The notes under the pieces were generated by a model, which was given only the letters and a program-made list of their open reading frames with translations, was not told the DNA's origin and ran no database searches. A stretch of DNA of 64,000 nt from Candidatus Dormiibacter spiritus. GTDB taxonomy: Bacteria; Chloroflexota; Dormibacteria; Dormibacterales; Dormibacteraceae. Location of the stretch: assembly GCA_003244185.1 (NCBI GenBank), contig QHBT01000065.1, positions 1 to 64,000 on the forward strand, written 5' to 3'. The position numbers and the translations under genes were made by a program. Position 1 is the stretch's first letter. Each line of letters starts with the position of its first letter. This document shows positions 1 through 64,000 of this stretch, one piece after another.

Positions 1-199
1 CCTGCCGGGCCGCCACTTGCCTCCTGCGCCTGCTCACTGCCCCAAGGATGCCAGGCGGGGGCCGGCCTGGTGGGGAACTGTCAGCAGGGTGACATTCCGT
101 GTGTCGCCCAGGCGTCGGACGCCTTCGCACCCCGCCGCCTAGGCTCAGCCATTAGGTGGCACATGGTCACTGAACAATCGTCAGGTAAGAGAGGGAGCG
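1..199. other. Left-edge region with no recognised gene
   Basis: No open frame here resembles a known protein and no RNA gene is visible. The region presumably contains the promoter of the histidine kinase gene that starts at 200. A purine-rich ribosome-binding stretch (GAGAGGGAG) lies just before that ATG. The 3' end of a gene beginning outside the window cannot be excluded. Confidence 0.4.
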
Positions 200-1096
200 A
201 TGGGTACAACTGCAGAACTCGAGCGCAACCAGGTGGCGGTCGTGCTTGGCTATGAAACGGCGATCGATCTCGAGGTCGGCAATGCCGGACCGGCCGGCGA
301 TGAGGTCCCGATGGAGTTGGTCGGCGCTGTCGCCGGCGGCGAGCCACTGCCTGGGCAAACGCGCCCAGACGTGGTCGATTCATCGTTTGCAGCCGCCTTG
401 GGAGCGCCCACACAAGTGGTGACGCTAGAGCCACTTGGTCGTGACGACGAAGCGAGCCGAGGAGAACTCCAGTCGACGGAACTGCGCGTCAAGCAAGATC
501 TCGCTCGTGAGCTCCACGATCGAGTCGCTCAGACACTGACGACGATGCTGGTCGAGATGGAGAACTTCAAGGCTGGCGAGTTGGGAAGCGAGCGCGTGGT
601 CGCGGAGGTGACCTACTACCAGGACGCGACCCGCGAGGTGCTCGGCAACATCCGGGCCATCCTTCATGAGTTGCGGGGCGATGAGGACGTAGGCCACGAC
701 CTGCCGGACCGGGTCCGCCGACTGCTCGACCGGTTCCAGGCCCAAACGGGCATCCTCACCCGGCTGTCCGTCGCGCCGCGCTGGCCGGTGCGCATGGCGA
801 TCATGGCTGCGATCAACCTTTACCGGATGCTGGTGGAGGCACTCAACAATGTCCGCCTGCACAGCGGCGCGAAGCTGGTCGAGATTTCCTTCCAGATCAC
901 GGATGGCGACCTGGCAGTGGTGAGCGTCATCGATGATGGGCAGGGCTTCCGAGGTGGCCTGGCGGACGAGATGGGGCTGGGCATGCTCGGCATGAGGGAA
1001 CGCGCACTGCTACTTGGAGGCGATTTGTCCATCACACCCATACCCTCCCGCGGCACCGAACTTGCAGTAGTGATTCCGAAGGACAAGCTGATATGA
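200..1096 (+). CDS. Soluble sensor histidine kinase, NarX/DesK (HisKA_3) type
   Basis: Predicted 298-residue histidine kinase that would phosphorylate the response regulator encoded immediately downstream. Residues 1-95 form an N-terminal region with no recognised domain and no membrane helix, so the sensor looks cytoplasmic. The dimerisation/phosphoacceptor segment has the HisKA_3 signature LARELHDRVAQTL with the phosphoacceptor His near residue 106. The C-terminal HATPase_c domain shows an N-box (LVEALNNVRLHSG, about residue 212) and a G-box (DDGQGF, about 245; GLGMLGMRERA). The ATG at 200 has a GAGAGGGAG ribosome-binding site. The stop overlaps the next start as ATGA, so the two are translationally coupled. 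The signal sensed is unknown. Confidence 0.9.
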   Translation: MGTTAELERNQVAVVLGYETAIDLEVGNAGPAGDEVPMELVGAVAGGEPLPGQTRPDVVDSSFAAALGAPTQVVTLEPLGRDDEASRGELQSTELRVKQDLARELHDRVAQTLTTMLVEMENFKAGELGSERVVAEVTYYQDATREVLGNIRAILHELRGDEDVGHDLPDRVRRLLDRFQAQTGILTRLSVAPRWPVRMAIMAAINLYRMLVEALNNVRLHSGAKLVEISFQITDGDLAVVSVIDDGQGFRGGLADEMGLGMLGMRERALLLGGDLSITPIPSRGTELAVVIPKDKLI

Positions 1097-1749
1097 GTGT
1101 CAGCACCGAGACCGTGAAGGTGGTCGTCGTCGACGATCAGACACTGTTTCGCAGCGGGCTCGCCCTGCTGCTGGGTGAGGATTCTCGGATCCAGGTTGTC
1201 GGCCAGGCCGGCAACGGACTGGCCGCCATAGATCTGATTTCCTCACTCAAGCCCGATGTGATCCTGATGGATGTAAAGATGCCGGAGCTGGACGGCATCG
1301 AGGCCACCCGGCGCATCGTCGCCGCCAATCCGGACGTGAAGGTGCTGATCCTCACCACCTTCGACACGGAGTCCAGCATCCTTCACGCGTTGCAGGCCGG
1401 GGCTTCGGGCTACGTGCTCAAGGACTCGCGGGCGGACGCCATCGTCTCCAGCATCCTGGCCGTGATGGCTGGCGAGCGGGTGATGGCCAGCAGCGTGGCG
1501 GCGCGGGTGCTCGACATGCTGACCGGTACCAGCACCCGCAACGAGTTCTACGATGGGCTGACCCCGCGAGAGATCGAGGTCCTGCAGCTGCTGGCGAGTG
1601 GTATGGCCAACAAGCAGATCGCCTACAAGCTGCGAATCAGCGAAAAGACTGTGCGCAATCACGTCAGCAACATGTACGAGAAGCTGCACATCTTCGACCG
1701 CGCCCAGGCCGTCCTCTATGCGGTTCGCAAGGGCCTGATCGACCTCTAA
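1093..1749 (+). CDS. NarL/FixJ-family response regulator (REC-LuxR HTH)
   Basis: Response regulator of 218 residues, partner of the upstream kinase by overlap (ATGA) and family match, since HisKA_3 kinases pair with NarL-type regulators. The N-terminal receiver has the acidic pair (VVDDQ), phosphoacceptor Asp near residue 60 (ILMDVKMPELDG), the conserved Thr region (LILTTFD) and Lys (GYVLKDS). The C-terminal LuxR-type helix-turn-helix runs from about 155 to 215 (LTPREIEVLQLLASGMANKQIA, with SEKTVRNHVSNMYEKL). It probably binds DNA as a phosphorylated dimer. Target genes cannot be deduced from the window. Confidence 0.93.
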   Translation: MSVSTETVKVVVVDDQTLFRSGLALLLGEDSRIQVVGQAGNGLAAIDLISSLKPDVILMDVKMPELDGIEATRRIVAANPDVKVLILTTFDTESSILHALQAGASGYVLKDSRADAIVSSILAVMAGERVMASSVAARVLDMLTGTSTRNEFYDGLTPREIEVLQLLASGMANKQIAYKLRISEKTVRNHVSNMYEKLHIFDRAQAVLYAVRKGLIDL

Positions 1750-1881
1750 ACCTCAGGCGTTGCGCAGCCTTCCCGGCCGCGAAGTGCCTGGCCGCGCGAA
1801 CCGAGGACCCAGCCTTCGACATTGACGCGAGGATCCCGCGAGAATCGACAATAATGACCTCCGGCGGGCAGAACAGGAGAA

Positions 1882-2517
1882 GTGCCGGAGAACCTAAGCC
1901 CAGGCGACCTTCAGCGTGTCTTCGGCCTCGCGCGCCGTCACCGATATCCGGCCGGAGAAGCCATCATGCACGAGGGCGACCCCGCTGACAGCGTTCACGT
2001 GATCCTCAAGGGTCGAGTGGCAAGCCTGGTCAACAGCCGGTCCGGTCAGCAGCTCACGTTCTCGATCATGGGGGAGGGGGACCTCTTCGGCGAACTGGCA
2101 CTGCTCTCGACCCAGGCCAAACGCTCAGCGACCATTCGGGCCTTGGAGGCGACCGAAACACTGAGGGTCGGCCGGGAGGACTTCCAGAGGTTACGTCTGC
2201 AGAGTCCAGAGGTGAGTGAGATCCTCATCCAGCTGCTGGTGAGACGCGTGCTGCGGTTGTCCCAGCATCTGCGGGAAGCGCTGCACGTGCCGGTCGAGGC
2301 CCGGATGGAACTGGCTGCCCTCTACGGCGGCTCGGCGCCCGGCACGGTGATCCCGCTCAGCCAGGACGACCTGGCCGGCCTGACCGGAGCTGCCAGGGCA
2401 ACCGTGAACCGGGTCCTCCGCGAGGAGGAGGGTCGCGGGGTTGTCTCTCTGAAGCGGCGGCGGGTCACCATCGTCGACCCTGGAGGGCTTCGCCGACGCG
2501 CCCAGATCGACGACTGA
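1882..2517 (+). CDS. CRP/FNR-family transcriptional regulator
   Basis: Regulator of 211 residues. Residues 5-120 form a cyclic-nucleotide-binding beta-roll (GDPADSVHVILKGRV; the phosphate-binding-cassette region reads GDLFGELALLSTQAKRSATIRA, whose GELAL..RSAT pattern is compatible with cAMP binding). A dimerisation helix follows, then a winged helix-turn-helix (LSQDDLAGLTGAARATVNRVL). There is no FNR-type N-terminal cysteine cluster, so an oxygen-sensing iron-sulfur role is unlikely. The start is GTG at 1882 with AGGAGA close upstream. A cyclase-domain protein is encoded at 3388, so the two could share a cyclic-nucleotide signal, but this is only inferred from proximity. Confidence 0.88.
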   Translation: MPENLSPGDLQRVFGLARRHRYPAGEAIMHEGDPADSVHVILKGRVASLVNSRSGQQLTFSIMGEGDLFGELALLSTQAKRSATIRALEATETLRVGREDFQRLRLQSPEVSEILIQLLVRRVLRLSQHLREALHVPVEARMELAALYGGSAPGTVIPLSQDDLAGLTGAARATVNRVLREEEGRGVVSLKRRRVTIVDPGGLRRRAQIDD

Positions 2518-2613
2518 TTGGCTTGTGCTCGAATGGGCAACCAGACACCGTAGCTCAGGGATAGACTAACTCCCACACCACATAACACTTTGGTCATCAA
2601 CTGACTGGCGCGC

Positions 2614-3375
2614 GTGGACTTGAACATGGACTCTGTAATCCGGGTAGCCGTCGTGAATCAATCAAGCAAGCGCGCCAGCGAGGCGCTGCGGCTGGTCGAA
2701 GCGTTGCAGACCCAGGTCACCCGAGACTTCCAGCCGGCTTGGGGGATGGATGCTCAAATCCATTACTTCGGCCCCGAAGCTGACCTGCCCCAGCGTTGGT
2801 GGCGGCTCTTACTTCTCGACGACAGGCCGAAAGGAGATCCCCACGGGGAGTTCGGACACTACACCAACGAGAAAGTCGGTGAGGGGTGGGTGCCGGTGGC
2901 CTATGTTTACACTGCTCCGGCCGGGGCGGCTTGGACGCGCACCGCTAGCCATGAACTGGTTGAAATGTTGTGTAACCCATATCTCTGCGCCGCGTCATAC
3001 GAACATAGGAGTCACGGGGAGCTTCACCTCTATAGCCTCGAAGCCTGCGATCCGTGCCAGACGAGCTTCTACACGATCGATGGGGTGGAGGTCTCGAATT
3101 TCGTCTACCCGGCGTTCTATTCTGAGCATCGACCGAGGCCACTGGACCATCTGGGACGCTTGGAAAAGCGCTACTTCCCGCTGTCCGGCGGCATAGTCAG
3201 TGTGTACGACTCGGCCAAGAATGGCTGGGTGGGTAGGACGCCCGACCCAGCTGATTCTGGCAAGCTGAGGTCACTGCCGGCGCTGGAAGGGGACCCCTTT
3301 CAGAACAACGGTCTGACCATGTTCCGCCCTGTTGGCTCCGAAATCCTACCCGGCCCTCCTCAATCGTCCCCCTGA
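2614..3375 (+). CDS. Unrecognised protein with an HExxE metalloprotease-like motif
   Basis: I do not recognise this 253-residue protein. Its most striking feature is ASHELVEMLCNP near residue 112, an HExxE motif followed by NP. It resembles the helix of zinc-dependent hydrolases but lacks the second His of HExxH. A downstream Cys pair (EACDPCQ) and several aromatic-rich stretches follow. There is no signal peptide and no membrane helix. The start may be GTG 2614 or ATG 2626; neither has a clear Shine-Dalgarno sequence. It sits 12 bases upstream of the cyclase/ATPase/TPR regulator gene, so the two are probably co-transcribed and may be functionally linked. Confidence 0.7.
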   Translation: MDLNMDSVIRVAVVNQSSKRASEALRLVEALQTQVTRDFQPAWGMDAQIHYFGPEADLPQRWWRLLLLDDRPKGDPHGEFGHYTNEKVGEGWVPVAYVYTAPAGAAWTRTASHELVEMLCNPYLCAASYEHRSHGELHLYSLEACDPCQTSFYTIDGVEVSNFVYPAFYSEHRPRPLDHLGRLEKRYFPLSGGIVSVYDSAKNGWVGRTPDPADSGKLRSLPALEGDPFQNNGLTMFRPVGSEILPGPPQSSP

Positions 3376-3387
3376 TCGAGGAGTGCC

Positions 3388-6054
3388 GTGTCACAGTCGA
3401 CCCCAGGCCGTGTAGTTTTCCTTCTGACTGACATCGAAGGGTCCGCGAGCCACTGGCAGCGGCGCCCTGAGCGTATGCGCGTCGCTCTTCAACTGCACGA
3501 TCGCCTCGTCGCTGCGGAGGTCGAGCGCTTCGGAGGAAGCGTGTTGACGAGCCATGGAGAGGGTGACAGCTACTTCGCTGTGTTCGACCGCATACGGCCC
3601 GCGGTGGAATGCGCGGCTTCGATCCAGTGGCACCTACGCCACCAGTCGTGGCCCGAACGCACGCGCCTTCGCGTGCGCATGGCGATCCACGACGGTGAAG
3701 GTGGACCGGACTACCGTGGACCTTCGGCGAATCGCTGCGCTCGGCTGCGCTCGTGCGCGCACGGCGGCCAAGTCCTCCTGTCGTCGACCGCTGCGAGTCT
3801 CGCCTCTGGCACCCTTCCTGACGGCATCGGGCTTCGAGACCTTGGCGAGCACAGCCTGCGTGACGTTCCCGAACCGGAAAGAGTCTTTCAACTGGTAATG
3901 AAAGGCTTGCCATCCCGGTTCCGGCCACTGCATTCGCTGGGCGCCTCCAGCCACAACCTCCCAGAGTTGACCAGTTCGTTCGTCGGACGCCGCCGGGAGG
4001 TCGCCTATTTGAAGCGGGTCCTTGTGCGGGCGGCAGTCGTCTCCCTTGTTGGTCCGGCGGGTACCGGCAAGACGCGCCTGGCCCTGAAAGTCGCGAGGGA
4101 CCTGCGAGAACAGTACGCGGGGGGCACCTGGTTCATCGACCTGGCTCCCCTGCGCGACCCGCAGCTTCTGGTTCAAGTGGTGATGGCAGCGCTCGGACTC
4201 CGCGAGGAGTCGACGCACCCGCCACTAAAGACGCTGCAGGAAGCGCTTCACGAGCGGCGGACGCTGCTCATCCTTGACAATTGCGAGCATCTGGTGGACG
4301 CGACGGCGCGGCTTGTGGAGCGGCTTGGGGCCACATGCCCGGAGTTGAAGGTGTTGGCCACCAGCCGTGAGGCCCTCAACATCGGAAGAGAGGTCGTATT
4401 CCCCGTAACGCCTCTGTCGGTTGAAATTGTCGGTGGCTCAACGTCTGGGGGCGTCCTCCGCTCGGAGGCAGCCCAGCTCTTTATCGAGAGGGCTCGCTCG
4501 GCGCGACCTGGCTTCACCCCAGGCGAACGCGGCTTGGCAGCGATCGGCGCCCTCTGCAGTCGGCTCGACGGTCTGCCCTTGGCCATTGAGTTGGCAGCCG
4601 CAAGGGTGGCCGTTATGTCGCCAGCCGAGGTGCTGACCCGGCTCGAGGACCGGTTCACGCTCTTGTCTGGCGGCGGCCGGCGTACCGCCCTCGCTCGACA
4701 CCAGACGCTCCGGGCGGCCATCGATTGGAGTTATCAGCTGCTTGACGAGCGGGAGCGGACGCTGTTTCACCGGCTCAGCGTCTTCAGTGGCAGTTTCGGG
4801 CTCGAGAGTGTGGAGGCTGTGTGTGGTGGCGACCCACTCGAGCCCCGAGAGATTATCGGAGTCCTGCAGCGAATCGTGACCAAATCACTGGTGGTGGTCC
4901 GCGAGGAACGAGAACACGTGCGCTACGTAATGCTGGAAACGCTTCGCGATTTCGCTCGTGAGCGACTGGTGGCATCAGGCCAGGTAGGATTGGTGCGCCG
5001 GAGTCATCTCGACCATTACCTAGCACTGGCCGCCAACTCGGCGCGTGATGAGGGTGGGCCAACCGAAGCGCCCTGGATAGAGCGGTTGGAGCGCGACTAT
5101 GACAACTTCATAGCGGGCCTCGATTGGGCGCGGAGCAACGATATCGAGGCCTGCCTGCGATTGTGTGGCGGACTCACTTGGTTCTGGCTCGTTCGCGGGC
5201 GCTTCAGCGAAGGCCGCCAGCGAATAGCTGACGCTCTCGTAGACGGCGCCGAAATCACAGCCGCGCGGGCTGACGCCCTCCGCTGCGTCGGCCGGCTGGC
5301 GTTGCCACAGCGCGATTACGCTGCCGCGATCGCTGCGACCGAGCGCAGCCTGGACATCAGTCGTAAGCTCGACGACCGGCAGGAGATCGGGCGGTGTCTA
5401 AATAACCTGGCGGTGTTCGCCATGCATCGGGAGGCCTTCGAGGAGGCACGCCAATACTATGAGGAGAGCTTGGCAGTCTTCCGCGAGATTGGCAACCAAC
5501 GTGCTCTGGCGATCCTGCTCGGCAATTTCGGCGTGCTCCAGACCGAGAACGGTGCGCTGGAGGAAGGACGCAGGCTGCTGGAAGAGACCATTGAGATTCA
5601 CCATAACCTCCAGAACGGTGGTCCCGAGGCTGCTTTTCGCGCGGAGCTCGCCGTCAACTACCTTTGTCGGGGCGACCGCGAAGCCGCTCAGACGTGCGCC
5701 TTGGAAGGCGTCCGACTGGCTTCGGCGTTGGGTGATCAGACCACTGTCGCCCTATGTCTGGAGGCTTTGGCGTGGCTGGCAGCTGAGAGTGGCCAAGCGG
5801 AGACAGCCCTGCGATTGGCTGGGGCTGTCCGTCGGCTGCGTAGGGTGTTAGATGTACTTCCCTCCCCGGTTTCGCAGAAACGGGAGGCCCGGTGGTTGGC
5901 GCCGATTCGCTTGCGAATGCCGGAAAGAGCCGAAGGGCTGGAGAGGGAGGGAGAACTGCTGGCGATCGACGACGCTTTCGCTCTCGCGGAAGGTGTCGGC
6001 AGCTTCTCGAATATGCCCTCCGGTGGCGGATCGGGTCCATTGTCGTCCGGTTGA
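3388..6054 (+). CDS. Class III cyclase-homology domain / NB-ARC-like ATPase / TPR signalling protein
   Basis: Large multidomain regulator of 888 residues. Residues 8-165 are a class III nucleotide cyclase homology domain. Both metal-binding Asp positions are present (FLLTDIEGS and GEGDSYFAVF), as are the transition-state Asn and Arg (SANRCARLR), so activity is possible. A STAND-type ATPase follows, with a P-loop GPAGTGKTRLAL (about 221-232), Walker B TLLILDNCEHL (about 291) and an ATSRE motif. The C-terminal third (about 570-850) is made of TPR-like helical repeats. No helix-turn-helix is visible, unlike MalT/AfsR relatives. The start is GTG at 3388, preceded by GAGGAG. Proteins of this architecture are common in Actinomycetota and Chloroflexota, but their ligands are mostly unknown. 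Confidence 0.85.
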   Translation: MSQSTPGRVVFLLTDIEGSASHWQRRPERMRVALQLHDRLVAAEVERFGGSVLTSHGEGDSYFAVFDRIRPAVECAASIQWHLRHQSWPERTRLRVRMAIHDGEGGPDYRGPSANRCARLRSCAHGGQVLLSSTAASLASGTLPDGIGLRDLGEHSLRDVPEPERVFQLVMKGLPSRFRPLHSLGASSHNLPELTSSFVGRRREVAYLKRVLVRAAVVSLVGPAGTGKTRLALKVARDLREQYAGGTWFIDLAPLRDPQLLVQVVMAALGLREESTHPPLKTLQEALHERRTLLILDNCEHLVDATARLVERLGATCPELKVLATSREALNIGREVVFPVTPLSVEIVGGSTSGGVLRSEAAQLFIERARSARPGFTPGERGLAAIGALCSRLDGLPLAIELAAARVAVMSPAEVLTRLEDRFTLLSGGGRRTALARHQTLRAAIDWSYQLLDERERTLFHRLSVFSGSFGLESVEAVCGGDPLEPREIIGVLQRIVTKSLVVVREEREHVRYVMLETLRDFARERLVASGQVGLVRRSHLDHYLALAANSARDEGGPTEAPWIERLERDYDNFIAGLDWARSNDIEACLRLCGGLTWFWLVRGRFSEGRQRIADALVDGAEITAARADALRCVGRLALPQRDYAAAIAATERSLDISRKLDDRQEIGRCLNNLAVFAMHREAFEEARQYYEESLAVFREIGNQRALAILLGNFGVLQTENGALEEGRRLLEETIEIHHNLQNGGPEAAFRAELAVNYLCRGDREAAQTCALEGVRLASALGDQTTVALCLEALAWLAAESGQAETALRLAGAVRRLRRVLDVLPSPVSQKREARWLAPIRLRMPERAEGLEREGELLAIDDAFALAEGVGSFSNMPSGGGSGPLSSG

Positions 6055-6163
6055 CGCGTCGTAGCTGCTTCGAGGCTGGCGCAGAGATACAGGGGCGGTC
6101 AGCGACGTCGGTGGGGGCCAGGCTGATCCTGCACCGTTGGCCGGTGGCATGTGGCGAGGACAA

Positions 6164-7282
6164 TTACCGGGAAGGCTCGCCGCGCCGTAGACCACTCATT
6201 CTCATGGTGTGACCTGGCCGAAAGGGTTCAGCGTAGCCAGTCATCGCAAGCTCGTAGACGGCCTCATAGCCGTCTGCCATGCGGCCCACGTTGAAGCGCT
6301 CGGCGACGCTTGCCCGGCACCCCTCCGGATCGATCTCACCAAGGCGCCCAACCAGCTGCGCCAGCTCTTCTGCGGTGTCCCCCAAGAAACCCGTGACGCC
6401 AGGCTCGACCAGCTCGCGAGCCGCACCGCGCGGAAACGCCAGCACAGGTGTTCCGGATGCCATGGCCTCGACCATGGCGAGACCGAAAGGCTCGTCCCAG
6501 ACAATGGGAAAGAGCATGGCCCGGGCCCGGGCGAGAAGGTCCTTCTTCTCCTCGCCGACCACGTTTTGGATCCACGTCACGCGATCACCAAGGTAGGGCT
6601 CGATCTTGGTGGCGAAGTACTCACGCGAGCGCAGGTCGGGGTCGACCTTGCCCGCGAGGACGAGTGGTAGGTTCGCCTGGCGGGCAACCTCAATTGCGAC
6701 GTGCTGCCCCTTGTCGGGAGTAATCCGAGCCAGCTGGAGCAGGAAGTCGTCCTTGTGGGCCGAAAAACGCAGCGACTGAGCGTCGACCGCGTTGTGCACC
6801 ACCGCGTCCCAGCGGATGTCTTCGCTTCCCACCTTCTGTGCCTCGCTGATCGCCACGAGCCCAATCTCCCGGTCCACCTCGCGGAGAAAGTCATACTCCT
6901 TGGGGCCGATCCTGCCGTGCATGGTGGCGACGGCTGGGAACGGGACGCCGAGGGTGTGGGCGAGCATGATGCCGGGGTACTCCGTGTGCTCGTGAACTAC
7001 GTCGAATTGATCGCCCTTCAGGAACTGGTAGACCCGTCGCAGGTACGTGGCCTCCCGGACCCGCTGGTCGGGCGTGCCAAGGTCATTGAACCAGTCGTCG
7101 TCGGCCATAGCTACAACGTTCAACTCGGGATCCGAGCCCTGGCACGCGAAGACAGTGAGGTCATGCCCGCGGTGCAGCAGCTCCCGCCCGAGCAGGTCGA
7201 CCACCAGCTCGATGCCGCCGTATCCGCGCGGCGGCACCGGTATCCAGGGCGGTGCGACGATAGCGATGCGCAGTCTGCCCAT
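6164..7282 (-). CDS. Glycosyltransferase family 4 protein
   Basis: GT-B-fold retaining glycosyltransferase of about 372 residues. The N-terminal domain begins with RIAIVAPPWIPVPPRGYGG, typical of GT4 enzymes whose first loop contacts the acceptor. The C-terminal donor-binding domain contains the E-x7-E motif (EPFGLAMVEAMASGTPV) and the following GAARELVEPGVTGFL loop. Start chosen at ATG 7282 (MGRLRIAIV), since an upstream in-frame ATG at 7318 would overlap the nitroreductase gene. The start lies 7 bases after the nitroreductase stop, so it is the last gene of the minus-strand operon. It probably transfers a sugar from a nucleotide-sugar donor to a glycan or small molecule; substrate unknown. 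Confidence 0.87.
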   Translation of the reverse strand: MGRLRIAIVAPPWIPVPPRGYGGIELVVDLLGRELLHRGHDLTVFACQGSDPELNVVAMADDDWFNDLGTPDQRVREATYLRRVYQFLKGDQFDVVHEHTEYPGIMLAHTLGVPFPAVATMHGRIGPKEYDFLREVDREIGLVAISEAQKVGSEDIRWDAVVHNAVDAQSLRFSAHKDDFLLQLARITPDKGQHVAIEVARQANLPLVLAGKVDPDLRSREYFATKIEPYLGDRVTWIQNVVGEEKKDLLARARAMLFPIVWDEPFGLAMVEAMASGTPVLAFPRGAARELVEPGVTGFLGDTAEELAQLVGRLGEIDPEGCRASVAERFNVGRMADGYEAVYELAMTGYAEPFRPGHTMRMSGLRRGEPSR

Positions 7283-7289
7283 TCCTTGG

Positions 7290-7937
7290 CTACCAGCTCT
7301 CCCAGTGAGTGATGGCATCGAGCGGGATCCGAGGCGCCGGTTTGAAGCCCATGCCGGTGTAGAAGGCCACAGGGGTCAACCCGGTCTGGGTGACGCGGTC
7401 GAAGGGGATATTGAGCAGGTCGGCGACCTCGCGCTCGAACGGGAGGTGCAGCGTGGTCCAGGCAGTGCCCAAGCCGCGCGTTCGCGCGGCGAGCATGAAA
7501 CTCCAGAACGCCGGCAGGACCGAGCCGTAGAGACTCGCCTGAACGGCCGTCGGCGCTCCCTCCGGCGGGCGGCCCATGATGCACGGGATCAGCAGCCACG
7601 GGGCTTCGTGCATCCGCTCGCGCAGGTATTGCGACGATGTCCTGACCGCGTCACCGCGCTTGGCCCTGACGTCCCCATCCGGGTAGGTTGGCCCGGGCTG
7701 GCTCGCGTAGGCGTCGAACGATCGGCCGTAATAGTCGGCGATGACCTTCTTCTTCGCCGGATCGGAGACGAACACGAACTGCCAGCCCTGGCGGTTGGAA
7801 CCGGTCGGCGCCTGGACGGCGATCTCCAGGCACTCGAGGAGCAGCTGGCGGGGAACCGGGCGCTCGAAGTCGAGCCGTTTGCGGACGGCCCGGGTCGTCG
7901 TCAGAACCTGGTCGGCGGAAAGGCTGGGATTGCTCAT
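7290..7937 (-). CDS. Nitroreductase-family FMN oxidoreductase
   Basis: Protein of 215 residues with the nitroreductase fold. The N-terminal TTRAVRKRLDFERPVP segment and the APTGSNRQGWQFVFVSD motif form the FMN phosphate and isoalloxazine contacts. The RGLGTAWTTLHLPFE region and the C-terminal GFKPAPR segment complete the pattern. Start set at ATG 7937 (MSNPSLSADQ). The frame stays open upstream, but that stretch is the opposite frame of the acyl-CoA dehydrogenase gene. It probably reduces a nitro, quinone or enone substrate with NAD(P)H. Its operon with an acyl-CoA dehydrogenase and an APH-like kinase suggests acyl or aromatic catabolism. Confidence 0.87.
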   Translation of the reverse strand: MSNPSLSADQVLTTTRAVRKRLDFERPVPRQLLLECLEIAVQAPTGSNRQGWQFVFVSDPAKKKVIADYYGRSFDAYASQPGPTYPDGDVRAKRGDAVRTSSQYLRERMHEAPWLLIPCIMGRPPEGAPTAVQASLYGSVLPAFWSFMLAARTRGLGTAWTTLHLPFEREVADLLNIPFDRVTQTGLTPVAFYTGMGFKPAPRIPLDAITHWESW

Positions 7938-7983
7938 CGAGCTAATGGTCCTATCCGTTTCCTTCGGACTCTCCCACGGGCGA

Positions 7984-9264
7984 TTACTCATCGTCGAGGA
8001 GATCCGCGAAGCGAGCCCTCGCCGCGGTGCGCCGGGTCGGGATGTGGTCGGAGGGGAACAGTCCAGGCGGTTTCTCGTAGTCCTTGAGGACGAGCCGCGC
8101 GACAGTCTGCCTGTGCACTTCGTCGACGCCGTCGTAGATGCGAGCGGCGCGAGCGTGACGGTACATCGCCTCCAAGGGAAGGTCGCCCGAGTAACCGAGG
8201 CCTCCGCAGGTCTGGATCGCACGATCGATCACCCTGTGCAGGACCGCCGCTCCAAAGAACTTGATCATGCCGATCTCCTGCCGCGCCGCCTGCTGACCAA
8301 ACCTGTCCATCTTCCAGGCGGCGTGCAGGGTCATGAGGCGCGCCGCCTCCATCTCCGCCGCGGAGTCAGCGAGGAAGTTCTGGATGGTTTGCTTCGAGGC
8401 CAGAGGGCCTCCGAACGCCTCCCGCTGGAGCGCGCGTTCACACATGATGTCGAAGGCTCGCCGAGACTGGCCGAGCCACCGCATACAGTGGTGGATGCGT
8501 CCGGGCCCAAGCCTGTGCTGCGCGATCTTGAACCCCTCGCCGCGATTCCCGATCAGGTTGTCCCGGGGAACGCGAACATCCCGATAGTAGACCTCGGTGT
8601 GCCCGAAGCCAAACGGCTCGGGATCGCCCATCGTCGGGATGTTCCGGGCCAGGTCCACGCCCCGCGTATCGGTCGGGACCAGCAGCATCGACGCGCGCTC
8701 AAACGGTCCTGCTTCGGGGTCGGTCACCACCATCACTATCAGAACGGACGCGACGAGCCCATTGGTGGTGAACCACTTGTGTCCGTTTATGACCCATTCG
8801 TCGCCGTCGAGGATCGCGGTTGTCGACAGGTTCACGGGGTCGGACCCGGCGTTCTCCGGCTCGCTCATCGAGAAGCCTGAATAGATCTTCTGGTCGAGCA
8901 GCGGGTAGAGCCACTGCTCCTTCTGCTTCGGTGTCCCGAAGAGCGCCAGAACCTCCGAGTTGCCGGTGTCAGGCGCGTTGTTGCCGAAAACCATGGGGCC
9001 CCAGAACGAGCTGCCCTCGATCTCATGCATGAGCCCGAGCTTGAGCTGACCCATGCCCTGACCGCCCAGCTCGTGGGGCAGGTGGGTAGCCCACAGGCCG
9101 CGCCGTTTGACCTCAGCCTGAAGTTTGCCCACCAGGGCCCAGAAGCGGTCCTCCGGGAGCTGGTCGACGAGAACCTCGAGAGGCCAGACCTCCTCCTTCA
9201 TGAAGGTCCGCATCCAGTCCAGCTTCACTTGGAATTCTGGTTCGGTTTCGAAGTCCCAGGCCAA
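7984..9264 (-). CDS. Acyl-CoA dehydrogenase family protein (ACAD10/11-like)
   Basis: FAD-dependent acyl-CoA dehydrogenase of 426 residues. The alpha-helical N-terminal domain (HELGGQGMGQLKLGLMHE) is followed by the beta domain (GFSMSEPENAGSDP, GHKWFTTNG) and the C-terminal helical domain (GPGRIHHCMRWLGQ, QTCGGLGYSGDLPLEAMYRHARAARIYDG without the usual loop differences). The length and the GRIHHCMRW segment match the ACAD10/ACAD11 subgroup rather than short-chain dehydrogenases. It starts 2 bases after the stop of an APH-like kinase gene, the prokaryotic equivalent of the kinase-dehydrogenase fusion in animal ACAD10/11. See the finding on 4-hydroxyacyl-CoA metabolism. Confidence 0.9.
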   Translation of the reverse strand: MAWDFETEPEFQVKLDWMRTFMKEEVWPLEVLVDQLPEDRFWALVGKLQAEVKRRGLWATHLPHELGGQGMGQLKLGLMHEIEGSSFWGPMVFGNNAPDTGNSEVLALFGTPKQKEQWLYPLLDQKIYSGFSMSEPENAGSDPVNLSTTAILDGDEWVINGHKWFTTNGLVASVLIVMVVTDPEAGPFERASMLLVPTDTRGVDLARNIPTMGDPEPFGFGHTEVYYRDVRVPRDNLIGNRGEGFKIAQHRLGPGRIHHCMRWLGQSRRAFDIMCERALQREAFGGPLASKQTIQNFLADSAAEMEAARLMTLHAAWKMDRFGQQAARQEIGMIKFFGAAVLHRVIDRAIQTCGGLGYSGDLPLEAMYRHARAARIYDGVDEVHRQTVARLVLKDYEKPPGLFPSDHIPTRRTAARARFADLLDDE

Positions 9265-9266
9265 TT

Positions 9267-10211
9267 TCAGACGCTTCCTTCTTGAAGCAGACGGATTCCC
9301 TCATCGATGAACTCAACTATCGTCTCCGTTCGGCTCTCATACATCGGATCGAGCCGCTTGCCGCGGCGGTGAAGCATCAGGTTATAGCCAAATATGGCTG
9401 CGTACTTGTAGTACGTCAGCGCGAGATACCACCAGTATCCTGCCGCATCTGCGCCGTACCAGTTGAGGAGCAGATCGTCGGCGACGTCGACCTGGCCACC
9501 ACCTGGCACACCGGCGCCTGCCCGTCCGGTGCGGGCGGCCAACGACAAGCAGGCGAGATCCAGCAGCGGCTGTCCCACCTCGGCTATCTCCCAGTCGAGA
9601 ATCGCCACCACTCGCCTGTCCCTGAACAGCATGTTGCCGAAGTGATAGTCGCCGTGGACCAAGGTAGGCTGAGCAACTGGCGGGAGGTTGGCCGAGAGAA
9701 GGGCGGCAAGTGTCGGTGCCCGCCGGGTCAGCTGCTCGGGCGCTCGCTTCATCAGCCACACCCAACGGGTCACCTCCTCGTCCGGCGTCACCGCATGGTC
9801 GTCGCCGATGCCAGTCATCTCCAGCGGCAGCGCGTGAATCCTCTGGAGGGCCTCGATCCCGGACAGCGCAACCTCCTCGTCGGACATCAGGCCGGCCACC
9901 TTCTCGATGCGCTCCCCGTCGACGGCAGCCATGAGTACGAAGGGGCGGCCGTCGATGATGGACTCCTCACTCATCGCGATAACTTCCGGCACGGGCAGAC
10001 CCCCGCCGCTGAGCGCCTGCATGATGCGGCCCTGGCGCGGGATGTCGGCGGGACCGGCGATCCGGGCACCAGGCGGCGGCAGCCGGAGGATCCCCTGCTG
10101 ACCGCCTTCCAGGTGAGTCCGGTACGTGAACCCCGAGTGACCCTCCGGGACGAGGTCGACCGCCAGCACCCGCCGACCGAGTGCCCGTTCGAGGTCATGC
10201 TGGATGGTCAT
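9267..10211 (-). CDS. Aminoglycoside-phosphotransferase-fold kinase (acyl-CoA-associated)
   Basis: APH-family kinase of 314 residues. The catalytic loop LVHGDYHFGNMLF (HGDxxxxN) and metal-binding AILDWEIAEVG are intact, and the nucleotide-binding lobe has GFTYRTHLEGG and an EVIAMSEESIIDGRPFVLM hinge. It is the first gene of the operon with the acyl-CoA dehydrogenase. In Pseudomonas putida the LvaA kinase and LvaC dehydrogenase of levulinate degradation are such a pair and act on 4-hydroxyacyl-CoA, so a related role is more likely than antibiotic resistance. The ATG at 10211 is close to an inverted repeat (10228-10271) that may regulate the operon. Confidence 0.85.
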   Translation of the reverse strand: MTIQHDLERALGRRVLAVDLVPEGHSGFTYRTHLEGGQQGILRLPPPGARIAGPADIPRQGRIMQALSGGGLPVPEVIAMSEESIIDGRPFVLMAAVDGERIEKVAGLMSDEEVALSGIEALQRIHALPLEMTGIGDDHAVTPDEEVTRWVWLMKRAPEQLTRRAPTLAALLSANLPPVAQPTLVHGDYHFGNMLFRDRRVVAILDWEIAEVGQPLLDLACLSLAARTGRAGAGVPGGGQVDVADDLLLNWYGADAAGYWWYLALTYYKYAAIFGYNLMLHRRGKRLDPMYESRTETIVEFIDEGIRLLQEGSV

Positions 10212-10227
10212 CCGTTCAGCACACTAA

Positions 10228-10271
10228 GGCTCACCCGCAGGGCTCTGTCAATACACTCTGGTGGGTGAGCC
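10228..10271. promoter_or_regulatory. 9-bp inverted repeat upstream of the APH/ACAD operon
   Basis: Perfect 9-base arms GGCTCACCC (10228-10236) and GGGTGAGCC (10263-10271) are separated by 26 bases. On the minus strand a consensus -35 hexamer TTGACA lies between the arms (10252-10247), pointing at the kinase gene start at 10211. A convincing -10 hexamer is not visible. The arrangement is compatible with a repressor site or DNA looping around a promoter, as for TetR/FadR-type regulators of acyl-CoA catabolism, but no regulator gene is adjacent. Confidence 0.35.
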
Positions 10272-10379
10272 GAGGTGCAGCCTGGGAAGGTCATGGCAGC
10301 AGGCCGGCCGCGGATGTTGCAGACTGAGCGCTAAGGCGCCCGCCACCCACGTGTGGGCGCGCAGCAGGGAGGTCGAACC

Positions 10380-10604
10380 ATGAACCAGTCCACCGGCGGG
10401 GGCAGTGTGGCCCGAGTCACCGAGATCGCGGCACGGTCGGAAAAGAGCTTCGACGACGCCATCCAGACAGCTGTGCAGCGGGCTTCGCAGACGCTTCGAA
10501 ACGTGAGCTCAGCCTGGGTCAAAGAGCAGAAGGTGGAGGTCAGCAATGGCCGCGTGACTGCCTACCAGGTCAACCTGCTAATTACTTTCGTACTCGAGGG
10601 CTAG
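10380..10604 (+). CDS. Dodecin family flavoprotein
   Basis: Small flavin-storage protein of 74 residues that forms hollow dodecamers and binds flavins in stacked pairs. The family signature is clear: VARVTEIAARSEKSFDDAIQ, the helix TLRNVSSAWVKEQKVEV with the Trp that stacks on the isoalloxazine ring, and the strand AYQVNLLITFVLE. Start chosen at ATG 10380, which has GGGAGG nine bases upstream; an upstream in-frame ATG at 10353 would add nine non-conserved residues. It is monocistronic and followed by a perfect hairpin. Dodecins buffer free flavins; here the flavoenzymes nearby (acyl-CoA dehydrogenase, nitroreductase) give a plausible context. Confidence 0.93.
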   Translation: MNQSTGGGSVARVTEIAARSEKSFDDAIQTAVQRASQTLRNVSSAWVKEQKVEVSNGRVTAYQVNLLITFVLEG

Positions 10605-10609
10605 GCGAT

Positions 10610-10631
10610 CGGGGGAACGTAGGTTCCCCCG
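10610..10631. terminator. Hairpin between convergent dodecin and antiporter genes
   Basis: Perfect 9-bp stem CGGGGGAAC / GTTCCCCCG with a GTAG tetraloop, six bases after the dodecin stop and 34 bases beyond the end of the convergent antiporter gene. There is no U-tract, so it may stop transcription with help from Rho or simply protect 3' ends. Position between convergent genes supports a bidirectional role. Confidence 0.45.
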
Positions 10632-10664
10632 CAGCCTCACCTCCTTGAGCGGCCCATCGACGCC

Positions 10665-11609
10665 TCACCTGAGCCAGAGGTGGGCGGCCACATAAGCGGC
10701 GTAGAGCAGCAGCAGTACACCGCCCTGGAGCCGGCTGACACCTCCCCGCCAGAGGAAAACCGCGGCCAGCCAGGTCGCGGCGACGAGGAATGGCCAGTCA
10801 AGCGAGCGCGTCAGTGAGGAGACCCGCACTGGAGCCACGACCGCGATGAGACCCAGGTTGAAGAGCACGAAGTAGAGGACTGTTCCCACCAGATTGCCGG
10901 CGCTGATGTCTGGCCGGCCCTCCTTGGCCGGGATGGCCTGGCGGATCACCTCCTCTAGCTCGATCGCCGCTGGCGTCACGATCATCCCCACCAGGGCAGC
11001 CGGCACAGAGTAGATGCTGATCATCCGTTCGGCGCCGAACGTGACCAGCTCGGCGCCGAGCGCGATGACGCCGATCCCGACCAGCGTGAGGAGTGCGGGA
11101 ACCCACCACTGCCTCGACTTCTCGGCGCCTTCAAGCGCTTCCCCAGCGGCCAGGAACAGATGCGTGCGAGAGGCGTTGACCAGGTAGCCGAGGGCCAATG
11201 CAAAGGCGACCAGCAGTACGGCTCCGGCGATCCTCGAAGTCCTGTCGCCAATCAGCGCCAGGCCGGCGACCAGGGGGGACGCTGCCAGGACCAGCACGAC
11301 TCCCCTTGGTAGGTCGACTCGAAGGGGAAACAGAACCGCCCCCAGGCCCAGCGCCACACAGGCGACGAAGATCCCACCGCCGAACACAGTCCCCAGAGCG
11401 ATGTCAGCGGCATCCGCGTGGGCCGCGACAACGCCCACTGCCACATTCTCCGCCTCCAGTCCGGAGAAGATCCCAGCGATCGCGAAGGGAGCCAGGCGCA
11501 GCAGCGAAGCGAGACCGACCATGCCCTCCAGGAGTCGCTCGGTCGCCCAGATCACCACCACCACTCCGAGCACGAAGGCCCCGACCGAGAGGGCGAGGTT
11601 CTGGATCAG
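10665..11609 (-). CDS. Sodium/calcium exchanger-type (CaCA) membrane antiporter, probable CTG start
   Basis: Integral membrane antiporter of about 314 residues with two internally repeated halves. The alpha-repeat motifs are IFSGLEAENVAVGVV in the first half and VTPAAIELEEVIRQ in the second, each with the acidic residue used for cation binding, and about ten hydrophobic helices are visible. The first canonical start would be GTG 11573, but that truncates the first helix. A CTG at 11609-11607 is preceded by a perfect GGAGG (11621-11617) at 7-base spacing and restores the whole helix (IQNLALSVGAFVLGVVVVIW), so I annotate CTG as start. It probably exports Ca2+ or a similar cation against Na+ or H+. 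Confidence 0.8.
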   Translation of the reverse strand: MIQNLALSVGAFVLGVVVVIWATERLLEGMVGLASLLRLAPFAIAGIFSGLEAENVAVGVVAAHADAADIALGTVFGGGIFVACVALGLGAVLFPLRVDLPRGVVLVLAASPLVAGLALIGDRTSRIAGAVLLVAFALALGYLVNASRTHLFLAAGEALEGAEKSRQWWVPALLTLVGIGVIALGAELVTFGAERMISIYSVPAALVGMIVTPAAIELEEVIRQAIPAKEGRPDISAGNLVGTVLYFVLFNLGLIAVVAPVRVSSLTRSLDWPFLVAATWLAAVFLWRGGVSRLQGGVLLLLYAAYVAAHLWLR

Positions 11610-11810
11610 GGCGGGACCTCCTAAGGCTGAAACCGGACGCGTGGGCCGGAGCGGCGCTCGCTAGTGTCGGACCTCAGTGATTCTGGTGACCAGTTGGGAG
11701 CCAGCGTCCGGCTGCTCGGGACATCCGCCGCCTTCCTGGTCGCATGTCAAGCGGCTTTCTCAGCTTTCGTTCGATTGCCTTTCCCGATGGCCGCTCGTAC
11801 GCTCGGCAGC

Positions 11811-13082
11811 ATGACACTCGCTACGGCGCGCACCGACTCAAGTCTCGACAGCCGGCGCTGGATCATCGCCGGGGCGGCCATCGTCATGCAGCTGGCGCTG
11901 GGTGCCGTCTACGCCTGGAGCGTCTTTGTCAAGCCGCTGAAGGATCTGAATCACTGGAGCACCACCCAGGTCAGCCTGACCTTCACGCTCGCCATCTTCT
12001 TCCTCGGCATCGGCTCCACCATCGGCGGCTTCCTGCTTGACCGGGTGGGCCCACGTCTCATGGGGACGATCGCCGGCATCGTCTACGGAATCGGCGTGAT
12101 CGGGGCGTCTTTGGGCGCCCGCAACCTGCCGGTCCTCTATCTCTTCTATGGCGTCATCGGCGGCCTCGGTCTGGGACTGGGCTACATAGTGCCAGTGGCC
12201 ACGCTTGTCAAGTGGTTTCCCGACCGGCGGGGACTCATCACGGGCCTCGCCGTGGGCGGCTTCGGCGCCGGCGCGCTCATCACCGCTCCTGTCGCCACCC
12301 AGCTGATAAAGAGCAGCGGCGTGCCCACCACCTTTCTGAGCCTGGGGATTGTCTATCTACTCGTGGTGGTGGTGGCTGCCCAGTTCTATCGCGCCGCCCC
12401 GGCCGGCTACGCGCCCGCCGGCTGGCAGCCGTCAGAGGTGCAGAAGACACAGCGGGCGGGTAAAGACTTCACCATCGGCCAGGCGTTGGGGCGCTGGCAG
12501 TGGTACTGCCTCTGGCTGATGCTGGCGCTGAACGTGTCAGCCGGCATCATGCTCATCTCGCAGGCGGCGCCCATCGCGCAGGAGGTGACCGGCACCACAG
12601 CCCTGGTCGCGGCCGGGCTGGTGGGTCTGATCTCCATCTTCAACGGCGCCGGCCGGGTCGTCTGGGCCACGATCTCCGACTACATCGGCCGCCGCTATGT
12701 CTTCCTCACCATGTTCCTGCTTCAAGCGGTGATCTTCTTCGTGCTGCCACTGGCAGTCAGCTACCTGTTCTTCGCGGTCCTGGCGTGCGTGATTGCGCTC
12801 TGCTACGGCGGGGGCTTCGGGACCATGCCCGCCTTCGCCGCCGACTACTTCGGGCCCCGCTTCGCCGGTTCGATCTACGGTCTGATGCTGACCGCCTGGG
12901 GTGTGGGCGGGATCGTCGGACCGATTCTCATCGCCCAGGTGCGCGATCGAACCGGCCACTACTCCACAGCCATGTACGTCATCGCGGCGGTGATGCTGAT
13001 CTCGGCGGTGGTGCCGCTCATCATCCGACCGCCGCGCGCTCAAGCGCAGGAGGTGCTCACCGCCCCCGAGCCGGCGGTATGA
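11811..13082 (+). CDS. MFS transporter of the oxalate/formate antiporter (OFA) family
   Basis: Twelve-helix major facilitator of about 423 residues. The N-terminus RRWIIAGAAIVMQLALGAVYAWSVF and the loop motifs between helices 2 and 3 (GGFLLDRVGPR) and 8 and 9 (ISDYIGRRYVF) are typical of the OFA subfamily. Start taken at ATG 11811 (MTLATARTD); ATG 11787 is an alternative. The stop overlaps the next ATG (13079) as ATGA. The following genes encode formate dehydrogenase, so the most likely cargo is formate or oxalate supplied to that enzyme. OFA members with other monocarboxylates exist, so the substrate is inferred from context. Confidence 0.87.
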   Translation: MTLATARTDSSLDSRRWIIAGAAIVMQLALGAVYAWSVFVKPLKDLNHWSTTQVSLTFTLAIFFLGIGSTIGGFLLDRVGPRLMGTIAGIVYGIGVIGASLGARNLPVLYLFYGVIGGLGLGLGYIVPVATLVKWFPDRRGLITGLAVGGFGAGALITAPVATQLIKSSGVPTTFLSLGIVYLLVVVVAAQFYRAAPAGYAPAGWQPSEVQKTQRAGKDFTIGQALGRWQWYCLWLMLALNVSAGIMLISQAAPIAQEVTGTTALVAAGLVGLISIFNGAGRVVWATISDYIGRRYVFLTMFLLQAVIFFVLPLAVSYLFFAVLACVIALCYGGGFGTMPAFAADYFGPRFAGSIYGLMLTAWGVGGIVGPILIAQVRDRTGHYSTAMYVIAAVMLISAVVPLIIRPPRAQAQEVLTAPEPAV

Positions 13083-16000
13083 GGAACCCGCTTGCGCGCT
13101 GGCCGGCCGCCCGCCAGCTGACCGGTCGCGATCGCACCGGCCGGGGCGAGGCGGCGCGCTCCCAGCGCACGATCGAGCTGCAACCCCGCACCCACCAGGC
13201 TGACCGCGTCGTGCAGTCCATCTGTCCGTTCTGCGCTGTCGGCTGTGGGCAGCGAGTCTATGTCCAGAACGAGGTCGTCACGCAGATCGAGGGCGACCCG
13301 GACAGCCCCATCTCACGCGGCCGGCTCTGTCCCAAGGGCGCCGCCAGCCGCAACCTGGTTCAGTCACCCCTACGCGAGTACAGGGTGAGATACAGGCGGC
13401 CGTACGGGACTGAGTGGGAGGACCTGTCCCTCGAGCGAGCTGTCGACATGATCGCGGATCGAGTGATCACCGCGCGGGCGGAGGGCTGGCAGGACCATGA
13501 TGCCGACGGCCGCTCTCTCAACCGCACCCTCGGCGTCGCCAGCCTGGGCGGCGCCACCCTTGACAACGAAGAGAACTACCTGATCAAGAAGCTCTTCACA
13601 GCGCTCGGCATCGTCCAGGTCGAAAACCAGGCCCGCATATGACACAGCGCCACTGTCCCCGGTCTGGGGACAAGCTTCGGTAGGGGCGGCGCCACCACCT
13701 TCCTCCAGGATCTCCAGCACTCCGACTGCATCCTCGTGATGGGGTCGAACATGGCGGAGAATCACCCCGTCGGCTTCCAGTGGGTCATGGAGGCGAAGCT
13801 CAAGGGCGCGCCCGTGATTCACGTCGATCCTCGGTTCACGCGAACCAGCGCCAACGCCAGCTTCCATGTGCCCATTCGGGCCGGCAGCGACATCGCCTTC
13901 CTGGGCGGCATAGTCCACCACATCCTGGAGACCGACAGCTGGTTCAAGGACTATGTCCTGCCCTACACGAACGCGGCCAACATTGTGGGCGAGAAGTTCC
14001 GCGACACCGAGGACCTGGATGGCCTGTTCAGCGGCTGGGATCCTGCCAAGGAGGGCTACGACACCGCGAGCTGGCAGTTTGCGGGAATGGCCAAGGCCAA
14101 TTCAGCCCCGGAGGGCCAGGGCAGTGCCGCCAAGGCGGAGCCCAGCGGCGGCCTGGGCGGCGGTCTGGCCGACGCCGAGCCCGAGCGAGACGAGACGCTG
14201 CAGCATCCGCGCTGCGTCTTCCAGCTGCTGAAGCGGCACTTCAGCCGCTACACGCCGGAGATGGTGGAGGAGCTGACGGGTGTCCCCCGGGAGCGCTTCG
14301 TCCAGGTGGCCGAGCTGCTCTGCGCCAACTCAGGGCGTGAGCGCACGTCGGCCATCGTTTATTCGGTCGGCTGGACCCAGCACACAGTCGGCGTCCAGCT
14401 CATCCGCACTGCCGCGATCATCCAGCTCCTGCTGGGCAACATTGGCCGGCCTGGCGGCGGCATCATGGCGCTGCGCGGACACGCCAGCATCCAGGGCTCG
14501 ACCGACATCCCGACCCTCTACGACCTGCTGCCTGGCTACATCCCAATGCCGCACGCCGAGGATCAAGACCTCCAGACCTATCTCGACGGCCACGTGAAGA
14601 GCGGCGGTGGCTGGGCCAGACTGGACAGCTACCTGATCAGCCTTCTGAAGGCGTACTGGGGCGAGGCGGCCACGCCCGAGAACGACATGAACTACGGCCG
14701 CCTGCCGCGCATTGACAAGGACCACTCGACCTATCGCACGGCCATCGCAATGCTGGAGGGCAACGTCAAGGGCTACTTCCTGCCTGGTGAGAACCCCGCG
14801 GTCGGCTCCGCCAACGGCAAGCTGCAGCGGGCCGCGATGGCGCAGCTGGACTGGCTCGTGGTGCGGGATCTGTTCCTGATCGAGAGCGCCACCTTCTGGC
14901 AGGACGGGCCGGAGGTGGCCGGCGGCCAAACTCGGCCTGAGGACTGCAAGACTGAGGTTTTCTTCCTGCCGGCGGCTGCCCACACGGAGAAGAGCGGCAG
15001 CTTCACCAACACGCAGCGGCTGGTGCAGTGGCACCACCAGGCGATCGAGCCGCCCGGAGACTGCCGCAGCGAGCTGTGGTTCTACTACCACCTGGGCCGC
15101 GTCATCCGCGAGAAGCTGGCCGCTGCCAAGGACCCGCGCGATCGGGGAATTCTGGAGCTGACCTGGGACTACGGAGCGTCAGGTCCAAAGGCCGAGCCCA
15201 GCGCCGAGGCTGTTCTGCGGGAGATCAACGGCTGGGATCAGAGAGGGCGCCCGCTGAGCGGCTTCGCCGAGCTGAAAGCCGACGGCTCCACGGCATGCGG
15301 CTGCTGGATCTACTCAGGGATCTATGCCGACGGCGTGAACCAAGCCGCGCGGAAGAAGCCGGGCAGCGAGCAATCCTGGGTGGCACCGGAGTGGGCCTGG
15401 GCCTGGCCGGCCAACCGCCGTCAGCTTTACAACCGAGCGTCAGCAGACCCGGCCGGAAACCCCTGGAGCGAGCGCAAGCGCTATGTCTGGTGGGACGCCG
15501 AGCGGGCTGAGTGGCAGGGCGATGACGTGCCCGACTTCAACCGCACCAAGGAGCCCCAATACCAGCCGGGCGAGGGCGCCAGTGGCGACGCCGCGCTGTC
15601 CGGCGACGCGCCCTTCATCATGCAGGGGGATGGCCGCGGTTGGCTTTACGCGCCCTCCGCGGTCCTGGACGCCCCGCTGCCGCCGCACTACGAGCCGCAC
15701 GAGTCACCCGTCCGCAACCGCCTCTACGAGCAGGAGGCGAACCCGATGCGGGAGATCTACAACCATCCGCTCAACCCTTACAACGAGGACCCGGAGAAGT
15801 ACCCGTTTGTAATGACCACCTATCGCCTGACCGAGCATCACACGGCCGGCGCCATGAGCCGCAACGTGCCTGTGCTGAGCGAGCTCCAGCCTGAATTCTT
15901 CTGCGAGATCAGCCCCGAGCTGGCCGAGCTTCGGGGCCTGGAGCAGGGCGGCTACGCGGCGATCATCACTGCCCGCGGCCGGATCCATGCCCGGGTCATG

Positions 16001-16207
16001 GTGACCGATCGCATAGCGCCGCTGCAGGTGGCCGGCAAGACCCTCCATCAGGTGGGCCTGCCCTACCACTGGGGCCAGCGCGGCCTCACGCGCGGCGACT
16101 CGGCCAACGACGCGTTCCCCATAGTGCTCGATCCCAACGTGCACATCCAGGAGGTGAAGGCGGCCACCTGCGACATCCGGGCGGCGGAGCGACCGAAGTG
16201 GCCGTAA
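13079..16207 (+). CDS. fdhA: Formate dehydrogenase catalytic subunit, selenocysteine-containing
   Basis: Molybdopterin (Mo/W-bisMGD) formate dehydrogenase of 1042 residues, oxidising formate to CO2. The N-terminal [4Fe-4S] site is CPFCAVGC (Cys 49, 52, 56) plus GRLCPKG (Cys 84). The active site reads ENQARI-U-HSATVPGLG, where U is encoded by an in-frame TGA at 13640-13642 (residue 188). The same frame continues without any other stop to 16207, with conserved family sequence on both sides (SLGGATLDNEENYLIKKL before, FGRGGATTFLQDLQ after). A SECIS hairpin follows the TGA. Conventional gene calling would split this gene into a 13079-13642 piece and a second piece from about 13736. No Tat signal is visible, so the enzyme may be cytoplasmic-facing. 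Overlaps the transporter gene by 4 bases and fdhB by 10. Confidence 0.95.
13640..13675 (+). promoter_or_regulatory. Selenocysteine TGA codon and bacterial SECIS hairpin
   Basis: The TGA at 13640-13642 is followed by a hairpin with a perfect 7-bp stem TGTCCCC / GGGGACA (13654-13660 and 13666-13672) and apical loop GGTCT (13661-13665). The loop lies 18 bases after the TGA. In Escherichia coli fdhF the SelB-binding SECIS element also presents GGUCU in its apical loop 18 bases after the UGA. This element would recruit SelB with Sec-tRNA to decode the UGA. selA, selB, selC and selD are not in the window. Confidence 0.92.
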
Positions 16208-17040
16208 GCAGCGGCCCGCCGCCCTATCCCGGCGAGGTCTTGGTCCAGCCGGTAGCGGGGGACGAGGTGGGCTTCTTCACCGACAGCTCCATCTGCATAG
16301 GCTGCAAGGCCTGTGAAGTCGCCTGCAAGCAGTGGAACAACGTGCCGGTGGACGACATCCGCTACCTGAACAGCTCCTATGACAACACAGGCGAGCTGTC
16401 CGCCAACAGCTGGCGGCACGTGAGCTTCTTCGAGCAGAAGCGCGACGGCGGAGTCGCCTGGCTCATGAACTCCGATGTCTGCAAGCACTGCAAGCACGCC
16501 GCCTGCCTGGACGTCTGCCCCACCGGCGCCATCTTCAGGACCGAGTTCGACACGGTGGTCGTGCAGGCCGATGTCTGCAACGGCTGCGGCTACTGCATTC
16601 CCGCCTGCCCATTCGGCGTGCTGACCCGACGCGAGGGCGTGGTCGATCAGCCGGCTGAGACGCACGTTGCCCAGAAGTGCACGATGTGCTACGACCGGCT
16701 CAAAGGGGGGGACGAGCCGGCTTGCGCCCAGGCCTGCCCCACCAAGTCGATCCAGTTCGGCCCGCTGCCCGCTCTGCGGGAGCGAGCGCAGCGTCGCTTG
16801 GACGTGCTGCACCAAGAGGGGGTTGACTCGGCGCGGCTTTACCTGGCTGACCAATCAGACAATGAGATCGGCGGCGCCGGCGCGTTCTTCCTGCTCCTCG
16901 ATGAGCCGGCCAAGTACCGCTACCCCGAACGTCCGATCACGCCCACCAAGCGCCTTGGGGGCATGTGGCTGGCGGCGGCCGCGGCGGCCGCGGTCGCTCT
17001 CGCCGGCGTGGGCGCAGCGGCGGCAAGCGGCCGCCGTTGA
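16198..17040 (+). CDS. fdhB: Formate dehydrogenase iron-sulfur subunit with C-terminal membrane anchor
   Basis: Electron-transfer subunit of 280 residues. Four ferredoxin-like cysteine groups are visible: CIGCKACEVAC, CKHCKHAACLDVC, CNGCGYCIPAC and CTMCYDRLKGGDEPACAQAC, giving four [4Fe-4S] clusters as in FdnH/HybA proteins. Near the C-terminus an alanine-rich helix (MWLAAAAAAAVALAGVGAAAA) could anchor it to the membrane, as FdnH does. The start is GTG 16198, inside the end of fdhA (10-base overlap), and the stop overlaps the next gene. It would carry electrons from the catalytic subunit to the NrfD-like membrane protein. Confidence 0.93.
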   Translation: MAVSSGPPPYPGEVLVQPVAGDEVGFFTDSSICIGCKACEVACKQWNNVPVDDIRYLNSSYDNTGELSANSWRHVSFFEQKRDGGVAWLMNSDVCKHCKHAACLDVCPTGAIFRTEFDTVVVQADVCNGCGYCIPACPFGVLTRREGVVDQPAETHVAQKCTMCYDRLKGGDEPACAQACPTKSIQFGPLPALRERAQRRLDVLHQEGVDSARLYLADQSDNEIGGAGAFFLLLDEPAKYRYPERPITPTKRLGGMWLAAAAAAAVALAGVGAAAASGRR

Positions 17041-17909
17041 CAGCGCAGACAACCGCTGAGGGGGGCTACTACGGCCGCCCGGTCCTGAAGGAACCCGTCT
17101 GGAAGCCGGAGGTGGCCGTTTACTTCTGGCTGGGCGGGCTGGCCGGAATTTCGGCGGTGCTCGGCTTTGCGGCCCGGCTTTCCGGGAACGACCGTCTGGC
17201 GCGGAGCGCCTGGTTCACAGCCTTTGCGGCGCTGCTGCCGTGCCCGCCGCTGCTCATAGTCGATCTGGGCAGACCCGAGCGTTTCTACAACATGCTGCGC
17301 GTCCTGAAGCCGACCTCTCCCATGAGCATGGGCACGTGGGTTCTCACCGCGTTCGGTGGGGTTACCGCCGCGGCGGCCGCGGGTGAACTGCTGGGCGGCA
17401 TCTTTGCCACCCTCGGCCGGGTGGCCGAAGGCGCAGCCGCGCTGCTGGGGCTGCCGCTGGCGACGTACACAGCTGTGCTGCTGGCTGATACGTCGGTTCC
17501 GGTCTGGCATCACGCGCGCCATCACCTCCCCTTCGTTTTCGCCGGCAGCGCCACCGCCAGCGCGGGCGCGGCGGGCGCGATCCTCACCCCCTCTCAGCAT
17601 TCACGACCGGCTCGCCTGGCGGCGATCTTCGGGGCGCTGCTGGAGCTCGGCGCGGCGTTTGCGATGGAGCGGCGGCTGGGCCCCGACGCCCGCCACTACC
17701 ACGAGGGCGCGGCGGCGCGACCGGCCCAGGCGGCGCGCGCGTTGACAGGCGCGGGCGCGGCGCTGATGACTCTGGGCGGCAGGCGGCCGGTGGCGATGGC
17801 CGCGGGAGTGCTGCTCCTGGCGGGCTCGCTGGCCGAGCGGTTTGCAGTCCTGAGGGCCGGCCCCAGCTCGGCCCGAGCCACCGCCGACGGAGGCACAGTC
17901 CGGGGCTAA
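17037..17909 (+). CDS. NrfD/PsrC-family membrane subunit of the formate dehydrogenase
   Basis: Polytopic membrane protein of about 290 residues. About eight hydrophobic helices are present, with the NrfD-type LGRPERFYNMLRVLKPTSPMSMGTWVL segment that lies near the quinone site in PsrC/NrfD proteins. The chosen start is TTG 17037, overlapping the fdhB stop as TTGA and giving LTAQTTAEGGYYGRPVLKEP, the usual short N-terminal stretch before the first helix. This replaces the b-type cytochrome (FdnI) found in Escherichia coli, and no haem-ligand His pattern is evident. It probably passes electrons to the quinone pool. Alanine-rich and very GC-rich. Confidence 0.88.
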   Translation: MTAQTTAEGGYYGRPVLKEPVWKPEVAVYFWLGGLAGISAVLGFAARLSGNDRLARSAWFTAFAALLPCPPLLIVDLGRPERFYNMLRVLKPTSPMSMGTWVLTAFGGVTAAAAAGELLGGIFATLGRVAEGAAALLGLPLATYTAVLLADTSVPVWHHARHHLPFVFAGSATASAGAAGAILTPSQHSRPARLAAIFGALLELGAAFAMERRLGPDARHYHEGAAARPAQAARALTGAGAALMTLGGRRPVAMAAGVLLLAGSLAERFAVLRAGPSSARATADGGTVRG

Positions 17910-17930
17910 CAGTCCTGACTTCCTGGCGGT

Positions 17931-18166
17931 TTAAAACTGGCCGCCGCTTACTGCCACAAGGGCAGCCACGCCCAAGCCGACGAGGGCGAGGACGGCGATG
18001 GAGTCAGGGCCCATCCGCAGCCACTGCCGGGTGGGGCGGAAAGCATGCCCACCCCGTAGACAGTGGTCAGCAGGATGCCCAAGCAGGCCAGCAAGACGTC
18101 TGTGTACTGGGCCGTTCCCAGCACTGACTGGCCACTCAGGAGGCAACCTATCCATGGCTGGGCAGA
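17931..18166 (-). pseudogene. Frameshifted fragment of a membrane protein, possibly an antiporter C-terminus
   Basis: Two hydrophobic segments are encoded on the minus strand in different frames. The upstream part reads TDVLLACLGILLTTVYGVGM. The downstream part reads FRPTRQWLRMGPDSIAVLA and continues to the stop at 17931. They join sensibly if one base is restored near 18041-18043. The frame is closed by TAG at 18169-18167, so no N-terminal part remains. The FRPxRxxxRxGxDS pattern between helices reminds me of the C-terminus of some Na+/Ca2+ exchanger-like proteins, but this is a weak identification. It lies just downstream of tryptophan dioxygenase and looks like a decaying gene remnant or a small protein hit by a sequencing error. 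Confidence 0.45.
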
Positions 18167-18182
18167 CTACTGGCCGCTGGGT

Positions 18183-18962
18183 CTACAGGCGCGAGCGGGC
18201 GGCCCAGAGCTCGGGGAAGAAGCGTTTGTCGAGACGTGAGCGCAGGTAGCTGGAGCCGGTCGAGCCGCCGGTACCTGTCTTACTGCCGATCTGGCGCTCG
18301 ACCATCTGCACGTGCCGCGCCCGCCAGAGGCTGAAGGTCTGATCGTGCTCCAGCAGCGATTCGGAAAGCTGGAAGAGGTCCCGGCGGGAGTGATCGTTGA
18401 AGAGGCTCTCGATGCTGGAACCGCTCGCCTTCAGCAGGGCGGCAAACGCATCCGCCAGAGACGGCTCCGCCAAGCGGCGCTCCAGGCGCGCTCTCTCCCC
18501 GCTGTCAGTCTCCAACCGCCGCAGATAGGCCGGATCCTTCAAGCCCGAAAGGAACTCGATCTCCCGGAACTGGACAGACTGGAAACCGCTGGCGGGCGCC
18601 AGGCGGTGGCGAAACTGGAGGAAGTCCTGCGGCGCCATGGTGTCCAGCACATCGACCTGATGGATGAGCAGACTCTCGATGACCGTCACGCGCCTGAGCC
18701 GCCACTGGCTGGTCAGGCAGTCGCCCGCCTGCATCGCCTGCCGGGCCCCCTCCAACTCGTAGAGGATCAGCTTGAACCACAGCTCATAGGCCTGATGGAT
18801 GGTGATGAAGAGCAGCTCGTCGTGCGCGTCAGTCAGCGGCTGCTGGAGCTGAAGCAGTTCAGCGATCTTGAGATAGCTGCCGTAGCTGAGCCGGCGGTCC
18901 TCCTCACCGAAGCTGGGTCCGCCGCCGCTGGCGGCGCGACTCTCAGGAGGCAGCCCGCTCAT
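18183..18962 (-). CDS. kynA: Tryptophan 2,3-dioxygenase
   Basis: Haem-dependent dioxygenase of 259 residues that opens the indole ring of L-tryptophan to N-formylkynurenine, first step of the kynurenine pathway. Signature stretches are SYGSYLKIAELLQLQ, ELLFITIHQAYELWFKLILYEL (with the active-site His), the SGFQSVQFREIEFLSG segment, and the C-terminal WRARHVQMVERQIGSKTGTG containing the proximal haem His and the carboxylate-binding loop. The ATG at 18962 overlaps the SGNH hydrolase stop as ATGA. No kynurenine formamidase or kynureninase homologue was recognised nearby, although the adjacent hydrolase could act on an ester or amide. Confidence 0.94.
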   Translation of the reverse strand: MSGLPPESRAASGGGPSFGEEDRRLSYGSYLKIAELLQLQQPLTDAHDELLFITIHQAYELWFKLILYELEGARQAMQAGDCLTSQWRLRRVTVIESLLIHQVDVLDTMAPQDFLQFRHRLAPASGFQSVQFREIEFLSGLKDPAYLRRLETDSGERARLERRLAEPSLADAFAALLKASGSSIESLFNDHSRRDLFQLSESLLEHDQTFSLWRARHVQMVERQIGSKTGTGGSTGSSYLRSRLDKRFFPELWAARSRL

Positions 18963-19582
18963 CGCGCCACGGCCGCGGCCCAGCGCTCACCCTGAGCTGC
19001 CCAGATCGCCTGCGCCCAGGCGGCGTACTGCGCCTCGCTGGGGTGCAGACCGTCGTCAGAGAGCCAGCCAGCCTCAGAGCGTCGACTGATGGGAACCACG
19101 TCGGCAAAGAGCATGCCACGCTCTTCGGCCTCCTGGCGCGCCACAGCGTTGACAGCGTCCAGCTGTGCACGAATCACCGCAGGAGCGCCGAACTGCCCGG
19201 CAGCCGGCGTCGATGACCAGTCTGGAACTGAAACTGCCAGAACCGCCCGGCCTGGCACGCCCGCCCTGAGCACCGCTTCGTAGATGGCTGTCAGGTTGTC
19301 GCGATAGCGGGCGAGCGGCCAGCCCTGGACCACGTCGTTGGCACCTATCAGGACGCTCACCAGATCCGGTCGCGAGCGCAGCAACGGCAGCTCCTCCCGG
19401 ATCAGGTCGACTGTCGTATAGCCGTTGACCGCCGGGTTGGTGAGTCGCACCGGAGAGCGCAGTTTGGCCTCCAGCCTGGGCACCAGCAGCGCGGGGAAGG
19501 CGCGGGCGGTCGTGGTGGCGCCGGTGCCAATCGTGTAGGAATCGCCCAGAGCGAGGTAAGTGAGTGCATCTCGGGCCGGCAT
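18959..19582 (-). CDS. SGNH/GDSL-family hydrolase
   Basis: Predicted esterase/lipase of about 207 residues with the SGNH fold. Block I is YLALGDSYTIGTG (nucleophile Ser). Block II Gly is in AVNGYTT, block III is VLIGANDVVQG (Asn), and block V is DGLHPSEAQYAAWA (Asp/His). Start set at ATG 19582 (MPARDALTYLALGDS); the longer upstream extension is compositionally non-coding. No signal peptide, so it is probably cytoplasmic. Coupled by overlap to tryptophan dioxygenase. N-formylkynurenine hydrolysis is conceivable from that linkage, but kynurenine formamidases usually belong to other folds, so I leave the substrate open. Confidence 0.87.
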   Translation of the reverse strand: MPARDALTYLALGDSYTIGTGATTTARAFPALLVPRLEAKLRSPVRLTNPAVNGYTTVDLIREELPLLRSRPDLVSVLIGANDVVQGWPLARYRDNLTAIYEAVLRAGVPGRAVLAVSVPDWSSTPAAGQFGAPAVIRAQLDAVNAVARQEAEERGMLFADVVPISRRSEAGWLSDDGLHPSEAQYAAWAQAIWAAQGERWAAAVAR

Positions 19583-19643
19583 GCCCGCTCCACAATAGGG
19601 ATGGTTAGAGCAACCTAGGCGGCCAAGCCCCTGACGGCGGCCT

Positions 19644-21689
19644 TCAGCGGCGGTGACCGGATTTGACGGCGTCGAACAGCAATCGACCCCAGCCGGCTGC
19701 TCTTGGCCGCCGGCGCTGGCGGCCACGTCCGTATCTGCGAGCTTCTCGGGCCACCAGGCCCGGATCGGCCAGGAGCGCGCTGGCAGCACCCTCCGGACCG
19801 GCCGGTAGACCTCCCTGCTCCAGGTCGAGCCAGAGGCGCGTCAGCGTCAGATAGATGTCGGCCTCCGTCCAATCCGGCAGGCGGCGTTGGACCTCACGGG
19901 CAGTGACGACGTCCATCAGTGGCCGGTAGACGGTGTCGTACCAGCTCGCCGCCGCCTCGCTCAGCGGGACCTCCCGGCCGGTCTTCAGTGCGAGAAAGTA
20001 GCGGTGACCCTGGATGTGATCGAGGATGACGTCGTAGCGGCCCAGCTGGCTGCAATCGAGTCGCGCCCGAGGCCGGGTCCTGTCAAGCCCTGTCTTCTCC
20101 AGGAAGTCGGCGTATTCGGCCGCCCTGAGCAGCTCCTCTGCATTCAGCTCGTCCGCGACTGGCACGCGAGTCTTGAGCTCGACCACCCTCGCCGTCAGCT
20201 TCGTCCAGCCAAGGTGCCGGGCGACTGAGACCTGGTGGTGACCCTTCCTGACAAAGTAGGACTTCCCCACCAGGTAAACCTCGATCGGTGGCATCTCGTC
20301 GCCGCGTTCCATCCGCTGGTAAAGCTGTACCCAACGCTGGCGCAGATGGCGGCTGCGGGGAAGGAAGGAGGGATCGAAGTCGGGTGAGTACGTCTCGGCG
20401 CCCTTGATTTGGGTCAGCGGGATCTCGCGCACCCCCAGGTCGCGCTCGCCTGCGCTCCCGACCGCGTCCACCACCTCGCGCAGTTGGGGCACGGCGGGCG
20501 TGCCTGGGTCCAGGGGAGCACCGAGTTCCTGGTTCTCGGCTTCTCGGCGCTCCTCTCGAAACTCCAGTTCGGCGCGGACGGGAGCGGGGACTTCGCGGGC
20601 CCGGCGATCGCCCAGCCGGCGAAGGATCCGCGCCACCAGCTGGCGATCCGGTTGAACCTGATTCGGCGGTCGCCAGCCTTCCACGTCGCTGAGGAGATCG
20701 CCCAGCGCCGCGGCGAGCGCAGCCGCGTGAAGGTCCTGCGGAGCGGCGACCGCAAACCGAGCCACCTCCTGGCGCGCCGTCGCTACGGCGTGGCGGACTT
20801 CCCGGCCGCCCAGCCGCCGCTCCACCGCATCGACCACTGCGGCGCCCGCTGCCAGCAGATGCGGTCGAGCCTGGCGCCACCTATCGGAATCGTCGTCAGT
20901 GGCAGGGGCCTGGGCCGCCTGCCTCGCCAGCGCTCGGACCGTGCGGTACAGATAGGCGACCAGCCGGAGACGATCCTCGAGGCGGCTCAAGTCATGGATG
21001 CGGCCAAAGTGCCAGGGGTTCCAGCGCAGGGCGTCCTCCGCCTCGCCCACGTCGGACACCGCTTCGTCCGCCCGCTCGCTGTGATCGCGCACGCGCCTGC
21101 GGTTGGCCTCAGCCTCGGGCGTCCCCGCCAGCTCCAGCGTGCGCTGGACGTCGGTGCGCAGGTCCACGCTCACTCGGCGGAAGGCCTGGCGAAGGCCGCG
21201 GACAGGGTTGGGCGGCCAGATGAGTGCTGCCACGGCGATCCCCACAGCGCCGCCCAGCGCCGTCTCCCAGAGGCGGTCGATGTTGTCCGCCCGGCCCGAG
21301 GCCAGCACCAGCAGAGCAGAGACGGCTATCTGGTTGTTGAAGCCTTGGCGGGACACCTTGAGCCAGCCGCCCATCAGCATGCAGATGAAGATGACCCCGG
21401 CCAGCACCAGCGACGAGACGCCCAGGAAGTGCTCCGCCAAGAGCCCCAGGGCCAACCCGGCAGCCACGCCGAGCAGGAATTGGACGGCGTTGAGAAGCGA
21501 GCCGTAGGCGTGTCCCTGCATGAGGATGATCACAGCCAGCACGGCCGCGAAGGGCCGCTGATTCAACGGCTGGCCAAGAGCCCAGACGAGTCCGGAGGCG
21601 AGCGCAACCTTGAGCGACTGCACAGCCAAGGGCGACAGGAAGCTGGGTGGCTCGGCCAGCCGCCAGGCGACCCTCTGGAAGCGTCTCAT
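19644..21689 (-). CDS. FUSC-type membrane protein fused to a ParB-like domain
   Basis: Continuous 681-residue frame. Residues about 15-170 contain six hydrophobic helices of the FUSC/aromatic-acid-exporter type (QRPFAAVLAVIILMQGHAYGS; ETALGGAVGIAVAALIWPPNP). A helical soluble region extends to about 380. After a linker, residues 418-681 resemble a ParB/sulfiredoxin-like domain: REIPLTQIKGAETYSPDFD, RWVQLYQRMERGDEMPPIEV, and GKSYFVRKGHHQVSVARHLG, where ParB proteins have a D/E-G-x-H-R loop. In other bacteria, domains like this C-terminus are usually stand-alone proteins. Start placed at ATG 21689, with AAGGAG eight to nine bases upstream. Function unknown; the fusion is unusual (see findings). 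Confidence 0.8.
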   Translation of the reverse strand: MRRFQRVAWRLAEPPSFLSPLAVQSLKVALASGLVWALGQPLNQRPFAAVLAVIILMQGHAYGSLLNAVQFLLGVAAGLALGLLAEHFLGVSSLVLAGVIFICMLMGGWLKVSRQGFNNQIAVSALLVLASGRADNIDRLWETALGGAVGIAVAALIWPPNPVRGLRQAFRRVSVDLRTDVQRTLELAGTPEAEANRRRVRDHSERADEAVSDVGEAEDALRWNPWHFGRIHDLSRLEDRLRLVAYLYRTVRALARQAAQAPATDDDSDRWRQARPHLLAAGAAVVDAVERRLGGREVRHAVATARQEVARFAVAAPQDLHAAALAAALGDLLSDVEGWRPPNQVQPDRQLVARILRRLGDRRAREVPAPVRAELEFREERREAENQELGAPLDPGTPAVPQLREVVDAVGSAGERDLGVREIPLTQIKGAETYSPDFDPSFLPRSRHLRQRWVQLYQRMERGDEMPPIEVYLVGKSYFVRKGHHQVSVARHLGWTKLTARVVELKTRVPVADELNAEELLRAAEYADFLEKTGLDRTRPRARLDCSQLGRYDVILDHIQGHRYFLALKTGREVPLSEAAASWYDTVYRPLMDVVTAREVQRRLPDWTEADIYLTLTRLWLDLEQGGLPAGPEGAASALLADPGLVAREARRYGRGRQRRRPRAAGWGRLLFDAVKSGHRR

Positions 21690-21811
21690 CACATGTACTC
21701 CTTCTACCAACCCACCTGGCAGCGGCGGCAGGCGCCGAAGCCACCGGCCGCGAGGGCTGGCTCTAGGTTCGAAAGGACCGAGCGCTGACGGATGTGGTCA
21801 GACTGGGTTCG

Positions 21812-22906
21812 ATGGACGCTTCCCGCTTCCTCTTCGTCGGCGCCTACACGGAGGCGAACACGCAGCCCTCCGGGCACGCCGAGGGCATCTGCGTTTTTCG
21901 CAGAACAGCGGAGCCGGATCAGCTCGAACTGGTGAGCATTGCCCGCGAGGCGCGCAATCCATCCTTTCTGGCGCTCCATCCCAGCGGTCGCTTTCTGTAC
22001 GCAGTCAATGAGCTGGAGCAGGGGTCGGTCAGCGCGTTCGCAGTTGCGCAGGACGGCCGGCTCCGCCTCTTGGCCGAGCAGTCGAGCGGCGGCTCGGCGC
22101 CGGCACACCTGAGCGTCGACGCCAGCGGCAGCTCCGTTCTGGTCGCCAATTACGTGAGCGGCAGCTGGGCTGTTCTGCCCATCCGGAGTGACGGCGGTCT
22201 GGAGGCGCTCAGCGACCTCTGGCAGGCGAGCGGATCGGGCCCTGACCGAAAGCGCCAGGAAGGCCCGCACGCCCATTTCGTGACCCAGGTACCCGGCAGC
22301 TCGTTGGTGCTCGGGTGCGATCTGGGCTGCGATCGCATCCGGCTCTGGCGCCTGATCGAAGCGCCCGGTCGACTGGAAGCGGCCGCCCCGGACAGCTGGG
22401 TGGCGAGGCCGGGCTCGGGCCCCCGCCACGCCTGCTTCCACCCCGCCCTACAGCTGATCTACGTCGTGAACGAACTCGACTCCACTGTCGACGTCCTGGC
22501 TCAGGAGCCCGGCGGCCTCAGCCATCGGCAGACGGTCACCTGCTTACCGTCTGGTTTCAGCGGCGAAAGCACAGCCGCCGAGATCGCTCTGCATCCTTCG
22601 GGCCGACACCTCTACATCTCCAACCGCGGCCATGACAGCGTCGCGGCATTCGCCGTCGACCCCGACCGAGGTGATCTGACGCCTGCCGGCTGGTGGCCAA
22701 GCGGAGGCAAGAATCCGCGGTCGTTTGCCATCGAGCCCGAGGGCAGCGTCCTCTACGCGGCCAACCAGGACGCGGACGCGATAGTGTCCTTCGCCATTGA
22801 CCGCAGCAGCGGCCACCTGAGCCAGCTGGGGCAGGCCGCAACCGCGCCCAGCGCGGTCTGCCTGCTCTTCGACGGCTCCGGCCGCCGGCTCGGGGCGTCT
22901 ACTTGA
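21812..22906 (+). CDS. Beta-propeller lactonase (6-phosphogluconolactonase-like, YkgB family)
   Basis: Seven-bladed beta-propeller of about 364 residues. The repeated pattern HPSGRFLYAVNEL, HPALQLIYVVNELDSTVDVL, HPSGRHLYISNRGHDSVAAFAVD and IEPEGSVLYAANQDADAIVSFAID marks successive blades, and GSGPRHACFHP is the family's conserved Arg/His-containing loop. Relatives hydrolyse 6-phosphogluconolactone or other lactones, so assignment to the pentose phosphate pathway is possible but not secured. Start taken at ATG 21812; a GTG at 21794 is an alternative. Its 3' end overlaps the convergent Flp pilin gene by 8 bases. Confidence 0.87.
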   Translation: MDASRFLFVGAYTEANTQPSGHAEGICVFRRTAEPDQLELVSIAREARNPSFLALHPSGRFLYAVNELEQGSVSAFAVAQDGRLRLLAEQSSGGSAPAHLSVDASGSSVLVANYVSGSWAVLPIRSDGGLEALSDLWQASGSGPDRKRQEGPHAHFVTQVPGSSLVLGCDLGCDRIRLWRLIEAPGRLEAAAPDSWVARPGSGPRHACFHPALQLIYVVNELDSTVDVLAQEPGGLSHRQTVTCLPSGFSGESTAAEIALHPSGRHLYISNRGHDSVAAFAVDPDRGDLTPAGWWPSGGKNPRSFAIEPEGSVLYAANQDADAIVSFAIDRSSGHLSQLGQAATAPSAVCLLFDGSGRRLGAST

Positions 22907-23126
22907 GCGCGCCGACGATCTGAGTGAACTTGCCCTGGATCGCAGTGCCAAGCTGTGTGAGCACCACGATCACCACCACAGCCACCAGAGCCAGGATCAG
23001 CCCGTACTCGACCATGCCCTGCCCGCGCTGACGGGCGCGATCGGAGACCGGAAGCGGCCTCAGCATCAATTCAGCGAGCAATCCGGGCATTGCCCACAGC
23101 TTCCCTAGAACGCGATCCCCCCGCAT
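22899..23126 (-). CDS. Flp/Fap type IVb pilin (orphan)
   Basis: Small prepilin of 75 residues. The mature N-terminus matches the Flp consensus: RQRG/QGMVEYGLILALVAVVV, cleaved after Gly with Glu at +5 and Tyr at +6, followed by a hydrophobic helix and a short tail (QLGTAIQGKFTQIVGALK). The leader is long (37 residues). Such pilins are secreted by Tad systems and need a TadV/PilD-like prepilin peptidase, but no tad gene is visible nearby. A minus-strand TATAGT at 23175-23170, about 45 bases before the ATG, could be a -10 element. Confidence 0.88.
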   Translation of the reverse strand: MRGDRVLGKLWAMPGLLAELMLRPLPVSDRARQRGQGMVEYGLILALVAVVVIVVLTQLGTAIQGKFTQIVGALK

Positions 23127-23237
23127 TTGAGCACCTTTATCTTCAAGCGAATCACCGACGACGGGGAAGACTATACACCAGTCCTCCGGGACAAACGGCG
23201 GACAGCGGCGAGTGGGACAGTCTAAGCTAAGAGGGAG

Positions 23238-23795
23238 ATGAGGCGTGAAGTGGTCCGCACCCTACTGGTGGTGGCCGAGCGGCCCTACTTGTGGGCCGCC
23301 GTCAGGGAGTTGGTCGGCCCGGAGCTTGCGCTCGTGCGGCAGACGCGCCCGACTGATCTGGCCGCGGCCTGGCACCAGGCAGATCCCTGGCCCTGGCTCG
23401 TGGTGGGGGGCGCCGCGCATGTGCCGGCCGACCTGACGGAGCTGGTGCAGGAGCTGCCGGTGCCGGTTTGGTGGCTGGGTGAGCCGCAGGGCGAGTTGCC
23501 CCCCGGCACCCTGCAGTTCTCAGCCTGGGCCCAGTTGGAGACGAGACTCCGGGCATTGAGCGGGCCCGTCCTGGGACTTCAGTTCGCCCCTCTCCGCGGT
23601 CTGAAGACACCGGCCGGGTATCTCACGCGAGGGACAGCCGACCTGGAGGGATTGATGGCCGCTTATCCCCGTGCCCTACCTCGCTTTCGCACCTTGCGCA
23701 GGGCCCGCCAAACAGTGCAGCGTGCGGGCGCCGGCTGTGCAGTGAGCGTGGCCCAGGGAGACGTGAGACTGGCACCCGTCGGGGAACACACATAG
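23238..23795 (+). CDS. Unrecognised protein, possibly receiver-like, first gene of a signalling cassette
   Basis: Protein of 185 residues that I do not recognise. The alternation of hydrophobic strands and helices at the start (VRTLLVVAERPYLWAAVRELVG; PWPWLVVGGAAHVP; PVPVWWLGEPQ) resembles a receiver-type alpha/beta fold, but the acidic pair and phosphoacceptor Asp are absent. The C-terminal third is Arg/Ala-rich (RALPRFRTLRRARQTVQRAG). It lies 9 bases before a tandem-receiver gene and is probably co-transcribed with it and with the degenerate kinase gene at 25263. GC-rich codon use like its neighbours. Confidence 0.7.
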   Translation: MRREVVRTLLVVAERPYLWAAVRELVGPELALVRQTRPTDLAAAWHQADPWPWLVVGGAAHVPADLTELVQELPVPVWWLGEPQGELPPGTLQFSAWAQLETRLRALSGPVLGLQFAPLRGLKTPAGYLTRGTADLEGLMAAYPRALPRFRTLRRARQTVQRAGAGCAVSVAQGDVRLAPVGEHT

Positions 23796-23804
23796 AGGAG
23801 GATT

Positions 23805-25253
23805 GTGGTAGCCGAAAATCAGACGCACCGCAAGCGACGAAGGCAGCTTTCGATGGCTGAATCCACCGGCGCCCGGCCGGAGGTGCTGGTGTTGGAGGAC
23901 GATCCCGAGCAGCTCCAGCAGCTGGCGCAGGCGATCCGGGAGGCGGGCCTGCTCCCACTCGTCGCCGAGCACCCCCGCAAAGCGCTGGCCCTACTTCACA
24001 CGGGCCGGCCCATCCTGGCAGTGATCGACCTCGACATGTCACTGGCAGAGAAGACCGGCTATACGGTCGAGCAGGTCCTGGAGCGGCTGCTGGAGGACTT
24101 CGGCGCCTGCACCCCGATCATCTACTCGGCCCACGTGGACCGCATCGAGCAGCGAGAGCGGGTGGCGCGAATTCATCCCTACGCCCAGATCCAGGACAAG
24201 AAAGAGGGGCTGGCCGCGCTGATCGAGAGGCTGGGCAAGATGCTTCAGGCGAGCTTGGGCGATCTCGTGGTCAATTCCGGCCGCGTGCACCATCAGCCCA
24301 GCGGAAAGCGCTTCAAGCACCGTGTGGCAGTGGCCCTCGTGGTGGCCACCAAGCTCCACCGTGACGTCCGCCTGGACGAGACCGAGGCGCGGGCGGTGCG
24401 CCGGTTCAGCCGCTGGTTGGACGAGGAGGTGGGTTCGGAGATTCAGGTACGCCCGTTCCGGAACCGGCACTACGACCTCGCGCCGCGAGCCGAGCCAGCC
24501 GGGACCGACCAGGACAGCTCTCCCGCGCTGCCGCGGCAGGGAGCCGACAACCAGGTCCTCATAGTCGACGGCGACGCCGATCAGCGGGCGGTGCTGGAGG
24601 GTATGGTCCGCCTGCTTCACCTGATGCCGCTGGTAGCCGCGACCGCGGCTGAGGCCGAGCGCATTCTGCTCGTCCACCGGCCAGTGCTGACCCTTGTCAA
24701 CGTCGAGGCGAAGGGCAGAGCGGCTGCCGCCCTGGATGACCTGATCACGTATCTCTACGAGTCCTTCGGTGACTGCCTGGTCCTGGCCTACTCGAAGGAC
24801 CTGAACTCGGTCAGGCAGCGGAGCCGGCTGGAGGAGCTGGACGCCAGCGTCCTGGTCCAGGACACCAGCAGTGGTTTGGAGGGCTTGCGCGAGCGGCTGG
24901 GCAAACTGGTCAGGGCCCGTTTCGGCGACATCTACAGCGAAGGCGGCCGGGTGTGGCATGAGAAGACGGGTAAGACCTATGCCCACCGCATCGCCCTGAC
25001 GCTGCTGATGGCCGCCCGCGAGCAAGAGGTCGAGGTGGTGTTGGATCAGGCGGAGGGCCGTGCTGCACGACGGCTGCACAAGTGGCTGGAAGCAGTCGGT
25101 TCAGACGTGCGAGTCCGCCACAAGTACAACACCTACTACCTTGTGCTTGAGCCGGCTCAAGCCAGGCGCCGCGCGGGAACGAAGGCGGCTCAGGCGGCGC
25201 AGCCGAAGAAGCGCGGGCGCCCGCGGAAGGTGCCTGCCGTGGCCGGCGCCTGA
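23805..25253 (+). CDS. Tandem receiver protein with duplicated unknown domain and C-terminal AT-hook
   Basis: Protein of 482 residues built from a duplicated unit. Unit 1 has a receiver-like domain at about 26-150 (VLVLEDDPEQ, AVIDLDMS, IIYSAHVD), then a roughly 90-residue domain (LGDLVVNSGRVHHQPSGKRF, HRVAVALVVATKL). Unit 2 repeats this from about 250: VLIVDGDADQ with the phosphoacceptor position changed to Asn (TLVNVEAK), then FGDIYSEGGRVWHEKTGKTY and HRIALTLLMAARE. The tail KKRGRPRKV (about 467-475) is an AT-hook DNA-binding motif. Start GTG 23805 with GAGGAGG upstream. I know no characterised family with this layout; a DNA-binding, signal-receiving role is inferred. Confidence 0.75.
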   Translation: MVAENQTHRKRRRQLSMAESTGARPEVLVLEDDPEQLQQLAQAIREAGLLPLVAEHPRKALALLHTGRPILAVIDLDMSLAEKTGYTVEQVLERLLEDFGACTPIIYSAHVDRIEQRERVARIHPYAQIQDKKEGLAALIERLGKMLQASLGDLVVNSGRVHHQPSGKRFKHRVAVALVVATKLHRDVRLDETEARAVRRFSRWLDEEVGSEIQVRPFRNRHYDLAPRAEPAGTDQDSSPALPRQGADNQVLIVDGDADQRAVLEGMVRLLHLMPLVAATAAEAERILLVHRPVLTLVNVEAKGRAAAALDDLITYLYESFGDCLVLAYSKDLNSVRQRSRLEELDASVLVQDTSSGLEGLRERLGKLVRARFGDIYSEGGRVWHEKTGKTYAHRIALTLLMAAREQEVEVVLDQAEGRAARRLHKWLEAVGSDVRVRHKYNTYYLVLEPAQARRRAGTKAAQAAQPKKRGRPRKVPAVAGA

Positions 25254-25262
25254 GGCCTAACT

Positions 25263-26630
25263 TTGCGACTGGACAGGACCGACGTCGGCCAGCTGCCGCT
25301 AGCGACAGCTCTGCTGTCGGCCGACCGGACCGTCCTGGCCCGATCACCTGAGTGGTCAGGCGCGACGCCCGGCAGCGTGGTGTATCACGCTGGGCTGAGC
25401 AAGTTGATGGTGGCGCCGGCCACTCCCACTCCGCCGGGCCTGGACGCGCTGATGGGGCGATTGCTGGGCGCGCTCGAAGCTGCGCTGCCTGCGCTCGACG
25501 GTGAGTCAGCGCGGCGGGTCAGGGTGTTGCAGGCAGGCCTCGAACTCATCTCCGGCCGGCCACTCTCCGAGGCTGACATGGGGACGACGTCGGATGTCCT
25601 GGCGCTGGCTGAGTCTGCCATCCGAATGCGCGCGCCCGACTTGGACGTCGAGGTGCAACGGGAGCAGCGACCCCAGGCTGTGCCGGCGCCGGCCACCATC
25701 GCGCTCGCGCTCGTCCAGTTCGCCGTCAACGCGAAACAGCACGAGTTCATGGATGCTGCCCAACTGCGCCCCGTGCGCAGCGTGCGGCTGCGAGTGGGAT
25801 CAGGCCCTGCCTTCTACGTCGAGTGGCCATCAGAGGAGGTGGCCGGAGCTCAGGTGAGCACAGCTCGGCATCAGCGGGCTAGGCTGCGTTGGGGCTGGGG
25901 CTATGTCCGACTGGCGGCTGACGCTCTGGGCGGGGTGGCGCTCCCGCCGGGCCTGACGAATCCGGGCTGGGAGGGTGCCGGTTTTTCGATCGGCAGCCGA
26001 CTGCTGGCTCTGCCGGTGGCGTGCTTTGAAGGTGGCCGGAGGGTGCGCTGCACAGCGAGCTGGGAACAGGAGACTGGCTTTGCTCACACGGCGAGCCAGC
26101 GTCTCGTCGAGGAGAGCCTGGCCGGCGCAATTGAGGCAGCCGCCGCCGCGCCGGGCGCCATCGTGTACCGGGATCTCTTCTGCGCCCGGCGCAGCGGCGA
26201 GCGAACCTGGGTGGCGCTGCCGCCCGAGACGGGCACCAACCGCATCAAGGACGTGCTGCGCGGTCTAGATCACGAGCGAGTTCTCTGGGCGGCACCGGAA
26301 CCACATGCGACGCGCGTACAGGCGCTCAGCCTGATCCTCGCCCGGCGGGCAGGCCAGGAGTGGCCGCTCTTCGACGCCGCGAGCTTCGGTCAGGCATTCT
26401 CGGGAGCCTGCCAGGCGCTGGGGCTGGAGAAACCCGATCTGAGGGGAGCCACTCTCTATCCAGACGGCCGGGTGGCCGCCTTTCTGCTGGCCGAACTCGG
26501 AGGCCGGCTGCGCGTAAGCCAGGGCACGCTGGTCTTCGATGTGCCTCCGGGCGCGGTCGACGACCCTCTGCTTGGTGTGCTCGAACCGGGCGGCCGCCTT
26601 ACGCCAGAGCTTGATCAGCTCTTCAACTGA
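25263..26630 (+). CDS. Degenerate histidine-kinase-like protein, third gene of the cassette
   Basis: Protein of 455 residues starting at TTG 25263, 9 bases after the tandem-receiver gene. Around residue 146 the stretch ALALVQFAVNAKQHE resembles the N-box of GHKL ATPases. Around 207-224, RLRWGWGYVRLAADALGG resembles the G2 region (GLGLYIV..). A canonical G1 motif (DxGxG) and a phosphoacceptor HisKA motif are not apparent. The C-terminal half (230-455) is unfamiliar, with GAIVYRDLFCARRSGERTWVALPPE and other short conserved-looking blocks. It may be an inactive or divergent kinase partner of the receivers upstream; identification is tentative. Confidence 0.65.
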   Translation: MRLDRTDVGQLPLATALLSADRTVLARSPEWSGATPGSVVYHAGLSKLMVAPATPTPPGLDALMGRLLGALEAALPALDGESARRVRVLQAGLELISGRPLSEADMGTTSDVLALAESAIRMRAPDLDVEVQREQRPQAVPAPATIALALVQFAVNAKQHEFMDAAQLRPVRSVRLRVGSGPAFYVEWPSEEVAGAQVSTARHQRARLRWGWGYVRLAADALGGVALPPGLTNPGWEGAGFSIGSRLLALPVACFEGGRRVRCTASWEQETGFAHTASQRLVEESLAGAIEAAAAAPGAIVYRDLFCARRSGERTWVALPPETGTNRIKDVLRGLDHERVLWAAPEPHATRVQALSLILARRAGQEWPLFDAASFGQAFSGACQALGLEKPDLRGATLYPDGRVAAFLLAELGGRLRVSQGTLVFDVPPGAVDDPLLGVLEPGGRLTPELDQLFN

Positions 26631-26682
26631 CCGTCCTTAACAGGCTGACATCGGGTGGTTGCCTGGCTAGCATGAGCGGCGC

Positions 26683-27258
26683 ATGAAGTCCAGTCCTCCC
26701 GCCGCGGCGGCCCAGGTGGCTCGGGTGGCGAATGCTGCGGATATTCCCGTGCGGGTGGTTCCGTCCAGACGGAGGCGCCGGACAGTCTCGGCGCGCATGG
26801 TGGAGGGCGTGCTGGAGGTCCGGGTGCCGGCCTGGATGCCCTCAGCTGAGCGTCAGCGTTGGGCGGAGCGAATGCGCCTTCGGGTTGAGCGGCAGCGCCG
26901 CCGCGCCAAGCCTGGAGACAGGGAGCTGGAGGAGCGGGCTCGAGAGTTCAACCGACGCTATTTCGCCGCCCGGCTGAGCTGGACCTCGATCGCCTTTGCC
27001 GAGCAGAATCGGCGCTGGGGCTCGTGCAGCCCCGATTCGGGTCTGATCCGTCTCTCGAGCCGGTTGGCCGAGGCGCCGGGTTGGGTGCGTGATTACGTGC
27101 TCGTGCACGAACTGGCGCACCTGCTGGAGGCCAATCACGGCCCCCGTTTCTGGGAGATGGTGAGCGCCTATCCGCTCTATGAGCGAGCCCGCGGCTACCT
27201 GATAGCCCTCGATCACGCCGCCGGCGGGAGCGACGAGCCGGCCTCGGAGATCGACTGA
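26683..27258 (+). CDS. YgjP-like (DUF45/WLM) zinc metallopeptidase-domain protein
   Basis: Protein of 191 residues with the DUF45 metallopeptidase pattern. It contains the family motif AEQNRRWGSCSPDSGLIRLSS and the zinc-binding helix VLVHELAHLLEANHGPRFWEMV, which supplies HExxH and the downstream His of HGxxF. The N-terminus is Arg-rich (PSRRRRRTVSARMVEG). Members are often found as single cytoplasmic proteins of uncertain substrate, sometimes next to restriction systems. Here no such system is present. ATG start at 26683. Confidence 0.87.
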   Translation: MKSSPPAAAAQVARVANAADIPVRVVPSRRRRRTVSARMVEGVLEVRVPAWMPSAERQRWAERMRLRVERQRRRAKPGDRELEERAREFNRRYFAARLSWTSIAFAEQNRRWGSCSPDSGLIRLSSRLAEAPGWVRDYVLVHELAHLLEANHGPRFWEMVSAYPLYERARGYLIALDHAAGGSDEPASEID

Positions 27259-27314
27259 TCGCCGTTTTGGGCCCTGGAGGTTCCGATCACCTGACCGGTC
27301 GGTGGGGTGGCGAT

Positions 27315-28368
27315 TTAGCGGGTTGGGGTGATCGGGATGGCTTCGATCTGGCCCACGTATACCGGGCGCGGCTCGGTGGAGACGACTACGTCGTCCAGGC
27401 TGGTGGGGACCGCGTCGTGATGCAGACCGTAGGAGTCCAGGTAGAAGACCTCGGCTGAGATCGCGTAGTGCTCGTGAGCGACCACGTGGTACCTCTGGTC
27501 GGGGTGGCGGCTCTCGCTGATCTCGCGGTACTTGTGGGCGGTGAGGGAGTCGTGGACGCCACACTGCGGCGCGGGAGCGGTCTCGCTGTCGTCCCAAGGG
27601 TCGTCGAAGTCCCACTGGGTCTTGACGAACTGGATGGTAACGACGAGGGTATAGAAGACGGCTCGCCCGCCGGGGCCGCTGGGCGGACCGCCGTAGGATC
27701 CTGACGACAGCGCTGCTTGGCATGTCGAAAAGCACCTCGTCTGACTTGCCCGGCGTCTGAAGGACGATATGAGCCGGTCCATTAGCGCTGTAAACCCAGC
27801 CGTGATCGCCAGCAACCAGACCATCGTGTACGGCAATCTGCCGAACAGGGTCAGGAATCGGCACGGCAACAAGACTCGTCAGCCGAAGGTTCATTATCAC
27901 TTTGACCGTTCCGCCTTCCCGATCCGCGCGATCGAGAAATTGCAGACTGGTTCCAAACTCCTGGTTTTCAAGTCCTGGAGATACCATTACAGGGCTGCGC
28001 AGCAGGCTTGCTCCGCGATTGGCAAGAGCCCAGTCATCGAGCGCATCCCAGCGTTCTACTGCCTCCGCTTCGTTTCGCAGCTGCTGCGGCGTCAAGAGGC
28101 CGTTCGTCTTGTCTGTAACTTGTACCGTCGGTATGGCCAGATCGGCGGGAGGACAGACGGTGATCTGGCGCTTGGCTAGTTCGGCGCAGCGGTCGATCGC
28201 CGGAGTCGGTCTGGGCGTTCGGGAGGGGGTCGGGCTCGGAGCGTTGGCGCTACCCCCGCCGCACGCCACCGCCACACCCACGAGCAGCAACGCCAGGCCC
28301 AAACTGGCCCGACGAAGCTGGTTCTGCACCCACCGCTGACCACCCTGACCCGAACCCATAGCCCCCAC
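27315..28368 (-). pseudogene. Putative lipoprotein gene interrupted by a single frameshift
   Basis: The gene starts at ATG 28368 (or 28359) with a lipoprotein signal peptide (LGLALLLVGVAVACGG, lipobox VAVAC) and a Ser/Pro/Thr-rich linker (SPTPSRTPRPTPA). It is coherent as far as HIVLQTPGKSDEVLFDMPSSA, around 27710. The frame then becomes Arg-rich nonsense, while another minus-strand frame continues sensibly (LSSGSYGGPPSGPGGRAVFY, WDFDDPWDDSE, EHYAISAEVFYLDSYG) to a stop at 27315. One base gain or two-base loss near 27700-27720 explains this. Whether this is a real mutation or a sequencing error cannot be decided here. Predicted surface lipoprotein of unknown function. Confidence 0.7.
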
Positions 28369-28434
28369 CGCCGAAGATCTTATCTCAAGCAGACGTACAA
28401 GACGCGGACAAATTCTGGGACCTCCGATCAGCCC

Positions 28435-29472
28435 TCAGGGCGTCAGAACGATCTTGGTAGCCTCCCGCTTGTCGAACAGCCGGTAAGCCTCCGTCGCCTC
28501 GTCCAGCTTCATCCGATGGCTGATGATCCGCTCGGGCTGAAGGCGTCCCGCCGCGATCAGCTCCAGCAGTTGAGGCATATAGGCGTGAACATTGGCGCAG
28601 CCGGAGCGGAAGGTTAGATCCCGCGTCCAGGCCTCGAGGTAGGGAAAGTCGGCGGTCGTCTTGTTCGGCACGCCCACCGAGGAGACCGTACCGCCGCCGC
28701 GGCAGCAGTTGAACGCCGTCTCGATGGCCTGCATATGCCCTACGCACTCGAGGACAGCGTCGGCCCCCGCTCCCTCAGTGGCCGCCTGGATCACCGCCTG
28801 GGGGCTGGTCTCCCGGGAGTCGATAGGAGTTGCACCCAGCTCGCCGGCGAGCCGCAGGCGCGGCTCCACCATGTCGACGCAGTAGACGCGAGCCGGGCCG
28901 AACAGCTGGGCGCACATGACCGCCATCAGACCAACCGGACCAGCGCCGATAACCGCCACTGTGTCACCTGGAGTTATGAGCCCCCGCTCGGCCGCGAAGT
29001 AGCCCGTGCTCAGGATGTCGCCGACGAAGAAAGCCTGCTCGTCCGCCACCCCGGGTGGGATGAGCGCCAGGTTCAGATCGGCGTTGGGCACCACGCAGTA
29101 TTCAGCCTGTCCCCCGCCGAGATCACCGAACAGCTCGCCGTGACCGAAGATGGCCCGCTCCACGCACTGCGCCCACCAGCCCCGGCGGCACAGGCGGCAG
29201 CGACCGCAGGCGGCAAAGAAGGCAGCGACGACGCGGTCACCCGGAGCAATGCGGCCCACCTCAGCGCCCACGGCCTCCACCACCCCCACGAACTCGTGGC
29301 CCAAGACGGCCCCCTCATTCACCGGGCTGTGACCGTGGTAGATGTGCAGGTCTGAGCCGCAGATGGCGCTGAGAGTCACCCGCACGAACGCCTGATCGGG
29401 CCCGCTCAGCTTAGGCCGCTCGACTTCCCCGACTCGAAAATCGCCTCGTCCGTGCATGAGGACCGCGCGCAC
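28435..29472 (-). CDS. Zinc-dependent medium-chain alcohol dehydrogenase
   Basis: MDR-family dehydrogenase of about 345 residues. The catalytic-zinc Cys is in SAICGSDLHIYHG and the His-Glu in LGHEFVGVVE. The structural-zinc cysteines are CGRCRLCRRGWWAQC. The Rossmann motif is VAVIGAGPVGLMAV, with the dinucleotide-binding acidic residue in YCVDMVEPR suggesting NAD. Start chosen at GTG 29472 (MRAVLMHGRGDFRVGEVERP), matching the family's usual N-terminus; ATG 29457 would remove the first strand. Relatives act on threonine, sorbitol or formaldehyde adducts, so the substrate is open. A single gene, divergent from the membrane protein at 29570. Confidence 0.9.
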   Translation of the reverse strand: MRAVLMHGRGDFRVGEVERPKLSGPDQAFVRVTLSAICGSDLHIYHGHSPVNEGAVLGHEFVGVVEAVGAEVGRIAPGDRVVAAFFAACGRCRLCRRGWWAQCVERAIFGHGELFGDLGGGQAEYCVVPNADLNLALIPPGVADEQAFFVGDILSTGYFAAERGLITPGDTVAVIGAGPVGLMAVMCAQLFGPARVYCVDMVEPRLRLAGELGATPIDSRETSPQAVIQAATEGAGADAVLECVGHMQAIETAFNCCRGGGTVSSVGVPNKTTADFPYLEAWTRDLTFRSGCANVHAYMPQLLELIAAGRLQPERIISHRMKLDEATEAYRLFDKREATKIVLTP

Positions 29473-29537
29473 GGCAGCGATTGTAGGTGGCCAGGCAGCG
29501 GGGTCCACTGGATTTCGGCCCCCACCTGGAGTTATAG

Positions 29538-29554
29538 TGATAGCGTCCCTATCA
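29538..29554. promoter_or_regulatory. Putative operator palindrome upstream of the gene at 29570
   Basis: TGATAG (29538-29543) and CTATCA (29549-29554) form perfect 6-base arms with a 5-base spacer. A TATAGT hexamer at 29533-29538 immediately precedes it and could be a -10 box, though the -35 region is poor. The palindrome lies seven bases before the GGAGG ribosome-binding site. It may be a repressor site or form a short leader hairpin. Confidence 0.35.
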
Positions 29555-29569
29555 AAAAGAGGAGGACCC

Positions 29570-30334
29570 ATGGACAACAACGTATTGCTCGCTGTCATAG
29601 GCGCCGTCGTCATCTTGGCCCTCATCGCTGCGGCCATCTTTTTCTTCATCCGCCGTCGAGGCGGGGGCGCACCATTTGAGCGGCGGCAGCTCAGCGCTGA
29701 CCGCATAGACTCCGCGGAGCCGCGCCTGACCGATATAGAGCGTCAGTTCGTCGACGAGCCCCGCCAGGCCGTTGCGGAGGCGCGACGCCTTCTGGATGAC
29801 CTGCTCAACGAAATGGGCTACCCCGCCCGGAACAGCGCCGCCGAGCGCGCCAAGGATCTGCGTTACTTCAACCGCACCCACTCTGAGCGATACGGGCAGG
29901 GCGGGGCGCTCAAGGAGAACACCAGCACGGAGGAGCTGCGCCGCGTGCTGAAGGACGATCTCCTCACCATCCGAGAGCTGCTGGCGGAAGGTCGGGAACA
30001 CCTACCCGGCGATGAGCGGAGGCATCTGACCGACGAGCGGCCAGCGCCAGTCCCGCAGCCGACCGAGGGTCGCGAGGTAGTTCCCCAGGCGGAACGTGAG
30101 GTTGCGCCTCAGACGGAGCGCCAAGTGGAGACCGAGCGGCAAGTGGAGACCGAGCACCACGATGTCCGCCGGGAGCCCCTGCCGGCGGCGGAGCAGGGCG
30201 TCGCCGGGGAGCCGGGCACCCCCCGCGCCGGTGCCGAACGCGAGGTTCGGGACGTTCGCGACGTCCGTGACGTCCGCCAGGTGCCCGAGCCCCAGAGCGA
30301 GGAGGATCCCCCCCCGGCCCGACCGCCAGCCTGA
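29570..30334 (+). CDS. Membrane-anchored protein with charged, repetitive C-terminus
   Basis: Protein of 254 residues starting at ATG 29570 with GGAGG nine bases upstream. A single N-terminal helix (LLAVIGAVVILALIAAAIFFFI) followed by RRR indicates a membrane anchor with the bulk in the cytoplasm. Residues 40-140 form a helical domain (DIERQFVDEPRQAVAEARRLL; ELRRVLKDDLLTIRELLAEGR). The rest is low-complexity and charged, with short tandem repeats (RQVETE twice, then VRDVRDVRDVR). The helical part resembles small secreted/membrane proteins of Actinomycetota and Chloroflexota annotated only as hypothetical. Function unknown. Confidence 0.75.
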   Translation: MDNNVLLAVIGAVVILALIAAAIFFFIRRRGGGAPFERRQLSADRIDSAEPRLTDIERQFVDEPRQAVAEARRLLDDLLNEMGYPARNSAAERAKDLRYFNRTHSERYGQGGALKENTSTEELRRVLKDDLLTIRELLAEGREHLPGDERRHLTDERPAPVPQPTEGREVVPQAEREVAPQTERQVETERQVETEHHDVRREPLPAAEQGVAGEPGTPRAGAEREVRDVRDVRDVRQVPEPQSEEDPPPARPPA

Positions 30335-30368
30335 GCGCTGGCCGCCCTCGCGCCTACCCTGAGTTCTC

Positions 30369-31151
30369 ATGAAGCTCAGAGGGGCGGCGGTAATGATCAC
30401 TGGCGCCTCCAGCGGAATCGGCGCGGCCACTGCCCTTCGGTTTGCTGGAGAAGGCGCCCGCCTAGCCCTCTGCGCTCGGCGGTTCGATCGGCTCCAGCAG
30501 GTGGCAGAACGTTGCCGGGCAGTCGGTGCCACCGAGGTGGTGCTGCGGAAGGCCGATGTCGGAAGGCCCGGTGACGCCCGGGCCTTCGTCAACATGGCCC
30601 TGCAGCACTTCGAGCGCATCGATGTGCTCGTGAACAACGCCGGCCGGGGCTGGCGGGGGCCGCTGCAGCAGATGCCGCAGGAGGAGGTCACCGATCTCGT
30701 GAGCAGCAACCTGCTGGGCTGCATCTGGACGATCCAGGCGGCCCTGCCAACCATGCTCGAAACCCGCTCAGGCGTCATCATCAACGTGGCGTCGGTGGTC
30801 GGCTTTCGGGCCGCACCGTATTCGGCGGTGTATTCGGCCAGCAAGCACGCGCTGGCCGGTCTCGGTCACGCGCTGCGGGGAGAGCTGAGTGGCAGCGGGG
30901 TCAAGGTCTGCACGGTGTACCCAGGGACCACTGACACCGAGTTCTTCGGCGATCACAAACCGGACGGGCCCCTCGTGCAGTCGGCCGACTCGGTTGCCAA
31001 GTCGATAGTGCGCAACGCACGGCGTCCCCGGAGGGACGTCATCATGCTGCCCTATCGCGCCGGTCACCTCGCAGAACCGATTCTGGGCGGACTTCTCGAC
31101 CATGCGATGGGCGAGATGCGGCGCAACCATCACCCTGAGTACCGAGCCTAG
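30369..31151 (+). CDS. Short-chain dehydrogenase/reductase
   Basis: Classical SDR of 260 residues. Cofactor motif GASSGIGAATALRF (TGxxxGxG), the ADVGRPGDA and NNAGRGWRG strands, catalytic Ser in INVASVVG, and the catalytic YSASKHALAGL (YxxxK). An Arg-rich stretch after beta-2 (CARRFDRL) suggests NADP. Substrate not predictable. The stop overlaps the convergent DUF72 gene end by 4 bases. Confidence 0.9.
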   Translation: MKLRGAAVMITGASSGIGAATALRFAGEGARLALCARRFDRLQQVAERCRAVGATEVVLRKADVGRPGDARAFVNMALQHFERIDVLVNNAGRGWRGPLQQMPQEEVTDLVSSNLLGCIWTIQAALPTMLETRSGVIINVASVVGFRAAPYSAVYSASKHALAGLGHALRGELSGSGVKVCTVYPGTTDTEFFGDHKPDGPLVQSADSVAKSIVRNARRPRRDVIMLPYRAGHLAEPILGGLLDHAMGEMRRNHHPEYRA

Positions 31152-32074
31152 AAGTCTTGAGGCGCCTCGCCTCGCGCGTGAGCCTCGGCTATCAGCTCCT
31201 CCAGCCGCCTGGCGTTGGCGACTGACCAGTTCGAGTAATTGTTGTTCATGATGGCGTGCACCTCGGCGGCCTGCTCCTCCATCGCCTGCAACTTCGGCAC
31301 CCACTCGCTGAGCTCGCTGTCCTGGTAGTTGTGCTGAAAGCGCACGCTCGGCGGCGCTCCCTTCAAGTTCCAGTTGCGGTGATTGCGGCCGTGAAAGCGG
31401 ACGACCGCCAGCTTGTTTGAGGTGCACTCGCTGACAGGCGGCATGCTCGTCTCCAATCCCTGCGGCGTGTCCACGGCGACGTAGGGAATGTCGCGGGCGC
31501 GGAGGAAGGAGAGCGTTCCGGCCGCATGCCGATCGTCGAGCCAGGTTCGGTGGCGGAACTCCACGGCGATCTGAAAGCCGTACATCCGCTCGTGGCACTG
31601 CTCCAGGTACGCCAGAGACTTGGTGGAGGGGAAGAACCAGGGCGGGAACTGGAAGAAGACTGCGCCCAGCCGGCCTGCCTCGCGCAGTGGCTCCAGGGCA
31701 TCGCGAAACGAGTCCCACGCCGCGTCCACGACCTCGGCCGGCAGCTGCTCCGCATAGACGCTCCGCCTGGCCGCCAAATCCGCCGGAATGCCCGCTCGGA
31801 TTTCCGGCGGCATCGCCTTCGGGTTGGTGGGGTGCTGGGTGAAGAGCGAGAAGGACTTGACGTCGATGCGGAAGCTCTGGGGGGTGCGCTCGACCCACAG
31901 CTCAGAGTTGCGCTTCGGCAGCATTCCGTAATAGGTGCTGTCCGCCTCCACCAGGGAGAACTGAGAGGCGTAGTACTGCAGCCGCTCCTCACCACTGCTC
32001 ACTCCGGGCGGATAGAACTTCTTGGAGCCGATCAGCTCCTTGTCGATCCAACCGGCGATTCCGCACCTGATCAC
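31148..32074 (-). CDS. DUF72 (YecE-like) family protein
   Basis: TIM-barrel-like protein of 308 residues. Family hallmarks are visible: RCGIAGWIDKELIGSKKFYPPG at the start, the FSLVEADSTYYGMLPKRNSELWVERTP block, FSLFTQHPTNP, and VRFHGRNHRNWNLKG near the C-terminus. The family is widespread, its biochemical role is not established, and some members are linked to DNA or RNA metabolism by context only. Start at ATG 32074. Confidence 0.9.
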   Translation of the reverse strand: MIRCGIAGWIDKELIGSKKFYPPGVSSGEERLQYYASQFSLVEADSTYYGMLPKRNSELWVERTPQSFRIDVKSFSLFTQHPTNPKAMPPEIRAGIPADLAARRSVYAEQLPAEVVDAAWDSFRDALEPLREAGRLGAVFFQFPPWFFPSTKSLAYLEQCHERMYGFQIAVEFRHRTWLDDRHAAGTLSFLRARDIPYVAVDTPQGLETSMPPVSECTSNKLAVVRFHGRNHRNWNLKGAPPSVRFQHNYQDSELSEWVPKLQAMEEQAAEVHAIMNNNYSNWSVANARRLEELIAEAHARGEAPQDF

Positions 32075-32204
32075 AAGCGCCTCAGTGTGTTAGGTTGGGC
32101 GTGACGATGGTTCTTGGGCGAATTTGTGTCCCCAGCGGGCACTGGCGCCGGATAATCGAGCCGTCACGTCTGTCGCTGTAAATCTAATTCCCGGAGGTCC
32201 TTGA

Positions 32205-32924
32205 ATGCAGAATCCACCCCCAGGTCCGCCGCCAGGCGAAGGGCCGGGCCCCGAGCAGCCACCTGGTGACTTCGGTCAGCAGCCGGGCTATCAGCCACCG
32301 CCCGCTCCAGGTGGCGGTTACGAACCCCCGTCCACTCCGGGTGGTGGATTCGGACAGCAGCCCCCGCCACCTACCGGTGGCGGCTACCAACCACCGCCTC
32401 CTCCTCCTGCCGGGGGTTATGAACCGCCGACTGGGGGCTACCAGCCAGGCGGCAGCTACCAGCAGCCTCCGGGCAGCTACCAGCAGCCTCCGGGCGGCGG
32501 CTACCAGCAGCCGCCCAGTTATCAGCCCGCCAACTATCAGGGACAGCCGGCCAGCAGCGGCATTGACAGCAAGACCGGCTGCATAATCGCTTATGTGCTC
32601 CAGTGGCTGACGGGGCTCATCATGTACTTCGTCGGCAAGGACAACCCGAATGTCCGCTATCACGGCGCCCAATCGCTGATCTTCTTCGGCGGCATCACTG
32701 TCATCAACATCGGCCTCAGCATCCTGGGCTCGATCGTCAGCGCCGCCACGAATTCCGGAATCGGCGCGATCTTCGGCCTGATCGAACTCCTGCTCGGACT
32801 GTTTGGTTTCATCATGTGGATCGTCTGCCTCGTGAAGGCGATCCAGAGCCATGGCGAGCGCTGGCCGATCCCATTGGTCGGCGGTTTTGTCACTCCTTAC
32901 GCGGAGAGGATGGCCGGCTCGTAA
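32205..32924 (+). CDS. DUF4870-type membrane protein with Pro/Gln/Tyr-rich N-terminal repeats
   Basis: Protein of 239 residues. Residues 1-115 are low complexity, rich in Pro, Gly, Gln and Tyr, with repeated units such as GGYQPPPPPP and two identical SYQQPPG units encoded by a 21-bp direct duplication (32451-32471 and 32472-32492). Residues 118-239 match the DUF4870/Tic20-like pattern: TGCIIAYVLQWLTGLIMYFV, NPNVRYHGAQSLIFFGG, and two further hydrophobic helices. The start is ATG 32205 with GGAGG upstream. A strong terminator follows 13 bases after the stop. The disordered region probably faces the cytoplasm and may mediate protein contacts. Confidence 0.88.
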   Translation: MQNPPPGPPPGEGPGPEQPPGDFGQQPGYQPPPAPGGGYEPPSTPGGGFGQQPPPPTGGGYQPPPPPPAGGYEPPTGGYQPGGSYQQPPGSYQQPPGGGYQQPPSYQPANYQGQPASSGIDSKTGCIIAYVLQWLTGLIMYFVGKDNPNVRYHGAQSLIFFGGITVINIGLSILGSIVSAATNSGIGAIFGLIELLLGLFGFIMWIVCLVKAIQSHGERWPIPLVGGFVTPYAERMAGS

Positions 32925-32931
32925 ATCTCAG

Positions 32932-33297
32932 TCAACTACAGGCCCCGCCTGCGGGCGGGGCCTGTCTTTTTTCGGCCCCAGCCGAAGCCAGAACTCTCGG
33001 AGCGGAGGTCTCCGCTTCGGCGTCAGCTCGAGTGTTCTCGAGGAGAGCCACGGCCAGCTCCACGCCAGCCCGGAACTCGTCCAGCTCGCGCCGCGCTGCC
33101 GCCAGCCTGCTCCGCAGGACCTGGTTTTCCTGCTCCAGGCGTCGCAGGGGCGGCGACGAATGAGCTCGCGTCCGGCGCAGCTCGGCCAGTTCCAGCTTCA
33201 GCCGCTCGGAGCTCACCAGCAGCTCGCGCCGCTCGAGCAGCAGCTTCTGAACCAGCGGCGGCTCAGACCCGGACGGCTTCCCTTTTCTCGTTGACAT
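32932..33297 (-). CDS. Small coiled-coil protein of unknown function
   Basis: Predicted 121-residue protein dominated by a heptad-like coiled coil (LVQKLLLERRELLVSSERLK, RRLEQENQVLRSRLAAARRELDEF) between about 15 and 90. The start at ATG 33297 (MSTRKGKPSGSEPP) overlaps the end of the 33263-33565 gene by 35 bases, suggesting translational coupling. The last twelve or so codons run through the opposite-strand terminator hairpin, which makes the exact C-terminus odd. The sequence has no recognisable enzymatic motif. Confidence 0.6.
   Translation of the reverse strand: MSTRKGKPSGSEPPLVQKLLLERRELLVSSERLKLELAELRRTRAHSSPPLRRLEQENQVLRSRLAAARRELDEFRAGVELAVALLENTRADAEAETSAPRVLASAGAEKRQAPPAGGACS
32938..32972 (+). 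terminator. Rho-independent terminator after the DUF4870 gene
   Basis: Perfect 12-bp GC-rich stem ACAGGCCCCGCC / GGCGGGGCCTGT (32938-32949 and 32954-32965) with a TGCG loop, followed by C and six T. It lies 13 bases after the stop of the upstream gene, and its sequence also lies within the 3' end of the opposite-strand coiled-coil reading frame. Confidence 0.93.
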
Positions 33298-33565
33298 AGC
33301 GGCATACCCCGGGCTGGAACTCGCGGAGCCGCAGGTGCTCAACTTCTCCCTTCACGAAGCGCGCCTTGATCCCCAGCGATCCGATGCCTTTGGAGCGCTC
33401 ATACGGAAAACGGTAGAGGCGCCCGGAATCGACCAACAGGCAGAGCGCCAAACGCTCCCCGTCCGGTTCGATCACCGTCTTGAAACAGGGCACCGTGCGC
33501 TTCGCGATCTCGCGCTTGGTGAGACCGTTGACCCGGCCGAAGAGGACGTCACGGGGCGACCGCAT
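33263..33565 (-). CDS. Small hypothetical protein
   Basis: Protein of 100 residues beginning MRSPRDVLFGRVNGLTKREI. The composition is balanced and looks like a folded beta-rich domain (VIEPDGERLALCLLVDSGRLY, SLGIKARFVKGEVEHLRL). I do not recognise a family. It is the first gene of a two-gene minus-strand unit with the coiled-coil protein and lies just beyond the 215-bp inverted-repeat element. Confidence 0.6.
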   Translation of the reverse strand: MRSPRDVLFGRVNGLTKREIAKRTVPCFKTVIEPDGERLALCLLVDSGRLYRFPYERSKGIGSLGIKARFVKGEVEHLRLREFQPGVCRYVNEKREAVRV

Positions 33566-33577
33566 ACTGCGGCAAGT

Positions 33578-33792
33578 CTAGTTGCCTGTAACGGTCGGAT
33601 GTCTAGCAGGCCGGAGGCTCATTGGACCGGCGCTCCAGGCCGACAGTGCCAAGGCGCGGGTGGCAGGGTGAGGAGCGCATGGACATGCGCGACGAACCCT
33701 GCCGGGTCCTGCAACGCGGGCATCAGCGCCCGGAGGGCGCCCGTCGGTCTGGGGGGTCGGATGATAGGCATTTGGCCGGTACAGGCAACTAG
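33578..33792. repeat. Inverted-repeat-bounded, hairpin-rich intergenic element (MITE or structured RNA candidate)
   Basis: Perfect 13-bp terminal inverted repeats, CTAGTTGCCTGTA (33578-33590) and TACAGGCAACTAG (33780-33792), bound a 215-bp segment. Inside lie three further hairpins: one at 33609-33641 (GGCCGGAG / CTCC-A-GGCC), a nested one with GGCAGGGT / ACCCTGCC (33662-33669, 33696-33703) enclosing GCGCATG / CATGCGC (33675-33681, 33684-33690), and GCGCCC / GGGCGC (33726-33740). The ends are CTAG, which could be a 4-bp target duplication. No protein is encoded. The radical SAM gene's stop codon lies inside the right repeat. Confidence 0.6.
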
Positions 33793-34715
33793 GCAAGGAG
33801 GGCGAGCTGATGCGGTTCGGGGGGCGGCTCCAGGAAGCGCCTGCTCTGCACCCCACCTGCCTCCTGCCGACCTTGGCTAACGAGCTTGCTCACCTCGGCC
33901 TGCAGTGCTGTGAGCCGTGCCGCCGGCAGGTAGGCACGCCCGGAGTAGTCGCGCAGATACGCTGGCAGCTGTTCCGGCCAGTGCTCGGCCAGCGTGGCCA
34001 GGAAGTGCTCCCGCGTCCCCTCCCGGAGATAGAGCAGACCTGCCCAGACGCCCGCGGCACCGCCCTCTCGCGCAGCCTTGACCACCGCGCCGAGCTGCTC
34101 CGGCCGGTCGCTCAGGCCGGGCAGGATCGGTGCCATGGCCACCGACGTTTTGATTCCTGCACTGGCAAGCTTTTCCAGAGCGCGCAGCCGCTGGGCGGGC
34201 GGCGCAGTGCCGGGCTCGGTCCGGCGCCACACCTCGTGGTCGAGTGTGGGGATGCTGAAGTGAACGGAGAAGCGCGCTCGCCGAGCCAGAGCGCTCAGCA
34301 CGTCGACGTCGCGCACGATGAGCGGGCCCCGGGTGATCAGCGACCCGGGGTTCTGGAAGTCCGCGAATGCTTCCAGGCAGGCCCGGGTGAGACGGAAGGT
34401 ACCCTCAGCTGGCTGGTAGGGATCCGTCGCGGCGCCGATCGCGACAGGCTCTCGGCGCCAGCTCGGCCGCCTGAACTCCTGGCGAAGGACCGTCGCCACA
34501 TTGGTCTTGATGCGCACAGTGCGGCCGTAACGAGAGTCGGAGGGGCGGTCGGCTCGCTTCTCGAAGGCCCGCACATAGCAGAACGCGCAGCGATGCTCGC
34601 AGCCCATGTAGGGATTGAGCGACCACTCGAAGGGCATGCCCCGCACTCGGTTGAGGGCCGATTTGCACGGTTGCTCCAGGTATTCGACCGCGGTCCGGCG
34701 CGGCTCGAGTGCCAT
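33789..34715 (-). CDS. Radical SAM protein, Rv2578c / SplB-like family
   Basis: Radical SAM enzyme of about 308 residues. The iron-sulfur motif CEHRCAFCYVRAFE (CxxxCxxC) follows FEWSLNPYMG, the pattern of the family related to spore photoproduct lyase and Mycobacterium Rv2578c. GAATDPYQPAEGTFRLTRACLE and TSVAMAPILPGLSD belong to the barrel. Reaction unknown; DNA-repair-like chemistry is only suggested by the family. Start set at ATG 34715 (MALEPRRTAVEYL), with ATG 34733 an alternative. Its neighbour endonuclease III (34792) on the same strand fits a genome-maintenance context. Confidence 0.87.
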   Translation of the reverse strand: MALEPRRTAVEYLEQPCKSALNRVRGMPFEWSLNPYMGCEHRCAFCYVRAFEKRADRPSDSRYGRTVRIKTNVATVLRQEFRRPSWRREPVAIGAATDPYQPAEGTFRLTRACLEAFADFQNPGSLITRGPLIVRDVDVLSALARRARFSVHFSIPTLDHEVWRRTEPGTAPPAQRLRALEKLASAGIKTSVAMAPILPGLSDRPEQLGAVVKAAREGGAAGVWAGLLYLREGTREHFLATLAEHWPEQLPAYLRDYSGRAYLPAARLTALQAEVSKLVSQGRQEAGGVQSRRFLEPPPEPHQLALLA

Positions 34716-34791
34716 CACCGCACTATAGAACATCTGTTCGTCGCGGCTCCACGCCCGCGAGTGCCACTCGCGGTTGACTCGCGGGCCGGTC

Positions 34792-35529
34792 TCAGCCGGC
34801 TGGCGGTTGAGTGCCCCTGACCGAAGAGGACGGGCAGTAGTCGTTCAGCGGGCACTCTTCGCACCGCGGACGGCGAGCGTCACAGATCCGGCGGCCGTGC
34901 AGGATGAGACGCAGGGAGAGGCCTGACCACTCCTCCGGCGGCACCATCCTGGTGACTATGCGCTCGATCTTCTCCGGATCGCTGGTGCCGGCCAGTCCCA
35001 GCCGCTGGGAGAGCCGGATAACGTGGGTGTCGACCGCAAAGCCTGGCAAGTCGAAGGCGACGCCCAGGATCACATTGGCGGTCTTCCGGCCGATACCAGG
35101 CAGCGTGACCAGGTCCTCCAACCGTGGCGGCACCTCGCCGTCAAAGCGCGCGACAAGATGCTGGGCGCAGGCGATTATCGAGTGCGTCTTGGCCCGGAAG
35201 AACCCGGTGGACTTGACGATGAGCTCCACCTCGGCCGGGTCGGCGCCGGCCAGGTCACGGGCGGTCGGGTAACGACTGAAGAGCTGAGGCGTCGCCGCGT
35301 TGACAGCCCGGTCGGTCGTCTGCGCCGAAAGGATGGTGGCGATCGTCAGCTCGAATGGATTCCGGAAGTCGAGCTCGCAGGCGGCCGGATACATCTCGGC
35401 CAGGCGCCCAACCGTCAGCTCCGCGCGCTCCCGTGCGCCCAGCGGCGCTCGCAGCGGCGGCCGCCGGCGCTTCTTCCGCGCGGTCGCCGCCGGCCGGCGG
35501 GGCGTCGGCCGGGACGGGACAGTCGTCAT
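34792..35529 (-). CDS. nth: Endonuclease III (DNA glycosylase/AP lyase)
   Basis: Base-excision repair enzyme of 245 residues removing oxidised pyrimidines. The helix-hairpin-helix LPGIGRKTANVILG carries the catalytic Lys, and GFAVDTHVIRLSQRLGL carries the catalytic Asp. The C-terminal [4Fe-4S] cluster is ICDARRPRCEECPLNDYC (C-x6-C-x2-C-x5-C). The first 25 residues are Arg/Lys/Pro-rich and disordered. The gene starts 9 bases after the YqeY stop, so it is the third gene of the M3 peptidase - yqeY - nth operon. Confidence 0.95.
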   Translation of the reverse strand: MTTVPSRPTPRRPAATARKKRRRPPLRAPLGARERAELTVGRLAEMYPAACELDFRNPFELTIATILSAQTTDRAVNAATPQLFSRYPTARDLAGADPAEVELIVKSTGFFRAKTHSIIACAQHLVARFDGEVPPRLEDLVTLPGIGRKTANVILGVAFDLPGFAVDTHVIRLSQRLGLAGTSDPEKIERIVTRMVPPEEWSGLSLRLILHGRRICDARRPRCEECPLNDYCPSSSVRGTQPPAG

Positions 35530-35538
35530 CCGCGGGAG

Positions 35539-35994
35539 CTAGGCGAGGAGCCGGCGAGCCGTGGCGGCGATGCGGCCGCTCTCCGTCCGGCCGGCCAGCC
35601 GAGCCGTGGCCGCTTTCATGACCGCGCCGAAGTCCTTGACTCCGCTCGGCTTCACCTCTGCGATCACGGCGCGCAGCTCGCTCTCCAGTTCGGCGTCGGA
35701 GAGCTGGGTCGGCAGGTAGCGCTGCAAGACCTTCGCCTGGTCGGTTTCGCGCTGCGCGGATTCCTTCCGACCGGCCGCTGAGTACTGCTCCGCCGCCTCC
35801 TCCCGTTTCTTCAGCTCCTTGCGCAGGATCTGAATCACCAGCTCATCGCGGAGGCCCTTGGAGCCCGGTTCCTTGGCCGCGCGGCTGACCTCGCTCTTCA
35901 GCAGCGAGAGGGCATCGAGCGCCGCCTGCTCCTTCGCTTTGCGCGCGCTCATCATGTCGGCCTCGACGCGCTCAAAAAGGGTCGACTCAGCCAA
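35539..35994 (-). CDS. GatB/YqeY domain protein
   Basis: Helical protein of 151 residues of the YqeY family (LFERVEADMMSARKAKEQAALDALSLLKSEV; IQILRKELKKREEAAEQYSAAGR; KDFGAVMKAATARLAGR). The C-terminal part is the tRNA-contacting tail domain also found in GatB amidotransferase subunits; stand-alone YqeY proteins are of uncertain function. Overlaps the M3 peptidase gene end by 8 bases, so the two are translationally coupled. Confidence 0.93.
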   Translation of the reverse strand: MAESTLFERVEADMMSARKAKEQAALDALSLLKSEVSRAAKEPGSKGLRDELVIQILRKELKKREEAAEQYSAAGRKESAQRETDQAKVLQRYLPTQLSDAELESELRAVIAEVKPSGVKDFGAVMKAATARLAGRTESGRIAATARRLLA

Positions 35995-37474
35995 CTCTCA
36001 TCCCCTCCAATCGCTCGCTGAACATGGCCAGGAGCGCCTCGCCCGACCCGGGACGGCCGCCCAGCTCGGCCACTGTCTCCTCGGCTTCCGGCTCGCAGCC
36101 GCGCGACCACTGCTGGCGCAGCCAGGCCCCGGCGGCAGACTCGGCCCACCAGCGCTCGCCGAAGCGCTCTCTGAGACGACGGTCGACGTCGGCCTGAGCC
36201 AGCCAGGCTCGCAGGTAATCGGCGGAGTAGAAGGCGTCGTCGCGGTCGTACTGCCACCAGCGCTCGTCATAGAGGAATCCGGTTGACCGGCTGGGGAGCT
36301 CGCGATAGATCCTGCGCCCGCGCTCCCTGTCCAGCGGATGGCCACCGAAGAGCTCCAGCTCGTAGGCCAGCTTGGCGGTGTAGCGGGTGAACATCATGAG
36401 ATGCACGCCTGTCAGATCGGCGGCAATGGTCTGGGCCTGCTCGGCGGGCACGCCCAGTGCCTCTTCGAGCCAGAGCGGGTCGCGGCCGATGCCCTCGATG
36501 AGGAACGACCACAGCTCCGGATAGGCAAAAGACCGGCTCAGGTTGGCAAGCGGCCAGCCGATCTCGGGGTCGATCAGACCGAAGTGGAGCGCGTGGCCGG
36601 CCTCGTGCAGGAAGGCTGCGTAGTCGTGATTGCCGCCCGCCGGGCGGACCAGCAGGTGCACCTCCCGCCCAGCCTCAGGTACCGAGACGGAAGCGCGGGG
36701 ATTCTTGCCCGGGCGATCGCTGAGATCGAGGTGGATGGTGGGCGACCGGAACAGCTCCAGGCCGAGCTGAGCGAAGGTGGCCCGCATGGCCGGCTCAAAG
36801 CGCTCCTTCGTGTAGACGGCGTCGTGATCGGCCAGCCCGCGAATGTACGGCTGGTGGAACTGGGGTGTGCTGCCGAAGCCGTGCCCGCAGCGCTGCAGGC
36901 GGGGCTCGATCCAGCTCCGGTAGAGCGGCGCCGCCGCATCGCGAACGCGCTCCAGCTCACTCTGCAGGGCTCTGTAATCGACCTGCTTCAACTCCGACCA
37001 GAAGCGGATGTAGGAATCGTGCCCCTGTTCGCGCAGGACTGTCATCACAGTCCGGTTGATCTCCAGCGTCAGCTCCTCAGCCTTCTCAATCACGCGGCTC
37101 AGGGCTTCGCCGATCTCTTCCCTCCGTTTGGGCTCAGGCTCCACCGCTAGGCGGGCGAGGGCGGTGAAGAACTGCACCTGCTCGCCGCCCACCTGGGTTT
37201 CGGCCCGGGCATAGAAGCCGAGCAGCCGGTCCTGGGCGGCAGCCGTGCGGCGCTCGATCAAGCCTTGAAGCAGCGCGGCGTGCACTCGCTTCTCCGCCTC
37301 GCCGGCTGCCGCATCGACTTCAGCGAGGGCTTCCGGCGAGTAAAGCCAGGCGTAGCGCTCGACTATGGAGGCGGTGTTCTGCTCGGCTTTGAGGCCGGCC
37401 CGCACCAGGCGTGATTCGTTGTTCAGCTCGTAGTTGGAATCGCGGAGCCCGCGCACGATCGTCTCGAAGTCCAT
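35987..37474 (-). CDS. M3-like zinc oligopeptidase
   Basis: Zinc metallopeptidase of 495 residues. The active-site helix AAFLHEAGHALHFGLI provides HExxH, and PELWSFLIEGI downstream holds the third ligand region of M3 enzymes. It is mainly helical and has no signal peptide, so it is cytoplasmic. It is shorter than classical oligoendopeptidase F (about 600 residues), with a compact N-terminal domain. It would degrade short peptides. First gene of a four-part unit with yqeY and nth. Confidence 0.87.
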   Translation of the reverse strand: MDFETIVRGLRDSNYELNNESRLVRAGLKAEQNTASIVERYAWLYSPEALAEVDAAAGEAEKRVHAALLQGLIERRTAAAQDRLLGFYARAETQVGGEQVQFFTALARLAVEPEPKRREEIGEALSRVIEKAEELTLEINRTVMTVLREQGHDSYIRFWSELKQVDYRALQSELERVRDAAAPLYRSWIEPRLQRCGHGFGSTPQFHQPYIRGLADHDAVYTKERFEPAMRATFAQLGLELFRSPTIHLDLSDRPGKNPRASVSVPEAGREVHLLVRPAGGNHDYAAFLHEAGHALHFGLIDPEIGWPLANLSRSFAYPELWSFLIEGIGRDPLWLEEALGVPAEQAQTIAADLTGVHLMMFTRYTAKLAYELELFGGHPLDRERGRRIYRELPSRSTGFLYDERWWQYDRDDAFYSADYLRAWLAQADVDRRLRERFGERWWAESAAGAWLRQQWSRGCEPEAEETVAELGGRPGSGEALLAMFSERLEGMRVG

Positions 37475-37534
37475 GCCCCAATCATCGGTTAATTGGGGGT
37501 TCGTGGAAGATCGGGAGCAAACGGGGAAACGGCG

Positions 37535-38080
37535 TCAGGGTTGGGACGACAGACCGCTGTCGGACTGCTTCTGAGCTGACGCGTCGACCAGGTTCTTCAG
37601 AGCGCTGCCTCGAACCGCGGCCATCAATAGGGCAATGAAGCCGAGCATCGTGGGAGCGAGAGCCGTCCAAGTATTCAAGGCCATTCCGGTCGCAGAGAGG
37701 GTCAACAGCACTGCCGCGCCGCCAAGCTCGATTGCAACGAGGGTCGTGATCAGCCATAGCGGCCACCTACGTCCCGTGGGTACGTACTGGTTTACACCAG
37801 TCTCCGGATCATTGGGATAAGCGTAGGCGATGGTCAGGGCACCGAGCCCGATTAGCACCGCCATTACAAGCCCGTCCCGATGGTTATGGGCTAGCCATCG
37901 ATCGAAGCCCGTCTGCAGCAGGGTGGCGTCGATGGTGCGCTCCAACGCCAGGGCTAGCCCTGGCAACCAAAACACGATCTGCCATCGGTTCATGGGCTTG
38001 AGATGCAGCCACTTCTTCGCAGCGGTGCACTGAGTCTTGAGCCGAGTACCCATCTGCTCGAACCGGGACCGACGAATCAC
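37535..38080 (-). CDS. Hypothetical four-helix membrane protein
   Basis: Protein of 181 residues with about four hydrophobic helices (WQIVFWLPGLALALERTI, LVMAVLIGLGALTIAYAY, PLWLITTLVAIELGGAAVLLTL, ALAPTMLGFIALLMAAV) and a Gln/Ser-rich C-terminus. No family recognised. Codon use appears less GC-biased than neighbours (for example CAT, CAA and ACA codons), which could indicate acquisition from elsewhere, although this was not calculated. Isolated between the peptidase operon and the F420 operon. Confidence 0.65.
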   Translation of the reverse strand: MIRRSRFEQMGTRLKTQCTAAKKWLHLKPMNRWQIVFWLPGLALALERTIDATLLQTGFDRWLAHNHRDGLVMAVLIGLGALTIAYAYPNDPETGVNQYVPTGRRWPLWLITTLVAIELGGAAVLLTLSATGMALNTWTALAPTMLGFIALLMAAVRGSALKNLVDASAQKQSDSGLSSQP

Positions 38081-38166
38081 AAACCGGCCCCCTTTCGCTG
38101 CCCGGCCTCCACATGGGCACCATAGGTCCGCGCAGCGGACCCGTCAAGTACCAGCTGGTTGCCTCC

Positions 38167-40497
38167 TCAGGCGACCTGGTCGAAGCGCTCCAGGATTCTG
38201 TAGGTGGTCGTGCGGCGGGCGGGGAGGCGGCCGATGGAGCGGATCGTCGCCTGCATCTCGGCCGGCGTCACCTCCTGGCCGTGGGACGCGCCCGCCGCGC
38301 GCGAGATCGACTCGTTCATCAGCGTGCCGCCCAGGTCGTTGGCGCCTGCCTGCAGGATCTCCCGGCAGCCGTCCAGGCCGCACTTGACCCAGCTCACCTG
38401 GATGTTGTCGATGAAGCCGCGCAGCGCCAGCCGGGCCACCGCGTGCATCTTGACCACCTCTTCCCAGGTGGGGCCGCGGCGCGAGCGGCCCTTCAGGTAC
38501 ATGGGCGCCTCCATGTGGACGAAGGGCAGCGGCACGAACTCGGTGAAACCACCGGTCTCCATCTGGATGTCCCGCAGCACCATCAGGTGTCGGGCCCAGT
38601 GTTCGGGGCCGTCGCAGGCGCCGAACATGATGGTGCTGGTGGTGCGCAGACCCTGCCGGTGCGCCTCCTTCACCACCTCCGCCCACTGAGCGGTGTTCAG
38701 CTTGTCGGGGCAGAGCCAGCGGCGGACGCGGTCATCCAGGATCTCCGCCGCCGTGCCGGGCAGCGTGCCCAGCCCCGCCTCCCGCAGCAGCCGCAGCTGC
38801 TCGGCGATCGACCTGTCAGCGGTCTGCGCGCCCTGGAACACCTCCAGCGGCGAGTAGGCGTGCACATGCAGTTCGGGCAGCTCCTGCTTGATCGCCCTGA
38901 GCAGATCGACGTAGAAGTCGCCCGTGAAGCTGGGATGGATGCCTCCCTGCATGCAGACCTCGGTGGCGCCGCGCGCCACCGCCTCATGGCAGCGGTCGAC
39001 CACCTCGCGGACACTTAGCAGCTCAGGCTTGCCGCGCAGGTTCTCGGACATCTTGCCCTTGCTGAAAGCGCAGAACTGGCAGCGAAAGTAGCAGATGTTC
39101 GTGTAGTTGATGTTGCGCGTGATGACGTAGGTCACGGTGTCCCCGTTGACCTCACGGCGGACGTCGTCAGCCAGGCGGGCGACCGCATCCACCTCCTCAC
39201 CCCGGGCGGTGAAAAGCGTCTCGATCTCCCTCTCGCTCAGCACCTCGCCGAGCTCCGCTCGCCGCAGGGCGGCGGCGACCGCCGGCCGCAGCGGCGTCGG
39301 AGCGTGAACGGCCGGGGTCGGAATCTGGGCCGCCGGCCACCAGTGAGAGTTGCGCAGGAGCCCCTCGCCATCCGCCGCCCGGAGCAGGTGGCGCATGACG
39401 CGCGGATCGAGCCAGCGCTGGGCTCTGTCGAGATCTGCGATGTACTCGGGGTAGGCGCTGAGCCGCGCCACCAGCTGCGAACCGGCCGCTCGGGTCGCCT
39501 GCTCCAGAAAGCGCAGCTGGGGCCAGGGCGCCTCCGGGTTGACGTAGTCCATGGTCAGCGGTGAGACGCCGCCCCAGTCGTTGATGCCGGCCCGGGCGAG
39601 CAGCGCGTAATCGTCAGGCGCAAGGTTGGGCGGCGCCTGCACATTGACGCGCGGTCCGGCGGCCAGCCTGGTCACAGCCACCGCGCGCAGCAGCTCCTCC
39701 ATGCCCGGCTCACGCGCCGCCGCCATGAGAGTGCCCGGCTTGGCCCGGAAGTTCTGCACTATGAGCTCCTGCACGTGCTCCGCCTGCGCCTCCTGAGCCA
39801 GAGCGGCGATCGTCGCCGCCCGCTCGCGCAGCGTTTCCCCGATGCCGATCAGGAAACCTGTCGTGTAGGGCACGTTCAGCTCGCCCGCCCAGCGGATGTT
39901 TTGGAGGCGTGCCGCCGGCTTCTTGTCGGGACTCGCCCAGTGCGCCTGGCCGCGCTCCAGCAGTCGCGGCGAGAGCTGCTCCAGCATCAGGCCCTGACTC
40001 GCGCTGACAGCTCGCAGCTCTCTCATCTCCTCCCGGCTCACGACCCCCGGGTTGAGGTGCGGCAGCAGGCCCGTCTCTTCCAGCACGCGGCCGGCTATGT
40101 GCGCCAGGTACTGCACAGTCGTCTCAAAGCCGAGCCCGCGCAGCTCTTGGCGGGCGACCGCGTAGCGTCGCTCGGGCTTGTCGCCCAGCGTGAACAGCGC
40201 TTCCGAGCAACCGGCTTGGGCGGCGGCCCGAGCCAGACCCAGGATCTCCTCCTCAGTCATGTAGGCCCGCGCGCCCGGCCGGGGCGGCTTGGCGAACGTG
40301 CAGTAGCCACAGTTGTCGCGGCAGAGCTGCGTCAGTGGCAGGAAGACCTTGGGCGAATAGGAGATGCGGTGGCCGTGGCCTTCAACCGCCAACCGGTGAG
40401 CGGCTTCCAGCAGAGGCTCCAGCGGCTGGGAGGGGCTGAGCAGGAAGGTCAGCACGTCCGCGTCCAGAGCCGCCGCCTGACGCCTCAGCTCGTCCAT
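38167..40497 (-). CDS. fbiC: FO synthase, fused CofG-CofH (FbiC)
   Basis: Bifunctional radical SAM enzyme of 776 residues that makes the deazaflavin FO from 5-amino-6-ribitylamino-uracil and tyrosine. The N-terminal CofG half has CRDNCGYCTFAKPP, the C-terminal CofH half CYFRCQFCAFSKGK, each a CxxxCxxC iron-sulfur motif. Other landmarks are GGVSPLTMDYVNPEAPWP and CMQGGIHPSFTGDFYVD. The fused form is the one found in Actinomycetota and Chloroflexota-type bacteria. Last gene of the F420 operon, overlapping cofD by 13 bases. Confidence 0.95.
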   Translation of the reverse strand: MDELRRQAAALDADVLTFLLSPSQPLEPLLEAAHRLAVEGHGHRISYSPKVFLPLTQLCRDNCGYCTFAKPPRPGARAYMTEEEILGLARAAAQAGCSEALFTLGDKPERRYAVARQELRGLGFETTVQYLAHIAGRVLEETGLLPHLNPGVVSREEMRELRAVSASQGLMLEQLSPRLLERGQAHWASPDKKPAARLQNIRWAGELNVPYTTGFLIGIGETLRERAATIAALAQEAQAEHVQELIVQNFRAKPGTLMAAAREPGMEELLRAVAVTRLAAGPRVNVQAPPNLAPDDYALLARAGINDWGGVSPLTMDYVNPEAPWPQLRFLEQATRAAGSQLVARLSAYPEYIADLDRAQRWLDPRVMRHLLRAADGEGLLRNSHWWPAAQIPTPAVHAPTPLRPAVAAALRRAELGEVLSEREIETLFTARGEEVDAVARLADDVRREVNGDTVTYVITRNINYTNICYFRCQFCAFSKGKMSENLRGKPELLSVREVVDRCHEAVARGATEVCMQGGIHPSFTGDFYVDLLRAIKQELPELHVHAYSPLEVFQGAQTADRSIAEQLRLLREAGLGTLPGTAAEILDDRVRRWLCPDKLNTAQWAEVVKEAHRQGLRTTSTIMFGACDGPEHWARHLMVLRDIQMETGGFTEFVPLPFVHMEAPMYLKGRSRRGPTWEEVVKMHAVARLALRGFIDNIQVSWVKCGLDGCREILQAGANDLGGTLMNESISRAAGASHGQEVTPAEMQATIRSIGRLPARRTTTYRILERFDQVA

Positions 40498-41411
40498 GCG
40501 CCCAAGATCTCCCTCGCCAGTCGCCTGGCGGCCTCCCTGTCTGGCATTAGCGTGTCGGTGATCGCGACCCTGTAGCCGAGCGCAGCTATGTGCGCGGCGC
40601 AGTCGCTATCCACCTTATCGAGCACGAATCCGCCCGCCACCCTTGCGTATTCCCGCGCGACCACCTCCGGGGTAGCAGCTCCGCGGGCTTTGATCAACAT
40701 CTCGGCAGTGGGTCCCTTCAGTGCCCGGCCGCCCACCAGCGGCGAGACCGCCACCGTGCGCTCCCGCTCCAGGTGCGAACCGAGCACCTCCAGTAAGGGG
40801 CCGATGCTGATCAGCGGGTTGGAGGGGCCGATGATGACCAGTTGAGCAGCTGCCAGGGCCGCCGCCGCCTCCGGCGAGGGCCGCGCGGCCGCAGCCCCCT
40901 CGAAGACGTAACCCAACATCTCCGGGCGGAGCTTCTCGCGCACGAAGTACTCCTGAAAGCCAAGCCGACCTTGCTTCGTCTCGAAGACGGTCCGCACCTC
41001 CTCGTCCGACATCGGCAGCACCTGGCTCAAGAGCCCCAGCCGGCGGCCCAGTTCCAGCGACACCTCGCTCGGCCGGCGCCCCGACCGCAGCAGCTCGCTG
41101 CGGATCAGGTGGAAGGCGAGGTCCCGGTCGCCCAGCCAGAACCAGTCTGGGGCGCCCAGCAGCTTCATCTGCGAGTGGGTGTTGAACGTCTCCTCGACCA
41201 CCCCGAAGCCGGCCTCTTCGTTGAAGATGCCGGCCAGCCGGAAGAGCACCGAGTCCAGGTCGGGGGAGATGCGAAGACCCCAGAGATCCACGTCATCGGC
41301 GGTGTTGGCGATGACTATCAGGTGCTGATCCGGCAGCTCAGCCTGGAGCCCTACAGCCAGCTTGGCGCCCCCGGTGCCGCCGGCGAGCAGCACAACTCTT
41401 GGTCCGCTCAT
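40485..41411 (-). CDS. cofD: 2-phospho-L-lactate transferase (CofD/FbiA)
   Basis: Enzyme of 308 residues transferring a phospholactyl-type or phosphoenolpyruvyl-type unit to FO to give F420-0 or its dehydro form. The N-terminal VVLLAGGTGGAKLAVGL motif is the signature, followed by VIANTADDVDLWGLRISPDLDSVLFRL and the GPSNPLISIGPLLEV loop. Overlaps cofE by 4 bases and fbiC by 13. Confidence 0.95.
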   Translation of the reverse strand: MSGPRVVLLAGGTGGAKLAVGLQAELPDQHLIVIANTADDVDLWGLRISPDLDSVLFRLAGIFNEEAGFGVVEETFNTHSQMKLLGAPDWFWLGDRDLAFHLIRSELLRSGRRPSEVSLELGRRLGLLSQVLPMSDEEVRTVFETKQGRLGFQEYFVREKLRPEMLGYVFEGAAAARPSPEAAAALAAAQLVIIGPSNPLISIGPLLEVLGSHLERERTVAVSPLVGGRALKGPTAEMLIKARGAATPEVVAREYARVAGGFVLDKVDSDCAAHIAALGYRVAITDTLMPDREAARRLAREILGAWTS

Positions 41412-42142
41412 CGGAAGAGGTCGAGCTCGGCCGGGCGGATCAGGTCCCGGCCGGTGTTGTCAGGTGCGTCAGCCCGCCAGCCGCGGACTATCGCGACGGG
41501 AATCCTATCGGTCTTGCCCATCACCAGCTCGGCTGCCCCAGCCAGCTCATCCGCCACCGCGATCACAGTCGCCTGGAGCTCATGGCCGAAGTCGTCGGGC
41601 TTGCCGCGGTGGTCGATCAGCCCCGGCAGGCCTGCCACCCCCAGCGCGACGTTGGCGATGCCCATGCGCCAAGCCCTGCCGAAGGTGTCGGCGACTATGA
41701 CGCCCACTCGGACTCCGCTGGCTTGGCAGAGTCGCAGGCACAGCTCAGCCGCGCTGCGGTCCGAGTCTTCGGGCAGGAGCACCACAGTCTCCTCGCCCGG
41801 CACGTTCGAGTGGTCGACTCCCGCATTGGCGCAGACGAAGCCGTGCTTCGTTTCCACTATCAGAACGCGCTCGGCCCGCACCACGCGGACACTCTCGTCC
41901 AGGATCACCTGGAGCAGGCGCGCGTCGCCGGCAAGCTGGCGGGCGTAATCGAGCGCCTCTGGACCCGGCCGCACCTCGGGCAGATGGCGCAGCCGGCCCT
42001 CCGCCTTGGAAACCACCTTCTGGGCGACCACCACCACATCTCGCTCCTGCAAAGAACACCGAGCCAGGATGAGCCCGGCGAGATCGTCGCCGGGCAGCAC
42101 CTCGGGCAGTCCCTCCACGCCCAGGACCTCGAGCCGCCTCAA
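41408..42142 (-). CDS. cofE: F420-0:gamma-glutamyl ligase (CofE)
   Basis: Ligase of 244 residues adding gamma-linked glutamates to F420-0. Diagnostic parts are VVVVAQKVVSKAEGR, FVCANAGVDHSNVPG, and VIVADTFGRAWRMGIANVALG with DHRGKPDD. The FMN reductase domain that is fused at the C-terminus in mycobacterial FbiB is absent, so reduction of a dehydro-F420-0 intermediate, if used here, needs a separate protein. Overlaps cofC by 4 bases. Confidence 0.94.
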   Translation of the reverse strand: MRRLEVLGVEGLPEVLPGDDLAGLILARCSLQERDVVVVAQKVVSKAEGRLRHLPEVRPGPEALDYARQLAGDARLLQVILDESVRVVRAERVLIVETKHGFVCANAGVDHSNVPGEETVVLLPEDSDRSAAELCLRLCQASGVRVGVIVADTFGRAWRMGIANVALGVAGLPGLIDHRGKPDDFGHELQATVIAVADELAGAAELVMGKTDRIPVAIVRGWRADAPDNTGRDLIRPAELDLFR

Positions 42143-42762
42143 GAGCGAGCCCCAATTCCGGGCTCGTCCAGCTGAGCCAGGTCGGCGGGTTCGTCAAGGT
42201 CCAGCGCCAGCGCCGGTGACTCGAACAGCGCGAACGCGACGCCACGCCGATCGGCATCAGCCTGGAACTTAGGCAGCGAGTCGTCGCCGAAGTGCAGGTC
42301 GATCGCGTCTGGTGGGCAGAGATAGAGGGCGTTGGTGCCGCCCCGGCCGGTCGCCGGCGCGGCCAGCACCGCTGGCTCGCCCAGGGTCCGGGCCCGGGCG
42401 AGCAGCTCGGCGATGTCGTCGGGTCGGATCAGGGGCAGGTCGCTGGAGAGCAAAAGCACTGCCCCGGCACCGCGCTGGCGGGCGAAGTCGATGCCGAGCC
42501 GGGCGGCCGGATTCTGGCCGGCTGGCCGCGCTTCCAGCAGCACTTCCACCCCGGCAAGACGCGCCAGCTCCGCAGCCTCGAGGCCCCCGCAGACGGCCAG
42601 AACGTGACTTGCCGCGCCAGCCGCTGCCAGGGCAAGCTTGGCGTTGCGCCGCGCCAGCTCCCGCCGTTCTCCGCTGGGCAGAGCGGCGCTCAGCCGCTCT
42701 TTCGCGGACCCGAAGTCCTTGATCAGAACCACCGCCCAGACGGTTTCGGGCGAGCCGCTCAC
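42139..42762 (-). CDS. cofC: Phospholactate/phosphoenolpyruvate guanylyltransferase (CofC/FbiD)
   Basis: Nucleotidyltransferase of 207 residues forming the GDP-linked three-carbon unit consumed by CofD. The GTP-binding start is VVLIKDFGSAKERLSAAL, and VLLLSSDLPLIRPDDI and APATGRGGTNALYLCP are the metal and substrate loops. Overlaps fgd and cofE by 4 bases each. With cofD, cofE and fbiC it completes the core F420 biosynthesis enzymes within this operon. Confidence 0.93.
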   Translation of the reverse strand: MSGSPETVWAVVLIKDFGSAKERLSAALPSGERRELARRNAKLALAAAGAASHVLAVCGGLEAAELARLAGVEVLLEARPAGQNPAARLGIDFARQRGAGAVLLLSSDLPLIRPDDIAELLARARTLGEPAVLAAPATGRGGTNALYLCPPDAIDLHFGDDSLPKFQADADRRGVAFALFESPALALDLDEPADLAQLDEPGIGARS

Positions 42763-43766
42763 CCCCAGCGGGCGCGCAGGCGGGGCACCACCTGCTCCGA
42801 GTAGAGCTTCAAAAAGCGAGCCTGATCGTCACCTGGAGCGTGGAAGATCAGGTGCGTGAAGCCGAGCTCCAGATAGGGTCGCAGCTGCTCCACGTGCTCG
42901 TCAGGATCCGCCGACACCAGCCAGCGCTTCTCCGGATGCTCGACTTTGGCCGCCAGCTTCTCCATCTCGCGAGGATTGTGAACGTTGGCCTTGTCCTCCG
43001 CCGGCAGCGCCAGCGCCGCCCAGATCCGGGTGTCGCTCAGCGCCCGCTGCCGGTCACTGTCGAAGGACACCTTCAGCTCGATGGTCTTCTCGATCGCCTC
43101 GAAGTCGCGACCCGCCGCGCGGGCACCTTCGGCAACGGCTGGGAGCAGTTTTTCGCTGTAAAGCCCAGCCCCCTTGCCGGATGTGCAGATGAATCCGTCC
43201 GCCTGCCGTCCGGCAAAGCGTGCGGCGACCTCGCCCGAAGCGCCAACGTAGATCTTCACCATCTCCTGGGGCCTGTCGTAGACGGTGGCGCCGCGCACTC
43301 TGTAGTACTCGCCCTCGAACTCGACGAAGTCCTCACTCCAGAGCTTGCGGATCAGCTTGGTCGCCTCGCTCAGGCGGCGGAAGCGCTCGCGAAACTCAGG
43401 CCACTCGATGCCGATGACTGGCACCTCGTTCATCGACTCGCCGGTGCCCACGCCCAGGATCACGCGGCCGGGCGCCAGAACGCCGAGCGTGGCGAAGGCC
43501 TGGGCGATGATCGAGGGGTGATAGCGGAACGTTGGAGTGAGCACGCTGGTGCCCATCTCGATCCGCTGCGTGGAGACCGCAAGCGCGCCCAGCCAGGCGA
43601 GCGAGAACGGCGCGTGGCCGTTGGTGTGGCGCCAGGGCTGGTAGTGGTCAGAGACCCAGACGCTGTCGTAGCCCAGCTCCTCAGCCAGAACCGCATAGTC
43701 CAGCAGCTGACGCGGTCCGAACTGCTCGGCCGAAGCTTTCCAGCCGATCTTGAGCTGATGGCTCAT
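42759..43766 (-). CDS. fgd: F420-dependent glucose-6-phosphate dehydrogenase-like protein (LLM family)
   Basis: Luciferase-like TIM barrel of 335 residues. The N-terminus KIGWKASAEQFGPRQLLDYAVLAEE followed by VSDHYQPWRHTNGHAPFSLAW and GTSVLTPTFRYHP is almost diagnostic for Fgd of Mycobacterium, as are the length and VGTGESMNEVP. Fgd reduces F420 using glucose-6-phosphate and supplies F420H2 to reductases. Related F420 enzymes acting on other sugars or alcohols exist. The start is ATG 43766, as sequence upstream is out of frame with conserved family. First enzyme gene of the F420 operon. Confidence 0.9.
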   Translation of the reverse strand: MSHQLKIGWKASAEQFGPRQLLDYAVLAEELGYDSVWVSDHYQPWRHTNGHAPFSLAWLGALAVSTQRIEMGTSVLTPTFRYHPSIIAQAFATLGVLAPGRVILGVGTGESMNEVPVIGIEWPEFRERFRRLSEATKLIRKLWSEDFVEFEGEYYRVRGATVYDRPQEMVKIYVGASGEVAARFAGRQADGFICTSGKGAGLYSEKLLPAVAEGARAAGRDFEAIEKTIELKVSFDSDRQRALSDTRIWAALALPAEDKANVHNPREMEKLAAKVEHPEKRWLVSADPDEHVEQLRPYLELGFTHLIFHAPGDDQARFLKLYSEQVVPRLRARWG

Positions 43767-43954
43767 GGCCGGCGAGGGAAGTACCGCTTCCAGCTGAAGG
43801 CGATGCCGGCGATCGCCGCGGCGACCACCACCACCAGCAGGGCTGTGAGGCTGCCCGGCCCGAGGCTGGCGGCGCCGAAGGCCACCGAGACCACCAGCAG
43901 GAGCAGCGAGGCCACGATCATCACCACCAGCGTGATGGCGCGATGCAGCTTCAT
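43763..43954 (-). CDS. Small two-helix membrane protein in the F420 operon
   Basis: Protein of 63 residues with two hydrophobic helices (ITLVVMIVASLLLLVVSVAFG; TALLVVVVAAAIAGIAFSW) and a basic C-terminus (KRYFPRRP), so both ends are probably cytoplasmic. No family recognised. It overlaps the fgd start by 4 bases and the upstream 107-residue gene by 4 bases, which supports it being expressed and not a spurious frame. Confidence 0.7.
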   Translation of the reverse strand: MKLHRAITLVVMIVASLLLLVVSVAFGAASLGPGSLTALLVVVVAAAIAGIAFSWKRYFPRRP

Positions 43955-44274
43955 TGAGGCAGCCTGGCGACAGCTTCGCTGACGAGCGCTTCCAGCTCGT
44001 CGGGAGACCGATCGCGCGTAAAGACCCCGGCCTCGTGCCGCTGCAGTTTGTCACCCTCCCACCAGAGGGCGCTCACCGCGTACTGCTCGGGCTCCGCCTC
44101 GTCCCAGGCCACGTCAACGGAGGATTCGCCGCGGGAGAGCCGCCAGACCGGGTCGTCCCGAAAGTACTCCTGCAGCCGGAGGCCGTGCTGCTGCGCCGAC
44201 CGGCGGATAGCGGGAGCGACTATCTCGAACGCCTGCTCCAGCTGGCCCTGCTTGTCCCAGGAAGTACCCGCCAT
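43951..44274 (-). CDS. Small hypothetical protein, first gene of the F420 operon
   Basis: Protein of 107 residues (MAGTSWDKQGQLEQAFEIV at the start, VDVAWDEAEPEQYAVSALWW in the middle). Acidic, soluble, mixed alpha/beta in appearance. I do not recognise a family. Its position upstream of the membrane peptide and fgd with overlapping stops suggests the whole run is one transcript. A promoter presumably lies in 44275-44354. Confidence 0.65.
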   Translation of the reverse strand: MAGTSWDKQGQLEQAFEIVAPAIRRSAQQHGLRLQEYFRDDPVWRLSRGESSVDVAWDEAEPEQYAVSALWWEGDKLQRHEAGVFTRDRSPDELEALVSEAVARLPQ

Positions 44275-44354
44275 GCACTTCTTAGCTTAGGGGGGAGGCC
44301 CTCAGGTGCCCAAAGCAGCCGCTGAGATCGGTCGCCCGTTCTAGAGTCACCTGA

Positions 44355-44975
44355 GTGAACATCGTCAGGCTCAGCCGCACCACCTCCACCCAGGACGTCG
44401 CGCGCGGCATGGCACTGGGCACCGTGGTCGTGACTGACGAGCAGACGCTCGGCAGAGGGCGGCGAGACAGGCGCTGGGAGGCCCCCCCGGGCACTGCGCT
44501 GCTCGCCTCCTTCGTCCTGCCCGCGCGCTCACTGGCCAGTCTCGCGGCAGGTGTCGCCGCAGCCTCCGCGTGCGGACCTGAGGTCCGCCTCAAGTGGCCC
44601 AACGACCTCCTGCTCCAGGGCCGCAAGCTGGCCGGAATCCTGGCCGAGCGGCGCGGCGATCACTGCGTGGTCGGGGTGGGGGTCAATCTCAGCTGGGCGC
44701 CCCCTGGCGCCGCGCGCCTCGACGTGTCACGAGACGACCTGCTGCAGGAGCTGATCTCCCAGCTGCCGCGCTGGTTCGCCGCGACCGACGCGGCGGTGCT
44801 GGAGGCCTGGCGGGCTCGCTCCGACACGCTGGGCGAGATGGTTCGAGTGGAGCTGGCAGAAGGTGCGGTGGAGGGAGTCGCGGAGGCCATAGATGCTGAT
44901 GGTGCGCTGATAGTGGCCGGCCGCCGGATAGTGGCCGGCGACGTTGTTCACCTGCGCCCGCGCTCCCCCGGGTGA
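44355..44975 (+). CDS. birA: Biotin--[acetyl-CoA-carboxylase] ligase (group I BirA)
   Basis: Biotin protein ligase of 206 residues attaching biotin to carboxylase carrier domains. The biotin-binding loop TLGRGRRDRRWEAPPGTALL and the catalytic-Lys motif KWPNDLLLQGRKLAGIL are present, with VVGVGVNLSWAPPG. The N-terminal DNA-binding domain of repressor-type BirA is missing, so it acts only as an enzyme. The start is GTG 44355, divergent from the F420 operon. Confidence 0.94.
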   Translation: MNIVRLSRTTSTQDVARGMALGTVVVTDEQTLGRGRRDRRWEAPPGTALLASFVLPARSLASLAAGVAAASACGPEVRLKWPNDLLLQGRKLAGILAERRGDHCVVGVGVNLSWAPPGAARLDVSRDDLLQELISQLPRWFAATDAAVLEAWRARSDTLGEMVRVELAEGAVEGVAEAIDADGALIVAGRRIVAGDVVHLRPRSPG

Positions 44976-44992
44976 GAGTCCTGACGTCACTT

Positions 44993-45778
44993 CTACAAAA
45001 CTGGAGAGCTGTCTCCACTCGCCGTGACCAACCGCATCAGCTCAGGCAGGATCAAGCCGGCCGGGCCGCTCAGCACAGCGTCAGCCCGGCTGTCCAGCGG
45101 TGTGGGCTCAGGGTTGACGATCAGCACCGGCACGCCGCGCCTCAGGGCCAGATCTGGCAGCATCGCCGCCGGGTTGACAGTCAGCGAGCTGCCCACTATC
45201 AGCAGCAGGTCGCAGGTGCCGGCAAGCTCGATGGCGGCGCTGAGGGCGGCCGCCGGTAGGCCCTCGCCGAAGAACACAACCGTCGGCTTCAGGTGCCGGC
45301 CGCCGCACCGCCGGCAGAGCGGGGGCAGCTCCGACGAAAGCCGAGCCTGGACCTCGGCTCTCGGCTCCTCCGAGCCACAGCTCAGGCAGCGCACCCTGCC
45401 ACCCTCGCCGTGCAGCTCCACTATGTGTCGGGAGCCGGCCCGCCGGTGGAGTCCGTCGGTGTTCTGGGTGACAATGGCTGTCAGGTGACCCGACGCCTCC
45501 AGCGCGGCCAGGGCCAGATGCGCCGGGTTGGGCTCTGCCCGTCGATAGGTCTGCCAGCGATCCCGTGACACCCGCCAGTAGACCGCCGGGTCGGCCAGAA
45601 ACCCAGCCAGCGATGCGGTCTGGACGGGGTCGTACTTGGTCCACAGGCCTCCCTCGCCGCGGAAGGTAGTGATGCCGCTTTCGGCGGAAACCCCCGCACC
45701 GGTGAATGCCACGCCGCGCCTTGCGCCGGCCAGCAGCCGGGCGGCGTCAGCGAGCGGTGAGTCGGGACCAGCGGGCAT
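44993..45778 (-). CDS. Sir2-family NAD-dependent protein deacylase
   Basis: Sirtuin of about 261 residues. The NAD-binding loop GVAFTGAGVSAESGITTFRG, the catalytic His in TQNTDGLHRRAGSRHIVELHG, and the zinc cysteines CLSCGSEE and CRRCGGRH are intact, with the GSSLTVNPAAMLP segment near the C-terminus. Start placed at ATG 45778 (MPAGPDSPLADAARLL), closer to family norms than ATG 45820. It would deacylate acyl-lysines, regulating for example acyl-CoA synthetases. Its 3' end lies 17 bases from birA. Confidence 0.9.
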   Translation of the reverse strand: MPAGPDSPLADAARLLAGARRGVAFTGAGVSAESGITTFRGEGGLWTKYDPVQTASLAGFLADPAVYWRVSRDRWQTYRRAEPNPAHLALAALEASGHLTAIVTQNTDGLHRRAGSRHIVELHGEGGRVRCLSCGSEEPRAEVQARLSSELPPLCRRCGGRHLKPTVVFFGEGLPAAALSAAIELAGTCDLLLIVGSSLTVNPAAMLPDLALRRGVPVLIVNPEPTPLDSRADAVLSGPAGLILPELMRLVTASGDSSPVL

Positions 45779-46053
45779 GGAAGCTGCCAAACGTACTGAG
45801 GCGTGCTGGCACACGCGCATCCTGCGCTAAAGCGCCGAGGCTTTGGGGGTTGGCACGGTTGGCCTGGCGCCGGGCTTGAGAGAGGCTTTTGGTGACCTGA
45901 TCCAGACGTTTATCACGGGGAGTCACGGATGCCATCGTTTACCGCGGCCAAGCGCGCCCTATATGCGCGACAATGCGATCAAAGCCTGGGTGACCGTGAC
46001 ACTTCGCTAGTGGCGGTCGCCGATCTGGCCTGCCAGTCAAGGAGAGTTGAGCT
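45779..46053. other. Divergent intergenic region between sirtuin and protease genes
   Basis: No gene is seen in these 275 bases. It should hold promoters for both flanking genes. For the protease, TTTACC (45938-45943) and TATATG (45960-45965) with a 16-base spacer form a weak possible promoter. A clear AAGGAG ribosome-binding site precedes GTG 46054. No tRNA-like fold was found. Confidence 0.4.
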
Positions 46054-47442
46054 GTGAGTGTCAGACCGTCGACGATGAAGCAAGCCCCGGGCGCCAGCTG
46101 GCCCTCGACGGGGCGTGCCCGCGCGACCCGAGCCCTCCTGGTTGTCTTCGTGCTCGGCCTCGCTGCCGCCTGCGGCGGCTCGAACCAAAGCGGGCCTAAG
46201 GATCTCTCAGCAACTCGGCTCTTCGCTCAGTCGAGCCCGGCGGTAATGCAGATCTACGCGCAGTTCAGCGGCCCCGTGACTGTTCCCGACACCTATGTCA
46301 GCCCGGCCGCCAAGGCTGTTCTAGTGAGCAAACTGCAGGCTCTGGTGGATGCCGGCCAGCTCGATCCCAACAACGCTGCCGCAGTGAATGCCGCTGCCTA
46401 CACCGAGCTGACCGCTCACTTCTTCGACTACGTCACGCCGGATCCGAACCCTGCCAACGTCGCGCAGTTCGCCGAGCAGACAGGTTTCCTCGGCTCCGGC
46501 TTCGTCATCTCGCCGGACGGCATCCTCCTGACCAACGCCCATGTGGCGGCTCCGGGCGACGATCAGGTGAAGCCGGCTTTGATCAACCAAGCGCTGGACC
46601 AGCTCGCCACCGCTGTCGCCGCCTCAGTTGGCAGCTCCAGCAGCATTCCCGCCAACCTCCAAGCGGCCTTCTTCAAGCAGGTCCTGAACTGGGCGCTCAA
46701 GTACGCCCAGATCGGCAAGATCGACAGCAAGATCCTGACTTTCTCCAACGGCAAACAGCTGAGCCCCAGCGGCGGCGTTGTCGCGGACGTCGTCACCAAT
46801 GGGACCCCGGTACCGGGCAAGGATGTGGCGGTCCTCAAGATGGAGGGTCAGCACAACGTGCCCACCTTGCCACTGGGCGACGACTCCAGCCTGCAAACCG
46901 GTGAAAAGCTGTACGTGATCGGCTATCCCGGCGCCGTACTGCTGAACCCGGCGCTGAAGGCTGACCAGCCCGTCGATCCCACACTGACCACAGGCAGCGT
47001 CTCCGGCCGTAAGCAGCTGGAGGGCGGCTGGAGCGCAATCCAGACCGATGCGGCGACCACCCACGGCAACTCCGGGGGCCCGGTCCTGAACAGCAAGGGC
47101 GAGGTGGTAGGGCTGCTCACCTTCGGTTCCATCGATCCCACCACCGGCCAGGAGGTGCAGGGTCTGAACTTTGCAGTGCCCACAGGAGTGGCGAAAGAGT
47201 TCCTCAGCAAGTCAGGCACCTCCGCCAAGTCGAGCCCCACCACCAACGACCTGGAGAAGGGTTTCGACGAGTATGACCAGAAGCACTACAAGCTGGCCGA
47301 CAAGTGGTTCACTCAGGCTGACAACCTGTATCCGAACAACTCGCTGATCCAGGACTGGAAGCGCAAGGCGGAGAACGAGGTGAGCGCCGGCCACGACCAG
47401 ACACCGTTCTACTACTGCTGGCTCAACACCTGCCCCAAGTAA
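46054..47442 (+). CDS. Trypsin-like serine protease lipoprotein (HtrA/DegP-related)
   Basis: Secreted serine protease of 462 residues. Signal peptide with lipobox at the start (ALLVVFVLGLAAAC-GG), so it is predicted to be lipid-anchored on the outer face of the membrane. Catalytic triad: His about 163 (TNAHVAA), Asp about 257 (GKDVAVLKM), Ser about 340 (THGNSGGPVLN). A helical Asn/Gln-rich insertion of about 85 residues lies between His and Asp, longer than in DegP. No PDZ domain is evident; the C-terminal 90 residues look like a TPR-type helical repeat (EKGFDEYDQKHYKLADKWFTQ). Start GTG 46054 with AAGGAG. Confidence 0.9.
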   Translation: MSVRPSTMKQAPGASWPSTGRARATRALLVVFVLGLAAACGGSNQSGPKDLSATRLFAQSSPAVMQIYAQFSGPVTVPDTYVSPAAKAVLVSKLQALVDAGQLDPNNAAAVNAAAYTELTAHFFDYVTPDPNPANVAQFAEQTGFLGSGFVISPDGILLTNAHVAAPGDDQVKPALINQALDQLATAVAASVGSSSSIPANLQAAFFKQVLNWALKYAQIGKIDSKILTFSNGKQLSPSGGVVADVVTNGTPVPGKDVAVLKMEGQHNVPTLPLGDDSSLQTGEKLYVIGYPGAVLLNPALKADQPVDPTLTTGSVSGRKQLEGGWSAIQTDAATTHGNSGGPVLNSKGEVVGLLTFGSIDPTTGQEVQGLNFAVPTGVAKEFLSKSGTSAKSSPTTNDLEKGFDEYDQKHYKLADKWFTQADNLYPNNSLIQDWKRKAENEVSAGHDQTPFYYCWLNTCPK

Positions 47443-47517
47443 GAGACCTGTAGACCCGATTGAGAGCTGGGCCGGCCGTCGCCGGCTCCAGTCGGCTCCC
47501 TTCGGCGACGCCACCTT

Positions 47518-49173
47518 TCAGCCCGCCAGCGCCGCCAGGGCCACGCGCCAGACCAGCTCGGGGACGGTTTCGAAAGCGTAGCGGGCGTGGACCCGCTCCA
47601 GCCGCAGATGGGGGTCGCGGCCCCAAGGGCCGATGTTCACCACCGGCAGCGCGAAATCCCCTGACTTGGGCTGCGCCAGGCCCAGGTCCCAGGCGGGCGT
47701 GTTCTCGGCCAGAACTGCCACGTCAGCGTCTGTGAAGCCGTAGGCCAAAAAGCTCATGTCGGACACGCCCGGAAAGTACCCGCGCAGTTTGACAGTGCTG
47801 CCGCTCCATTCCCCTGCCGCTCTGGCCTCCCGATCCACGATCTCCCGAAACCGACCTGCAAACGGGCCTGCCGAACTCGCCTCCAGACTCGCCGCTGGGT
47901 AGGCAAGCGATGCAAAACCAACCACAGCCCCCGGGCCGACGAGGCCGCTGCGCTGCCAGAGGAACTCGACCATTCTGCGGGAGCGCTCGGGGCCGTCCAG
48001 GCCAGGCTGCTCCGTCAGGCTGCGCAGCTGGCCCCAATCTGCCGCGTGAGCTGATAGGCCGCCAGCTCGGGCGTAAAGCTCGCTATAGGTCAGCACCAAG
48101 GGCTGCGACTCGAACGACACGACGGTTGTGCCTGTGAGGCGGGCGTACGCGGCGGCGCGACTCGCCGCCTCCTGCAAGCCCTTCTGCAGGGACCGCTCGA
48201 CCTTGCTTCGCGCCCAGTCAAGAACCTCGGACGGTCGCCGGGTGTGACTCAAGACGTTCAGGTAGAGCCAGACTGCGGCAGGCGTGGTCACGTCGTAGGC
48301 GCCCTTCGTGTCCGCCACCTTGAGCAGCGCAGGCAATGGCGAAGCCTCCGCTCCCTGGCCCTCGACCAGGTCAGGACTCCACTCCAGGCTGCGCACCACC
48401 TCCGCCGCGAGCAGCGTCGCGCTCACGCCGCCCAGCGGTTCGCCGGCATGACTCTCCCTACCCACAACATGAACAAAGGGCAGCAGCTTGCCGACGCTGC
48501 CGAGAAAGATCGAGCGCCCCTGGCCGCCATCGCCGTGGTCGGACTCGGAATCAACGTTGACAGCGCAGGTGAGCTCAAGCTCCCATTCGCGGGCGAGCTC
48601 GGGAAGCATTTCTCGCGCGGCTCTCATGCCAGCCGAGTTGACCTCCTCGTCAGGGGTGGCGAGGAGCAGCAGATTCCCCGGCGGGCGTTCACTCGCGAAG
48701 TGCCGGAGCACAGCAATGCCGGCCGCCAGCCCGCTCTTCATGTCCAGAGCGCCGCGGCCCGGCAGGAAGTCACCGCTCTGCAGGTCGGTCAGGGCCAGCG
48801 CCTCGAGCGTGCCAGGTGGCGCGCCGGCGAGAGCTTCGATCAGCCTGGGCGCCAGGGCCTCAGGGTCGCACGCCCAGGGCTCCAGCTCGCCATAGTTGGC
48901 GGTGCTGACGACGTCGTAGTGGCCGCAGAGCAGAACTGTGCGGCGGCCCTCGCCCCGAACCAACCCGATCACGTTCGACCGCCGCCACGGATCGCCAGGG
49001 ATGGGGACCACGCGCAGCTCATCACCGTGATGGGTCGGGAAGCCGTCCTGAGCGATGATGTCGCGGAGCCGTCCGGCGAAGCGCACCTCGTCCGCGCTGC
49101 CATTGACGCTGGGGGTCCTGACCAGGGCCAGGGTGAGGTCTTTGACCCCATCGAACCAGCCGGCTGAGCTCAT
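47518..49173 (-). CDS. M20-family metallopeptidase (RocB-like)
   Basis: Zinc exopeptidase-fold protein of 551 residues. Metal and catalytic residues are in LLCGHYDVV, GRGALDMKSGLAAG and ATPDEEVNSAGMR. The long form with a C-terminal extension resembles RocB of the Bacillus arginine utilisation operon. It has no signal peptide. Hydrolysis of a peptide or N-acyl amino acid is likely; no arginine pathway genes are nearby. Convergent with the protease gene (76-base gap). Confidence 0.87.
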   Translation of the reverse strand: MSSAGWFDGVKDLTLALVRTPSVNGSADEVRFAGRLRDIIAQDGFPTHHGDELRVVPIPGDPWRRSNVIGLVRGEGRRTVLLCGHYDVVSTANYGELEPWACDPEALAPRLIEALAGAPPGTLEALALTDLQSGDFLPGRGALDMKSGLAAGIAVLRHFASERPPGNLLLLATPDEEVNSAGMRAAREMLPELAREWELELTCAVNVDSESDHGDGGQGRSIFLGSVGKLLPFVHVVGRESHAGEPLGGVSATLLAAEVVRSLEWSPDLVEGQGAEASPLPALLKVADTKGAYDVTTPAAVWLYLNVLSHTRRPSEVLDWARSKVERSLQKGLQEAASRAAAYARLTGTTVVSFESQPLVLTYSELYARAGGLSAHAADWGQLRSLTEQPGLDGPERSRRMVEFLWQRSGLVGPGAVVGFASLAYPAASLEASSAGPFAGRFREIVDREARAAGEWSGSTVKLRGYFPGVSDMSFLAYGFTDADVAVLAENTPAWDLGLAQPKSGDFALPVVNIGPWGRDPHLRLERVHARYAFETVPELVWRVALAALAG

Positions 49174-49235
49174 CCGCTCAGGCTAACCGGGGCTTCACCG
49201 CGGACGCGGGACCTGTGGTGGTCGCCGCCCGAACA

Positions 49236-50054
49236 TCACCCGCCGCCGAGCGGCCGGGTCTCGACCTTGATCTCCATATCGCTGCGGGCCGAGCCCACGA
49301 AGACGCCGCGCGTCGGAGCGGCGTCGCGGTAATCACGACCGACTGCCAGCCGCACGTAGCGATCCGAATCCAGCCCTGAGTGGGTGGCATCAAAGGGCAG
49401 CCAGCCCTTCTCGGGGACCAGTATGTCGGCCCAGGCGTGGGAGGCGCCCACCGTCGGTTCCCCTGAGCCGGAGTAGACGTAGCCGCTGACGTAGCGGGCG
49501 GGCAGACCGAGCATGCGCGAGACGGCAATGAAGAGATGGGCGAAGTCCTGGCAGACACCGCGCTTCAGTCGGACCACCTCATCGGTGGCAGTCGTGACTG
49601 TGGTCGAGGCGGGGCTGTAGGTGAAGCTGCGAGCGATCAGCTCGCGCAACCGGTCCGCGGCCGCCTGAACCTCAGCTGGAGCCGATGCGTCGAAGGAGCC
49701 CAGCCGACCGGCGACCCGGCGCAGCGCCGCGCCTTGGACCACTGGCGGCCGGAAGAGTAAGAGGTCGTGGGGGAAAACGTCTGGGGGATGGGTCGTTTGC
49801 TGGACGCCTGTCTCAACCACCGCCCGGCTCACGATCTCGAGGTGATCGTGGGGCGCCAGCAGATCGAAGTACTGCACCCGGTTGCCGAAGCCGTCGGTGT
49901 AAGCGCCGACAGGAGCCTCCGGGCGCACCTCGAGGCGGTGGCGGAGCACTCGCTGGCCCATCTCGTCGGTTGGCCGAAGCCGGACCTCGGTATGGGCCTC
50001 GCGGATCGGGGCGCTGTACCTGTATCGAGTGGTGTGAGCGATCTCGAAGCGCAA
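49236..50054 (-). CDS. Transglutaminase-like protein (catalytic residues intact)
   Basis: Protein of 272 residues in the cluster with ATP-grasp and alpha-E genes. An N-terminal beta domain (RFEIAHTTRYRYSAPIREAH) precedes the transglutaminase core. The catalytic Cys is in RGVCQDFAHLF, His in GASHAWADILV and Asp in WLPFDATHSGL. Probably a cysteine protease or amide-cleaving or -forming enzyme acting on the peptide product of the cluster. It ends the minus-strand run behind alpha-E. Confidence 0.9.
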   Translation of the reverse strand: MRFEIAHTTRYRYSAPIREAHTEVRLRPTDEMGQRVLRHRLEVRPEAPVGAYTDGFGNRVQYFDLLAPHDHLEIVSRAVVETGVQQTTHPPDVFPHDLLLFRPPVVQGAALRRVAGRLGSFDASAPAEVQAAADRLRELIARSFTYSPASTTVTTATDEVVRLKRGVCQDFAHLFIAVSRMLGLPARYVSGYVYSGSGEPTVGASHAWADILVPEKGWLPFDATHSGLDSDRYVRLAVGRDYRDAAPTRGVFVGSARSDMEIKVETRPLGGG

Positions 50055-50062
50055 ATCAGCTG

Positions 50063-51016
50063 CTAGGCCTGTTGCTGCTGTTGGGGCTGGCGGCTCAGTC
50101 CCTCAATCACCCAGTTGGCGACTTCGATCGGCTGGAAGTAGGCCTCCCGCAGCGCCCGCGCCACCTCGCCGGCGAGGCGATCGACCCGGCTTCCGAACGC
50201 TGCCGGCGCCCTGACCACCTCGGCCGGGTCCGCGTACTCAAAAAGGGCTGCGAGCTGGCCGAGCGCACGGTGGGGGGGTCTTCCCGACTCCGCTCCGTCA
50301 ATGCGCCTGACAGTCAGCAGTGATTCCGCGACGCTGAACCCAGCGGATCGCGGGCAGGCTCGATCGAAGAGGAGGAAGCTGATGGCCTCGGCCCTGGTCA
50401 CGGCCGGACGGCGGATCTGGTAGGCCTCGAAGGAGCTGCAGCAACGCAGCACACTGCTCCAGGCGACCGCGTCATCGCCGGCGCGGGCCAGCTCGATGCC
50501 TTTGCGCACGACCAGCCGGGTCACGCCGGCTGCCCGGACGAAGAACTTGCCCAGCCGCACGAAGTTCCATGCCTCGTCGTGGGCCATGGTGTCGTCGATC
50601 AGGCCGCCGATCAGCTGCGCTGTCAGTTCCACCTGGTGCAGGTGGTCGTAGAGGCCGCCTTCCCAGCCGGTCTCGCGGAGTCGCCAGTAGAGCAGGTTGA
50701 CCTGCTCGAAGACCTCGGTCGACAACGAAGGCCTGACCGCCTGAGCCGCCTGCCGGGCGGCCTCCACCGAGCGCGCGAGGGAGGGACCGGCGGTGTCGCC
50801 GAGAGCCAGCCCGATCGCCTTCTCACGCCGCGCCGAGCGGGTCGCCGGCCACCCCGCCAGCTCCAGGAAGGCCGGCCAGAAACGGCTAGGACGCGGCTGT
50901 GAGCGGTCGAGCGACATCTCCGAGTGAACCCGCAGAATCCGGGCCAGGTGCTCGGCCGATTCCAACTCGCGGCCGAACACGTAGAGAGTGGTGGCGACCC
51001 TACTCAGCAGCGGCAT
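50063..51016 (-). CDS. Alpha-E domain protein
   Basis: Helical protein of about 317 residues. The start MPLLSRVATTLYVFGRELESAEHLARILRVH is the alpha-E signature (LSRVA.xLYWxxR.xERAE), and further helical blocks follow (LLYWRLRETGWEGGLYDHLHQVE). Start placed at ATG 51016, overlapping the ATP-grasp stop by 17 bases. Alpha-E proteins occur almost only beside circularly permuted ATP-grasp and transglutaminase genes, with an unproven scaffold or substrate role. Confidence 0.92.
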   Translation of the reverse strand: MPLLSRVATTLYVFGRELESAEHLARILRVHSEMSLDRSQPRPSRFWPAFLELAGWPATRSARREKAIGLALGDTAGPSLARSVEAARQAAQAVRPSLSTEVFEQVNLLYWRLRETGWEGGLYDHLHQVELTAQLIGGLIDDTMAHDEAWNFVRLGKFFVRAAGVTRLVVRKGIELARAGDDAVAWSSVLRCCSSFEAYQIRRPAVTRAEAISFLLFDRACPRSAGFSVAESLLTVRRIDGAESGRPPHRALGQLAALFEYADPAEVVRAPAAFGSRVDRLAGEVARALREAYFQPIEVANWVIEGLSRQPQQQQQA

Positions 51017-52454
51017 CCCGCGCCCCCGGGGAACCCAGCACCCAGGTGTCTCGGCTGCCACCGCCCTGAGAGCTGTTGACCACCAGCGAGCCGGCCCGCA
51101 GCGCGACCCGGGTCAGGCCGCCCGGAGTGACCGAGACCTCCCGGCCGGTCAGCACGAACGGTCGCAGGTCCTGGTGCCGGCTCGCGAGAGCTCCGTCGAA
51201 CAGGGCCGGCTGGACCGACAGGGACACCACCGGCTGGGCCACGAAGTCGCGCGGCCGAGCCTGGATCCGCCGCCGCATCCGCTCTCGCTGGCCGGCGGTG
51301 GAGGCTGGTCCGATCAGCATCCCATGGCCGCCTGACTCCCCCACCGTCTTGACCACCAGCTCGTGCAGGTGCTCCAGCACATAGGTGCGTTCCTGCTGGC
51401 GGGCGCAGAGGTAGGTGGGCACATTGGGCAGGATGGCCTCCTCGCCCAGGTAGTAGCGGATGAGCTGGGGAACCAGGGCGTACACAGCCTTGTCGTCGGC
51501 GACGGCGTTGCCCAGGCCGTTGGCGATCGAGACCTTCCCGGCTCGGTAGGCGTTGACCAGCCCCGGCACCCCTATCACGCTGTCGGTGCGGCCGGTCACG
51601 GGATCCAGAAAGTCGTCGTCGACCCGCCGGTAAATGACGTGCACAGGGCGCAGGCCGGCGGTGGTGCGCATGAAAACGTGGTCCTGGTCGACCACCAGGT
51701 CCGAGCCCTCGACCAGTTCTATGCCCATCTGCTTGGCGAGGAACAGGTGCTCGAAATAGGCCGAGTTGAAGATGCCCGGAGTCAGCAGCACGACAGTCGG
51801 CTCGTCGACCCGGCCGGGGGCGAGCCAGCGCAGGTTTTGGAGCAGCTGATGGGTGTACCCGTCCACCGGCAGCACGTCGTGGCCGACGAACAGCTCCGGG
51901 TAGATCCGCTTCAGCACCTGGCGGTTGGCCAGCACGTAGGAGATGCCGGAGGGCGTGCGCAGGTTGTCCTCCAGCACGTGGACCTCGCCCTTGTGGTCCA
52001 GGACCAGGTCGACTCCGGCGACATGGCAGCGCACTCCGTGGGGGGCGCTGAGCCCGACCAGCTCCCGCCGGAATCCGGCCGACGAGAGCACGATCTCAGC
52101 CGGCACCACACCCTGGCGGAGGATCCGTTGCTCGCCGTAGACGTCCTCCAGGAAATGGTTGAGTGCTGTCACCCGCTGCTTCAGGCCTGCTTCGATCCGA
52201 GACCACTGGGGCGGATCGATGATCCGGGGGATCAAGTCGAAAGGAAAGATCCTCTCGATGCCTACCTTTCGCTGCGAGACAGTGAAGGTGATGCCGTGAT
52301 CCCTGAAAGCCCGCTGCGCGAGGCGGTGACGGCGCGCCAGGTCCGAGCGGCCGGCCCGAAGCAGGGTTCGATGCAGCCGGCGGTACACTGCCCGGGGGCG
52401 GCCGCTCTCTTCGAGCATCTCGTCGTAGGGCCGAACGGCGCTCGAAATCCCCAC
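51000..52454 (-). CDS. Circularly permuted ATP-grasp (type 2) protein
   Basis: Protein of 484 residues of the circularly permuted ATP-grasp family (CP_ATPgrasp_2). Typical stretches are LSAPHGVRCHVAGVDLVLDHKGEVHVLEDN, NVPTYLCARQQERTYVLEHLHELVVKTVGESGGHGMLIGP (with the ATP-contacting Lys and Gly-rich loop), and RDFVAQPVVSLSVQPALFDG. It is predicted to form amide bonds, making a peptide or tagging a protein, though no substrate is known. Head of the minus-strand alpha-E and transglutaminase run and divergent from a second transglutaminase pair. Confidence 0.92.
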   Translation of the reverse strand: MGISSAVRPYDEMLEESGRPRAVYRRLHRTLLRAGRSDLARRHRLAQRAFRDHGITFTVSQRKVGIERIFPFDLIPRIIDPPQWSRIEAGLKQRVTALNHFLEDVYGEQRILRQGVVPAEIVLSSAGFRRELVGLSAPHGVRCHVAGVDLVLDHKGEVHVLEDNLRTPSGISYVLANRQVLKRIYPELFVGHDVLPVDGYTHQLLQNLRWLAPGRVDEPTVVLLTPGIFNSAYFEHLFLAKQMGIELVEGSDLVVDQDHVFMRTTAGLRPVHVIYRRVDDDFLDPVTGRTDSVIGVPGLVNAYRAGKVSIANGLGNAVADDKAVYALVPQLIRYYLGEEAILPNVPTYLCARQQERTYVLEHLHELVVKTVGESGGHGMLIGPASTAGQRERMRRRIQARPRDFVAQPVVSLSVQPALFDGALASRHQDLRPFVLTGREVSVTPGGLTRVALRAGSLVVNSSQGGGSRDTWVLGSPGARDAAAE

Positions 52455-52582
52455 GCAGCCGAAGTCTAGTCAGCCGGCCGATCGAGGCCGGCTGGGCACT
52501 TCATCCAAACCCTATCCAGACTGCGTGGTGTGGATCGCACAGGCTCCTGCCCCTGCGCCTTCCGTGTATTTTCACCAAGACC

Positions 52583-53461
52583 GTGAGACCCAATCTCCGA
52601 CTCCGCGTCGGCTGCGTCTTCACCTTCGACGTTCCCGCATCCAGCTTCGCTCTGATCCAGGTGGCCGCCCGCAGGGGCGAGTCGCCGCGGGTTCTCGAGG
52701 AGACCTCGGAGCTCGAGCCAGAGGCCGAGATAGCAGCTTTCACCGATCTCTATGGCAACCTGAACCGCCGAGCTGTGCTCGGGCTGGGACGCGCCCGTTT
52801 CCGCTACGACGCCCGGGTTGAGGTGCCTGACCTGGCGGACGAACTGGCGGAGGACGCCGGCCAGAGCCCGGTGGAAGCGCTGCCGGGCGAGGTGACCCAC
52901 TTCCTGCTGCCCAGCCGGTACTGCCTGTCCGACGCACTGATGGGGACCGCCTGGGAGCTCTTCGGGACGACGACTCCCGGCTGGTCGCGGGCCCAGGCGA
53001 TCTCGGACTGGGTCAACGGCCACCTGGCGTTCCGGTACGGCGCCAGCGACCGGCTGACCACGGCTGTGGACGCCTTCGAGCGTAAGGAGGGCGTCTGCCG
53101 GGACTTCACGCACCTCTTCATCACCTTCTGCAGGGCTCTGAACATCCCCGCCCGCTACGTTTTCGGCTACCTCCCGGATATCTATGTCGAGCCGCCTGAC
53201 GCACCCATGGACTTCGCCGCCTGGGCGGAGGTGTATCTGGGCGATCGCTGGTGGACGTTCGATCCCCGCAACAACTGCCGGCGGGTCGGCCGGGTCGTGA
53301 TCGGGCGCGGGCGCGACGCCGCCGACGTTTCGATGGTCACCACCTGGGGACCGGCGGCGTTCAAGAGCCTTGAGGTATGGGCCGATCTCAACCCCACGAA
53401 ATCTGTCGATTTCGCGGGGACCCCAACGACGGGGCCGCCAACGACGGCACCGCCAACGTGA
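52583..53461 (+). CDS. Transglutaminase-like protein lacking the catalytic His
   Basis: Protein of 292 residues from GTG 52583. The core has the catalytic Cys (EGVCRDFTHLF) and the Asp (RWWTFDPRNN), but the position where relatives have FHAW reads MDFAAWAEVYL, with Ala in place of the catalytic His. It should therefore lack normal transglutaminase or protease activity. A His elsewhere cannot be ruled out. The C-terminus has a short Thr/Pro repeat (PTTGPPTTAPPT). Immediately followed by another transglutaminase gene with intact residues. Confidence 0.88.
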   Translation: MRPNLRLRVGCVFTFDVPASSFALIQVAARRGESPRVLEETSELEPEAEIAAFTDLYGNLNRRAVLGLGRARFRYDARVEVPDLADELAEDAGQSPVEALPGEVTHFLLPSRYCLSDALMGTAWELFGTTTPGWSRAQAISDWVNGHLAFRYGASDRLTTAVDAFERKEGVCRDFTHLFITFCRALNIPARYVFGYLPDIYVEPPDAPMDFAAWAEVYLGDRWWTFDPRNNCRRVGRVVIGRGRDAADVSMVTTWGPAAFKSLEVWADLNPTKSVDFAGTPTTGPPTTAPPT

Positions 53462-53474
53462 GCACAGCCGACCT

Positions 53475-54395
53475 ATGAGACGACGTCAGCAGAAGATGGC
53501 GCAGGACCTGATCCCGGGTCTGGTGGATCAGAGCGACCTCGACTGGGACCGGCTGGTCCGCGCGCGTTATCTGGTCAGGCAGGCCTTCCGCTACGAGTAC
53601 GAGTCGCCCATCCGGCGGCTGCGCCACCGGCTGATAGTGGTGCCTCCCGACCAGCACGGAGACCAGCGGACGCTGATGAGTCACCTCCGGTTCATGCCCG
53701 AGGCCGGCCGCCTTACTCGGAGGTCAGACAGGTACGGCAACTCCGTGGTCGAGATCCGCTTTCCAGAGGTCGACTCAGCAGTCGATTTCGAGGCTCGAAT
53801 CGTCGTCGAGCGCAGCGTCGACGACGAGCGCCGGCTCCAGTCGGCCGAGGTGGCGCCGCGCTGGCTCAAGGACAGGGGTTTGCTCACCCCGGCCGGCCTC
53901 ACTGAACCGGGTCCACGACTGCGCCGAATGGCAGGCGAACTGGCTCGGGAGGGGCTGGCCGGGCTGGAGCTGGCGGACCGGATCAATCGCTGCGTCAGGG
54001 AAGCGCTCGACTACCGGCCGGGAGTCACAGGGATCCATACCTCGGCCGAGGAGGCGCTGGTGCGAGGCTCGGGCGTATGTCAGGACTACACCCACGTGAT
54101 GCTGGCGCTCTGCCGGCTGCTCAGGCTGCCCGCCCGCTACGTCTCTGGCCACCTTCTGGGCGAGGGCGGCACCCACGCCTGGGTGGAGGCGCTGGTGCCG
54201 TCCTTGGGAGCGGGTCCGGCGGCCGCCTACGGCTTCGACCCCACCCACGGACGGCCGACGGGAATCCGCTACGTCACCGTGGCGGTGGGCAAGGACTACG
54301 GCGACGTCGCCCCGACGTCCGGCAGTTACGTCGGCGGCTCCGGCCACCTCACGAGCGCGAAACGAGTCGACGTGGTCGGCTTCGACTACGCCTAG
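53475..54395 (+). CDS. Transglutaminase-like protein
   Basis: Third transglutaminase-fold protein of the cluster, about 306 residues from ATG 53475 (ATG 53496 also possible). The N-terminal beta domain (FRYEYESPIRRLRHRLIVVPP) is followed by a core with Cys (GSGVCQDYTHVM), His (GGTHAWVEALV) and Asp (YGFDPTHGRP). Starts 13 bases after the degenerate transglutaminase gene, so the two are co-transcribed and divergent from the ATP-grasp gene. The degenerate and active copies may form a heteromer. Confidence 0.9.
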   Translation: MRRRQQKMAQDLIPGLVDQSDLDWDRLVRARYLVRQAFRYEYESPIRRLRHRLIVVPPDQHGDQRTLMSHLRFMPEAGRLTRRSDRYGNSVVEIRFPEVDSAVDFEARIVVERSVDDERRLQSAEVAPRWLKDRGLLTPAGLTEPGPRLRRMAGELAREGLAGLELADRINRCVREALDYRPGVTGIHTSAEEALVRGSGVCQDYTHVMLALCRLLRLPARYVSGHLLGEGGTHAWVEALVPSLGAGPAAAYGFDPTHGRPTGIRYVTVAVGKDYGDVAPTSGSYVGGSGHLTSAKRVDVVGFDYA

Positions 54396-54410
54396 GACAC
54401 CAGACCTAGG

Positions 54411-55181
54411 TCAGGACGCGGACGCTGCAGTCCTCTGACAGGTAGGGCAGAAGTACGTCCAGCGCGCCTGCTCACCCTGCTGCCGCGTAGCCACGGCGGT
54501 GCCACAGCGGGGACAGGGCCGGCTCCGCCGGCCATGCACAGCGCGGGAGCGGCCGCTTTCGAAGCGCCGCTCGAAACCGCCGCTCAAGTTGGCCTGCATC
54601 GCCTGCCGAGCGGTGATGAAGAGCTGGGTCAGGCGCTCGTCCGTCAGCGCGTCACTCCTGAGCCACGGATCCAACCCCAGCGTCCAGAGCGCCTCGCACT
54701 TGTAGACGTTGCCGATGCCGCAGCAGACGCGCTGATCCAGCAGCAGCTCCCCCAGCGGGACGGGCCCGAGCGCTCGTGCTCGTCTCGTGATCTGCTCCCA
54801 GCTCACGTCGGCGGCCAGGATGTCAGGCCCGAGATGGGCGATACCCGCCAGCGGCTGCTGGGTCAGCTCGACCAGCGGAGCCGAGAAGCAGACTGCCAGC
54901 CAGTCACCGAATTCAAGCACGGCGCGGGCGGCCCGGGCACTCTTCCGCCAGCGCTCGCCCGGCCGGTACAGATGCCATGAGCCGAAGAGACGCATATGGG
55001 AATGCAGCGTCCAGCCGCCGCTGAACCGCAGAAGCAGGTGCTTGCCGACGGGATGAACGTCCTCCAGCACAGAGCCGCTGAGCCGCTCCAGAGCGGCCGG
55101 CCGGGCGGCGACCACTGTCTGGCCGAGCAGGCTGCGCCGGAGTGCGGCCGCGGTGCGCCAGATGGTGTCGCCTTCGGGCAC
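54411..55181 (-). CDS. Fpg/Nei-family DNA glycosylase (Nei2-like)
   Basis: Base-excision repair glycosylase of 256 residues. The start is GTG 55181, giving MPEGDTIWR with the catalytic N-terminal Pro2 and Glu3 after Met removal. The helix-two-turn-helix (LLDQRVCCGIGNVYKCEALW) and a C-terminal zinc finger (CPRCGTAV ... YFCPTCQR) are intact. It removes oxidised bases and cleaves AP sites. It begins 7 bases after the lhr stop and so is cotranscribed with the helicase. Endonuclease III at 34792 is another repair glycosylase in the window. Confidence 0.92.
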   Translation of the reverse strand: MPEGDTIWRTAAALRRSLLGQTVVAARPAALERLSGSVLEDVHPVGKHLLLRFSGGWTLHSHMRLFGSWHLYRPGERWRKSARAARAVLEFGDWLAVCFSAPLVELTQQPLAGIAHLGPDILAADVSWEQITRRARALGPVPLGELLLDQRVCCGIGNVYKCEALWTLGLDPWLRSDALTDERLTQLFITARQAMQANLSGGFERRFESGRSRAVHGRRSRPCPRCGTAVATRQQGEQARWTYFCPTCQRTAASAS

Positions 55182-55188
55182 CGGCGGC

Positions 55189-58100
55189 TCAGTGCTTCCA
55201 GACGACCAGGCCGCGGGGGCTGGGACCGAAACCCGCTTCCCCCAGCAGCGGTGCCAGCTTCGACTGGCGCACGGGCTCTCCATCCACGCGCTGCAATTCG
55301 ACCTTGGTCAAATTCAGCGCCACCCGCAGCAGCGCGGCCAGCATGTCGACAGTGATGTGGCCGCGCGTCAGCAGTGAGCGGCCGCCACGCTCCAAGAACA
55401 GCACCAGCTCGCCGCCAAAGAGCACCACGAAGGCGCCGGGCACCCGGCCCATGCGACCCACGGCGTCGGCCGGCCAGGGCAGCACTGCGCCGTACGGTTG
55501 AGCCGGGTCAGTGGCGGCCAGCGCCACCACCTGGCCGGGCTCGTCACGGCCGGCGCGCAGCCGGTCGACTGCCCCCGGCAGGGCGAACTGAGAGCCGCCC
55601 AAGCCTGCCACGAAGTAGCCGCGCCTGGCCTTGCCTGCCTCCTCCAGTGCGCGCAGAACCGGATAGAGCGCTGCAAAGCCGCCGCTCCAGCCCTCCGCCA
55701 GGACCGATTCGCGCGTCAGCACACCGTGGCGACGAAGCAGGACCTGCGCCTGGCTCAGCAGCCGTTCCGTAGCCGTCGGGGCCGGCTCGCGCAGCTCCTT
55801 CAGCAGCGACCAGCGGCCGCTGGCGCGAGGCTGGTTCAATCGGACCGGCGGCGGCCGGCGTCCGAGCGGCCGGCGCTTGGCCGCCGGTCCCGCAAAGCGC
55901 AGGGGTGCGAAGGTGTCGTTGGTCACCTCACCGGCCCAAACCAGGTCCCAGAGCGCGTCGAGCACCCTCTCCTCCGAGCCGCTGCCCGCCGCGTGGTAGA
56001 GGTCGCGGAAGAACGAGGCGCCCCGAGTTTGCAGGTGCGCTCGCACAATCTCGGCCACCTCCCCGGCGGCCGGCTCACCCATCTCCGGCAACAGGCGGTT
56101 GACCTCACTGCGGAGGTACAGCGAGACCCGCCCATCTCCAACGCCCAGCGCGCCGCGCCCGATCCAGGCCACCTCACCCATGGCGATCAGCTCGTCGAGC
56201 AGCGCCGGTCGGTAACCGGGGAGGCGAGCAGGCAGTACGTCGCGTTCTATGACGGAGACCGGCAGCGCGACGCCCTGCAGGGTCTCGACCGCCTCCAGCA
56301 GGCGCTCCAGCGACGCGCTGGAGCTGCGGCCGGCCGGGTTGACCCCCTGCCAGACGGGCAGGAAGCCCGCCAGCACTTTCGGCGGCACTGCCTCCGCCTC
56401 CCGCCGCAGGGCGGCGAGCGAGCGGCGGCGCAGGGTCCGCAGCACTTCCGGGTGGCAGAACTCGAGGCTGGGCGCAGCGCCGGCGGAGATGGGGCGAAAG
56501 GCTCCCGAGATGAGCTCACCGCGCGCCGCCAGTACCGCCAGCGCCTCCCCCAGTCGAGCCTCGGGCACGCCCCAGCGAGCAGCCGGTGCAGCTGCCGAGA
56601 AGGGCACATGGGTGCGCGCCCAGCGCCGGAGCAGCCTGCCGAGAGCGTCCGGCGGCGACTCCAGATAGACCTCGGGCAGGCCACCTGGAAGTGCGCTGCC
56701 GAAGGCGTCCCGGTAGCTGCCGGCGTCCTCCGCCGCCAGCCACCGCTCCTCGCCGCCCAGCCGGATCAGCAGCGCCCGACGCGCGTTGCGCAGCTCGGTC
56801 AGCCATTCGCGGCTCACGCCGCGGAAAGCCAGCTCCGCCTCAGTCAGATCGCCCAGGCGCACCAGCAGGTCGTGCGCCTCGTCAATGTCGCGGGGCCAGC
56901 GCTCGGACAGCAGCCCCTGCAGCTCCAGCTCCAGCCGCTCAGCCGCCAGAGGGTCCAGCATCTCGCGCAGTTCTTCACTGCCCAGCAGCTCGGCCAGCAG
57001 CTCTCGATCGAGAGTGAGCGCTTGCGCCCGGCGCTCGGCCAGCGGGGCGTCGCCCTCGTAGATGAACTGCCCTATGTAGTCGAAGAGCAGGGAGGAGGCG
57101 AAGGGGGAGGCCCGCTCGCTGTCAACGCTCACTACGCGGACAGCCCGGGAGCGGATGCCACTCAACAGCTCCCGCAGCGCGTCCAGATCGAAGACATCCG
57201 CCAGGCACTCGCGGTAGGTCTCGGCCAGCAGAGGAAAATCGGGGAAGCGGCTGGCCACTTTGAGCAGGTCGGCGGAGCGTTGTCGCTGCTGCCAGAGTGG
57301 ACTGCGCTGACCCGGCCGGCGGCGCGGCAGCAGCAGTGCCCGGGCCGCGTTCTCGCGGAAGCGGGAGGCGAACATGGCGGTGCCGGGCAACTCGGCCGCT
57401 ACGAGCTCCTGCAGCTCCTCCGGCTCCAGCATCACCTCCTCGACGTCGAGTGGGCGGTCGGCATCCGGTAGGCGCAGGGCCAGCCCGTCGTCGGTGTACA
57501 TGGTCTGCACCTGGATCCCCCGCTGCTCCGAGAGCTTGGCCTGGAGAGCCAGGGCCCAGGGGGCGTGCACCTTGCCGCCGAACGGGGTGAGCACGCACAC
57601 CCGCCAGTCGCCGATCTCATCGCGGAAGCGCTCCACCACCACTGTGCGATCGTCAGGCACCTCGCCCGTGGCGGCCGCCTGATCGTCAAGGTAGGTCAGG
57701 AGGTTGCGGGCCGCGCCGCCCTCGAAGCCCGAGGAACGGCGCAGCCGCGCTTCCGCGTCCGCGGCTGAGGAGCTGCGCAGCTCTCGGATCAGGCTGCCCA
57801 GCTGTCGGCCCAGCTCGACCGGCCGCGACAGCGAGTCGCCGTGCCAGAACGAGATCTTGCCAGGTTCGCCGGGCGCCGGCGACACCAGAACCTGCGAGGC
57901 CGTGATGTCCACCACCTTCCAGGAGGAGGCACCCAGCACTATGGTCTCGCCCACCCTGGTCTCGAAGACCATCTCCTCGTCCAGCTCACCGATCTTGCGT
58001 GAGGTCTGGCGGCCGGCCGGGGCAGCGCCCGTGGGCGCCGTGTCGCCACCGTCGAACAGGCTGACCGTGTAGAGGCCGCGGTCGGGGATGGTGCCGGCGT

Positions 58101-59640
58101 TGGTCACCGCCAGGCGCTGGGCGCCGGCCCGGCCGCGCAGCTTCCCCTCGATCCGGTCCCAGACGATGCGCGGCCGGAGCTCGGCAAACTCGTCGGAGGG
58201 ATAGCGGCCGGCCAGCATGTCCAGCACGGCCTCGAAAGAGCGGCGGCCCAGGCTGCGGAAGGGGTAGGCCCGGCGCACAAGATCGAAGAGCTCGTCCACA
58301 GCCCACTCGTCGAGAGCCAGCATGGCCACCACCTGCTGCGCCAGCACGTCCAGGGGATTCAGCGGGATGACAGTCCGCTCGATGCGCCCGCTGAGCATCC
58401 CTTCGACCACCGCGGCGCTCTCCAGCAGATCACCTCGAAACTTGGGGAACACTGTGCCCCGGGAGATAGCGCCGACTGAGTGGCCTGCCCGGCCGATGCG
58501 CTGGATGCCGGCCGCGACAGAGGGGGGCGCCTCCACCTGGACCACGAGGTCGACAGCCCCCATGTCGATGCCCAGCTCGAGCGACGAGGTGGCCACGAGA
58601 CCGCGCAGGTTGCCAGCCTTGAGCCGGTCCTCGATCAGCAGCCTCTGCTCCCGCGCGACCGAGCCGTGGTGCGCGAGCACCAGTTCCGAACCAGCCTGCT
58701 CGTTGAGCCGGGCGGCCAACCGCTCGGCCAGCCTGCGCGAGTTGACGAAGATGATGGTCGAGCGGTGTTGCTGGACCAGCTCGACCAGGCGGGGATAGAT
58801 GGCGGGCCAGATCGAGCGGCGCGGCGCCGGCAGCTCGCCGGCCCAGGCCGCCGCGGGACCGCTGGGCGGCTCGGCGGGCGCCCCTGGCGCCCCGCGGTCC
58901 AACTCCGCCATATCCTCGACGGGCACCTCGACGCTTACTTCCAGCGTCTTGCGGGCGCTCGACTCCACTATCTCGACTTGGCGAGCGGTGCCCGCCAGGA
59001 AGCGACCTATCTCGGCCAACGGCCGCTGCGTCGCGGAGAGCCCTATCCGCTGCGGCTGCTGGACGGTGATGCGGCAGAGCCGCTCGAGCGAGAGCGCCAG
59101 GTGAGCTCCGCGCTTGTTCCCGGCCAGCGAGTGGATCTCGTCCAGGATCAGCCAGCGGACTCCGCTCAACACCTCCCGCGCCGCACTGGTCAGCATGAGA
59201 AAGAGCGATTCAGGCGTGGTGATCAGCACACCCGGCGGCGTGCGCGAGATGAGCCGGCGCTCCTGGGCGGGCGTGTCACCGCTGCGCACCGCCACCTCGA
59301 TCTGAGGCACCGGCAGGCCGAGGCGCTCGGCTTGCAGCTGAAGGCCGACGAGAGGTGCTCGAAGGTTCCGCTCCACATCCACCGCCAGTGCCTTGAGGGG
59401 TGAGACGTAGAGCACTCGGCAGCGCTCCTTGGCGGCAGGCCGCGGCTCCACGGCCAGCCGGTCGAGGCACCAGAGGAAGGCGGCGAGAGTCTTGCCGCTG
59501 CCGGTCGGTGCTGTCATCAGCGTGTGACGGCCCGAGGCGACAGCCTGCCAACCGCGCTCCTGCACCTCGGTTGGCGCCTCGAAAGAGCCTCGGAACCAGC
59601 TGGCGGCGAGCGGTGAAAAGAGGTCGAGGGAGGAGCCCAT
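55189..59640 (-). CDS. lhr: Large ATP-dependent helicase Lhr
   Basis: Superfamily 2 3'-5' helicase of 1483 residues. Motif I is TAPTGSGKTLAAFLWCL, motif II LILDEIHSL (DEIH), motif III LSATQRP, and the second RecA domain has IIFVNSRRLAERLAARLNE and IQRIGRAGHS. The region from about 500 on holds the winged helix and long Lhr C-terminal domains shared by the large bacterial Lhr. Linked to DNA repair in mycobacteria. It is the first gene, with the Nei-type glycosylase, of a two-gene minus-strand operon starting at 59640. Confidence 0.95.
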   Translation of the reverse strand: MGSSLDLFSPLAASWFRGSFEAPTEVQERGWQAVASGRHTLMTAPTGSGKTLAAFLWCLDRLAVEPRPAAKERCRVLYVSPLKALAVDVERNLRAPLVGLQLQAERLGLPVPQIEVAVRSGDTPAQERRLISRTPPGVLITTPESLFLMLTSAAREVLSGVRWLILDEIHSLAGNKRGAHLALSLERLCRITVQQPQRIGLSATQRPLAEIGRFLAGTARQVEIVESSARKTLEVSVEVPVEDMAELDRGAPGAPAEPPSGPAAAWAGELPAPRRSIWPAIYPRLVELVQQHRSTIIFVNSRRLAERLAARLNEQAGSELVLAHHGSVAREQRLLIEDRLKAGNLRGLVATSSLELGIDMGAVDLVVQVEAPPSVAAGIQRIGRAGHSVGAISRGTVFPKFRGDLLESAAVVEGMLSGRIERTVIPLNPLDVLAQQVVAMLALDEWAVDELFDLVRRAYPFRSLGRRSFEAVLDMLAGRYPSDEFAELRPRIVWDRIEGKLRGRAGAQRLAVTNAGTIPDRGLYTVSLFDGGDTAPTGAAPAGRQTSRKIGELDEEMVFETRVGETIVLGASSWKVVDITASQVLVSPAPGEPGKISFWHGDSLSRPVELGRQLGSLIRELRSSSAADAEARLRRSSGFEGGAARNLLTYLDDQAAATGEVPDDRTVVVERFRDEIGDWRVCVLTPFGGKVHAPWALALQAKLSEQRGIQVQTMYTDDGLALRLPDADRPLDVEEVMLEPEELQELVAAELPGTAMFASRFRENAARALLLPRRRPGQRSPLWQQRQRSADLLKVASRFPDFPLLAETYRECLADVFDLDALRELLSGIRSRAVRVVSVDSERASPFASSLLFDYIGQFIYEGDAPLAERRAQALTLDRELLAELLGSEELREMLDPLAAERLELELQGLLSERWPRDIDEAHDLLVRLGDLTEAELAFRGVSREWLTELRNARRALLIRLGGEERWLAAEDAGSYRDAFGSALPGGLPEVYLESPPDALGRLLRRWARTHVPFSAAAPAARWGVPEARLGEALAVLAARGELISGAFRPISAGAAPSLEFCHPEVLRTLRRRSLAALRREAEAVPPKVLAGFLPVWQGVNPAGRSSSASLERLLEAVETLQGVALPVSVIERDVLPARLPGYRPALLDELIAMGEVAWIGRGALGVGDGRVSLYLRSEVNRLLPEMGEPAAGEVAEIVRAHLQTRGASFFRDLYHAAGSGSEERVLDALWDLVWAGEVTNDTFAPLRFAGPAAKRRPLGRRPPPVRLNQPRASGRWSLLKELREPAPTATERLLSQAQVLLRRHGVLTRESVLAEGWSGGFAALYPVLRALEEAGKARRGYFVAGLGGSQFALPGAVDRLRAGRDEPGQVVALAATDPAQPYGAVLPWPADAVGRMGRVPGAFVVLFGGELVLFLERGGRSLLTRGHITVDMLAALLRVALNLTKVELQRVDGEPVRQSKLAPLLGEAGFGPSPRGLVVWKH

Positions 59641-59809
59641 GATTTAGAACGTTAGTTCGTTGCGAGACGTGGGGTTGGCTGCGCTGCTTCCCAACCCTCG
59701 CTCAGTGCTTCCTTGGAGAGGCCGGAGCAGGCTCTGCGGCTGCGTACCGGCCTATGATCCACTGCACACAGGCGACGGCGGCCATCCGGCACCAATTGGA
59801 GCAGTGCAC

Positions 59810-61153
59810 ATGAGCGCGTTAACGAGTCAGGCCGACACCCTGCCGCTGGCTTCCAGCACAATCCGAAAACTGCGGCTGCGGATCATCCCCTACATCTTTC
59901 TGCTCTACGTCATCGCTTATCTGGACCGGGTCAACGTGAGCTATGCACAGCTCAACATGGGCAAGTCGTTGGGCATCGCCGCGGCGGCCTTCGGCCTGGT
60001 TTCCGGCATCTTCTTCATCGGCTACTTCCTGTTCGAGATCCCGAGCAACGCCATCCTCTATCGCGTTGGGGCGAGGAAGTGGATTGCCCGGATACTGATC
60101 AGCTGGGGTTTGGTGGCGATGGCCACCGGCTTCGTCCAGAATCTCAACCATCTGCTCATCGCCCGCTTCGTGCTGGGGCTGGCCGAAGCGGGCTTCTTCC
60201 CCGGCATGGTGCTCTACATCACCCTCTGGTTTCCTGCCAAGGAGCAGGCGCGGGCCTTCTCCCAGTTCATGGTCGCTCAGGTGGTCGCCTACATCATCGG
60301 GGCACCCAGTGGCGGCTGGATCTTGGACCACGTCCACGTGGCTGGTCTGGACAGCTGGCGCTGGGTGTTCATCCTCCAGGGGCTGCCGGCAGTGATCTTC
60401 GGGGTGGTGACGTTCTTCTACCTGACCGACAGGCCTCGCGATGCCCGCTGGCTCACTGATGAAGAGCGGGGCTGGCTCGAGGATCAGCTGGCGCGCGAGC
60501 GGGCTGAGAAGCAGAGCCGCCACCACCTGAGCGAGTGGCAGGCACTGCTCAGCCCGCGCATCCTGCATCTGACGGCTATCTACCTCTGCATAGTGCTCGG
60601 GATCTACGGCCTCAATTTCTTCCTGCCCCAGATCGTGAAGGGCCTGTCCACCTCGTACTCGAACACCACAGTGGGCCTCCTGGCGGCCATCCCCTTCGTG
60701 ATCGGCGGCATCGCCATGCTGGTCAACGGCTGGCACTCCGACAAGACCCTCGAGCGCAAGTACCACGTCATGTTCTGCACGGTGACTGCGGCCGCGGGAC
60801 TGCTCCTGATCCCGTTCTTTCGGCACGACCCGGTGCTGGCGATTGTGCTGCTCTGCGTAGTGAGCATCGGCAACTTCGGCTACATAGCAGCTTTCTGGGC
60901 GCTGCCCCAGCTGGTGCTCACTGAGGCGGCCGCCGCGACAGGCATTGCGCTGATCAACTCGGTCGGGAACCTGGGCGGCTTCATCGGGCCCTACATCGTC
61001 GGCGCGAAGGCCACTGAGAGCAATGTGACCCAGGGCCTGTACCTGCTGGCCGCATCGTTCCTGGTTGCCACACTGCTGCTCGTGCTTCTCCCCACTGAGA
61101 AGGTGCGGTCGGCGGAGTCGCTGGCGCCTGCTCCGGGGCCTGCCAGAGGCTGA
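59810..61153 (+). CDS. MFS transporter, anion:cation symporter (ACS) family
   Basis: Twelve-helix transporter of about 447 residues. The N-terminal IPYIFLLYVIAYLDRVNVSYAQLNM and YFLFEIPSNAILYRVGARKWIARIL are typical of ACS members such as tartrate, phthalate, hexuronate or glucarate permeases (relatives: GarP, ExuT, TtuB). Probably imports an organic acid with H+. Start taken at ATG 59810 (MSALTSQADTLPL); an earlier in-frame ATG at 59660 is non-conserved. The aldose epimerase downstream hints at sugar or sugar-acid use. Confidence 0.88.
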   Translation: MSALTSQADTLPLASSTIRKLRLRIIPYIFLLYVIAYLDRVNVSYAQLNMGKSLGIAAAAFGLVSGIFFIGYFLFEIPSNAILYRVGARKWIARILISWGLVAMATGFVQNLNHLLIARFVLGLAEAGFFPGMVLYITLWFPAKEQARAFSQFMVAQVVAYIIGAPSGGWILDHVHVAGLDSWRWVFILQGLPAVIFGVVTFFYLTDRPRDARWLTDEERGWLEDQLARERAEKQSRHHLSEWQALLSPRILHLTAIYLCIVLGIYGLNFFLPQIVKGLSTSYSNTTVGLLAAIPFVIGGIAMLVNGWHSDKTLERKYHVMFCTVTAAAGLLLIPFFRHDPVLAIVLLCVVSIGNFGYIAAFWALPQLVLTEAAAATGIALINSVGNLGGFIGPYIVGAKATESNVTQGLYLLAASFLVATLLLVLLPTEKVRSAESLAPAPGPARG

Positions 61154-61450
61154 GCGAAAAAGGGGAAGCCGTAACCCTTTCTCCGCCTCCGGCGTTGCCC
61201 GCAGGTGGTAAACGCTGTAGCCCTGCATCTGCTTCGGCTCGCGCTTCTTCCCATCGATGCCGTGGGCACCACGCGTTCCCGGCTCGCGATCAGGCGCCTG
61301 ACCTTTCGGCTGCGGAGCCGGGTTCGCATCCACGGCAACAGCTGATTCCAGCGCCCGTGGCCAACCGGTTCGCCTGGCCGCCGCGAAAACTTGATAATCC
61401 TGCTATAACTACGGCCGCGTGCCCGGGGCCTTGCGCGTAGCGTCAGCTGC
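61154..61450. other. Intergenic region upstream of the aldose epimerase gene
   Basis: About 300 bases with no confident gene. A minus-strand ATG at 61333 opens a frame with charged, protein-like sequence (KREPKQMQGYSVYHLRATP) that continues into an antisense frame of the MFS gene; it has no clear ribosome-binding site. Near the right end TGCTATAAC at 61401-61409 is an extended -10-like promoter element about 40 bases before the epimerase GTG. Confidence 0.4.
61401..61409 (+). promoter_or_regulatory. Possible extended -10 promoter for the aldose epimerase gene
   Basis: TGCTATAAC matches the extended -10 pattern TGnTATAAT at eight of nine positions. It ends about 42 bases before GTG 61451. No good -35 hexamer lies at 17-base spacing, which is tolerated for extended -10 promoters. 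AT-rich for this genome. Confidence 0.3.
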
Positions 61451-62380
61451 GTGACCAGCCGGCTTTCGCCGAACGGGGCCGAGCGGCGCGTCAGCTTCGG
61501 CGACCAGGAGGCATTCGTCGTTGAGGCCGGCGGCGCGCTTCGCGATTATCGCGTGGCAGGCCGCTCCTACCTGGATCACTTCGGCCCTGACGAGATGAGC
61601 ACGGCTGCCCGCGGCCACATCCTGATGCCCTGGCCCAACCGGCTCCGCGCGGGCAGCTACACCTTCGGGGGAGAGCAGCATCAGCTGCCGATATCCGAGC
61701 CGGACAAGCGTTCTGCGCTTCACGGGCTGGTTCGCTGGGACACCTGGCAGCTGTTGGACGCCGAGCCGGCCTCGGTCTCAGTGACACATCAGCTGCTGCC
61801 CCGCGACGGCTATCCGTTTAGCCTGGCCACGACTGTCACCTACTCACTTTCCCCGCAGGGCCTCACTGTCGCGAGCGAGGTGTTCAACAACGGGAGCGCC
61901 GCGCTGCCCTTCGGGGCCGGCTTCCATCCCTACTTTCGAGTGGGGGCGGCCCCCGTTGACGGTTGGACGCTGGAGCTTCCAGCCGAGCGGCGGCTCCAGC
62001 TGGACGGGCAGGGAATTCCGACCGGCACCGAGGAGGAATTGGCGGGCAGCGACTTCGACTTCCGCCGCCCGCGCCTGATTGGAGCCCTGAAACTGGACAC
62101 CGCCTTCACGGGTCTCAGCCGCGGCGACGATGGCCTGGCCCGGGCGCGGCTCAGCGCCTCGGACGGCGGTCAGCTGACAGTCTGGATGGATGCCGCCTTC
62201 GACCACATCATGGTCTTCAGCGGTGACGTGCTGCCGCACCCGGAGCAGCGCCGCTCGCTTGCCATCGAACCCATGACCTGCGCCCCAAACGCACTGCAGG
62301 AGGGAACGGCGCGCACCCTACAGCCGGGCGAACGCTGGGACTTTCGCTGGGGCGTAGAGCCCGGTAGGGTGAGTTCATGA
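61451..62380 (+). CDS. Aldose 1-epimerase family protein
   Basis: GalM/YeaD-type mutarotase of 309 residues. Conserved landmarks are ILMPWPNRLRAGSYTFGGEQHQLPISE, ALHGLVRWDTW (His), FGAGFHPYFRVG (His) and EPMTCAPNALQEG (catalytic Glu). It would interconvert alpha and beta anomers of an aldose. The start is GTG 61451; the stop overlaps the small acidic reading frame at 62377. Confidence 0.92.
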   Translation: MTSRLSPNGAERRVSFGDQEAFVVEAGGALRDYRVAGRSYLDHFGPDEMSTAARGHILMPWPNRLRAGSYTFGGEQHQLPISEPDKRSALHGLVRWDTWQLLDAEPASVSVTHQLLPRDGYPFSLATTVTYSLSPQGLTVASEVFNNGSAALPFGAGFHPYFRVGAAPVDGWTLELPAERRLQLDGQGIPTGTEEELAGSDFDFRRPRLIGALKLDTAFTGLSRGDDGLARARLSASDGGQLTVWMDAAFDHIMVFSGDVLPHPEQRRSLAIEPMTCAPNALQEGTARTLQPGERWDFRWGVEPGRVSS

Positions 62381-62511
62381 CCAGCGATCGCGAGGGGGTC
62401 TCGCCTCCTGCCGGCGACCACGTTCCCGATCGATCCGCGCCGCGCGAGGGCGAGCAGGAGGAGCGGGAGCTGACCGAGTACGAACCGGCGCCCGAGCAGG
62501 AGGAGACCTAG
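62377..62511 (+). CDS. Small acidic protein
   Basis: 44-residue frame (MTSDREGVSPPAGDHVPDRS, ending EYEPAPEQEET) starting ATGA over the aldose epimerase stop. Very Glu/Asp/Pro-rich, no hydrophobic core, likely disordered. Overlap-coupled translation favours expression, but a peptide this short without homologues cannot be confirmed by eye. Confidence 0.45.
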   Translation: MTSDREGVSPPAGDHVPDRSAPREGEQEERELTEYEPAPEQEET

Positions 62512-62519
62512 ACGCCTGG

Positions 62520-63005
62520 CTAGCTAGCGCTGCCCCCCTCGTCGGGGGTCCCGGGCCCGTTTTCGGGCGGCGGCGAGGCCAGCCAGCTCGGCACCCCGCC
62601 CGAAACCCTGCCCGGCGTCGTCTGGCTCTTGATCAGGTACTCGAGAGCACCCAGCTTCAGACCCCGCTCCACCAGCTCCTGCTCGCCGTAGTTGGAGAGG
62701 ACCACCACCGGCACGTGCTTGGTGCGCTCGTCCCTACGCAGCGCCTGCAGCACTTCGAAGCCGTCCATCTTAGGTAGGCGCACGTCGAGGAAGACCAGGT
62801 CGGGCGGGTCGGCCTGGGCCGAGCGCACAGCCGACTCGCCGTCGGCGATGACCTGGACCAGGTAGCCATCCAGCTCGAGCTTCAGCTTGTACATCTCGGC
62901 GACCGCTTCGTCGTCTTCCACCAGGAGGACCCGGACCTCCTCCGGCACTGCGCTTCTGTCATCCGATTCCACGCCCAGCTCCTTCGATGATCGATCCTCC
63001 AGCAA
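62520..63005 (-). CDS. Stand-alone receiver (CheY-like) response regulator
   Basis: Protein of 161 residues with a complete receiver domain (VRVLLVEDDEAV, phosphoacceptor Asp in LVFLDVRLPKMDG, PVVVLSNYGEQE with Ser at the Thr/Ser position, and YLIKSQTTPG with Lys). There is no DNA-binding or output domain; the C-terminal 30 residues are Pro/Gly-rich. It probably acts in a phosphorelay or by protein contacts. No kinase gene is adjacent. Confidence 0.9.
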   Translation of the reverse strand: MLEDRSSKELGVESDDRSAVPEEVRVLLVEDDEAVAEMYKLKLELDGYLVQVIADGESAVRSAQADPPDLVFLDVRLPKMDGFEVLQALRRDERTKHVPVVVLSNYGEQELVERGLKLGALEYLIKSQTTPGRVSGGVPSWLASPPPENGPGTPDEGGSAS

Positions 63006-63163
63006 AGCAAACCTGATAGTGAGGCATCAGCTTTCTCACTGCGATCATAACCAGGAAAGCTGCGGTGCGTCAGCCAAAAACGACAGCGAGCAGGGCTGCC
63101 TCAGTCAGCCTCAGTTAACCTGACTCGGTGGAGTCACTGCCCGAGGCTCAGGGGAGGCCGCTG

Positions 63164-64000
63164 ATGCTGGACTTCACGCCTGATCCTGAGGCCGGCGCCG
63201 CTGTAGTGGCGGCCGATCGCGCCCACGTCTTCCACTCCTGGTCCGCCCAGGCCAAGGTGGATCCGCCGCCGATCGCGGGCGGCCGGGGTTCCTGGTTCTG
63301 GGATTACGCGGGCAAGCGCTACCTCGACTTCTCCTCCCAGCTGGTCAACCTCAACATCGGACATCAGCATCCCAAACTGGTGGCTGCCATTCAAGAGCAG
63401 GCCGCCAAGCTCTGCACCATCGCTCCGGCCTTCGCCAACGACGCGCGCTCCGAGGCAGCCAGACTGATCGCTGAGCTGGCGCCGGGGGACTTGAACCACG
63501 TCTTCTTCACCAACGGGGGCGCAGAGGCGAACGAGAACGCGCTGCGGCTGGCGCGTCTCCACACCGGCCGCAGCAAGGTGCTGGCCGCCTACCGCAGCTA
63601 CCACGGGGCCACTGCCGCGGCCATCAGCCTGACAGGTGATCCCCGGCGCTGGCCCAACGAACCGGGGATCCCGGGCGTGGTCCGCTACTGGGGGCCCTTC
63701 GCCTATCGCTCAGCCTTCCACGCCTCGGGCGAGGAGGAGGAATCGGAGCGCGCGCTGCAGCACCTGCGCGACGTAATCGCCTTCGAGGGCCCGCAGAGCT
63801 TTGCAGCTCTCATCCTGGAGACGGTGGTCGGCACCAACGGCATCCTGGTCCCACCGCCCGGCTACCTGGCGGGGGTGCGCGAGATCTGCGATGAGTTCGG
63901 CATTGTCCTGATCGCCGATGAGGTGATGGCAGGTTTCGGCCGCTGCGGCGAGTGGTTCGCCGTCGATCACTGGCGCGTGACACCCGACCTGATCACCTTC
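63164..64000 (+). CDS. Class III (PLP) aminotransferase, truncated by window end
   Basis: 279 codons of a PLP-dependent omega-amino acid aminotransferase. Recognisable parts are RGSWFWDYAGKRYLDFSSQLVNLNIGH, VFFTNGGAEANENALRLAR, the YRSYHGATAAAISLTGD loop, and IADEVMAGFGRCGEWFA with the PLP-binding Asp. The catalytic Lys lies beyond the window. Start set at ATG 63164 with GGGGAGG seven bases upstream; GTG 63128 is an alternative. Relatives use beta-alanine, taurine or 4-aminobutyrate with pyruvate or glyoxylate. Confidence 0.88.
   Translation, partial: MLDFTPDPEAGAAVVAADRAHVFHSWSAQAKVDPPPIAGGRGSWFWDYAGKRYLDFSSQLVNLNIGHQHPKLVAAIQEQAAKLCTIAPAFANDARSEAARLIAELAPGDLNHVFFTNGGAEANENALRLARLHTGRSKVLAAYRSYHGATAAAISLTGDPRRWPNEPGIPGVVRYWGPFAYRSAFHASGEEEESERALQHLRDVIAFEGPQSFAALILETVVGTNGILVPPPGYLAGVREICDEFGIVLIADEVMAGFGRCGEWFAVDHWRVTPDLITF

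Follow-up and report, generated by a model that had tools for sequence, protein, structure and literature searches.

The window analysed here is a 64,000-nucleotide stretch of contig QHBT01000065.1 from Candidatus Dormiibacter spiritus, whose genome is available as a draft (2.96 Mb in 71 contigs, 92.9% complete, genus Ca. Dormiibacter). Between positions 11664 and 17909 we identified the following genes and features:

11664..13082, plus strand: MFS transporter of the oxalate/formate-lactate type (profile and Pfam matches)
13079..16207, plus strand: formate dehydrogenase alpha subunit, predicted Sec at residue 188 (NF041513 profile match, Pfam domains and structure alignment)
13640..13642, plus strand: in-frame TGA at codon 188, predicted to be read as selenocysteine (Sec position of 1h0h, 9rk1 and 9qm0 in the alignment)
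13654..13672, plus strand: putative SECIS hairpin with stem TGTCCCC (13654-13660) / GGGGACA (13666-13672) and loop GGTCT (13661-13665) (folding and comparison)
16198..17040, plus strand: beta subunit with 4Fe-4S motifs of the ferredoxin type; a stretch at its C terminus is hydrophobic (profile and Pfam matches)
16965..17909, plus strand: NrfD-type membrane subunit (PF03916), whose true start is probably downstream of 16965

A formate dehydrogenase gene with one internal TGA

The frame from 13079 to 16207 translates into 1042 residues with a single internal TGA and a terminal TAA. A first-pass annotation of this DNA had described the frame as uninterrupted save for the TGA at 13640-13642; our translation agrees with this, and the flanking residues, ENQARI-U-HSATVPGLGTSFGRGG, are as it had quoted them. 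The alpha protein matched the NCBIfam model NF041513 (formate_DH_Act) over its whole length (residues 5-1040) with 1830.2 bits, where the curated cut-off is 1400 bits, and it matched TIGR01553 with 958 bits. Pfam searches detected 4Fe-4S, molybdopterin and dinucleotide (MGD)-binding domains. Identity to its relatives was 62-97% over about 1042 residues, with 97% to the sister species Candidatus Dormiibacter inghamiae and 62-66% to actinobacterial members. Among solved structures, the best matches are formate dehydrogenases that are described as containing selenocysteine, and residue 188 aligns on their Sec site. There, the deposited chains print X (1h0h and 9rk1) or C (9qm0). The alignment bears out the earlier placing of the TGA at the Sec/Cys position. 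A frame of 1042 codons that matches its family over the full length with 1830 bits, and whose only internal stop lies at the catalytic residue, leads us to reject chance.

The gene is closely packed with its neighbors. Its start codon (ATG, 13079) shares bases with the stop codon of the MFS gene upstream (TGA, 13080-13082), and the beta frame begins inside the final codons of alpha. Of the 72 alpha relatives with enough flanking sequence, 66 have a relative of the beta subunit and 67 one of the NrfD subunit at the same locus. The linkage between the MFS and fdh genes is present in the sister species and is not widely kept. No twin-arginine motif was seen in the first 45 residues of the alpha subunit; thus, the active site is likely to be cytoplasmic and to feed electrons to the quinone pool.

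The hairpin and the codon among relatives

Counted from the TGA, the stem of the hairpin begins at 11 nt and the loop at 18 nt. The first-pass annotation had placed the hairpin 18 bases behind the TGA, which is correct for the loop GGTCT and incorrect for the stem. The 19-mer hairpin alone folds with -11.9 kcal/mol (z -2.6). Folding of the 46-nt region was no better than that of shuffled sequences, and seven pairs arise in 8% of random synonymous codings of the same peptide. The hairpin of the lone gene is therefore weak evidence and statistically not unusual. It is significant because it is kept across relatives, not by single-sequence folding.

Nearly all of 57 distinct sequences form standard pairs at the six inner positions; the seventh, outermost pair shows no such conservation among the relatives. 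Counted over the entire stem, 93% of the cells are paired, as compared to 37-61% when the partner was slid. Pair 17-29 occurs as C-G, U-A, U-G, G-C or G-U and pair 18-28 as C-G or G-C, and the Val and Gly codon changes behind this covariation are synonymous in the main group. The stem is continuous, without a bulged U, in this gene and its relatives. The loop reads GGTCT, AGTCT or AGTTT in all 57 sequences, and the Gly/Ser codon at its start is always GGT or AGT in the main group (53 of 53 distinct sequences). Elsewhere in these genes, GGT makes up 9.6% of the Gly codons and AGT 3.9% of the Ser codons. Compensatory pairs together with rare codons argue compellingly that the hairpin has been maintained beyond the constraint of the protein.

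The only Cys (TGC) homologue, that of Actinomadura logoneensis (L093), has a decayed hairpin with four of seven pairs and the common codons GGG and CTC. Its genome, with the Cys-type formate dehydrogenase, retains a UCA tRNA-Sec. A second TGA-type formate dehydrogenase paralogue occurs in the class of Ca. Dormiibacter, 44-49% identical (L123, L125, L126 and L128-L130), and carries the hairpin GGTGGTC-AGTTT-GGCCGCC at the same spacing.

The codon at the site is TGA in 105 of 109 related loci, TAG in three and TGC in one. The three TAG loci belong to Blastococcus and Geodermatophilus, and their genomes carry a tRNA-Sec with the anticodon CUA. The UAG-Sec variant of Geodermatophilaceae is already known (PMC5330540, with reference to Mukai 2016). 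Codon and tRNA-Sec anticodon change together, and this argues independently for decoding of the position by tRNA-Sec. Near-cognate suppression of the UGA, or a reassigned code in which it stands for Trp or the like, is accordingly a very improbable substitute for Sec, and we found nothing in its favor: besides the relatives' codon tracking the anticodon (TAG with CUA), the neighboring genes end at TGA, and the codon lies at the Sec/Cys site with the hairpin conserved alongside. Although the source is a draft of 71 contigs, there is hardly any chance that a sequencing or assembly error conceals the TGC or TGT codon of an ordinary Cys enzyme, since the TGA is found in nearly all of the relatives counted above and, with the same hairpin, in a second, independent assembly, from the sister species (L022/L108). 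The first-pass annotation had named TGC or TGT at 13640 as the result that would overturn its reading, and the sister-species assembly answers this as far as possible.

Selenocysteine machinery in the host and in related genomes

The host genome encodes a tRNA-Sec (selC) with anticodon UCA (74.8 bits, cut-off 47). Its selA gene (486 bits) adjoins selB (325 bits) on contig C45, and selD was matched with 348 bits. The catalytic motif of selD, HGAG-U-ACK, itself includes one in-frame TGA, and selD would thus be a second selenoprotein gene of the genome; the match lies at 1501-2412 of L017 (G000:C35), with the TGA as codon 11 of the matched stretch. A candidate hairpin follows this TGA. FdhD, a formate dehydrogenase accessory protein, is also encoded. 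The full Sec-decoding system implied by the first-pass annotation, selA, selB, selC and selD, is hence found in a single assembly. A lack of selB and selC had been named there as a second result that would overturn the reading, and the genome shows the opposite.

UGA is formally a stop codon and serves as one in the genes next to fdh, but we regard it as exceedingly unlikely that translation ends at the TGA and leaves a dead remainder, as in a pseudogene or truncation, because the 854 codons past the TGA are under the same coding constraint (as seen in the full-length profile match and the identity to relatives), the downstream subunits are intact and the Sec system of the genome is complete. 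Selenocysteine at residue 188 is the reading that we adopt. The product of 13079-16207 is almost certainly the catalytic subunit of a Mo/W-bisMGD formate dehydrogenase, made by hairpin-directed readthrough of UGA with Sec at residue 188, which passes electrons from formate to the quinone pool; both Sec insertion and enzyme activity are predicted here from sequence. By analogy with the mechanism in E. coli, SelB carrying Sec-tRNA-Sec(UCA) would be held by the hairpin at 13654-13672 when the ribosome meets the UGA at 13640, and Sec would be inserted in place of termination. The subunit make-up suggests that the alpha, beta and NrfD-type subunits together would oxidise formate, with the electrons moving via Fe-S clusters to the quinone pool.

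We examined how far this trait extends in 61 genomes sampled around the host. The selB gene scored over the cut-off in 50 of them, and tRNA-Sec did so in 32 when the E-value limit was strict. With a looser limit, 13 of 16 other genomes that were searched again gave a tRNA-Sec of 54-59 bits, its anticodon being UCA where checked. The best match in G042, G048 and G060 at the looser limit was a tRNA-Ser, probably because these drafts are incomplete. Most selB-bearing genomes have formate dehydrogenase-type genes with one TGA. These counts indicate that the Sec trait is the norm in this class, and they contradict the earlier view that selenoproteins are patchy in the group. Four f2 genomes (G037, G043, G047 and G057) lack both a selB over the limit and a formate dehydrogenase match. 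Family f3 of the same class had appeared to possess selB and a TGA-type formate dehydrogenase without tRNA-Sec; this was an effect of the strict limit and was rejected when nine of the 12 f3 genomes searched again were positive at the looser one.

The first-pass annotation had also expected software to present the gene as two broken ones. This is not the case for the RefSeq homologues of Arthrobacter (on a plasmid) and Thermomicrobium (on a replicon), each of which is given as one CDS across the TGA and annotated 'formate dehydrogenase', and NCBIfam has a dedicated model in NF041513.

Two further observations were made in relatives. The plasmid pYA7-1a of Arthrobacter sp. YA7-1 (L182, NZ_CP110115.1), typed as conjugative, carries a TGA-type fdh with beta, nrfD, selD, tRNA-Sec UCA, selA and selB. 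This complete Sec cassette adjoins a Tn3-family transposase and is a mobile Sec trait. The genome of Geodermatophilus sp. LHW52908 appears to have two tRNA-Sec genes, with anticodons CUA and UCA (loci L162, G063:C17, 1173-1263 and 1579-2157; L166, G063:C11, 1501-1592; and L174). The CUA tRNA-Sec adjoins selA and selD, and the formate dehydrogenase of the genome uses TAG. About 320 nt separate the UCA tRNA-Sec (81.8 bits) from a peroxidase-related, AhpD-like gene (TIGR01926) that has an in-frame TGA at CFY-U-MESHAEF followed by a 7-bp hairpin. A single genome may thus employ both UAG and UGA as Sec codons. The contig of the UCA tRNA-Sec has a lower GC content (67%, versus 74-79%) and the gene lies beside a transposase fragment; it may therefore come from recent transfer or contamination.

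Significance and comparison with known systems

The gene is an ordinary member of a well-known and widespread enzyme family. No bacterial selenoproteins are more widespread than the formate dehydrogenase alpha subunit and SelD (PMC5029168), and selenoproteins of Chloroflexi have been on record since 2006 (PMC1794560); thus, the general view of Sec is unchanged by this gene. For Ca. Dormiibacter, a little-studied group of uncultured soil bacteria, the survey shows Sec decoding to be a general rather than a sporadic trait of the surrounding genomes that were sampled. Formate as an energy source in this group is supported as well. Our literature search found no paper that pairs 'Dormibacterota' with selenocysteine.

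The closest known system is the family already modelled as NF041513, with which the gene shares the whole-length match, the TGA that nearly all relatives have in this place and the nearby beta and NrfD genes. It differs from the actinobacterial-type members in its host, which belongs to Dormibacterota. The Desulfovibrio-type FdhA proteins (1h0h, 9qm0, 9rk1 and 8cm4) and E. coli FDH-N (1kqf) have Sec at the aligned site, the same domains and a near full-length alignment. Unlike them, the protein described here has no visible twin-arginine signal, and it is accompanied by an NrfD-type membrane subunit.

In the SECIS element of E. coli fdhF, the GGUCU loop starts 18 nt and the stem 11 nt after the UGA, and the stem contains a bulged U. 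The hairpin of Ca. Dormiibacter has the same loop at the same spacing, so that the match in spacing and loop sequence claimed in the first-pass annotation stands. The stem differs, being continuous over 6-7 bp here with no bulged U. Actinobacteria and Dormibacterota might share a distinct SECIS, with a continuous 6-7-bp stem, a GGUCU, AGUCU or AGUUU loop and no bulged U, which their SelB would recognise by contacts unlike those of E. coli SelB; we offer this tentatively and consider it rather doubtful at present. The UAG-Sec formate dehydrogenases of Geodermatophilaceae belong to the same enzyme family and have the same hairpin, but they use UAG with a CUA tRNA-Sec, whereas the gene studied here has UGA and its genome a UCA tRNA-Sec.
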